This document shows, one piece after another, positions 1 through 30,153 of a stretch of 30,153 nucleotides of DNA (positions are counted from its first letter, which is position 1; each line of letters starts with the position of its first letter). The notes below the pieces were generated by a model. That model saw nothing but the letters and a program-made list of their open reading frames with translations, had not been told where the DNA came from and did not search any database. Source of the DNA: a virus; the IMG/VR virus record IMGVR_UViG_3300025647_000179, positions 1 through 30,153 of that record, one strand, 5' to 3'. The position numbers and the translations under genes are program-made.

Positions 1-2748
1 AAAGAATCTACTGATGCTATATTAAATTATAATAAACAAAAAATAAAAGAAGGTCAGAAAAAAGAAAAGGTATTTATAAAAGAAGGAAGAAATATAGTAT
101 CAAAATTTTTAGACAATGTAAGAAGACGTGCTTTTTCTGCTAGAGCGTTTTTACCTAAGTCTGTATTTATATCAAAAGAAAATAAAGAAGCTAGAATAGC
201 TTCCGAAGCTAAAAAAGCATCTTATCTTGTTAGTGATTTTGACAATGAATTATCTAAATATAAAGGAGATAAAGACGCGTTAATAGTAGAATTCGATAAA
301 TACATAAGAGGAGAAAAAGCTGATTTACCTATTGAGTTTTTAATAATAGCTAAATCAATGCGTAATCACGTAGATAGATTGTCTAGAGATTTAATAGACT
401 CTGGTACTGTTGATGAGTATCAATCTGAAAGAATAGTAGAAAACTTAGGTAAGTACTTAACTAGGTCTTACGAGGTATTTGATAAAAAAGATTGGGCTAA
501 GATGGTTAGCGAAGAAGCTCTACAATCCGCTAAGAACTTCTTTAAGAAACAATTACTTGAAGAAGCTATATCTGAATCTAAAAAAACTGGTTTAGACGTA
601 GACACTGTTTTAGAAAAGAAAGTTACCGATGCTATAAATAAATTAATAGATAGAGAGGGTGCTACTGGATTTATTTCTTCAGGTAAAACTGGAGCAAAAG
701 ATATTTCTATATTAAAAGAAAAAACAGATATTCCTTTAGAACTAAGACAGTTAATGGGAGAATATACAGACCCTACTCAAAATTATTCTAGAACTATATT
801 TAAAGTAGCTTCATTAATACATAACGCTAAGTTTTTAAATGAAGTCAAAAAAAATGGAATGGGTGTATTTTTCTTTGATAAGAACGATATAAATAAACCT
901 AAAGAATTTAATACTCAAATAGCTGCTGAAGGAAGTGAAACTATGAACCCGTTAAATGGTTTATATACCACAAAAGAAATAGCTGAATCATTCAAAGAAG
1001 CGACTGGATTGCTTAATGCGATACAAGTAGCTCTTCCTTATTCTATATCTGGACCAGTAAAGTCTACGTATGAATATTATATGAAATTACTATTTGGTGT
1101 TAAATGGTCTAAAACAATAGGCTCTGTAGGAACTCATGGTAAAAACATATCTGGTAACATTTCATTTATGTTAGCTAATGGATATATTAGTCCAGAATTA
1201 TTTAGAGATGCAGCTAAGGTTGTTTATAATGACTTTGCTAATAAATCAAATGAAGAGCTTAGAGCTAAAATGAATGAGTATATAGAGGTTGGTATTGTTA
1301 GTCAAAGTGCTACGTTAGGAGAAATTAGAGCTATGTTTAAAGATGCTAATTTTGATAAGTCATTTGAAAGAAGAATGACTGACAAGTCTAAAAATCCAGT
1401 ATATAAATTCATGAGTAATGTCAAGAAATTTGGGGTTAATGTTGGTAAAAAAGCAGAATTAGCATACCAATCAGAGGATGATTATTTCAAGATAGTTGCT
1501 TATGAATCTGAGAAAGCAAGATATTCAGATGCATTATATATAAAAGACTATTCTGAGTTAACTAAAAAAGAACAATTAGAATTAAATTCTTATGTGTCTG
1601 AAATAGTTAAAAACGTATTACCTAATTACGGGAGAGTGGCTGGAGCTGTTAAATTATTAAAAGCTTTCCCAGTAGCTGGAACATTTATATCGTTTCAAAC
1701 AGAAGCTTTAAGAACAGCATATAATACAGTTGCATTAGCTACTACTGAAATTAAATCTAAAAATCCTAAAATTAGAAAGATAGGTGCAAAAAGAATGGTT
1801 GGTATAATTACATCTCAAGCTGTAAAGTATGGTTTAATGTATATGATTGGACAAAGAATTTTAGGAGACGATGATGACGAAACTAAAAAGAAATCTAAAA
1901 AATTTGTTGCTCCATGGTCTAAAAAATCAAACATAATAATTACTGAGAAAGGCAATGGTAAATTCTCTTATATAGATATTAGTGCATCAGACCCTCACGG
2001 AGGAATAGCTAAAATAGTTAATGCTACGTTACAAGGTAAAGATCCAGTAGATGGTTTTATAGAAGGAATACAAGAAATAGTTTCTCCATTTACTAATCCA
2101 GATATTTTAGCGTCAACAATTACTGAGCTAAAAAACAATAAAGATGCTAATGGAAGACAAATATATAATGAATATGATACTACTGAAGATAAATTAAAGA
2201 AAATATCTCAAAGACTTTATAAAACATTAGAGCCAGGAACAGCTACTTCTCTTAGAAAAATATATGAATCTGATGAAAAAGCAAATGAAATACTTGGTCA
2301 ATTTACTGGTTATAAAGAAATTGACGTAGATGTTTCTGACCAATTTAGTTTTAAAATATCTGAAATAAAAAAGAAAGAAACAGAAGCTAAAAATGTATAC
2401 AACAAAGCTTTTAATAAATTCAATAGAGGAGAAATAAATCAAGAAGAATTAGACAAGGCTTATAATCAATCTAATAAAATAGTAAAGGAATTATATAATG
2501 AACTATCTGAAGATTATGATGCTGCTATTTATTTTGGAGCAGACGAGAAAAATTTAGAAGACTCAATGAAGAGACAGAGAATATCAAAATCTAATACTGA
2601 TGGCGTAATTAGCGGTGAGATTTCAGATATAAAAATAAGAGAAGAAGAAGAAGATAAAGGTAGAGAGTCATCAGGTATTAGAACTGAAAGTGGAAGCAGA
2701 CAATCATCTGGAACTAGAACTCAAAGTGGAAGTAGAGAAGCCCCTTAA
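1..2748 (+). CDS. Large phage virion protein, C-terminal 915 residues (putative internal/ejection protein); 5' partial
   Basis: The reading frame is open from base 1 with no stop before TAA at 2746-2748, so the first ATG in view (358) is internal and the gene enters from the left. The visible part is mostly helical and charged, with a more hydrophobic stretch around 1640-1870 (AVAGTFISF-like and YGLMYMIGQRILG segments). It is followed by a Gly/Asp/Lys-rich section with PWSKKSN, then YIDISASDPHGG, DPVDGFIEG and EPGTATSLRKIYE. These resemble the C-terminal parts of very large phage proteins ('large polyvalent' or internal virion proteins injected with DNA). That resemblance is from memory and not tested. 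The last ~25 residues hold two copies of an SSG(I/T)RT(E/Q)SGSR repeat. It converges on the leftward operon and shares a hairpin with it. The role is inferred; the coding status is firm. Confidence 0.6.
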   Translation, partial: KESTDAILNYNKQKIKEGQKKEKVFIKEGRNIVSKFLDNVRRRAFSARAFLPKSVFISKENKEARIASEAKKASYLVSDFDNELSKYKGDKDALIVEFDKYIRGEKADLPIEFLIIAKSMRNHVDRLSRDLIDSGTVDEYQSERIVENLGKYLTRSYEVFDKKDWAKMVSEEALQSAKNFFKKQLLEEAISESKKTGLDVDTVLEKKVTDAINKLIDREGATGFISSGKTGAKDISILKEKTDIPLELRQLMGEYTDPTQNYSRTIFKVASLIHNAKFLNEVKKNGMGVFFFDKNDINKPKEFNTQIAAEGSETMNPLNGLYTTKEIAESFKEATGLLNAIQVALPYSISGPVKSTYEYYMKLLFGVKWSKTIGSVGTHGKNISGNISFMLANGYISPELFRDAAKVVYNDFANKSNEELRAKMNEYIEVGIVSQSATLGEIRAMFKDANFDKSFERRMTDKSKNPVYKFMSNVKKFGVNVGKKAELAYQSEDDYFKIVAYESEKARYSDALYIKDYSELTKKEQLELNSYVSEIVKNVLPNYGRVAGAVKLLKAFPVAGTFISFQTEALRTAYNTVALATTEIKSKNPKIRKIGAKRMVGIITSQAVKYGLMYMIGQRILGDDDDETKKKSKKFVAPWSKKSNIIITEKGNGKFSYIDISASDPHGGIAKIVNATLQGKDPVDGFIEGIQEIVSPFTNPDILASTITELKNNKDANGRQIYNEYDTTEDKLKKISQRLYKTLEPGTATSLRKIYESDEKANEILGQFTGYKEIDVDVSDQFSFKISEIKKKETEAKNVYNKAFNKFNRGEINQEELDKAYNQSNKIVKELYNELSEDYDAAIYFGADEKNLEDSMKRQRISKSNTDGVISGEISDIKIREEEEDKGRESSGIRTESGSRQSSGTRTQSGSREAP

Positions 2749-2757
2749 TCGGGGCTT
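2738..2757. terminator. Hairpin between convergent transcription units
   Basis: AAGCCCC (2738-2744) pairs perfectly with GGGGCTT (2751-2757) around a 6-nt loop that contains the plus-strand stop codon. The 3' arm overlaps the stop codon of the minus-strand gene. It sits exactly where the two units converge, so a shared bidirectional terminator is the natural reading. Neither side has a long T tract, so strength is uncertain. Confidence 0.6.
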
Positions 2758-2947
2758 AATCAATTAAATCATCTATATCTACATTATATTGTTCAAATAA
2801 TTTATTTATTCGTTCGGTAATTTCCGTATCGGAATTATGTTTCAATTCCCATAATAATAAAGCCATATCTTTAGACTTCATGCTTCTCTTGAAATCTTGA
2901 TTTTCATCAAAATCATTTAGGTTCCATGTAATTACCGCCTTACTCAT
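2756..2947 (-). CDS. Small conserved phage protein (63 aa), function unknown
   Basis: This is a 63-residue acidic protein. The pattern MSKAVITWNLNDFDENQDF followed by a KSKDMALLLWEL helix recalls small phage proteins of the 'KxTLxFxLPEDxxDF ... ALWEI' type that recur near DNA metabolism genes in tailed phages. That is a recognition by eye, with no known function. It is the last gene of the leftward operon. Its start overlaps the end of the upstream 60-aa gene by 8 nt, showing translational coupling, and its stop lies in the shared hairpin. Confidence 0.6.
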   Translation of the reverse strand: MSKAVITWNLNDFDENQDFKRSMKSKDMALLLWELKHNSDTEITERINKLFEQYNVDIDDLID

Positions 2948-3122
2948 ATCGTTCTTGTTTTATGTAAAAATCATCCCAGTAGTCACATCCTTCATCGGTT
3001 TTCCACCAATCAAACGCATCGTGCAAGTCATCGGTTTTTTTGCTGTAGCTATCAGATGTTTCATTTCTTTGGTACTCTAATGCTTTTTCTCTTACTTTTT
3101 GTGGAAGTTCGCTTATTCTCAT
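2940..3122 (-). CDS. Small ISELP-family protein (60 aa), paralogue of 5270-5665
   Basis: It begins MRISELPQKVREKALEYQR and continues with an ETSDSYSKKTDDLHDAFDW segment. The same two blocks open the 131-aa protein at 5270-5665, so these are paralogues. This one lacks the longer C-terminal part and ends soon after a Trp/Asp-rich stretch. Function unknown. The start codon overlaps the upstream GIY-YIG gene's stop as ATGA, and its end overlaps the next gene by 8 nt. Confidence 0.7.
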   Translation of the reverse strand: MRISELPQKVREKALEYQRNETSDSYSKKTDDLHDAFDWWKTDEGCDYWDDFYIKQERYE

Positions 3123-3889
3123 ATGGTTTTATATTTATTATTAGTAATACATGTGTTAATTTCTTTTAAACATTCTAATGTAAAACACTCTCTCATTCCT
3201 CCGAATTCTTTAATTGGACTATACTTGTATGTTTTTAACGATTTTTTGATATCACACTCTATTGCTATGGCACTTAACGAATCAACTTGTAGTATTTTAA
3301 TTATTTCGTATTTATATGGTATATGCTTCATTCTTTTGCTTATAGAAGTATAGGTTCTACCTATTTTTATGAAGCTCTCTTTTTCATTAAACAGTCTTAT
3401 TACGTAAACTTTAAAAGATTCGAAGTTAATAGATATTTTACTCGCCTTTAACCAATCAGAGTGAGACCACCCTGTGTGAACTGTTTTATTTATGTGTAAT
3501 ATTTGATTAAACTTACATTTTTGACATCCTTCTCCAGATAAATGTTTGTTTGAGTTTTTATAAAATACTCCATGTTTTTTACAAATAATTTTTAACTTAT
3601 TTGTTGCGTTTTTATAATCAATAATGTCGTAATTATATCTGTACCCATGAACCTCTTTAAATAACTCTTTAACATACTCGTTCGGATGTAATGCAGCCCT
3701 AATATTTAAAACGCTATTTTTAAGTAAATTATTTGGAATAGATTTTAAATATCCATATTTATCTTTTAATAATATTTTCTGTTCTTTTCCTTTGTATTTA
3801 CTCAATACAAATAAATTTCCGTCTCTATAAGAATCATTTTTTATATACAAATCTCTTATAAATTCTTCATGAGTTTTTAATTTTCCCAT
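3119..3889 (-). CDS. Putative free-standing homing endonuclease, GIY-YIG (T5orf172-like) nuclease domain
   Basis: The 256-residue protein has two recognisable parts. Residues ~71-125 match a DUF723-like DNA-binding block, with IICKKHGVFYK, then HLSGEGCQKC with paired cysteines. Residues ~161-215 carry VYVIRLF...FIKIGRTYTSISKRM and a later AIAIECDIKK, the layout of GIY-YIG nucleases of the T5orf172 type (Y-V, then K-I-G-R, then conserved E). Such proteins cut DNA at intron-like or intergenic sites to spread their own gene. It stands alone between two operon genes and splits no ORF that can be seen, which suggests intergenic homing. The gene is more A/T-rich than its neighbours. Start ATG at 3889 directly follows the metallophosphoesterase stop (3894). 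Confidence 0.75.
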   Translation of the reverse strand: MGKLKTHEEFIRDLYIKNDSYRDGNLFVLSKYKGKEQKILLKDKYGYLKSIPNNLLKNSVLNIRAALHPNEYVKELFKEVHGYRYNYDIIDYKNATNKLKIICKKHGVFYKNSNKHLSGEGCQKCKFNQILHINKTVHTGWSHSDWLKASKISINFESFKVYVIRLFNEKESFIKIGRTYTSISKRMKHIPYKYEIIKILQVDSLSAIAIECDIKKSLKTYKYSPIKEFGGMRECFTLECLKEINTCITNNKYKTI

Positions 3890-3893
3890 AATA

Positions 3894-5189
3894 TTAAAAC
3901 CAATAAGGTATTGATATTTTTATATTTTTATCTTTTGCTATATTAAAAAAGTTAAATCCTGATTTACTATTTTTAAAATTTGTTTTCACCCAATTTGATG
4001 GTGGAGAAAATGCAGGATAATTATAGTAGCTAAAATCATTACTTGTAGTATCATCGTAAATTGCTTGATGGCTATCTCCTTTAGAAAACTCTATAAAATT
4101 TCCATTGTACAACTTGTGTTCTTTACAATACTGGTCTATTTTTTCTGATTGTATAGCGTCTAATTTAGGTTTGAATCCAAATTTATTTTCACCTATATCT
4201 TTTCCGTGAGATATTACAAAAGTATGATTACCAATAGAGTAGTGATGCATAAATCTTTTTATAGAATTTACTTTTACTTTCTCTGGATATCTTTGCTCTA
4301 AAATATTTTTTATAGCTGAAGAAACAAAGTAAGAAAATACACCACTATGATTATCATTAGTGATGTTGTTACATATTATTTTATCATACTCTAATATTAA
4401 CGCATCTACCAAAGCTATCTTAAAGTTTAACGCTAAATCAAACGCCTCTTTGTCGTTCATGTTTTGAGGCAACTCGTGTCCTTTTCTTGTTGTTTGCCCT
4501 CCAAGTCCATCCATAAAGTCGCCTAAATCATCAATTATAAGAATATTAGATGACTTAAAATTCTTAACGTGAGATATCATCGAGCTCAATCTACTTAACA
4601 CTTCTTCTTTGTCCCATTTTCCATCATAAAGAGGGTCTCCGTCTTTTCCTTGAACATTCATGGCTATATGCGTATCTGTATAAACAAGCCTGTCAAAATA
4701 TTCAGAAACACCAATTGATTTTATTTCTAGCTCTATTGGCTTAATGTATTTTTTAACAATCTCGTCTAAGTGATTATCTACCTCCATAACCGCTTCCTCC
4801 TCTTCAGTAAAGAAAGCAATGTTGTATACCATGTGGGATGCATTATGACTAACTAATTTTGAGCTTTTTACTGAATTTTTATCTAGACCATAAACGTCGC
4901 AGTACTCTTCTATAGAGTAAAACCTATTGTCTTTACATGACCATGCTGACGGCATGTTTGATAATTCAGACTTGTATTGATTTGTATCTGTGATTGTTTC
5001 ATTTAAAAAATCATTATTAGGTTTAGCTGCTCCGTTTTTATTTAAAACAGACGACATATATCTTCTTATTCCATCATTATACATAATATTATGTATAACG
5101 CAAGCCATTTCGCAGGATTGCGTGATATTGTTTCCATTTAAAAAAAATTCTAATACAGAATCTTTAAACTCCTTTGTATATTTTTCCAT
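3894..5189 (-). CDS. Calcineurin-like metallophosphoesterase (431 aa)
   Basis: Metal-binding motifs of the metallophosphoesterase superfamily (which includes the Mre11/SbcD nucleases) occur in order. They are TDTHIAMN (171-178, D-x-H box), IIDDLGDFMDG (218-228, GDxxD box), NDNHSG (278-283, a variant of GNHD) and SHGKD (327-331, in place of the late GHxH box). LGGQTTRKGHELPQNM between the second and third boxes resembles the conserved insert of phage members of this family. The first ~35 residues look like a small helical DNA-binding segment (GNNITQSCEMACV). The reaction would be phosphodiester or phosphomonoester hydrolysis; the substrate cannot be read. The late box is unusual, so activity is not assured. 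The small gene 5164-5304 overlaps its start by 26 nt. Confidence 0.75.
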   Translation of the reverse strand: MEKYTKEFKDSVLEFFLNGNNITQSCEMACVIHNIMYNDGIRRYMSSVLNKNGAAKPNNDFLNETITDTNQYKSELSNMPSAWSCKDNRFYSIEEYCDVYGLDKNSVKSSKLVSHNASHMVYNIAFFTEEEEAVMEVDNHLDEIVKKYIKPIELEIKSIGVSEYFDRLVYTDTHIAMNVQGKDGDPLYDGKWDKEEVLSRLSSMISHVKNFKSSNILIIDDLGDFMDGLGGQTTRKGHELPQNMNDKEAFDLALNFKIALVDALILEYDKIICNNITNDNHSGVFSYFVSSAIKNILEQRYPEKVKVNSIKRFMHHYSIGNHTFVISHGKDIGENKFGFKPKLDAIQSEKIDQYCKEHKLYNGNFIEFSKGDSHQAIYDDTTSNDFSYYNYPAFSPPSNWVKTNFKNSKSGFNFFNIAKDKNIKISIPYWF

Positions 5190-5304
5190 ACCTTGGTTTT
5201 ATTATTTTACGATGCACGTCATTTACTGACTCTTTGTTAATACCTCTTTTATAATTGAATTCAATTATTCTATTTATTCTTTGTAGTGGTGACTGTTTTG
5301 CCAT
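5164..5304 (-). CDS. Possible small basic protein (46 aa)
   Basis: This short ORF bridges the gap between the 131-aa ISELP protein and the metallophosphoesterase. It starts MAKQSPLQRINRIIEF and is rich in Lys and Arg (YKRG, HRKIIK, RYGKIYKG), which would fit nucleic-acid binding. It overlaps the upstream gene by 35 nt and the downstream gene by 26 nt, more than most junctions here. Without it the operon would have an 80-nt gap, unusual in this stretch. No family recognised. Confidence 0.5.
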   Translation of the reverse strand: MAKQSPLQRINRIIEFNYKRGINKESVNDVHRKIIKPRYGKIYKGV

Positions 5305-5665
5305 TTAATTGTTTTATCGCGAAGTTTGCGTAGTCTATGATTTTTTTAAAATCTTCTAAATCAGAGTCTTTCTTTCTCCAGTTATACTTATCTATATTTC
5401 CCTTGCAAAACGCAAGGATTTCCTCTGTATTGCAGTTAGCTTCCATTCTTTCAAAGGTATCTATACCGATGTTATATTGTGATGGTTTAGTTTTGATAAA
5501 CGTACCGTGCCATGTAGTCCAAAAGAATATTCCTTCTTTTGTATTTGACCAGCTAAATGCATTTTTCAAATTATCTGTTATTTTACTATAAGAATCATCA
5601 GTTTCCTGTCTTTGGTACTCTAATGCTTTTTCTTTTACTTTCCTTGGTAATTCACTTATTTTCAT
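5270..5665 (-). CDS. ISELP-family protein (131 aa), paralogue of 2940-3122
   Basis: The start chosen is the ATG at 5665 (MKISELPRKVKEKALEYQR). It gives an ATGA overlap with the upstream Cys-rich gene and aligns exactly with the start of the 60-aa paralogue; an ATG 30 nt earlier exists. Residues 1-45 repeat the paralogue (EKALEYQRQETDDSYSKIT then AFSWSNTKEG). Nucleotide similarity is also visible, for example TTTGGTACTCTAATGC on the plus strand in both. The C-terminal ~80 residues (TFERMEANCNTEEILAFC...) are absent from the short copy. Function unknown. Confidence 0.7.
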   Translation of the reverse strand: MKISELPRKVKEKALEYQRQETDDSYSKITDNLKNAFSWSNTKEGIFFWTTWHGTFIKTKPSQYNIGIDTFERMEANCNTEEILAFCKGNIDKYNWRKKDSDLEDFKKIIDYANFAIKQLNGKTVTTTKNK

Positions 5666-5982
5666 AAATTCACTTGTATTTTCATTGTTGGACAACTAAT
5701 TTTGTGATTGCCACCTGTTTGATGACATTTAGGACAGTACGTATCATCTACGCACTTAGGGTAATTACATTCACTTGACGAGCAAGTAGCTCCTTCATGG
5801 CGAACATTTTTACATTTATCAGAATTTACTCCGTTACTCCAGAAGTGACTACAACTCATTTCATCATCTTCGAGAGTAAACGAAGCGTAGGCTTGTTTAT
5901 ATTCATTTGGAGTAGCTGTAAATCTATAGCAATACTTATTAGATGGACACGTTGTGTTTAGGCATAGTGAGATATCTGGCAT
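5662..5982 (-). CDS. Cysteine-rich, probable zinc-binding protein (106 aa)
   Basis: It has about a dozen cysteines in 106 residues, including CLNTTCPSNKYC near the N-terminus and CSSSECNYPKC / CPKCHQTGG near the C-terminus. The closely spaced CxxxC, CxxxxC and CxxC pairs suggest one or two zinc sites. The N-terminal part (CPSNKYCYRFTA) recalls small Bacteroidetes phage proteins with the same opening. Function unknown. Its start overlaps the stop of the 52-aa gene and its stop overlaps the next start as ATGA. Confidence 0.65.
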   Translation of the reverse strand: MPDISLCLNTTCPSNKYCYRFTATPNEYKQAYASFTLEDDEMSCSHFWSNGVNSDKCKNVRHEGATCSSSECNYPKCVDDTYCPKCHQTGGNHKISCPTMKIQVNL

Positions 5983-6140
5983 TATATTTCATCTTTAATT
6001 GATTGTTGGATTTCTTTTAATAATACAAGTAACTCAATTATAGATTTGTTTAATTGAGCATAATCTTTGTCTGCTAATGATTCGTAGATTTCGTCAGTCA
6101 AATTATTGATTAACAACATTGTTTTAGTAGTATATTCCAT
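5982..6140 (-). CDS. Small helical protein (52 aa)
   Basis: Start ATG at 6140 (MEYTTKTMLLINNLTDEIYE) is preferred to the ATG at 6182, because the latter would overlap the upstream gene by 26 nt and adds a poorly structured leader. The protein is a predicted helical hairpin, with LINNLTDEIYESLADKDY then IIELLVLLKEIQQSI. Small proteins with this LINNLTDEIYE opening recur in flavobacterial phages as far as I recall. Function unknown. Confidence 0.6.
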   Translation of the reverse strand: MEYTTKTMLLINNLTDEIYESLADKDYAQLNKSIIELLVLLKEIQQSIKDEI

Positions 6141-6156
6141 AGTTTTTTTCTCAAAA

Positions 6157-6519
6157 TTATGTAATATATTTGTTATATGCAAAATTTATTTTAGATTCTA
6201 CTATTATATGTTTTGTTTGTAAAAATTCATTTAAAACACTAGTGACTCTTGACGTACTCAAACCCATTTTATTTGCTATTTCTGCCTCAGTATTGTGAGT
6301 GTGAGTAAGATAAAAATCAACAATATTAATCTTTATCTTTGAATACTTATCTTTTGTAGGTATTATATTTACATAATTTTCTATTGACTCGCATTGATCT
6401 TCTGTCCATAAAAAATTTGCCTTATTACCTTTTGGTCCAAGACCTAAATGCTTTGCTCTAAGCAGAACACAAGCACTTGTCTTACCCATTTTTTTTGCTA
6501 TTTCTGATGTTCTGTACAT
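6157..6519 (-). CDS. Putative helix-turn-helix DNA-binding protein (120 aa)
   Basis: There are two helix-turn-helix-like segments. The N-terminal one is MYRTSEIAKKMGKTSACVLLRAKHLG. The C-terminal one, around residues 74-95, is TEAEIANKMGLSTSRVTSVLNEFL, a good match to the AEIAxxLGxSxxxVxxxL pattern. This suggests a small phage regulator or a site-recognition protein. It overlaps the VRR-NUC gene start by 22 nt, so the two are probably translated together. The target is unknown. Confidence 0.6.
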   Translation of the reverse strand: MYRTSEIAKKMGKTSACVLLRAKHLGLGPKGNKANFLWTEDQCESIENYVNIIPTKDKYSKIKINIVDFYLTHTHNTEAEIANKMGLSTSRVTSVLNEFLQTKHIIVESKINFAYNKYIT

Positions 6520-6773
6520 ATTGGATATATTTTACCTTTAGTTGCGTGGAGACAAAACGCCTCAAATCCTTGTTTAATTAATTCATCTATTCGATACTCT
6601 TGAAGTGGCTTCAACGTATCGTTACCTTCCTTACACTCTATGAATATAGCCTTGCCGTCCTTGAATAGAAACAAATCAGGATACCCACTAACGCTAAGTT
6701 TAATAGTGTTAATGACTATCCATCCATTTGCCTCGTAGTGCTTCTTAATCTTTGACTGGAACTTTGATGACAT
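6498..6773 (-). CDS. VRR-NUC domain nuclease (91 aa)
   Basis: This is a minimal PD-(D/E)xK nuclease of the VRR-NUC type. Key features are SGYPDLFLF (residues 29-37, the catalytic Asp at 33), AIFIECKEG (42-50, the ExK pair at 46-48) and LKPLQ (54-58, the conserved Gln). Small phage VRR-NUC proteins act on branched DNA such as Holliday or flap junctions. The length (~90 aa) is normal for stand-alone phage members. The position beside a helix-turn-helix protein and replication genes fits a role in resolving replication or recombination intermediates. Confidence 0.85.
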   Translation of the reverse strand: MSSKFQSKIKKHYEANGWIVINTIKLSVSGYPDLFLFKDGKAIFIECKEGNDTLKPLQEYRIDELIKQGFEAFCLHATKGKIYPICTEHQK

Positions 6774-7134
6774 CTGTTATATATTTATCTTCTATTGACC
6801 TATCTTTTGCTACATAATACCTTTCTCCCCATTTAAACGCATCGTGAACTTCGTCGTTATAGTTCGTGTGTATTTTATACTGATTGTCTGGATTGAATCT
6901 AGCATTGAAAAACATACAGTCTTCATTACCCTTTTCTAATCCATGTTGCATAGATGGATGCCTATTTACCCACTCATATAATCTTGCTCTTTCGTTTTCT
7001 GAAAGAGTTTTGTAGTGTTTATTCATAACTTCTTCCCAAAACATCGCTCTTGCTATTGGGGTAGGAGGAATACAAGCCTCTACTAAAAAGCAAAACTCGA
7101 AGAAGTCTATATCAAATTTATTTTTTACAGCCAT
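6745..7134 (-). CDS. Conserved hypothetical phage protein (129 aa)
   Basis: The protein opens MAVKNKFDIDFFEFCFLVEACIPP and contains PIARAMFWEEVMNKHY, an ERARLYEWVNRHPSMQHG segment and a late DEVHDAFKWGERYY. The IPPxPIARAMFWE pattern recurs in Bacteroidetes phages as far as I remember, with no assigned function. It overlaps both neighbours (29 nt with the VRR-NUC start, 10 nt with the gene above). The wording HDAFKWG resembles HDAFDWW in the ISELP protein at 2940, possibly coincidence. Confidence 0.6.
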   Translation of the reverse strand: MAVKNKFDIDFFEFCFLVEACIPPTPIARAMFWEEVMNKHYKTLSENERARLYEWVNRHPSMQHGLEKGNEDCMFFNARFNPDNQYKIHTNYNDEVHDAFKWGERYYVAKDRSIEDKYITDVIKVPVKD

Positions 7135-7592
7135 TTCTTTTTTAAAATTAAATTATAATAATCTATTGTTTCCTTTGTTCCATCTGAGTTATGTGTTGAC
7201 CAGGTCTGAGGAGCTTCTTTTCTGCACTGTGCTATTCTATCTGCCGTATTGCCTTTGGTCTCTCTTGTGTAGTATAACCAAGACTCCCAGTAATGGCTAA
7301 CATCGTATGGCGCAACAAATGTAACTTCTACCTGCCACTTAAGGAATACAAAGCTAATCCTTGGGCTAAACTCAAATCTATAGTCATCGTATTTTGTCTT
7401 CCATCCTAATGATACAAAATCAAAACCTATCCTTCTAGGAGTAGCATGCATATATCCTGGTTTATCTTTACTGTAAACCCACTTTCTAGGTAAGAAATAA
7501 GGGGTTCCTAATGCAATCTTTCCGAAATAGAAACTTAGTTTAGGTGGTTTAAATGGTGAGCAGTATGCTCTTAAATAATCGAACTCTCTCAT
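7125..7592 (-). CDS. Hypothetical protein (155 aa), aromatic-rich
   Basis: The composition is rich in Tyr, Trp and Phe, with alternating short beta-like stretches (SFYFGKIALGTPYFL, FEFSPRISFVFLKWQVEV), suggesting a compact beta-rich fold. No signal peptide or membrane segment is seen. It overlaps the next gene's start by 10 nt and abuts the previous one as an ATGA overlap. No family recognised. Confidence 0.5.
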   Translation of the reverse strand: MREFDYLRAYCSPFKPPKLSFYFGKIALGTPYFLPRKWVYSKDKPGYMHATPRRIGFDFVSLGWKTKYDDYRFEFSPRISFVFLKWQVEVTFVAPYDVSHYWESWLYYTRETKGNTADRIAQCRKEAPQTWSTHNSDGTKETIDYYNLILKKKWL

Positions 7593-7825
7593 AATTTTTC
7601 TATTTCTAGTTTAACTTCTTGCCAATAATCTATATCATTTTTTAAAGTACTATTTAATAAATGAAACGACTCAATATTTAATATTTCATCAACTGCAATT
7701 AAAGCGCATTGTTTAGCGTTTTTAAACCTATTTTCACGCTGTGTAAATACATCGCATTCGTTGTAATCTGCGAACTGTTCAAACTTTTCTATTAGTTCGT
7801 CTGCTCTTTCTCTTGGACTATTCAT
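7589..7825 (-). CDS. Small hypothetical protein (78 aa)
   Basis: This acidic, probably helical protein starts MNSPRERADELIEKFEQFAD and contains KNAKQCALIAVDEIL. The pattern of an N-terminal ADELIxKF helix followed by a CALIAVDEIL helix is common among short Bacteroidetes phage and mobile-element proteins. Function unknown. The start codon overlaps the preceding 57-aa gene as ATGA. Confidence 0.6.
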   Translation of the reverse strand: MNSPRERADELIEKFEQFADYNECDVFTQRENRFKNAKQCALIAVDEILNIESFHLLNSTLKNDIDYWQEVKLEIEKL

Positions 7826-7995
7826 AATCCTTTTTCTTTTTTAAATTCTTCTAATAGTTCTTTCAAATCAACAGAATACATTTGATTAAATGAATAATCA
7901 ATAGCCCATTCTGCAAATGCAATAGCAAACTTGTCTTTTTCTATTTGTTCTTGTTTTTTTCTATATCTTGAATCTTCATATTGTAGTACATTCAT
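7822..7995 (-). CDS. Small FAEWA-family protein (57 aa), paralogue of 7992-8261
   Basis: This gene fills the gap between two others with ATGA overlaps at both ends (7822-7825 and 7992-7995), which strongly supports it. The protein has KDKFAIAFAEWAIDYSF then DLKELLEEFKKEK, matching DEFAIGFAEWADDNYF and SKELLEIYKKE of the next upstream gene. It therefore looks like a tandem duplicate that has lost the central part. Function unknown. Confidence 0.75.
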   Translation of the reverse strand: MNVLQYEDSRYRKKQEQIEKDKFAIAFAEWAIDYSFNQMYSVDLKELLEEFKKEKGL

Positions 7996-8261
7996 CTTAT
8001 TTCTTTTTTATAGATTTCTAATAGTTCTTTTGACGTATATTTTGCATTATCTTCCCAATCTGTTGAATCACTCCATATAGAAGCATTACCCATTCTAAAA
8101 TAATTATCATCCGCCCATTCTGCAAAACCAATAGCAAATTCATCTGTTATTTGTTCTAACTTATCTAATTCACTTGGTGTTAAAATTGTGCATTTTATCT
8201 CACAATACGGCATATCACAATCCGTACAATTTATAATTTTAAACTTTTCTTTTAGTGTCAT
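7992..8261 (-). CDS. FAEWA-family protein (89 aa) with N-terminal cysteine cluster
   Basis: The N-terminus carries four cysteines close together (NCTDCDMPYCEIKC), a possible metal site. The C-terminal half (FAIGFAEWADDN ... SKELLEIYKKE) is a family also seen in the adjacent 57-aa gene. Its start overlaps the end of the helicase gene by 23 nt. No function can be assigned. Confidence 0.65.
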   Translation of the reverse strand: MTLKEKFKIINCTDCDMPYCEIKCTILTPSELDKLEQITDEFAIGFAEWADDNYFRMGNASIWSDSTDWEDNAKYTSKELLEIYKKEIR

Positions 8262-9483
8262 AATCTTTTTTAAAGTGTGATAATGTATAAGACTTCTTAT
8301 TCATTACTGATTTATAAATTTTATCTTCTATCCCTCCTCGTGTAAATATCCAGAATATTTTATTAAATTTACGAGTCATAGTAGTCATACGGTCGCGCCC
8401 CTGCCAATAACTCGTAGCGCTGAAGTCAATATTATAGAATACTAAATACTTTGCATTCTGTAGGCTTATTCCTTCACGACCAGATATAATCTGTAAGGCT
8501 ATTGACTTATCTGTTGAGTTAAATTCTTCTAAGTCATTTGTCAAGTTTTCGCCACCAAATACTTGACGCAATGCCTCAAGTTCAGCGATAAACTTATAAA
8601 ATATTCCAATCTTAACTCCTTTAAACTTATCTCGTATAAACTCAGCCTTACTACTATCTATGACCATTGTATTTCCAGACTCAAACTTAACCGTTCCGCT
8701 ATACATTTGGTGTAATTTCTGTTGTAATTTAACTGCTGTATCGGCTAGTATTACCTCTTCCTTTCCTTGTACTATTAAATCCTTTATAAGTTTATTACAC
8801 ATACTTATAGTAGATGGTTTCATATCAACATAAAGACATTCTTCCTCTATGACAGATTCAAATCCTGCCTGCTCTTGAGTATATGTAACATTATATACAT
8901 CAGTTATTGGCTGTATCTTATCTATATAAGCATTTTTATAACAAGTTGCTGGACCATGGCTTGTATACGTAACTCCTGGTATAACAAAGTCTTTAGCCCA
9001 CTTGTAAAAATTAGCGTACTTATTAAACGGAGAATAATCCGACACCCAATACTGATGGTATATCTGACTGTATCCTTCTGGAGTTGGAGTTCCTGATAAG
9101 AATATCATGGGTAAATTACCAAACATTTTCTTAAACATTTTAGTGGCTTTACCTGGCTTAGGTACGGCTCCGAATCTATGATGCTCGTCATGTATTACTA
9201 AGTCATAACTTTTGGTAAGTTTATGCATAGACTCATCATTCATGACCTGCATAGAGAAGTGTTTGTTATATCCAAACTCATCGTAATCAGACTTGATTGA
9301 ACTCATAGCGATCTTCTTAGTAAGGAATAACACCTTCTTAGCACCGTATAGTCTAGCTATTTCCATAGACGTAGCTGTCTTACCAGTTCTAACGCTCATG
9401 CATAGATATACTATCTTCTTGTCTTTGAGTATATTAACTCCTTTATTGGCGTTCTCTACTTGGTAGTCTCTAAGATTCTTCAT
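8239..9483 (-). CDS. SF2 (DExH-type) DNA helicase/ATPase (414 aa)
   Basis: All main superfamily 2 motifs are present: Walker A MSVRTGKT (29-36), Walker B DEHH (99-102), motif III SGTPTP (130-135), a C-terminal RecA-like half with IISGREGISLQ (332-342), and motif VI QGRDR (361-365) with the arginine finger. This would be an ATP-driven DNA translocase or helicase in phage replication or repair, resembling phage members of the SNF2/DEAD relatives. The ATG at 9483 (MKNLRDYQVENA) is preferred; an ATG 12 nt earlier would lengthen overlap with the 41-aa gene. GC content is somewhat higher than in flanking small genes. Confidence 0.88.
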   Translation of the reverse strand: MKNLRDYQVENANKGVNILKDKKIVYLCMSVRTGKTATSMEIARLYGAKKVLFLTKKIAMSSIKSDYDEFGYNKHFSMQVMNDESMHKLTKSYDLVIHDEHHRFGAVPKPGKATKMFKKMFGNLPMIFLSGTPTPEGYSQIYHQYWVSDYSPFNKYANFYKWAKDFVIPGVTYTSHGPATCYKNAYIDKIQPITDVYNVTYTQEQAGFESVIEEECLYVDMKPSTISMCNKLIKDLIVQGKEEVILADTAVKLQQKLHQMYSGTVKFESGNTMVIDSSKAEFIRDKFKGVKIGIFYKFIAELEALRQVFGGENLTNDLEEFNSTDKSIALQIISGREGISLQNAKYLVFYNIDFSATSYWQGRDRMTTMTRKFNKIFWIFTRGGIEDKIYKSVMNKKSYTLSHFKKDYDTKRKV

Positions 9484-9595
9484 AAACAACAACATATCTA
9501 TTACCTTCTACGTCTTTTGGTACTCCAGATAGCAATATCTGCTTAGCTTCTTCTATTGGAAGTAATGCTAATGTACATTCCATGTGTATTATCAT
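9470..9595 (-). CDS. Possible small protein (41 aa)
   Basis: This short ORF fills the 96-nt gap between the helicase and the 111-aa gene. It reads MIIHMECTLALLPIEEAKQI and ends GNRYVVVYEES. Its start overlaps the upstream stop as ATGA (9592-9595) and its end overlaps the helicase start by 14 nt, matching the operon's packing style. No family recognised. Confidence 0.65.
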   Translation of the reverse strand: MIIHMECTLALLPIEEAKQILLSGVPKDVEGNRYVVVYEES

Positions 9596-9927
9596 AGTAA
9601 TTTATCAAAAAGAATTGTACCTTTTTTTCTTGCTAACTCTACGTTCTGAATGAACTTGTCTGTAAATTCAGAAAAAAGAATTGAGTCTGGCTCGTTTAAA
9701 GACGCTATTTGTTGAATTAATCTATGCTTGAATCGTATTGAGTTTGTTACAAGCTCTGGGTATTTTGAGTAAATCTCATTGTATTTATTAGATACTTCTT
9801 TCTCGATTTCTTTAGTAAGCATATTGTAATACATTTTAGCTTTGCCTTTTAATCTATAATCATCAGCTAATTCGTTAGCTAATTGAAACGTTATTAAAAG
9901 TTCCAATCCATTTTTATATTTTTCCAT
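9592..9927 (-). CDS. Hypothetical helical protein (111 aa)
   Basis: The sequence is predicted helical throughout (LLITFQLANELADDYRLKG, MLTKEIEKEVSNKYNEIY), with no cysteine cluster, membrane segment or motif that I recognise. It lies between the primase-helicase and the SF2 helicase, overlapping the 85-aa gene by 14 nt, so a replication accessory role is possible but unsupported. Confidence 0.5.
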   Translation of the reverse strand: MEKYKNGLELLITFQLANELADDYRLKGKAKMYYNMLTKEIEKEVSNKYNEIYSKYPELVTNSIRFKHRLIQQIASLNEPDSILFSEFTDKFIQNVELARKKGTILFDKLL

Positions 9928-10171
9928 ATCTTAAATATTTATAAACATCATTAATTTTTTTGTCAGCATTGGCTACTGTTTTATACCTAACCGAACCTAG
10001 ACTTTCCGAACTAGTATGCTGAACGTCATTGATATACTTTATGTCTTTGCCGTCCGTTGTAATTCCACCTCTTCGAACGGCTATTCTATAATGAGTAGAG
10101 TCTTTCTTTATATAGACCTGATAATCATTATCTATGCACCATTGCGCATCAGAAAGTAAATTGCTCGTCAT
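9914..10171 (-). CDS. Hypothetical small protein (85 aa)
   Basis: An 85-residue protein with alternating charged beta-like segments (YQVYIKKDSTHYRIAVRRGG) and a C-terminal helix. Its first 23 nt overlap the end of the primase gene, implying translational coupling to it. No known family recognised. Confidence 0.5.
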   Translation of the reverse strand: MTSNLLSDAQWCIDNDYQVYIKKDSTHYRIAVRRGGITTDGKDIKYINDVQHTSSESLGSVRYKTVANADKKINDVYKYLRYGKI

Positions 10172-12548
10172 CTTTAGTTCCTATAAATTTAATCCAGTTC
10201 CCTGATGCACTTCTACCATCAGCAGGTACATTACCAGTCATAAACACTCCATACGATATTAACCATTTGTAAAACTCTGTCCTTGAGATAGTTCTCTTGG
10301 CTTTTGGCGCAAAATCAGGATTACAAATAATGAAATCCATGTAAAGGTCTTGCTTGAACACAACTTCATTAAGGACTAATTTATCACAATATGGCTTACC
10401 ACCTAACAATCCGCACCACTCAATAAATTCATGGCAAGTTTCTGCTGATAACTTACGTATCTTTAGATTGACAAATGTACTCTTAATTAGCCCAGTATTC
10501 AAGTATTTCTTCAAATTATTTATCATATAATTATCAAACCTACACCATTCGCTTATGTCCCACTCAGAAAAAAATAATCTACCAAACTCTACTTGAGGTG
10601 TAAACGACTTGTTATAGAATTGCTTAAACTCTAACTCCCACTTACGTCTCTCAAATGAATTACCCTTACCTTTAATAGCATAGTTAGTTGTAATAACTAT
10701 CTTAGGCGACTTAATAAATGGCACGTGCATTGCGTCCTTATTCTTTCGTTCTAGCGTTATACCTTCTGTAATTACGCTAAACAGCCTTTCAAAGTTAAAG
10801 TCTTTCTTGACGTCATCGAATGATATAATCTGAGTGTCTACCGATACAGTTTGGTACGGAAAGGAGCTATCAAAACTCATTCGTTTACCATCGATAAATG
10901 CCAACTTCTTCATTTGAGATATTCCATTCACAAACAATCCCTTACCAGTACCTCCTTCTGGATCGTCTGTAATAACTTCATCGTTTAAAATAACAGCAGG
11001 ACAGTACGATAGATTCTTGTACTGATGTAGCATAAACCCAATAGTACTCTCTAATGACTCTATTCTAAGCTTTTCTTGATTGGAAACGTTTGATATGAAA
11101 GTCTTATAATCACACTCATCAACTGAACAAATATCAAATTCACGCTTAATTACTTGGTCAGCCCATACATAACCACCTAAATCTAAATAGTCTATGATAT
11201 TAATATCGGTCTTTGTTACGTTTACTGCACAGTTTATATAATATAGATATGCATTATCCTTATTGTCTTCCATAAAGTGCACGTCAACAGATGATAATAG
11301 CGATAGAAAATCTTCTTTAAAGAACCTAGTCTTGTCAGCAAAATAATTATATACTGATAAATCATCTCCATTCTGTAAATATCTAAGCACGAAGTCTTTT
11401 ATTTCATCTTCAGAAGTATGATCTATTAAATTATTAGTAACTTTAACGAATATGAAATTCTTGCCTCCATTTGGCATGTATTTATAATACCCATGGTCTT
11501 CTAAAAACTCTCTAAACATATAATGAACAATACTAATAGCTCCCTTGTCTGACTTAGTCCAAAACTTTCTAATTGATTCGTCGCTATCTATTGATTCTAT
11601 TACTGTATTAATATCTTGTTCTGAAAGATTTGTACTTGAAAGTTCTTGTTTAATTTCTTTTTTAGATACTCCTCTTTTTATTTTTTGTCTTACTTGAGAT
11701 AATTTATCGTCATCTTCATAGAATTTAGAGCCAAATGCCGCGGTGTTTCTATAAGCTGAGTTAATTATGGTATTTATTTCAGACATTGGGTGATTCTTAC
11801 TAACGAATTGTGATAAAACATATTCAGACAATGACTTACTTACTCCATAATCGTTGAATGCAGATGCTAATATAAACATATTGTTGTTTCTTTTTCCATC
11901 AACCATAGGATATTTTCTTGTCCACCATTTCATAAGAATATCTATTATTTTATTCTCATTTGTTATTGGTATACTTGGCTGTGATGTAGCTTTATCCATC
12001 TCTACATACTGATGTTCTGCAATTACATCCCACACTTCAGAGTCTTTATTGAAATAAATATCTTTGTCATAAGACTCGTAGCATACTCTAGATATGTTTT
12101 TTGAGGTGGTATCGAAATATTCTGAATTAAAATGGTGTTCTAATGCGTTAAAATAATTCTTATGCTCTTGAATATCCTTAGGTATTTTTACAATAACTTT
12201 AAGACCGTCTCCTGATGGAGATACAAATACTGAATAAACATATTTATCTGTAGATATAATTTCTTTCTCAACATTCATTTCTTTAACACTTGGATATCCG
12301 TCAAAATCAAGACATATAAATCCACTATGTTCTATAATAGCACTATCTAATCTTTTATTAAACGTTCCAGAGAAGCATATTGCTGGTAATTGTTGCTTTA
12401 ATTCGTTACGCTTTGTTTTGTCTTTCTCCTTTCTGATAAGCTCTACCAATTCCTTTGACTTACCTTCCTTGATTCTGGTAAGTATAGTATCGATATTCTT
12501 AAAGAAAGGCGTTGACGTTTCTTTAATGTTTTTAAAAATTGTTATCAT
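10149..12548 (-). CDS. Primase-helicase: BT4734/VirE-like N-terminus plus SF3-type ATPase (799 aa)
   Basis: Residues ~50-175 match the BT4734-like (VirE N-terminal) domain of Bacteroidetes mobile elements: GFICLDFDG (76-84), VFVSPSGDGLKVIV (107-120) and RVCYESYD (154-161). This domain resembles the catalytic fold of archaeo-eukaryotic primases. A PriCT-like helical region (MKWWTRKYP, then MFILASAFNDYG) follows. The C-terminal ATPase has Walker A EGGTGKG (531-537), Walker B IISFDDV (574-580), sensor VITTN (618-622) and an arginine-rich SFERRKWELEF. Walker A ends in GKG rather than GKS/T. It would prime and unwind DNA at the phage origin. A terminator separates it from the SSB-like gene upstream. 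Confidence 0.85.
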   Translation of the reverse strand: MITIFKNIKETSTPFFKNIDTILTRIKEGKSKELVELIRKEKDKTKRNELKQQLPAICFSGTFNKRLDSAIIEHSGFICLDFDGYPSVKEMNVEKEIISTDKYVYSVFVSPSGDGLKVIVKIPKDIQEHKNYFNALEHHFNSEYFDTTSKNISRVCYESYDKDIYFNKDSEVWDVIAEHQYVEMDKATSQPSIPITNENKIIDILMKWWTRKYPMVDGKRNNNMFILASAFNDYGVSKSLSEYVLSQFVSKNHPMSEINTIINSAYRNTAAFGSKFYEDDDKLSQVRQKIKRGVSKKEIKQELSSTNLSEQDINTVIESIDSDESIRKFWTKSDKGAISIVHYMFREFLEDHGYYKYMPNGGKNFIFVKVTNNLIDHTSEDEIKDFVLRYLQNGDDLSVYNYFADKTRFFKEDFLSLLSSVDVHFMEDNKDNAYLYYINCAVNVTKTDINIIDYLDLGGYVWADQVIKREFDICSVDECDYKTFISNVSNQEKLRIESLESTIGFMLHQYKNLSYCPAVILNDEVITDDPEGGTGKGLFVNGISQMKKLAFIDGKRMSFDSSFPYQTVSVDTQIISFDDVKKDFNFERLFSVITEGITLERKNKDAMHVPFIKSPKIVITTNYAIKGKGNSFERRKWELEFKQFYNKSFTPQVEFGRLFFSEWDISEWCRFDNYMINNLKKYLNTGLIKSTFVNLKIRKLSAETCHEFIEWCGLLGGKPYCDKLVLNEVVFKQDLYMDFIICNPDFAPKAKRTISRTEFYKWLISYGVFMTGNVPADGRSASGNWIKFIGTKDDEQFTF

Positions 12549-12562
12549 AAGTTTAGATTAAA

Positions 12563-12580
12563 ACAGCCCCGAAGGGCTGT
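12563..12580 (-). terminator. Rho-independent terminator with UUCG loop after the SSB-like gene
   Basis: On the minus strand ACAGCCC-TTCG-GGGCTGT forms a perfect 7-bp stem with a UUCG tetraloop, followed by TTTTAATC. It lies between the SSB-like stop (12586) and the primase start (12548). It should lower transcription of the primase and all genes to the left, so these may depend on read-through, antitermination or a local promoter. Confidence 0.8.
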
Positions 12581-12585
12581 TAGTT

Positions 12586-12897
12586 TTAGAATGGCAAATC
12601 ATTTTGTGGTGGCTGTTCTGCTTGAACCGTAGCTGACTTGTCTACTTTCCATCCTTGAATAGTGTTGAAGTATTTTGACTCTCCTTGTGGGTTAACCCAT
12701 TTACGACCTCTTAGGTTTATTCCTACAATTACGTCATCGCCTACATTTACTTTGTCAAGCAATGAACACTTGTTGAACTCGATGCTAATACTCTGTGGGT
12801 ATTGTTCCTGAGTGGTTACTACTAATTCTCTCTTTGAGAATGTTGCCGACACCTCTTGTGTGGCTCCGATAAATTCTACCTTACCTGATACTTCCAT
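12586..12897 (-). CDS. DUF3127-type single-stranded-DNA-binding-like protein (103 aa)
   Basis: The protein begins MEVSGKVEFIGATQEVSATF and contains KRELVVTTQEQYPQSISIEF, then VNVGDDVIVGINLRGRKW. These are hallmarks of the DUF3127 family, a single OB-fold of Bacteroidetes. The C-terminus is a flexible Gln/Pro tail ending NDLPF (99-103), which mimics the acidic DDIPF tip with which bacterial SSB recruits partners. I therefore infer that it is the phage SSB, coating single strands made by the exonuclease and helicases. It has its own terminator, consistent with separate, higher expression. Confidence 0.8.
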   Translation of the reverse strand: MEVSGKVEFIGATQEVSATFSKRELVVTTQEQYPQSISIEFNKCSLLDKVNVGDDVIVGINLRGRKWVNPQGESKYFNTIQGWKVDKSATVQAEQPPQNDLPF

Positions 12898-12962
12898 AAT
12901 ATTTGATTTGATTTGCTTACCTTTTTTACTGTTGTCGGCTATTCAGTTTTTTTAGTGTATTA

Positions 12963-12997
12963 TACTATTATTAAAGTTAAGGGTACGCAATAGTTAG
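12963..12997. repeat. 35-bp border element, copy A
   Basis: This 35-bp sequence ending GGGTACGCAATAGTTAG is repeated at 15751-15785 with three mismatches. It stands immediately left of the first ORF of cassette-like array 1, and its last five bases are the start of that array's first core. It is about 65 nt upstream of the SSB-like gene. It could be an attI-like insertion point or a shared leader/regulatory sequence. Confidence 0.7.
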
Positions 12998-13296
12998 CAA
13001 TAATTATCACGACAATAGTCTTCATAGTCAAAAACACCATCTTTTGTAATAGCTATTCTGTCTATTTTTCCATCTTCGTGTAACCACACTGCAAAAATTC
13101 TATGATTACTTGCTTGTATTGCCATTTCTTTAGCAATATCTTCTTCAAATTCATAATCTCTATCCGACTCAAATTTTGACGAAATTGGTAAAGAATTTTC
13201 TTTTCCAAAAAAATATTTTTCTTTATATTTATTAGTGAATGTATCAGAAAATGTAAATTTCCAATCATCTGTAATAATAGTGCTTCTATATCCCAT
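12994..13296 (-). CDS. Cassette gene 1: hypothetical protein (100 aa)
   Basis: An acidic protein starting MGYRSTIITDDWKFTFSDTF and ending in a Cys-containing tail (DYCRDNYC). It has no signal peptide or membrane helix and no recognised domain. The stop codon TAA lies inside the core sequence (TGCTAAC on the minus strand), a property shared with many integron cassette genes. The start is 11 nt inside the other core. Confidence 0.6.
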   Translation of the reverse strand: MGYRSTIITDDWKFTFSDTFTNKYKEKYFFGKENSLPISSKFESDRDYEFEEDIAKEMAIQASNHRIFAVWLHEDGKIDRIAITKDGVFDYEDYCRDNYC

Positions 13297-13307
13297 AATA
13301 TAACTAT

Positions 13308-13440
13308 TGCTAACATCGGTTTTGCTCTATTGCGGTTTTGGGCATAACTGAATATTCTATTTGTATTTGTTAATTTTGTTTTTAAATCTAAACTTTTGGC
13401 TTACTTCCCCGCAACAAAGCAAAGCCGAGAAACGTTATGT
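13308..13440. repeat. attC-like imperfect palindrome 1
   Basis: The left core is GCTAAC (13309-13314) and the right core GTTATGT (13434-13440). Between them TCGGTTTTGCTCTATTGCGG (13316-13335) pairs with CCGCAACAAAGCAAAGCCGA (13409-13428), 17 of 20 positions complementary. An A/T-rich centre separates the arms. The overall length of ~132 nt is within the known attC range. Confidence 0.7.
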
Positions 13441-13710
13441 GATATATTCATCACCTAAGTAGTCAACTATGCCTTTTGCTTGATTTATTGCTTGATTAAC
13501 AGAAGTAAATCTTCCTCCATCATTGCACTCTCCTAAATTCAAAGGTTGGTTTTTACTTCCGTTTCTATATAAATGACATACTACATCTTTTTTTTCTGTC
13601 CATTTATCTTTCTTTTCGTCATATTCTTCATAAACATTTCTCCAAGCAACTATTTTACTGTTTGAATATGTTTCTTCTTTTAAATCCTCTTTTCTGAAAT
13701 TCCTATCCAT
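13435..13710 (-). CDS. Cassette gene 2: hypothetical protein (91 aa)
   Basis: A charged protein starting MDRNFRKEDLKEETYSNSKI, with WRNVYEEYDEKKDKWTEKK and a C-terminal FTSVNQAINQAKGIVDYL helix. No recognised family. Its stop codon TAA falls within the core (CACATAAC on the minus strand), as for cassette genes 1 and 6. Confidence 0.6.
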   Translation of the reverse strand: MDRNFRKEDLKEETYSNSKIVAWRNVYEEYDEKKDKWTEKKDVVCHLYRNGSKNQPLNLGECNDGGRFTSVNQAINQAKGIVDYLGDEYIT

Positions 13711-13765
13711 AATATATAGGTGTTGGGTTTTATTACTCCGCCCAGAAGTTTATGAAAAGCCCCGC

Positions 13766-13896
13766 CACTAACAACGTGTATAAGAAATGGCGGGTTCGGT
13801 GCTTAATTGATGTTTTGTGCTTCTATTAATGTTTTGTTTTAAATTGAATGTTCTCGTTTCTTAATCCGCCACTTCGCCAAGTTGCAAACGTTGTGG
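13766..13896. repeat. attC-like imperfect palindrome 2
   Basis: Cores are CACTAAC (13766-13772) and GTTGTGG (13890-13896). GAAATGGCGGGTT (13784-13796) is complementary to the arm at 13863-13875 (AATCCGCCACTTC) at 11 of 13 positions. The left arm, CACTAACAACGTGTATAAG and following bases, is nearly repeated at 16362. A second local hairpin, CCCGCCA (13761-13767) with TGGCGGG (13788-13794), overlaps the left core and could act as a terminator on the minus strand. Confidence 0.65.
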
Positions 13897-13901
13897 TGCA
13901 T

Positions 13902-14126
13902 TTAGAAAACGAAAGGCTTTCCATTTACCAAATCAACATTTACAGGATGATAATCATCAATTCCAGTCTTCGATACCATCCAACACCCATCCCAATGGCT
14001 GAATGTGAATGTTCTTTTTGTTCCAGGGCATTTTGTGCACCTAACACGGTCCCCTTCTTTTAGTATTTTCTTAGCCAATAATTCAGCCTTTTTACCTAAT
14101 TCTTTACGCTCTTTTGAAACTTCCAT
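13902..14126 (-). CDS. Cassette gene 3: hypothetical protein (74 aa)
   Basis: The ATG at 14126 (MEVSKERKELGKKAELLAKK) is chosen, because the earlier ATG at 14162 would start inside the attC-like palindrome and cross its core. The protein is a lysine-rich helix followed by CTKCPGTKRTFTF and HWDGCW, then a hydrophobic C-terminal strand (NGKPFVF). The CxxC suggests a small metal-binding or structural knuckle. No family recognised. Confidence 0.6.
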   Translation of the reverse strand: MEVSKERKELGKKAELLAKKILKEGDRVRCTKCPGTKRTFTFSHWDGCWMVSKTGIDDYHPVNVDLVNGKPFVF

Positions 14127-14140
14127 AAGTGGAAAACGCA

Positions 14141-14273
14141 CCACAACACAGTATAAAATCAAGCGGGGTTGCAGTGTCTTTTTGACCGCTTCGGCTGTTT
14201 AAGTTAGTTCGCTGCTGTTCGAGAAGTGTTTGCCGTTCATTCCCCGCCATCTTTTATACTCGGCACGTTAGGG
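14141..14273. repeat. attC-like imperfect palindrome 3
   Basis: Cores are CCACAAC (14141-14147) and GTTAGGG (14267-14273). The arms are AGTATAAAATCAAGCGGGG (14150-14168) and CCCCGCCATCTTTTATACT (14242-14260), complementary at 15 of 19 positions with mismatches clustered in the middle. The 73-nt centre has no long ORF. Total ~133 nt. Confidence 0.75.
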
Positions 14274-14282
14274 TGCATAGCT

Positions 14283-14444
14283 TTATCTCGTCATTAAATA
14301 CATCATCTTTATCTCATAATCTATAAACCCCATTTTTTTTGCGTGTTTATCGGCTAAATCAGGAGTTTTAAAATGTTTAAATGTTAAATCTTCGTTTCCT
14401 TTACGAATGAAATAAACCTCAGGGTAATGTTTAATTTTTGTCAT
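14283..14444 (-). CDS. Cassette gene 4b: small basic protein (53 aa)
   Basis: Starts MTKIKHYPEVYFIRKGNEDL and contains FKTPDLADKHAKKMG, ending in a methionine-rich helix (IKMMYLMTR). The stop lies 7 nt inside the core GTTAGGGTGC. No family recognised. It and the 59-aa gene share one module, separated by a single base. Confidence 0.55.
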   Translation of the reverse strand: MTKIKHYPEVYFIRKGNEDLTFKHFKTPDLADKHAKKMGFIDYEIKMMYLMTR

Positions 14445-14445
14445 C

Positions 14446-14625
14446 TTAATTTTCGTTTATTAATTCATCAATTTGCTCTTTACAGTCGTCAACTGACATT
14501 CCGTGTCTTGCAGCACAGTCACTATCGCTTAAATCGTAATACGCATAATTTACATAACATAAATTTTCATAGTTATAGTCGTTTTTAACTATTTCAAATC
14601 CCTTATAATCTATTGATCCTTTCAT
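14446..14625 (-). CDS. Cassette gene 4a: small acidic protein (59 aa)
   Basis: Starts MKGSIDYKGFEIVKNDYNYE and contains YYDLSDSDCAARHGMSVDDC followed by KEQIDELINEN. Such 'KGxxIxxxD...IDELI' small proteins occur across Bacteroidetes, but no function is known to me. It is the first gene of its module, with a 43-nt gap to the GCACCCTAAC core. Confidence 0.6.
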   Translation of the reverse strand: MKGSIDYKGFEIVKNDYNYENLCYVNYAYYDLSDSDCAARHGMSVDDCKEQIDELINEN

Positions 14626-14671
14626 AATTTTTATTTATTTAATAATATTTTTTTTAATTACCCACTACGCA

Positions 14672-14760
14672 CCCTAACAAGCGTTTGGAGCAAGTTGCAG
14701 AAATTTTATCTTTCTATTCACGCTCTCGGTGGCAACCTGCACCAAGCGCAACCGTTGTAT
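14672..14760. repeat. attC-like imperfect palindrome 4
   Basis: Cores are CCCTAAC (14672-14678) and GTTGTAT (14754-14760). CGTTTGGAGCAAGTTG (14682-14697) pairs with CAACCTGCACCAAGCG (14733-14748) at 13 of 16 positions. At 89 nt, with TAACAAGCGTTTGG on the left and ACCAAGCGCAACCG on the right, this one most resembles chromosomal-integron attC/VCR-type sites. Confidence 0.75.
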
Positions 14761-14780
14761 GTAAGTTATAGCTCTTTCAG

Positions 14781-14987
14781 CTACACAATTTTATCTAACG
14801 CCATTTGAACAATATCTTCTGTTTGTTCATTGCTTAATATCTGATATACGTCTATTCCTTGTATGGATATTGTTACGTCTTCTAATTCTGCTGGAGACTC
14901 AGCAAAGTGCCAAGCTTGAAAAGCTGGTTTATGATAATTTCCCTCAACTTCAAATGTTATACCAGCATATTCTACTTCTATTATCAT
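14781..14987 (-). CDS. Small acidic protein (68 aa) coupled to the exonuclease
   Basis: A compact acidic protein, MIIEVEYAGITFEVEGNY, with LEDVTISIQGIDVYQIL and an EDIVQMALDKIV helix. The start overlaps the exonuclease stop as ATGA, so it belongs to the phage core operon and not to the cassette modules. No family recognised. Confidence 0.6.
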   Translation of the reverse strand: MIIEVEYAGITFEVEGNYHKPAFQAWHFAESPAELEDVTISIQGIDVYQILSNEQTEDIVQMALDKIV

Positions 14988-15709
14988 AATTCTTCTTCTA
15001 TAATATAGTTGTTAATGTCTTCCCAAGCCTCTGAAGAATAAAACTTACGCCATACTTCTATTGCAGATAATACTTTTATACGCCCTTGCTCTAGAAAATC
15101 TTCTCCTGGCGCAAATATACCTAACATTTTGGTACTTTTATCAATTACATAGAAAATTAATGGTTTTTCAAATAATTGTTGGTAAATCCAAGCTTGAGAA
15201 TCATAGTTATACTTACGTGCTGACCATTTAAAATCATCAATCTTTGACGTTGTTTTGATATCAATCAAGTACTCGTCTGTAATTATATCAGCCTTTCCTT
15301 TCCACATCGTTCCGTATATCTCTTTAATAGCTGGAACTTCGTATTGGTTTCCTTCTTTATAAATGTTTTCATACATAGTCAAATTTCCCTTCATCACACT
15401 CACGAGTTCGTCAATCTCATTAGCCTCACTACGCAACAACAACATATCTCTATTGCCTCTAGCCTCTTTGTATATGTTAGTGTTACGAGTACTCGCATCA
15501 ACTATCTCGAAGTCAGGTAGCTTGTGAGGTTCTAGCATTGATACGTGAAAATACGATCCGATAAGCATAGGAACAGTCTTATCTTTACCTTTCTTGAAAT
15601 TCTTTGGGTTGTTCAGCAAGTCGTCTATATCCGAGTTGGATAAGAATTGTTTACCATAGGCTCCATAGTAAGACTCGTCATTGTTTAGTTCTTTAATTAT
15701 TTCTTTCAT
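14984..15709 (-). CDS. PD-(D/E)xK exonuclease, RecB/exonuclease VIII-like (241 aa)
   Basis: The nuclease motifs are in order. LIGSYFHVSMLEP (49-61) carries the conserved G-x-x-x-H and LEP. GKADII (138-143) has the first metal-binding Asp (141). LIDIKTTS (148-155) has the Asp-x-Lys pair (150, 152) that replaces ExK in RecB-type enzymes. QAWIY (172-176) is the QxxxY motif. This matches phage PDDEXK-like exonucleases that resect duplex ends to give 3' single strands. No RecT/Bet annealing protein is recognisable nearby; the 172-aa and DUF3127 proteins may be its partners. The gene is flanked on both sides by cassette-like arrays. Confidence 0.85.
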   Translation of the reverse strand: MKEIIKELNNDESYYGAYGKQFLSNSDIDDLLNNPKNFKKGKDKTVPMLIGSYFHVSMLEPHKLPDFEIVDASTRNTNIYKEARGNRDMLLLRSEANEIDELVSVMKGNLTMYENIYKEGNQYEVPAIKEIYGTMWKGKADIITDEYLIDIKTTSKIDDFKWSARKYNYDSQAWIYQQLFEKPLIFYVIDKSTKMLGIFAPGEDFLEQGRIKVLSAIEVWRKFYSSEAWEDINNYIIEEEL

Positions 15710-15750
15710 AGTTTAAAACGGACACTCCGATTTTTTAATTGTTAGCATTT

Positions 15751-15785
15751 TACTATTATTAAATTTGAGGGTATGCAATAGTTAG
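15751..15785. repeat. 35-bp border element, copy B
   Basis: It matches 12963-12997 at 32 of 35 positions and ends GGGTATGCAATAGTTAG, running into the core GTTAGGC (15781-15787) of array 2. A further GTTAGCA lies just to its left (15741-15747). It is about 40 nt upstream of the exonuclease start on the minus strand. Confidence 0.7.
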
Positions 15786-16255
15786 GCGATATTAACGTTA
15801 ACTGAATTTAAGAACCATTCCAAATCCTTCTTGTCTTTTAAGTCAATAAACAAAATTTGATGTCCTTCAATACTAAAATCATCAATTCTCCAACAATTTG
15901 GTCTTTTAGTAGTTCCCATATATTCAATTACCCAACCGATATTATTTTTCCATTCGTATTGTCCACAACTTTCAAATCCTAAACTATTAAAATATATCTC
16001 TGGCTGTTTAAATAATTCTCTTGATAAATTAGGATTTTCATCTGCATTTGAACATAAGTCAGGTAGCGTTTGTCCCATATCAGAAGCTTGCCATTCGTAT
16101 TTGGTTTTACAGCTTTCACATTCATAATATGAAACCCATCCACCATTAGGAGAAGAACCTGTATATTTTATTTCTCCATAATCACATTCAAGACATTTTT
16201 TATTATCGTGTTTCCACCATAAGTCTTTTATTTCTTGTAAACTATATATTTTCAT
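15782..16255 (-). CDS. Cassette gene 6: zinc-ribbon-like hypothetical protein (157 aa)
   Basis: The ATG at 16255 (MKIYSLQEIKDLWW) is preferred, because the longer ORF start (16315) lies in the attC-like arm. Two pairs, CLECDYG (21-27) and CESCKTKYEW (46-55), form a four-cysteine zinc-ribbon pattern. The rest is mixed, with an aromatic WVIEYMGTTKRPNCW segment and a C-terminal LKDKKDLEWFLNSV helix. The stop TAA is embedded in GCCTAAC, the core itself. Function unknown. Confidence 0.65.
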   Translation of the reverse strand: MKIYSLQEIKDLWWKHDNKKCLECDYGEIKYTGSSPNGGWVSYYECESCKTKYEWQASDMGQTLPDLCSNADENPNLSRELFKQPEIYFNSLGFESCGQYEWKNNIGWVIEYMGTTKRPNCWRIDDFSIEGHQILFIDLKDKKDLEWFLNSVNVNIA

Positions 16256-16267
16256 AATAATAACATC

Positions 16268-16328
16268 GCCTAATATCGGTTTAAGCAAGTGTGGCATTAG
16301 GCTTAATCCAAGCACTTGTCTGTTTAGT
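16268..16328. repeat. attC-like site 5 (short)
   Basis: Cores are GCCTAAT (16268-16274) and GTTTAGT (16322-16328). The arms AGCAAGTGTGG and CCAAGCACTTG are partly complementary around CAAGTG/CACTTG. Both cores deviate from consensus, so the site may be degenerate. Confidence 0.5.
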
Positions 16329-16361
16329 AATAATTGTTTTTAAATCAAAGAAAAGCCCCGC

Positions 16362-16447
16362 CACTAACAGCGTGTATAAAAAATGGCGGGTTCTCGGTTA
16401 ATTTAAAGTTTTGTACTTCTAATTAAGTTGTGTGGTTAATGTTAGTG
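16362..16447. repeat. attC-like site 6, truncated relative of site 2
   Basis: CACTAAC (16362-16368) is exactly complementary to GTTAGTG (16441-16447). The left half follows site 2 closely (GTGTATAA, AAATGGCGGGTTC, then a GTTTTGTRCTTCTA stretch), but the right palindrome arm with TCCGCCA is missing. CCCGCCA/TGGCGGG also forms a local hairpin here (16357-16390), with CTTTTC after it on the minus strand. Confidence 0.55.
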
Positions 16448-16461
16448 TTTCAAATCTCACA

Positions 16462-16980
16462 CTAATCAATAAATTGAGATAAGTCTTTTTTAGTTTGTGT
16501 ACTGATTATATATTTAGATTGTAAGTTATTAATTATACTAGCTAATCCGATAGACTTATTTTCTTTAACATACGCAACTACTCTATTCCAATTCTCGTCT
16601 CCATTAACTAATTCATACTTTGTATTTAAAGGCTTATCGTCTGATGACAGCACTCTAAGTATAGATAATCCAAATTCGTTGCCTATACGTCCCTTATTAG
16701 GCACTACACCTATCTCTACCTTAATGTTATTCCAACGGTCTGTGTCTTTAGTCTTAGTTGCTGTTTGTAAGGTCTTACAGTTTGAAGGATTAAGTATCAT
16801 ATCTTTTACTTCTTCTCCATCATCAAACTTTTTCTCAACGAATTTTGCTACTACTTTTTTCTCAGCCTTTTGTAGTTGTACTACTTTTTGAGTTACCGAT
16901 TCTATTGTTAGCGTTACTGGTTTATCAATATCCCAACTTGCTAAATAATCATTCTTAAATGCGTTTCTCCAACTTGCCAT
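16462..16980 (-). CDS. Phage recombination-module protein (172 aa), function unproven
   Basis: Starts MASWRNAFKNDYLASWDIDK and contains a PVTLTIESV strand, KVVAKFVEKKFDDG, then MILNPSNCKTLQTATKT and WNNIKVEIGVVPNKG. The order 'L-x-x-W-D-x-x-x-x-x-x-LTI ... MILN-x-x-N-x-KT ... W-x-x-x-x-x' recurs in a phage family usually found beside exonuclease, annealase or SSB genes and probably forming an OB-like fold. I recall this pattern but cannot test it. It is the first gene of the recombination block. Confidence 0.55.
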   Translation of the reverse strand: MASWRNAFKNDYLASWDIDKPVTLTIESVTQKVVQLQKAEKKVVAKFVEKKFDDGEEVKDMILNPSNCKTLQTATKTKDTDRWNNIKVEIGVVPNKGRIGNEFGLSILRVLSSDDKPLNTKYELVNGDENWNRVVAYVKENKSIGLASIINNLQSKYIISTQTKKDLSQFID

Positions 16981-16981
16981 A

Positions 16982-17224
16982 TTATTTTAATATTATTTGT
17001 TTAACTTCTTCAATTCTCTTTAAACACTCTTGGACATCTTCACATCCGTTTATCTTTAACTCTAAATATTTTCTTAACGCTTGTTCTACGCTTACAAAGT
17101 ACCATTGGTCTTTAAATGTATAAGGAACCTCTATTCCGTCCTTCTCTCTTGTACGTTCTTCTGTGAATGTTAATATCGTTCCCGAACCATCTCCACTTAC
17201 TTTATAATTTTTGTCTAGTCTCAT
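16982..17224 (-). CDS. Hypothetical protein (80 aa)
   Basis: MRLDKNYKVSGDGSGTILTF is followed by a TREKDGIEVPYTFKDQWYFV beta segment and two helices (VEQALRKYLELKINGC, VQECLKRIEEVKQIIL). The pattern of a beta hairpin, QWYFxSVEQALRKYL and a C-terminal helix is typical of small phage proteins near recombination genes. Function unknown. It overlaps the upstream gene's end by 23 nt and is followed one base later by the 172-aa gene. Confidence 0.6.
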   Translation of the reverse strand: MRLDKNYKVSGDGSGTILTFTEERTREKDGIEVPYTFKDQWYFVSVEQALRKYLELKINGCEDVQECLKRIEEVKQIILK

Positions 17225-17591
17225 GAATTATTTTAGTATATTTAGTTAATAAATTATCTCTTAATGATTTTAATGATTGATAGTGTTTTTGATTATTCCT
17301 ATCTCCTAATTCTTCACGTATTCTATCTTGTAATAAATTTAAAGAGTTCTCGTAATTAAATAAACATACATTGTAAACTCCCTTTATATATCCTTTATCC
17401 ATAAAATACTGGTACTGCTCTTCCGATACTTCTTTATAGAAGTCGCCATTTAATTTCGTGTTATATATCTTAATGACTCCTTCCTTATTTTCTATCTTTA
17501 TCCCCTTATATATTCTTGACTCTGACTTTTCAGTAGTAATCGATGCTGAACTATGATGCCACTTGGCTTGATTCCAAACTTCTTCTAACAT
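17202..17591 (-). CDS. Hypothetical protein (129 aa)
   Basis: The N-terminal half has short beta elements (SRIYKGIKIENKEGVIKIYN), and the second half is helical and basic (LNLLQDRIREELGDRNNQKH...). It overlaps both neighbours. No motif recognised. Confidence 0.5.
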   Translation of the reverse strand: MLEEVWNQAKWHHSSASITTEKSESRIYKGIKIENKEGVIKIYNTKLNGDFYKEVSEEQYQYFMDKGYIKGVYNVCLFNYENSLNLLQDRIREELGDRNNQKHYQSLKSLRDNLLTKYTKIIHETRQKL

Positions 17592-17815
17592 AATCTTTTT
17601 AGTTCTTTAGCGTCCATTAATAATAACTTGTAAATGTTACTGCTTATGTCTGTTGTTAATAGTTTAAACAATACATTTATTTTGTCGTGAGTTAACTCTC
17701 TGCCTCTTGAGAACTCTCTAACTCTATTTAGGTTGTCCGTAAATAATTGTTTGTCCTCTATTGTTTCTATAGGATCTCCATTTTGAGTTACCCAACGTCC
17801 TTGTTCTATTCGCAT
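17585..17815 (-). CDS. Hypothetical protein (76 aa)
   Basis: Short, mainly helical protein: MRIEQGRWVTQNGDPIETIE then FTDNLNRVREFSRGRELTH. It overlaps the upstream gene by 10 nt and the downstream gene by 7 nt. No family recognised. Confidence 0.5.
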   Translation of the reverse strand: MRIEQGRWVTQNGDPIETIEDKQLFTDNLNRVREFSRGRELTHDKINVLFKLLTTDISSNIYKLLLMDAKELKRLC

Positions 17816-17994
17816 ATCTTTATAAATTTTCCGTTTTTATCTATAACGGATATTAAATTAAATTTCTTATCTAAATGTTCTAGTATCATATTCAAATCTC
17901 CCATTTGAAATATGGCTGTAAAGTTATTAATATCAATCGGTTTATCATAATATTTGTAGAACCAATTTATATCATACTTTCCAGAATTTCTCAT
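17806..17994 (-). CDS. Hypothetical protein (62 aa)
   Basis: MRNSGKYDINWFYKYYDKPI, with a central FTAIFQMGDLNMILEHLDKK helix and a short terminal hairpin. Nothing recognised. It follows the 69-aa gene with a one-base gap. Confidence 0.45.
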   Translation of the reverse strand: MRNSGKYDINWFYKYYDKPIDINNFTAIFQMGDLNMILEHLDKKFNLISVIDKNGKFIKICE

Positions 17995-17995
17995 C

Positions 17996-18205
17996 TTAAT
18001 ATATTCGTCTATTATCTTTTATTAGTTTTAAAATATATTGCCAAGTTTCTAACTCTCTATCTGTAGATTTCAAACAGCTTATTAATTGTTCTTCGTTTAA
18101 TTCTGTTTTACTATTTACAATTAAAGTAGCGTAGTTAATTGATTCTCTTTGTAATGATTCTATCTTTGATACTGCTTTCCAGTATGCTATTTCTTTTACA
18201 TCCAT
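17996..18205 (-). CDS. Hypothetical helical protein (69 aa)
   Basis: MDVKEIAYWKAVSKIESLQR, then helices INYATLIVNSKTELNEEQLI and ELETWQYILKLIKDNRR. Probably an all-helical small protein. The 23-aa membrane peptide gene overlaps its start by 10 nt. Confidence 0.5.
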   Translation of the reverse strand: MDVKEIAYWKAVSKIESLQRESINYATLIVNSKTELNEEQLISCLKSTDRELETWQYILKLIKDNRRIY

Positions 18206-18267
18206 ATAAGTAGTATTACTATTAGTACTATAAAAGCTATAAGTACGTTTCTATCTTCTTTTTTCAT
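18196..18267 (-). CDS. Possible single-span membrane peptide (23 aa)
   Basis: The ORF reads MKKEDRNVLIAFIVLIVILL and ends IWM. A charged N-terminus is followed by 15 uninterrupted hydrophobic residues, the profile of a small membrane peptide. It sits directly after the lipoprotein gene and overlaps the next gene by 10 nt. It is very short, so chance cannot be excluded. Confidence 0.45.
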   Translation of the reverse strand: MKKEDRNVLIAFIVLIVILLIWM

Positions 18268-18270
18268 AAT

Positions 18271-18528
18271 TTACTTACAATCTCCAATTTGAGGAATTAA
18301 ATTAATATTTGTTGTGTCAAATGTTTTTGTTCTTTGTATTTGTGTACAATCATTTATGGTTGTGTAAACTGTATGATAAACTGTCGCTGGGTTCTGTGGT
18401 GTTCCAACTACATTAAACGTATGTTTTTCTACAACTCTATCACACTCACAGTCTGTGACTATTGTAGCTTCATCTTGCGGTGTGCTACAGGATGCAAATA
18501 ATACTAATAATAATAATAACTTTTTCAT
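18271..18528 (-). CDS. Phage-encoded lipoprotein (85 aa)
   Basis: MKKLLLLLVLFASCSTPQDE is a textbook lipoprotein signal peptide: two lysines, a Leu-rich core, then the lipobox FASC with acylation at Cys14. The mature part is ~70 residues with further cysteines (DCECDRVVEK, INDCTQ, GDC) that may form disulphides. It would be secreted and anchored in the cell envelope. In phages such proteins can block superinfection or act in spanin-type lysis; here it lies in the early/middle operon, away from visible lysis genes, which favours host-envelope modification. That last step is inference. The start overlaps the 238-aa gene as ATGA. Confidence 0.7.
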   Translation of the reverse strand: MKKLLLLLVLFASCSTPQDEATIVTDCECDRVVEKHTFNVVGTPQNPATVYHTVYTTINDCTQIQRTKTFDTTNINLIPQIGDCK

Positions 18529-19241
18529 AATTCTAAATTTTTAAATTGCTCTAACCATTCGTAAAATCTATTTCTGCTAAATTCTAAACCTGAGTAATTA
18601 CTTTCAGATTCTTCCCAAGCAGTTTTTAAATCTTTCTCACTATACATTCTTTCAGCTTGCCATTTAGCACCAGCAATAAAATCTCTAATATGTGCTTCTT
18701 TAAATACATCTATGCTGCTTTTACCTGTTGCTTTATCAAGTTGGTCTATATTATTATTTATAAATTCTACGTGTTTTTTTGCTTCTTCTTTTGGAATGAT
18801 GATTTTGTATTTATCAACACCTAAATAAGTTCTTGAAGTGTTTAATAAATTAGATTCTTCAACATCAACCTCCTCACAACTTGGATTCTTAACAAACCAT
18901 TCTAAAAACTCATCATCAATAGATTGTATGCATTCTTTGATTAAATCTTGGTCTGTTGTTAAGATGATTTTACAAACTTCCTTTCCTAAACATTCTTTTC
19001 TGTAACCAATAGAAGGCATATAATTTAAAACTTCCCATTTACCTTCTAACCAAACTAAATGCCAATCTCCATTTTTAATCTCTGAGTTATCAGTAATGTA
19101 GATGTGTTGATTTTCACTATCTAATATATTTGGCATTAATCTGTCAAATAACCTTAAATCTTTGTAAACTTCTTTTCCTTTTTTAGTTAGATAACCCAAC
19201 CTACTTGGTTTGTCTGTTGGGATTACGTATGTGTTTTTCAT
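18525..19241 (-). CDS. Conserved hypothetical phage protein (238 aa)
   Basis: It contains the block SIDDEFLEWFVKNPSCEEVDV followed by YKIIIPKEEAK, and a C-terminal AHIRDFIAGAKWQAERMYSE with EFSRNRFYEWLEQF. Both blocks recur in flavobacterial phages and prophages as far as I recall. No enzymatic motif is seen. The last six residues FKNLEL and the matching DNA are identical to the end of the next upstream gene. Confidence 0.6.
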   Translation of the reverse strand: MKNTYVIPTDKPSRLGYLTKKGKEVYKDLRLFDRLMPNILDSENQHIYITDNSEIKNGDWHLVWLEGKWEVLNYMPSIGYRKECLGKEVCKIILTTDQDLIKECIQSIDDEFLEWFVKNPSCEEVDVEESNLLNTSRTYLGVDKYKIIIPKEEAKKHVEFINNNIDQLDKATGKSSIDVFKEAHIRDFIAGAKWQAERMYSEKDLKTAWEESESNYSGLEFSRNRFYEWLEQFKNLEL

Positions 19242-19429
19242 AATTCTAAATTTTTAAATGATTCTTCTTCTCTTATTGCTTCTTTGATTTGTTCGTAGTA
19301 CATATCACTAATACTTAATTCATCCAGTAGCGATGTTCTAATTGCTTTTAGCTTATTAGTGACGAATACGTTTGGCGTTGTTTCCATGCACGATATGCAC
19401 ATATTCAGTTCTTCTATTATTTCTTTCAT
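19238..19429 (-). CDS. Hypothetical protein (63 aa)
   Basis: MKEIIEELNMCISCMETTPN then a helical ITEKAI-like region (AIRTSLLDELSISDMYYEQI) and the terminal EESFKNLEL. It shares its final codons and ATGA junction with the 238-aa gene downstream. The 57-aa ORF in another frame overlaps its first 74 nt, so one of the two may be mis-called. Confidence 0.5.
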   Translation of the reverse strand: MKEIIEELNMCISCMETTPNVFVTNKLKAIRTSLLDELSISDMYYEQIKEAIREEESFKNLEL

Positions 19430-19529
19430 CTTCTTTGATCTTAATTAATAATTCTTTTGCTTCTTGCTTCAATCGGTACTCTTGTTCCCATATTGTCTCG
19501 CGTTTTTCTGTTGGTTTATAGTTCCGCAT
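19356..19529 (-). CDS. Possible small charged protein (57 aa), overlapping the next gene
   Basis: MRNYKPTEKRETIWEQEYRL, then KQEAKELLIKIKEDERNN, a strongly charged helix. Its first 38 residues fill the gap between the 119-aa gene (14-nt overlap) and the 63-aa gene, but the frame then runs 74 nt into the latter. The N-terminal part looks coding, while the rest may be read-on. Confidence 0.4.
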   Translation of the reverse strand: MRNYKPTEKRETIWEQEYRLKQEAKELLIKIKEDERNNRRTEYVHIVHGNNAKRIRH

Positions 19530-19875
19530 CGAAAGTACAATATCCTTGCTCTGTTATACAATCCCTTATTTGAATTCCTAGCAATAAATCGGCGTACTCT
19601 TTTAGTATTTCGTTAGTTATTCCTATTTCTTCTAAGTCTTTAGTTTGATAACTATCTTTGTTCTTGAAAAAATCCTCGATTATTTTCTTGTTGTTACCTA
19701 GTGTAGCTTCGATTGTTTCTATTTCTTTATTTACCTCGTCTAGGTCTTCTTCTTGAAAATCATACGTTATGTATGCTGGTTCTTGTTCTGTACCTCCAAA
19801 CCTGCTTGGTGCGTTGCTTGATTGTACCCCAAACCAAAACTTTCCTTCAATGTCTCCATTATAATATCTTCCCAT
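19516..19875 (-). CDS. Conserved hypothetical protein (119 aa)
   Basis: Starts MGRYYNGDIEGKFWFGVQSS and contains FGGTEQEPAYITYDFQEEDL, an acidic helical segment and ends GYCTFDAEL. The opening MGRYYxGDIEGKFWF is a recognisable pattern in phage and bacterial hypothetical proteins. Function unknown. Confidence 0.6.
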   Translation of the reverse strand: MGRYYNGDIEGKFWFGVQSSNAPSRFGGTEQEPAYITYDFQEEDLDEVNKEIETIEATLGNNKKIIEDFFKNKDSYQTKDLEEIGITNEILKEYADLLLGIQIRDCITEQGYCTFDAEL

Positions 19876-19880
19876 GATTT

Positions 19881-20216
19881 CTAATTGTTTTTAAATTGAT
19901 TAATAAATTCTACTACTGCTTGATAAACTGCTTGTATTTTAATTTGATTAAATTTTTGAATAATTATATTATTTTTTTGAGTAATTAAACATTGATAATC
20001 TAATTCTTCTTGTTTATTAATCTCTAAAGAATAATTTAAACCCTCAATCTTTTCTACTACTTCCATAAGCCAATTCCAATTTTTGTGGAATTTTAATTCA
20101 TTTGGTGTAAATTCATCTTTCCAATCCCCTGAAGTTGTCATATATCCAAACTGTGGTAAATTTGAGATTGTACCTTTGCACCCTAAAAATTCTGCTATTA
20201 GTTCGTTGTCGTTCAT
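19881..20216 (-). CDS. Conserved hypothetical protein (111 aa)
   Basis: MNDNELIAEFLGCKGTISNL with FHKNWNWLMEVVEKIEGLNY and a C-terminal VYQAVVEFINQF helix. The combination of an N-terminal 'LIAEFLG' and 'W.WLMEVVEKIE' marks a widespread small Bacteroidetes phage family of unknown role. Its start overlaps the 53-aa gene as ATGA. Confidence 0.65.
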   Translation of the reverse strand: MNDNELIAEFLGCKGTISNLPQFGYMTTSGDWKDEFTPNELKFHKNWNWLMEVVEKIEGLNYSLEINKQEELDYQCLITQKNNIIIQKFNQIKIQAVYQAVVEFINQFKNN

Positions 20217-20374
20217 GATAAAAATGTTTTAAATTCAAAAATTACGTCCATTACTTTATATGTTAGGTATTCGCCCCTCTTACGGCGCTCGTTACATTCC
20301 ATTACTTCCTGGTATGTTAGTCCGTTTTTTTTCTTTTTGCAATACTTGTCTATTGCTATTTCAAGATAGTTCAT
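20213..20374 (-). CDS. Small basic protein (53 aa)
   Basis: MNYLEIAIDKYCKKKKNGLT then YQEVMECNERRKRGEYLTYK. It fills the gap between two genes, overlapping the upstream one by 14 nt and the downstream one as ATGA. Very basic centre; no family recognised. Confidence 0.65.
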   Translation of the reverse strand: MNYLEIAIDKYCKKKKNGLTYQEVMECNERRKRGEYLTYKVMDVIFEFKTFLS

Positions 20375-20549
20375 TGAATTCTTTTTCTATTGTTAGTATT
20401 GTTTGTGTTGCTATAAAAATTCTAGCATCTTTCCATGCTTTAGCCTCGTCTGTCATGAATTCACTATTGATAGACTGGCAAAGTTTTAATTCGTCCCTCG
20501 CTTCTATTAATTTTGTTGTCAAAGCTTCTGTGTAATGGTTTTTTAACAT
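20361..20549 (-). CDS. Small helical protein (62 aa)
   Basis: MLKNHYTEALTTKLIEARDE then AWKDARIFIATQTILTIEKE. All-helical prediction. It overlaps both neighbours by 7-14 nt. No family recognised. Confidence 0.5.
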   Translation of the reverse strand: MLKNHYTEALTTKLIEARDELKLCQSINSEFMTDEAKAWKDARIFIATQTILTIEKEFNELS

Positions 20550-20857
20550 ATCTTTAAAGTTTTTATATAGTTTAAAAGTTCGTTTTTTATTCTGTCACAA
20601 AATCTATCGTCGTTTAAAATAGTTTTGTTAGCGTTTTCTATATAGTTTTTAGCCTCTATAATCGAGTTAAAATATATATTGCTATTAGTTCTTATCGGAA
20701 ACATTTTTTGAGGTGCTAAACGCTTAAAAAATCCTAAGTTGTCAACCTCAAAATTAAGTTCGTTTTTTTTCTTTTTTGTTTCGTGTATAAAATTTACAGG
20801 GTATTCACCCAAATAAAAACTATCTACTTTTTTACTTCCTTTTATTATATATATCAT
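20543..20857 (-). CDS. Hypothetical protein (104 aa)
   Basis: MIYIIKGSKKVDSFYLGEYP, then a lysine-rich NFIHETKKKKNEL, beta-like segments, and a C-terminal helical part with two cysteines. No motif recognised. Confidence 0.5.
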   Translation of the reverse strand: MIYIIKGSKKVDSFYLGEYPVNFIHETKKKKNELNFEVDNLGFFKRLAPQKMFPIRTNSNIYFNSIIEAKNYIENANKTILNDDRFCDRIKNELLNYIKTLKIC

Positions 20858-20869
20858 TGCATCTCTTTT

Positions 20870-21002
20870 TTAGTTTGTTTCGTAAAATTCTAAGAAGGCG
20901 TTAACGTGTTTTTGTGTTGCTATGCCAACCGTACACGCTTACCTCGTTCGTGTACTCGTTAACGTGGTGGTTTTTGGTATTGTTTAAATAAAATGTTTTC
21001 AT
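20870..21002 (-). pseudogene. Small gene split by a one-base shift (about 43 aa if repaired)
   Basis: From ATG at 21002 (ATGA overlap with the gene above) the frame reads MKTFYLNNTKNHHVNEYTNE and stops at 20901 after 33 codons. Skipping one A in the AAAAA run just before that stop continues the protein as KHVNAFLEFYETN to a stop at 20870, 12 nt before the next gene. The extended form fills the interval exactly as expected for this operon. A homopolymer sequencing error, a real inactivation or programmed shifting would all fit. Confidence 0.5.
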
Positions 21003-21193
21003 TTGTGTAGTTTTACTTGTTCTTTAAATTCTTTTGTTGCTTGATCTATATCGTCAAACCTAAATTTTTTCAGGTAGTCGCTATATACTGTTAATAAAAA
21101 AGAGCCACTTAAATTAAATGGCTCGTGTATAATCTGTATTAATGTATCTGTATTGACTATGTAATCTTTTTTAATTACTAAATGTGCTTCCAT
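20999..21193 (-). CDS. Hypothetical protein (64 aa)
   Basis: MEAHLVIKKDYIVNTDTLIQ, then FNLSGSFLLTVYSDYLKKF and a helical end (IDQATKEFKEQVKL). It begins one base after the 99-aa gene's stop. No family recognised. Confidence 0.5.
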   Translation of the reverse strand: MEAHLVIKKDYIVNTDTLIQIIHEPFNLSGSFLLTVYSDYLKKFRFDDIDQATKEFKEQVKLHK

Positions 21194-21194
21194 A

Positions 21195-21494
21195 TCATTT
21201 AAAGTTTTTTAATTCTGTTTTCTTACAATTCTTTTCCTTGTTGCTTCTAAATATAATACCATTATCATTGCAATATGTATGAAGGCTTTGACCGTATACA
21301 GTGGATATATAATTATGTTCGGTTAGTATTGCCTTAGCTTCTTGCTCGTAGTAATTTCCGTAACCATAATCAAATGGCATTACAATTCTTTTTTGAGAGT
21401 CCATTCCGTAGTCGATTATTATTTCTCCAGCGAAATAACTATTTCCGTTTACTTTGTCAAACCATTCTTTTGCAGTAATATCTAGTGTTTTCAT
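21195..21494 (-). CDS. Conserved hypothetical protein (99 aa)
   Basis: MKTLDITAKEWFDKVNGNSY then FAGEIIIDYGMDSQKRIVMP and FDYGYGNYYEQEA, ending NCKKTELKNF. The series ITAKEWFDKxNGNSYF ... MPFxYGYGxxY ... NCKKxEL is a well-represented small family in Bacteroidetes phages and mobile elements, function unknown. It is the first gene after promoter 21690-21743 and its long leader. Confidence 0.65.
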   Translation of the reverse strand: MKTLDITAKEWFDKVNGNSYFAGEIIIDYGMDSQKRIVMPFDYGYGNYYEQEAKAILTEHNYISTVYGQSLHTYCNDNGIIFRSNKEKNCKKTELKNFK

Positions 21495-21690
21495 AATTAA
21501 AAAGTTTATAACGTTTCGCTATTCTGTAGCTCGTCAGTACGGACTTTTTTGTATCCGTATACGTTTCTAGTCTATCTCTATTTAAGTAGCTCTAGGACTT
21601 CGGTTTTTATACCTGAGTAGTCTTACCCGCTTTATAGTGTTTTCCACTTCCGCAACTTTTTAAAACTGTTGTCCCGTTTAATTCTTTGTC
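21495..21690 (-). ncRNA. Long structured 5' leader (candidate regulatory RNA)
   Basis: About 190 nt separate the promoter's -7 box (21690-21697) from the ATG at 21494, far longer than any other leader here, with no ATG-started ORF of note. The minus strand can fold ACGGA/TCCGT around ATACAAAAAAG (near 21535) and GACT/AGTC enclosing GGT/ACC (near 21610). One frame encodes KSCGSGKHYKAGKTTQV (SEC-C-like) without a start codon. It could be a cis-regulatory leader or hold a decayed gene. Confidence 0.4.
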
Positions 21691-21743
21691 AAATATATGT
21701 CGACTTTTTTAGTCTACCAAAATTTTAACATAACTTTAACATT
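21690..21743 (-). promoter_or_regulatory. Bacteroidetes-type promoter with upstream element, copy 1
   Basis: On the minus strand AATGTTAAAGTTATGTTAAA (21724-21743) is followed by TTTG (21718-21721, the -33 box), 20 nt, then TATATTTG (21690-21697, matching the -7 consensus TAnnTTTG). The upstream element recurs at the other promoter at almost the same distance, so it is probably a binding site and not chance. Confidence 0.75.
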
Positions 21744-21794
21744 TATTCGTGCCGTACTTACTTCGATGTTACGCCTTGAGCGGTACGGCTTGGA

Positions 21795-22142
21795 TTATAT
21801 TTTTGCTGCTATTAATTCGTATACGTAAATTATCATATTATTTGCATATAATATTTTTTTGTCTTTTCTCCATAAATTAATTTCGCTATCTCTTGCTTGT
21901 TCGTTTTCTTCATTACATAATACAGAATAAAATATTTTATTGTCTTGTTCTTCGTCTGTATTTATATAGTCTTTATTGAATTCATAACCTAAACTGTATA
22001 AATGTTTTTCTATTGCCTCTGTTACGTTTTCGGCTTTATAAATTCCCTCTGTATCGAAGTTGTTAACGTTTTCTGTTTCTCCCTCTTGGTAATTGTCTAA
22101 GTATACGTTATGCATACATTCGATAAAATAAGTTGCTTTCAT
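21795..22142 (-). CDS. Hypothetical protein (115 aa)
   Basis: The ATG at 22142 (MKATYFIECMHNVYLDNYQE) is chosen over an upstream TTG, because the 41-aa gene ends at 22147. It is acidic, with VTEAIEKHLYSLGYEFN and a final YVYELIAAKI. No domain recognised. Downstream on the minus strand GCCGTAC...GTACGGC (21751-21789) can pair, just before the promoter. Confidence 0.5.
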   Translation of the reverse strand: MKATYFIECMHNVYLDNYQEGETENVNNFDTEGIYKAENVTEAIEKHLYSLGYEFNKDYINTDEEQDNKIFYSVLCNEENEQARDSEINLWRKDKKILYANNMIIYVYELIAAKI

Positions 22143-22146
22143 AGTT

Positions 22147-22272
22147 TTATTTTTTAGTATCAATTAATTTTTTTAAAAATTCTAATTTAGAAAACGATGC
22201 CCCACTTAATCCAATTTGATAAAATCCATTGAATTTATAAATGTTTTTGTTTTTATAAGTTTCTATAAACAT
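22147..22272 (-). CDS. Small protein (41 aa)
   Basis: MFIETYKNKNIYKFNGFYQI then GLSGASFSKLEFLKKLID. It fits exactly between the 217-aa gene (stop 22277) and the 115-aa gene (start 22142). The composition is protein-like (aromatic beta part, amphipathic helix). No family recognised. Confidence 0.6.
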   Translation of the reverse strand: MFIETYKNKNIYKFNGFYQIGLSGASFSKLEFLKKLIDTKK

Positions 22273-22276
22273 GATC

Positions 22277-22930
22277 TTAATTTATTTTTGTAACTTTATA
22301 AACGTCAAAATTTTTCCCGCTTGAAACGGTTGTAAATTCATAGCCTATTGAATTAAAAATCTTATTGTAACAATTTACGCCGACGCCCCCTTCAAAACTT
22401 GGTAAAATTCCATACCCCGAACCATATCCAAAAATATCATTATTTTTTAATTTTGAATTTTTGTTTTTTAATTTGTACATAAGTTTTAAAAATTGTGGGA
22501 CTTGGTTTAAAACGTTAGCGACTGCAGTACTTTGTTTATCGTAACCGCATCCACTAATTGAACCACTAGAAACCATCCCTAAACCACTTACATAGGCTTC
22601 AGCGGTTGGATTTATTCCCCACATTTGAGAGCGTTTCCACTCAACTGTAATAGTTAAACTTTCTATTTGTGGCAAATTTTCGTTAAAATCTAAGTAAGAA
22701 AATGTTTTTTGTAATTTTTTTAAAGTTAATTTTTCAAGTCTGTCAATTAAATATTTTTTACATTCCTGTACATTTGCAAATACATGATTTTTTTTATTTG
22801 CTGGAAGTAACTCCAATAAATACCAGTCTAATTTTTTGGCTTCATTTGTTTCTATTTTTCTAATAGATGCAAGTTTTTCGTCTCTGCGTGTTAAAACTTC
22901 ATTTTCTAACTGTTTGGCTAAATTTTTCAT
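22277..22930 (-). CDS. Conserved hypothetical protein (217 aa) of Bacteroidetes mobile elements
   Basis: The N-terminal third is helical (LAKQLENEVLTRRDEKLASI). The rest contains a conserved-looking series: TVEWKRSQMWGINPTAEAYV, SGSISGCGYDKQSTAVANVL, FGYGSGYGILPSFEGGVGV, and a C-terminal SSGKNFDVYKV. I recognise this series as a family recurring in Bacteroidetes phages and mobile elements with no known function. The repeated Gly/Tyr clusters suggest a fixed fold with a substrate pocket, but no catalytic set is clear. It is the first gene behind promoter 22973-23027. Confidence 0.65.
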   Translation of the reverse strand: MKNLAKQLENEVLTRRDEKLASIRKIETNEAKKLDWYLLELLPANKKNHVFANVQECKKYLIDRLEKLTLKKLQKTFSYLDFNENLPQIESLTITVEWKRSQMWGINPTAEAYVSGLGMVSSGSISGCGYDKQSTAVANVLNQVPQFLKLMYKLKNKNSKLKNNDIFGYGSGYGILPSFEGGVGVNCYNKIFNSIGYEFTTVSSGKNFDVYKVTKIN

Positions 22931-22972
22931 TTTAATAATATTTACAAAATAACTTCGTTGTTATTTCTTTTG

Positions 22973-23027
22973 CAAACATACAACGAGGATACAATACAAT
23001 CCAACTTTTTAACATAACTTTAACATT
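22973..23027 (-). promoter_or_regulatory. Bacteroidetes-type promoter with upstream element, copy 2
   Basis: The same 20-bp AATGTTAAAGTTATGTTAAA lies at 23008-23027, followed by GTTG (23002-23005), 21 nt and TATGTTTG (22973-22980, a TAnnTTTG match). The leader to the ATG at 22930 is only ~35 nt. This is the likely main start of the leftward operon. Confidence 0.75.
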
Positions 23028-23116
23028 TGGATAGTAAATAAACTTACTAACTCGTTTAAAAACAGTTAGTTAGGTTTTTAGGGGTTTGTTAAATTAGTTT
23101 TGTTTTGGGATTTTTT

Positions 23117-23147
23117 GATATGATCTTATTGCCCGTCCGAGCATATC
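23117..23147. repeat. Short inverted repeat
   Basis: GATATG (23117-23122) and CATATC (23142-23147) pair around a GC-richer loop containing GCCCGTCC, in a very AT-rich setting. It may be an operator or part of the origin. Confidence 0.3.
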
Positions 23148-23164
23148 TAATCAAACCAATTATA

Positions 23165-23540
23165 TAACTCCTTGATTATCAAGTATGTGTGTAGGTTTTT
23201 TTAATTCGTGTAGGTTTTGTGTAGGTTTTGTGTAGATAATTTCGACTTAACTCCTTGATTATCAAGTAAGTATGTAGTAATGTAGATTTTACCCCTTATA
23301 TATGAAAAAAAAAAAATATATATTATACATTACACTATATAGTCTAAGTAGGTGGTCAAAACCTACATTTCTACACTAATTTACGTTAGCCCCTTTGTTT
23401 ATTGGTATTGAGACGATGTAGGTGCTACATTTTATCTACATTTTACTACATTAATACCTGCATTTTCTACATTTTATACATGTTTTTTAGTGTAGACAAA
23501 TAATTATCCGACAACAAACGACAACAAACGGATAATTTTA
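23165..23540. other. Candidate replication origin: iterons, duplicated palindrome, AT-rich core
   Basis: This is the core of a gene-free stretch of over 800 nt between divergent units. The palindrome CTTGATTATCAAG occurs twice in an identical 21-bp context (23165-23185, 23248-23268), 83 bp apart. GTGTAGGTTTT is present at 23189, 23208 and 23219 (the last two in direct tandem), with a degenerate copy at 23230. Further TGTAG cores follow. A nearly pure A/T segment spans 23296-23340. To its right the core appears inverted as CTACATTT repeats (23363, 23371, 23425, 23436, 23446, 23467). Iterons on both sides of a melting-prone core are characteristic of replication origins. The function is inferred. 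Confidence 0.6.
23502..23537. repeat. Hairpin with tandem repeat in its loop
   Basis: AATTATCCG (23502-23510) pairs perfectly with CGGATAATT (23529-23537). The loop is made of two copies of ACAACAAA joined by CG (period 10, CGACAACAAA). It borders the iteron region on the right. Confidence 0.65.
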
Positions 23541-23752
23541 CAGGAGTAATTTTATGATGAACGGATCCAAGCGGTGCAATATGGTACCATATATCCAGTA
23601 GAAGTGCCTCACAAAAAAAGCCTAAAAATTTCGGAGGGAATTTTAAAAATGATAGGGGGGAGGGTCAAATATATATCGGTTTCCCTTTTGGGTTTTTTTC
23701 GCAATATAGGTATATAACCCCCGACCTAAACTTTTCTAACAATTTTTTTTTA
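23541..23752. other. Gene-free stretch right of the origin candidate
   Basis: No ORF of protein-like quality is visible; the ATGs give peptides of 15-22 residues. It holds a perfect 14-bp palindrome ATATGGTACCATAT (23579-23592), a purine-rich GATAGGGGGGAGGGTC (near 23650) and CCCTTTTGGGTTTTTTT (near 23683-23698), which may be a weak terminator for plus-strand transcription. Confidence 0.35.
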
Positions 23753-23760
23753 TAACTTTG
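23753..23760 (+). promoter_or_regulatory. -7 box TAACTTTG of a plus-strand promoter
   Basis: TAACTTTG matches TAnnTTTG and lies four bases before the ATG of the 46-aa ORF, so the transcript would be almost leaderless. No clear TTTG -33 box is present. Confidence 0.5.
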
Positions 23761-23764
23761 CAAA

Positions 23765-23905
23765 ATGAAACAAACTAAAACAATGCCGTCTCAAGAGATA
23801 GGTTTATACCGAATGGCAAAAGAGAAGAAGGCTATGCACGAAGCCAAGGAGTTGGTGGAGAAAGCAACGACAATGGCACTAGCTATGAAGATGGCTAAAA
23901 TGTGA
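23765..23905 (+). CDS. Small charged Met-rich protein (46 aa)
   Basis: MKQTKTMPSQEIGLYRMAKE then KKAMHEAKELVEKATTMALA, ending MKMAKM: a long amphipathic helix rich in Lys, Ala and Met. It is the first rightward gene beyond the origin candidate, between a TAnnTTTG box and a strong terminator. This makes a one-gene transcription unit. No family recognised. Confidence 0.6.
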   Translation: MKQTKTMPSQEIGLYRMAKEKKAMHEAKELVEKATTMALAMKMAKM

Positions 23906-23908
23906 AGT

Positions 23909-23968
23909 TGTGTTTGAGTAAAACACATCCAGACTTAGTAAAGCCTCTTGCATTGCAACGTAACTAAG
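23909..23968 (+). ncRNA. Two-hairpin segment before the terminator (candidate 3'-UTR structure)
   Basis: TGTGTTT/AAACACA (23909-23915 with 23921-23927) and CTTAGT/ACTAAG (23934-23939 with 23963-23968), the latter enclosing TTGC/GCAA. With the terminator this gives three consecutive hairpins in 95 nt of the same short transcript. Confidence 0.4.
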
Positions 23969-23974
23969 TATAAT

Positions 23975-24003
23975 CCCAAGCGTAAAAACTTGGGTTTTTT
24001 TTT
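23975..24003 (+). terminator. Rho-independent terminator
   Basis: CCCAAG, loop CGTAAAAA, CTTGGG, then nine T. It closes the unit carrying the 46-aa ORF. Confidence 0.85.
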
Positions 24004-24004
24004 G

Positions 24005-24012
24005 TATATTTG
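24005..24012 (+). promoter_or_regulatory. -7 box TATATTTG
   Basis: TATATTTG matches TAnnTTTG, 21 nt before the ATG of the 43-aa ORF. The intervening leader resembles that of groEL (AATTAAATTAAATG versus AAATCAAATTAAATG), as though both come from one promoter cassette. Confidence 0.5.
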
Positions 24013-24033
24013 TCGAATAAATAATTAAATTAA

Positions 24034-24165
24034 ATGGAAATGCAATTAACAATTTCACCACAGTACGTGCTTATCGGCTTTGATTGGTATGGTGCAGACG
24101 AAAAGGACAACTTCAATGAAGTAAATATTTACTTCTTATTTTTAAAACTATCATTTTATTGGTAA
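24034..24165 (+). CDS. Possible small protein (43 aa)
   Basis: MEMQLTISPQYVLIGFDWYG, then ADEKDNFNEVNIYFLFLKLS and FYW. It has its own promoter-like box and the groEL-type leader. The terminal aromatic, hydrophobic stretch may be a truncated end, because the DNA turns AT-rich exactly there. It could be the remnant of a longer gene cut by insertion of the HNH unit. Confidence 0.5.
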   Translation: MEMQLTISPQYVLIGFDWYGADEKDNFNEVNIYFLFLKLSFYW

Positions 24166-24199
24166 TTATAATGCTTAATTTACTTTGTATTTATTTTAT

Positions 24200-24207
24200 T
24201 ATCTTTG
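24200..24207 (+). promoter_or_regulatory. -7 box TATCTTTG upstream of the HNH leader
   Basis: A perfect TAnnTTTG match. Transcription from here would begin just before the structured element at 24223, placing it at the very 5' end of the HNH mRNA. No good -33 box is seen. Confidence 0.5.
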
Positions 24208-24222
24208 TAAAATAAATTCAGA

Positions 24223-24300
24223 GTCGTAGCTGATGTAAAAAACCAAAATAAATTCCCTGCTTGATACAGACTACGACCTGTTGATGGCAGGGTTTTATAT
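24223..24300 (+). ncRNA. Pseudoknot-like structured leader of the HNH gene
   Basis: GTCGTAG (24223-24229) is complementary to CTACGAC (24271-24277), while CCCTGC (24255-24260) is complementary to GCAGGG (24287-24292). The stems interleave, giving an H-type pseudoknot of 7 and 6 bp. The second stem is followed by TTTTATATTTT and then the ATG at 24304, so that stem alone would be a terminator. The two folds are both possible in sequence, suggesting attenuation or a catalytic/guide RNA. I could not assign a known family. Confidence 0.55.
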
Positions 24301-24303
24301 TTT

Positions 24304-24990
24304 ATGAAAACATGTACAAAATGCAAAATTGAAAAAGAATTAATTGAGTTTGGAAAATGCAAAATTGTAAAAAGCGGAATAAGGTCTATTTGCAAAAAAT
24401 GTAATGCAGAACAAAGAAAAATTTATGTAGCATTAAATAGAGAAAAAATATACATAAAAACAAAAGAATATAATATAATAAATAAAGAAATAAAGAAAGA
24501 GAAACGAAAAATTTATAATTTAAATAATAAAGAAAAAATAGCTTTATATAAAAAAATATATAACGAAATAAATAAAGAAAAAATAGTTAAACAAAGAAAA
24601 ATATATAGAAAAGTAAATAAAGATACTTTATATGTATATAGTAAAGAATATCATGTTAATAGAAAAAAAACAGATCCGTTGTTTAAATTTTCTGGAAAAG
24701 TAAGGTCTTCTATTAGTAGCGCGTTCAAAAGAAGTAATGGTAAATTTAGAAAAAACTCACTAACAGAAAAAATACTTGGATGCACAATATTAGAATTTAC
24801 ACATTATATTGAATCAAAACTAAAAGAAGGAATGACGTTAAGTAATCATGGCAAATGGCATTTAGACCATATAATACCAGTATCAAGAGCAAAAACTGAA
24901 GAAGAGATAATTAAATTAAACCATTACACTAATTTTCAGCCACTATGGGCAGAAGAAAACCTAAAAAAGGGAAATAAAATAATTAATTAA
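24304..24990 (+). CDS. HNH endonuclease (228 aa), probable homing element
   Basis: The N-terminus has two cysteine pairs, CTKCKIEKE (4-12) and CKKCNAEQR (31-39 region), a zinc finger typical of phage HNH proteins. A long Lys/Asn/Ile-rich coil of repeated 'NKEKI.KIY' units follows. The C-terminal nuclease domain has WHLDHIIPVSRAKTEEE with the catalytic His-Asp-His, then LNHYTNFQPLWAEENLKKGN with the HNH asparagines. The gene is extremely A-rich compared with groEL next door, a sign of separate origin. It lies between a short ORF and groEL and interrupts no intact gene in view. Confidence 0.88.
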   Translation: MKTCTKCKIEKELIEFGKCKIVKSGIRSICKKCNAEQRKIYVALNREKIYIKTKEYNIINKEIKKEKRKIYNLNNKEKIALYKKIYNEINKEKIVKQRKIYRKVNKDTLYVYSKEYHVNRKKTDPLFKFSGKVRSSISSAFKRSNGKFRKNSLTEKILGCTILEFTHYIESKLKEGMTLSNHGKWHLDHIIPVSRAKTEEEIIKLNHYTNFQPLWAEENLKKGNKIIN

Positions 24991-24997
24991 AATTAAC

Positions 24998-25005
24998 TAT
25001 ATTTG
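24998..25005 (+). promoter_or_regulatory. -7 box TATATTTG of the groEL-groES unit
   Basis: TATATTTG lies 20 nt before the groEL start, leaving a leader of roughly a dozen nucleotides without a Shine-Dalgarno sequence, normal for Bacteroidetes. No TTTG -33 box at the expected distance. Confidence 0.5.
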
Positions 25006-25024
25006 CATAATTAAATCAAATTAA

Positions 25025-26620
25025 ATGAATCCAAAAGAAATTATCTTCGACAAAGAAGCGCGAGACAAACTAATAAATGGAATTTCTATTATGGCTAAGG
25101 CGGTAAAAAGCACGTTAGGTCCTAGAGGAAATACAGTATTGATAGAAAGCCAAAGTCATATCCATGGAATAACGGTAACAAAAGACGGGATAACAGTCTG
25201 TAAATCAATAGATTTAGTTGACCCAGTTGAGAACTTAGCGGTTCAGATGATGAGAGATGCCGCAAGTAGAACAGCAACGAGTGCAGGTGACGGAACGACT
25301 TCGGCTATTGTTTTGACTGAGGCTATTGTTATGCAGGGTCAGGACTTGCTGAATGACAAGCACAACGTAACGGAGGTGATTAGACATATCAACGAAGTAT
25401 CAAACGGTATTGTTTCAAGTTTAGAGAAGAGATCTCGCAAGGTAAGTGGCAAGACATTGAAGAATGTGGCGTCTATATCTGCTAATAATGATACGGAGCT
25501 TGGCAAGATAATTTCGGATGCGTATAACAAGGTAGGTAAGACAGGTATTGTGACTATTGAGAACTCACAGACAACTGAGACGTATGCGGAGTTCACGGAT
25601 GGTATAAAGGTAAAGAGAGGGTATACGAGTAATTTATTCGTGAATGACCATAAGAATGACGAGTGTATCTTGGACGATGTGTATATTATGGTTACCGATC
25701 AGGAGATAAATAGTATATTATCGATAGAAAAGGTATTGACGCATATTATTAACACGAAGAAGAAGTTATTGATAATAGGACCATGTACTCAGAACGTTAT
25801 AAATACGTTGGCTATAAACGTAGTTAAGAACGGATTGAAGTTTTGCAACATATCACCACCAGAGTTTGGGTACAAGAAGAACGAATTGATGAGTGATATT
25901 GCGTTGTCTGTTGGGGCTAAGTATTTCTCAGAGAGTACTGGCGATGACTTGAGTCTTATTGACGTTGATAGTTTGGGTCATGCAGAGCGTATCATAGTAG
26001 GAAGAGATAGTTCGGCTATTATCAGGTCTAAGGTAAAGGATGACGAGGTGAATGAGCGCGTTAAGCAGCTGTGGGAATCATACTCTATGCAACAACGCAA
26101 GTCGGACCAAGACTTTATCAAGGAGCGTATTGCTAGTTTGACAGGAGGGATTGGCGTTATTTACGTTGGAGGAAATTCAGACCTTGAGCAGAAGGAGCGT
26201 AAGGATAGAGTTGATGATGCGGTGTGTGCGGTTAGGTCAGCACTGGAGGAGGGTATTTTACCAGGAGGAGGACTAGCGTTATTCAGAGAGTCGTATAGAA
26301 TCATTGCTGATGCTGACGATATGATTGAAGATATTAGTGCTGAGCAGTATGTAGCGATGCATATATTGGCACGAGCGATACAAGCACCTTTGTTGCAGAT
26401 ACTTGCGAACGCTGGGTTGGACGGATATAATATAATGGACGATAGTAGAGCTTCGGATGGCAACAACGGATATGACGTTAAGGGTAATGTATATGGAGAC
26501 ATGTATGACATGGGAGTAATAGACCCGTTGAAGGTAACGAAGAACGCATTGAAGAACGCGGTGAGTGTAGCCACGACAATACTGAGTACTAATGCAATAA
26601 TAACAATAGCAAGAGCGTAA
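25025..26620 (+). CDS. groEL: Phage-encoded chaperonin GroEL (531 aa)
   Basis: It is full-length and collinear with bacterial GroEL. ATP-site motifs are LGPRGNT (31-37), TKDGITV (52-58, Asp54), GDGTTS (88-93, Asp89) and RVDDAV with the catalytic Asp at 398; ILPGGGLAL follows. The apical domain is divergent (FTDGIKVKRGYTSNLFVND and beyond), and the C-terminus stops at TNAIITIARA without the Gly-Gly-Met tail. It would fold phage proteins, probably capsid or tail subunits, in the host cytoplasm. groES overlaps its stop, so both are made together. Codon use is visibly richer in G/C than neighbours, producing long antisense ORFs. Other phages carry GroEL; having the co-chaperonin as well is less usual. 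Confidence 0.95.
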   Translation: MNPKEIIFDKEARDKLINGISIMAKAVKSTLGPRGNTVLIESQSHIHGITVTKDGITVCKSIDLVDPVENLAVQMMRDAASRTATSAGDGTTSAIVLTEAIVMQGQDLLNDKHNVTEVIRHINEVSNGIVSSLEKRSRKVSGKTLKNVASISANNDTELGKIISDAYNKVGKTGIVTIENSQTTETYAEFTDGIKVKRGYTSNLFVNDHKNDECILDDVYIMVTDQEINSILSIEKVLTHIINTKKKLLIIGPCTQNVINTLAINVVKNGLKFCNISPPEFGYKKNELMSDIALSVGAKYFSESTGDDLSLIDVDSLGHAERIIVGRDSSAIIRSKVKDDEVNERVKQLWESYSMQQRKSDQDFIKERIASLTGGIGVIYVGGNSDLEQKERKDRVDDAVCAVRSALEEGILPGGGLALFRESYRIIADADDMIEDISAEQYVAMHILARAIQAPLLQILANAGLDGYNIMDDSRASDGNNGYDVKGNVYGDMYDMGVIDPLKVTKNALKNAVSVATTILSTNAIITIARA

Positions 26621-26877
26621 TGATACCAATAAACAAATACTGTGTTATAAACGAGATAAAAGAGCAAAGCCAGACAGAATCTGGCTTAATGCTCTCGGCA
26701 AGTGATTCTGACAAGTTCAGATACAAGAAAGGCAAGGTAGTTAAGGAAGGCACGAATGTTGACTGCGTGAAGAGTGGTGATATGATATATTACGACAAGG
26801 CAGCAGGATTCGAGATGTTGATTGACAATGTAGCCTATACGATTATACTAGAGCGAGACATTGTTCTTGTTCTTTAG
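26620..26877 (+). CDS. groES: Phage co-chaperonin GroES-like (85 aa)
   Basis: Matches the Cpn10 fold: an N-terminal strand, a mobile-loop segment EQSQTESGLMLSASDSDK (14-31) with the hydrophobic GLML tripod that docks on GroEL, then GKVVKEGTNVDCVKSGDMIY and YDKAAGFEMLIDNVAY, ending LERDIVLVL. This agrees with VKxGDxVxYxKxAGxE of GroES. The start overlaps the groEL stop by one base (TAATG). At 85 residues it is slightly shorter than the typical ~95. It caps the GroEL ring; in T4 the analogous phage protein gp31 works with host GroEL, whereas here the partner is encoded next to it. Its end overlaps the convergent gene by 30 nt. Confidence 0.9.
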   Translation: MIPINKYCVINEIKEQSQTESGLMLSASDSDKFRYKKGKVVKEGTNVDCVKSGDMIYYDKAAGFEMLIDNVAYTIILERDIVLVL

Positions 26878-27414
26878 TCTAGTTTCTCTATATTTTACAA
26901 CGTGGGGTTGTTTTGCGTATTCTTCATACTCAAGGTCAGCCCTACGTTTTTTTTCTTTACGAGTAAGGTTCATCTTACGAAAAACGCGCTTAGTCATGTT
27001 TTGAGAATAGGTAGCGTCTTTGTTGTACATAGGATTATTAGTTGGAACTTCTGATATACCTACTTTACCTTCGAGTCGGTCGTATATGTTATTCATTAGT
27101 ATTTTTGCTTTATGACTAACGGTATATAGAGCGGCTTGATTATTTTTATTTTCTCTCCATATAGTTATCCAACCATCGTCTAGCAAACGTTTGAATCTTG
27201 TTTTATCCCAACTAAATGTACATTCTACTTCTTTATAAAAAGACATTTTGAATAAATTTTCACTATGTAAGAAGAATAATATCTCAAGGTCTGGTGCTGA
27301 AAGACCGTGTTTAGCTCTTGCCCACATACGCATAGCTCTGTAATACTTAAGGTAATTTGACGAAGGGGGAATTATAGTATAAGTCCTCTTTATTTTATTT
27401 GTCTGAATTTTCAT
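26848..27414 (-). CDS. Putative winged-helix DNA-binding protein (188 aa)
   Basis: Residues ~20-110 read like a winged-helix domain: RMWARAKHGLSAPDLEILFF (helices 1-2), KEVECTFSWDKTRFKRLLDD (recognition helix) and GWITIWRENKNNQAALYTVS (wing), then KAKILMNNIYDRLEGK. The C-terminal 60 residues are basic (RKEKKRRADLEYEEY) and probably disordered. It is the only leftward gene among rightward late genes and diverges from the small-protein operon at 27460, so it may regulate that intergenic region. It could alternatively be a structural protein with this fold, as similar ORFs occur near phage head genes. Confidence 0.6.
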   Translation of the reverse strand: MKIQTNKIKRTYTIIPPSSNYLKYYRAMRMWARAKHGLSAPDLEILFFLHSENLFKMSFYKEVECTFSWDKTRFKRLLDDGWITIWRENKNNQAALYTVSHKAKILMNNIYDRLEGKVGISEVPTNNPMYNKDATYSQNMTKRVFRKMNLTRKEKKRRADLEYEEYAKQPHVVKYRETRLKNKNNVSL

Positions 27415-27428
27415 TTAATTATTATTAT

Positions 27429-27436
27429 TACCTTTG
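27429..27436 (+). promoter_or_regulatory. -7 box TACCTTTG of the late small-gene operon
   Basis: A perfect TAnnTTTG in the 45-nt gap between the divergent winged-helix gene and the 38-aa gene, 23 nt before its ATG. A TTTG lies further upstream than ideal (27398-27401). Confidence 0.6.
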
Positions 27437-27459
27437 CAAAGATACTAAATAATATAGAC

Positions 27460-27576
27460 ATGATTAAAAAATGCTCTGCAAGTATGGCTTCAAGCAAAAA
27501 GAAAGCCAGTCAATACGAATCAAAAAAGTCATTAAAAGGAAAGATGTCGTATTTAAAAGGAAACGTTAAAAAATAA
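27460..27576 (+). CDS. Very small basic protein (38 aa)
   Basis: MIKKCSASMASSKKKASQYE then SKKSLKGKMSYLKGNVKK: lysine- and serine-rich, unstructured-looking. First gene of the rightward operon. Lys-rich miniproteins here could bind nucleic acid or be packaged with the genome; nothing proves it. Confidence 0.6.
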   Translation: MIKKCSASMASSKKKASQYESKKSLKGKMSYLKGNVKK

Positions 27577-27579
27577 GTT

Positions 27580-27708
27580 ATGCCATTAAAAAAAGGGAAA
27601 TCGCAAAAAGTAATTAGTTCTAATATTAGAACAGAGATGAAGAGTGGTAAACCACAGAAACAGGCAATAGCAATTGCTTTATCAAAAGCTGGTAAAAAGA
27701 AGAAATAA
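27580..27708 (+). CDS. Small basic protein, DUF6496-like (42 aa)
   Basis: [20 protein letters not shown] then [20 protein letters not shown]. The core 'I-x-x-E-(M/F)[17 protein letters not shown]' is the signature of the DUF6496 type of small proteins found in many phages. Function unknown; the strongly basic nature suggests nucleic-acid binding. Its stop overlaps the next start as TAATG. Confidence 0.7.
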
Positions 27709-27983
27709 TGGCGTTAGGAAAAACAGCACGTTACTATAGAGATAATCCAGACGCAAGAAAAAAGCGTTTAGAATATCAATCTGAATATAATAAAAAACCA
27801 AGGGAGTTAGCCAAACGAGCTGAGTTAAACAAAGAAAATAGACGTAGAGGAACTTATGCTGATCATGATGGAAATGACTTATCACATACTAAAAAAGGAT
27901 ATGTTATGAAGAAAGCATCTGTAAATAGAGGTGATACTAACGATATGCCAGGAGACAAAAGGTCTAGAGGTAAAAAAAAGTAA
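27708..27983 (+). CDS. Basic phage protein (91 aa), possible virion-associated
   Basis: [20 protein letters not shown] then LEYQSEYNKKPRELAKRAEL, NRGDTNDMPGDKRSRGKKK. The pattern 'GKTAxYYRxNPxxRxKKxxYxxxYxKxPxxxxxRxELNxxRR' recurs in tailed phages, including cyanophages, where it lies among structural genes. Strongly positive (over a quarter Lys+Arg). The DHDGNDLSHTKKG segment has a vague HNH flavour but lacks a second histidine motif. Function unknown. Confidence 0.65.
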   Translation: MALGKTARYYRDNPDARKKRLEYQSEYNKKPRELAKRAELNKENRRRGTYADHDGNDLSHTKKGYVMKKASVNRGDTNDMPGDKRSRGKKK

Positions 27984-27987
27984 ATAT

Positions 27988-28134
27988 ATGTTATTAGGAG
28001 ACAGAATAGAGCAAATAACTAAAGCTACAGGAATTAAAAAAATTGTAAGTACAATCACAAAAGATTGTGGATGTGCTGATAAAAAAGCAAAATTAAACAA
28101 TCCAGATTTATTAATAAACAAAATATTAAAATAA
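27988..28134 (+). CDS. Small phage protein with CGC motif (48 aa)
   Basis: Start ATG at 27988 (MLLGDRIEQITKATGIKKIV) follows the previous stop by four bases and removes an upstream in-frame ATG inside the 91-aa gene. The motif KDCGCADKKAKLN at residues 25-37 recalls small Bacteroidetes phage proteins ending in 'DCGCxxRKxxLN'. It overlaps the next gene by one base. Function unknown. Confidence 0.65.
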   Translation: MLLGDRIEQITKATGIKKIVSTITKDCGCADKKAKLNNPDLLINKILK

Positions 28135-28340
28135 TGTTACAACCACCTATCAAAAAAACAAAGAGACCAGACACTCCATTAGCTACTAGCCCAACACCAA
28201 AGAATGTAGTAAAAGCTAAGGCTATTGTAAAAACAAAACCTGTAAAAAACAATGGCGGATACGCAGAAGGTGTTGTTATTTCTAAAAAAGATGAGCTTGC
28301 TCACCCAGAGGATTTTAAATATTTAAAAAGAAAAAAATAA
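28134..28340 (+). CDS. Small proline/lysine-rich protein (68 aa)
   Basis: MLQPPIKKTKRPDTPLATSP then NVVKAKAIVKTKPVKNNGGY and AHPEDFKYLKRKK. Low-complexity, probably disordered linker-like protein in the structural operon. Overlaps both neighbours by one base. Confidence 0.55.
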   Translation: MLQPPIKKTKRPDTPLATSPTPKNVVKAKAIVKTKPVKNNGGYAEGVVISKKDELAHPEDFKYLKRKK

Positions 28341-28597
28341 TGGCATCACAAAAATTACAAGCAGAAAGAGCTGCTTTAGTAACACCTTCAGACACAGTAA
28401 GTATTCCATCTATTAGTGGTGGAGTAAATAACGGTTGTGTATTATATGTTGGAACTGGAGGAGACGTAGCTGTTACTACTGTAGGCGGAGATAGCATAGT
28501 ATTTTCTAATGTTCAAGACGGTTCATTTATTCCAGTTCAAGTATTAAGAGTACTTGAGACGGGAACTAATGCGTCTAACATTATAGCACTTTGGTAA
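28340..28597 (+). CDS. Phage structural protein, spike-base/decoration-like (85 aa)
   Basis: MASQKLQAERAALVTPSDTV then CVLYVGTGGDVAVTTVGGDS and FIPVQVLRVLETGTNASNII, ending ALW. The scaffold 'PSDT..IP ... LYVGTGGDVxVTTxGGDxVxFxxVxxGxFxPVQVxRVxxTGTxAxxIxALW' is shared by a widespread class of small phage virion proteins placed next to tail genes. A single beta-sandwich is likely. It is the clearest sign that this operon is the late structural module. Confidence 0.75.
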   Translation: MASQKLQAERAALVTPSDTVSIPSISGGVNNGCVLYVGTGGDVAVTTVGGDSIVFSNVQDGSFIPVQVLRVLETGTNASNIIALW

Positions 28598-28598
28598 T

Positions 28599-28760
28599 AT
28601 GTTTATAGCTATAGCAAATGCGATAGGTCTAGGAAGGTCTGGTTCATATATAACTAAGTTAATTAATACTTTTAAAACAAGAGTAGCTAATGACGGTGGA
28701 ATATTCGAAGCGGAAGCTTGCCTATTAACTACATTAACAAATCTAAAAAATATAAAATGA
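28599..28760 (+). CDS. Small protein (53 aa) preceding the tail fibre
   Basis: MFIAIANAIGLGRSGSYITK then LINTFKTRVANDGGIFEAEA and CLLTTLTNLKNIK. The GGxFEAExCLLxxLxxL end is seen in small phage proteins near tail fibre genes. It overlaps the next gene by four bases (ATGA). Confidence 0.65.
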   Translation: MFIAIANAIGLGRSGSYITKLINTFKTRVANDGGIFEAEACLLTTLTNLKNIK

Positions 28761-30153
28761 GTTTATTAGAACAAGCAAGTTTAATTGTAACACCAAACGC
28801 CTATAAAGAGAATGTACTTTATTCGGTTGTTCCGAATGATAGAAGTGGCGATTTAGATGTAGTTCGTGCAACTACTGCAACGAGAGTAAATGCTGATGGA
28901 CTAATTGAAGTAGTGCCAAAGAATTTAGCAAGTTATTCAGAGCAGTTTGATAATGCGATTTGGTCAAAGTCAAATACTACTGTTACGACTAACTCAATTA
29001 CTGCTCCAAATGGGACATTAACTGCTGATACAATAACAGAGAGTACTGCAAATGCAATTCATTTTATTGCACAATCAGTTACTTCTTATACTTCGGGTAT
29101 TATTATTACGGTTTCTTTTTACGCAAAACCAAATGGAAGAACATCTGTGGCTATTATGGAGGGAAATAATATTGGAGGAAATTCAAAAGTTGTTTTTAAT
29201 TTAGCAAACGGAACAGTAACTAGTAAAGGAAGTTTAGCAATTACTGCTACAATTTTAAAAGATGATGCGACAAATTGGTGCTATTGCACAATGAGTTTTG
29301 TGTCTATAAGTACGAACAGTTTTTATCCAATGATATGGCCAACTTATTTAGACCAAGACTCCTATGTAGGAGATGGAGTAAGTGGCTTCTATTTATGGGG
29401 TTTTCAAGCTACTCAAAGTTCAATTCCAAAAGATTATTTTCCTACAACAGACAGATTAAACATTCCACGTTTAGACTATTCGGGAGGTGGATGTCCGAGT
29501 ATATTAGTTGAACCGCAGAGAACGAATGAATTTTTTAGAAGTGAGGAGTTTGATAATGCTTTTTGGCCAAAATCAGGAGTTACAATTATTGCAAACGACA
29601 CTATTTCTCCTGATGGTAATTTAACTGCTGATAGAGTTACAATAGTAGATGTTGGACAGGGAACAATAGCGAAATCATATTCAAGAACAAATTATACTTT
29701 ATCTGTTTTTGCAAAAAAAGGTAATTCAAATTTAATATCAATTTCTCTTTTGGGTTCAAATCATAGAGCTGATTTTAATTTAGATTTAGGAACAATTATA
29801 TATTCATCAGGAACAGGTGTATCGCCTAAAATTGAAGATTATGGCAATGGATGGTTTAGATGTATATTAGAGAATGTTCCAAGCATTACACAATTAAGAA
29901 TATACGCTGGAGGTATTGGAACGGCAGCAGTAAATGATTATATTTACCTTTGGGGAGCTCAAATCGAAGCAGGTGCAAACGCCACTTCATACATCCAAAC
30001 TGTTGCAAGTACTGTAACAAGAAACTCTGATGTTATATTTAATGATAATTTTGTGGTTGCCAATAATTCAAACTTTGCAGTAAGTGGTGAATTTTTTCTT
30101 TTAGAAGATAGAAATGAACTTTATGGTCGCAGTGGGGCTATTATTTTAAGGTT
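28757..30153 (+). CDS. Tail fibre / receptor-binding protein, 3' partial (first 465 aa)
   Basis: Start ATG at 28757 overlaps the upstream stop; the frame remains open to the end of the window. The N-terminus MSLLEQASLIVTPNAYKENV ... LYSVVPNDRSGDLDVVRATT is a collar-like anchor seen in flavobacterial phage tail proteins. Two homologous modules follow, each opening with SEQFDNAIWSKS or SEEFDNAFWPKSG and leading through a TADxIT segment and a beta-sandwich (carbohydrate-binding or lectin-like). Between them NIPRLDYSGGGCPSILVEPQ RTN links the modules. Repeated beta-sandwich modules fit host-surface glycan recognition. Confidence 0.75.
   Translation, partial: MSLLEQASLIVTPNAYKENVLYSVVPNDRSGDLDVVRATTATRVNADGLIEVVPKNLASYSEQFDNAIWSKSNTTVTTNSITAPNGTLTADTITESTANAIHFIAQSVTSYTSGIIITVSFYAKPNGRTSVAIMEGNNIGGNSKVVFNLANGTVTSKGSLAITATILKDDATNWCYCTMSFVSISTNSFYPMIWPTYLDQDSYVGDGVSGFYLWGFQATQSSIPKDYFPTTDRLNIPRLDYSGGGCPSILVEPQRTNEFFRSEEFDNAFWPKSGVTIIANDTISPDGNLTADRVTIVDVGQGTIAKSYSRTNYTLSVFAKKGNSNLISISLLGSNHRADFNLDLGTIIYSSGTGVSPKIEDYGNGWFRCILENVPSITQLRIYAGGIGTAAVNDYIYLWGAQIEAGANATSYIQTVASTVTRNSDVIFNDNFVVANNSNFAVSGEFFLLEDRNELYGRSGAIILR

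Follow-up and report, generated by a model that had tools for sequence, protein, structure and literature searches.

Two short, probable integron-type cassette arrays in a Bacteroidota phage replication operon, probably served by a recombinase from outside

A Bacteroidota phage very probably harbours two short integron-type cassette arrays within its replication operon, with a XerA/IntI-like recombinase supplied from outside the phage. The phage is represented here by the window, a stretch of 30,153 nucleotides of DNA (IMG/VR record IMGVR_UViG_3300025647_000179) that was analysed as a whole. Each unit of the arrays would combine a palindromic site for recombination with a leader and one or two small genes, closed by an AAC core inverse to the unit's own GTT start. 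A tyrosine recombinase of the XerA/IntI type, encoded by an integron of the host or by another phage residing with it, would cut at the AAC core, presumably in single-stranded DNA, and could in this way excise, insert or swap whole units. The entry point is predicted to be an attI-like flank (AAC followed by TATTGCRTACCC), which lies immediately upstream of both the SSB and the exonuclease genes. Since, with respect to attI and the polarity of the sites, the genes are reversed compared with those of chromosomal integrons, they are probably read by phage operon transcripts that run into the downstream phage gene, and not from an attI promoter.

The window is a phage contig that encodes a virion structural protein, a tail fibre, primase, helicase, SSB, an exonuclease and GroEL/GroES, the two chaperonin genes lying side by side at 25025-26877. 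It also contains a small paralogous pair of open reading frames (ORFs; 2940-3122 and 5270-5695), with about 74% DNA identity across 136 nt. Two overlapping IMG/VR contigs extend it, one rightwards (from metagenome 3300022200, identical across 9.3 kb) and the other leftwards (identical across 14.5 kb). Array 1 is found upstream of the SSB gene and array 2 (15782-16476) upstream of the exonuclease gene, and both end directly upstream of these genes in an identical 39-nt flank (TAAC followed by TATTGCRTACCCT..., repeat D2). All array features are on the minus strand, which is the sense of transcription:

12586-12897, minus: SSB gene (DUF3127; Pfam PF11325, E 5.8e-24; phrog_4932), the phage gene downstream of array 1.
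12943-12992, minus: attI-like flank 1 (TAAC followed by TATTGCGTACCCTTAACTTTAATAATAGTA; repeat D2), the invariant end of array 1, which resembles the GGGTAC..AG/TT flanks beside phage integrases.
12993-13314, minus: cassette D, ORF 12994-13296 (100 aa, no known function), start GTTAGCAATAG and own end TATTGCTAAC, a 10/10 pair with the position-11 mark.
13306-13442, minus: attC-like palindrome at the C/D boundary (model R1 63.6 bits, E 1.7e-11, outside the training set).
13430-13772, minus: cassette C, ORF 13435-13710 (91 aa, no known function), recognised from the sequence, with non-matching cores.
13764-13898, minus: attC-like palindrome at the B/C boundary with chimeric arms (model R1 97 bits, a training-set member).
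13890-14147, minus: cassette B, ORF 13902-14126 (74 aa, no known function), GTTGTGGTGC and GCACCACAAC, a 10/10 pair with the position-11 mark.
14140-14275, minus: attC-like palindrome at the A/B boundary (model R1 30.8 bits, E 7.5e-4, or 1.2e-4 with filters off; outside the training set).
14267-14678, minus: cassette A, ORFs 14446-14625 and 14283-14444 (59 and 53 aa, no known function), GTTAGGGTGC and GCACCCTAAC, a 10/10 pair with the position-11 mark.
14669-14760, minus: attC-like palindrome before cassette A (ATACAACGGTTGCGC ... GCTTGTTAGGG), the upstream edge of array 1, recognised from the sequence (fold z about -2.2 to -2.5; under the model threshold).
14984-15709, minus: RecE-like exonuclease gene (DUF3799; Pfam PF12684, E 2.4e-20; phrog_412), the phage gene downstream of array 2.
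15732-15781, minus: attI-like flank 2 (TAAC followed by TATTGCATACCCTCAAATTTAATAATAGTA; repeat D2), the invariant end of array 2.
15782-16273, minus: cassette E, ORF 15782-16255 (157 aa, no known function), ATTAGGCGATG and ATCGCCTAAC, a 9/10 pair whose mismatch is position 11.
16360-16476, minus: attC-like palindrome upstream of cassette E, whose 3' half is common to 13764-13844 (model R1 46.7 bits, E 1.5e-7, outside the training set; repeat D1).
16462-16980, minus: phage gene upstream of array 2, no known function (phrog_21613).

The original prediction of four modules rested on three inverted core pairs matching at 10 of 10 positions, and all three are present in the window (12993/13314, GTTAGCAATA; 13890/14147, GTTGTGGTGC; 14267/14678, GTTAGGGTGC). 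The cores match in cassettes A, B and D, as claimed, but not in cassette C, which starts with GTTAGTGGCG and ends with CACATAAC. Cassette E, in the second array and beyond the range then considered, adds a 9/10 pair (ATTAGGCGAT/ATCGCCTAAC), so that four of the five window cassettes (A, B, D and E) start with an exact or 9/10 inverse copy of their own end. A start that matches its own end is the trace left by recombination of circular cassettes. The pairing has a characteristic anatomy, as position 11 mostly has G in the start and A in the inverse of the end, with pairing resuming through positions 12-15. When a marked pair was defined by seven matches after GTT, the G/A mismatch at position 11, matches at positions 12-13 and a spacing of 150-1500 nt, three were found in the 30 kb window as opposed to one in about 990 kb of the same sequences read backwards; the window pairs are not due to chance. 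Position 16 matches in only 2% of pairs, where chance would give about 25%, positions 14-16 being outside the selection criteria. Furthermore, in 89 cassettes flanked by neighbouring sites, the seven-base stretch that follows GTT agrees with the end of the same cassette at 5.5 of 7 positions, compared with 3.2 of 7 when the pairing is shuffled and 3.0 of 7 across the same palindrome.

The palindromes belong to a widespread site family. The 3' half of one window site matches 18 viral contig stretches, and a looser pattern 50, the matched sites being full palindromes between unrelated genes. A home-made covariance model (R1), trained on 25 related sites, recovered four window sites, three of them outside its training set, although the palindrome at 14140-14275 scores weakly and that at 14669-14760 not at all. 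The same model detects arrays in about 50 viral contigs and in isolated Flavobacterium phages; some of the cassette-dominated IMG/VR contigs may not be viral. It also finds sites in 120 of 296 Bacteroidota genomes, overturning a provisional view that they were nearly absent from chromosomes, which came from an exact 24-base pattern found in 3 genome contigs. No match to the window sites was found in Rfam, nor to the site in plasmid records. Four relatives of the window phage (65-66% identity in the exonuclease protein) contain no model sites and no marked pairs, and one of them (L002) has the flanking genes in the same order with the cassettes absent, as read from its ORFs.

With regard to structure, the window sites taken one by one have unremarkable single-strand folding energies (z -0.3 to -2.5), which, because of the long loops, are unconvincing, so covariation was used instead. 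In an alignment of 128 distinct sites, which was fitted to the model and thereby somewhat favours the structure, 93% of the paired stem cells can pair as against 67% after shuffling, and covariation reaches 0.61, compared with 0.17 for shuffled data and at most 0.13 with slid partners. Compensatory changes are seen in 19 of the 20 pairs of the main stem. The hallmark of attC sites, AAC...GTT palindromes with structure-conserving changes, is therefore found here both by covariation and by the model matches in the window. Likewise, the window holds two or more attC sites and lacks a neighbouring integrase, the defining arrangement of a CALIN, as judged with the home-made model and not with IntegronFinder. 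One of the sites (13764-13898) combines the left arm of one palindrome type with the right arm of another, so that recombination inside sites also happens.

Whole-cassette exchange is directly visible in isolated phages. The Baltic Sea Flavobacterium phages of Nilsson et al. (2020; PMC7077304), described by these authors as lytic, include a Mumin group with the same site family as the window; the main text of that paper does not contain the words cassette, integron or palindrome. The isolates sniff9-1 and sniff9-2 agree at 100% across the 11.7 kb compared, save for one unit with a 439-nt length difference. A comparison of 17 near-identical phages mapped 20 distinct events in which a cassette was gained, lost or replaced, all of them breaking around the AAC core 5' of the palindrome, within 4-15 nt of common sequence, and none at GTT. 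The mobile unit thus comprises palindrome, leader, gene and closing AAC, and each palindrome moves together with its downstream gene. The arrays of this group also have a constant end (TATAAC followed by TACAATATTACATG) that is joined to differing cassettes. The reading as integrase-mediated cassette exchange had been staked beforehand on breakpoints in relatives coinciding with the cores, and every mapped module change in the 17 phages does break in a core, in another phage group with the same site family and not in the window phage itself, whose relatives show only empty sites. What had to be revised is the geometry: a first model of canonical cassettes crossing over at GTT was dropped on account of these breakpoints, which lie at the AAC core 5' of the palindrome, the reverse of the textbook cassette. 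In these phages (L060-L077) the arrays hold several different DNA methyltransferases per genome (five are annotated in filifjonk9-1), which are shuffled among otherwise near-identical lytic phages.

The same breakpoints bear on ordinary phage mosaicism, by which the palindromes would be mere repeats used for homologous recombination or single-strand annealing with the aid of the phage RecE-like exonuclease. Such a process is compatible with the exonuclease gene lying between the two arrays and with the chimeric site, a product of past recombination inside sites. Exchange by homology, however, should leave breakpoints spread over the whole length of the sites (60-135 nt), while all 20 events fall within a few bases of the AAC core; nor does it explain why a cassette start is the inverse of its own end or why an integrase sits beside attI. 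We regard mosaicism of this kind as quite unlikely.

Returning to integron-type arrays, the orientation of their genes differs sharply between phages and chromosomes. Site polarity was taken from the position-11 mark, and a cassette was counted when its longest ORF was 1.5-fold or more the length of the longest ORF on the opposite strand. Genes face toward rather than away from the attI sense in 77:1 phage cassettes and 1:41 cassettes of Bacteroidota chromosomes (Fisher p about 8e-30), in a non-random sample in which loci were chosen for their sites or recombinases and some cassettes are common to related phages, although no group contradicts the trend. With all cassettes included and no ORF filter, the counts are 96:8 and 2:41, and the eight viral exceptions were set aside as uninformative, their ORF lengths differing by only 1-12 aa. 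In the window one cassette passes the 1.5-fold filter, and all three marked cassettes agree with the phage orientation. Taken with the crossover and the attI-like flank, the polarity mark shows the phage genes to be directed toward attI and each palindrome to lie 5' of its gene. The textbook order, attC 3' of the gene and genes transcribed away from attI, is not that of the phage arrays.

This orientation also weighs on the idea that the phage has simply captured standard cassettes from a host chromosomal integron, making a plain CALIN of the kind described by Qi et al. (2023; PMC9892861) with an unremarkable gene direction. The occurrence of the site family in 120 of 296 Bacteroidota genomes fits such a capture, as do the attachment-site clusters on record in virulent phages (PMC9892861). 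Nonetheless, chromosomal cassettes with the same sites face the opposite way (1:41 versus 77:1) and the phage exchanges occur on the side of the palindrome opposite to the textbook position, so that the phage cassettes form a separate pool and are not recent captures; recent capture retains only a slim chance.

As for the enzyme acting on this separate pool, the statement that the window encodes no integrase proved correct, PF00589 being absent from the window and from the contigs that overlap and extend it. Searches of the window phage (three overlapping contigs) and of four Mumin-group phages gave no tyrosine recombinase, and most site-bearing records lack one; for the window and Mumin-group phages the recombinase therefore probably acts in trans. 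In the viral contig L078, by comparison, the last cassette of the array encodes a methyltransferase and has a 10/10 core pair, and a 276-aa tyrosine recombinase has its start codon 51 nt further on. Eight further viral loci, whose recombinase homologues share 42-75% identity, have the same layout: immediately before the recombinase lies an AAC core with a TATATGTA-like motif, and in four of these loci the model detects sites upstream. An attI beside the integrase gene is thus present in the viral loci L089-L097, while the window has attI-like flanks with no integrase, its array ends resembling the recombinase-side flanks of related phages (GGGTAC..AG/TT).

The best NCBIfam match of the L078 recombinase is the XerA/'integron integrase' family. 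Against TIGR02249 it scores 195 bits (cut-off 265) in two stretches, the first of which ends at profile position 179, and homologues in G016-G018 show the same split, resuming near 234-241. As the match is split in two, the IntI-specific segment is apparently missing, and from its sequence the linked phage recombinase appears to be XerA/IntI-like without the extra C-proximal domain of IntI. Many Flavobacteriales genomes encode related recombinases of about 380 aa (query match in 117 of 199 at E 1e-30, a count that includes housekeeping Xer proteins). In the 4.4-Mb chromosome contig L123, one such gene precedes an attI and cassettes of the textbook kind, with genes directed away from it. One Flavobacteriales genome (G213, C1 and C2) contains a related tyrosine recombinase in about ten near-identical copies.

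A tyrosine recombinase at the array end also separates these arrays from single-strand transposition by an HUH (Y1) transposase of the IS200/IS605 or REP type, with the hairpins as recognition signals. Hairpins with short fixed cores do generally resemble such elements, but the single hairpin per unit, the start complementary to the end and the head-to-tail arrays do not suit them, and HUH transposition seems highly improbable.

A broader proposal, to which we would give an even chance, is that Bacteroidota phages own a separate integron lineage, with an IntI-like recombinase devoid of the IntI-specific domain and with reverse-facing cassettes in a pool of their own. Strictly lytic phages would trade these cassettes as a common armoury that changes fast (DNA methyltransferases that counter host restriction are an example), in parallel to host integrons but separately from them. 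The payload of the window arrays may likewise serve counter-defence; PADLOC assigned no defence family to the six cassette proteins and the neighbouring ORF 14781-14987, and the cassette E protein has no relative among viral contigs except within the same phage. In the Baltic isolates, methyltransferase differences follow plating efficiency, and a difference in plating on LMO6 tracks one methyltransferase gene (PMC7077304), which, with methyltransferases in cassettes, makes the link directly testable. If correct, lytic phages would have a cassette-trading system of their own, beyond leftovers of bacterial integrons, and a site-specific mechanism for genome mosaicism and the swapping of anti-restriction genes. 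It also raises the question of what enforces opposite gene orientations with the same sites.

Like integrons with IntI, attI and attC, which are known for spreading antibiotic-resistance genes, these arrays have head-to-tail cassettes, palindromic sites with RYYYAAC/GTTRRRY-like cores, starts complementary to their own ends, precise exchange at the core and an attI-like entry beside a tyrosine recombinase. Unlike them, the phage arrays have genes that face attI, a palindrome 5' of the gene, a recombinase apparently without the extra IntI domain, outer arms of up to 15 nt and fixed mismatches at positions 11 and 16. The belief that little was known of arrays in phage genomes does not hold, since Qi et al. 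(PMC9892861) had already described CALINs, attC clusters with no integrase, in virulent phages, including a cluster with methyltransferases in Polaribacter phage P12002L, which has a Bacteroidota host, and phage attC sites active with the class 1 integrase. The main text of that study includes neither exchange between near-identical phages, nor a linked recombinase of the L078 type, nor a systematic gene flip. Neither reverse-facing cassette pools nor such a recombinase turned up in a literature search that left most subscription journals and bioRxiv outside. Integron pieces in phages are thus already known, while the flipped cassette pool, its recombinase and the exchange between lytic phages look new. 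In the atypical integrons of Treponema (PMC3607928), the integrase and cassette genes also share one direction, but there the integrase points toward attI and the cassettes away, whereas in the phages the cassettes point toward attI and the integrase away. For Bacteroidota, an IntegronFinder survey (PMC9024848) listed only integrases without cassettes and one complete integron. Integron-like arrays nevertheless appear widespread in the chromosomes of this phylum (L123, L128 and L152-L166; Flavobacteriales and others), for which the literature records almost none, and this suggests that many arrays apparently escape the tools now in use. These chromosomal arrays share with the phages the polarity mark, the site family where the model matches and, in some cases, a related recombinase of about 380 aa, but differ from them in that their genes point away from attI and the site lies 3' of the gene.
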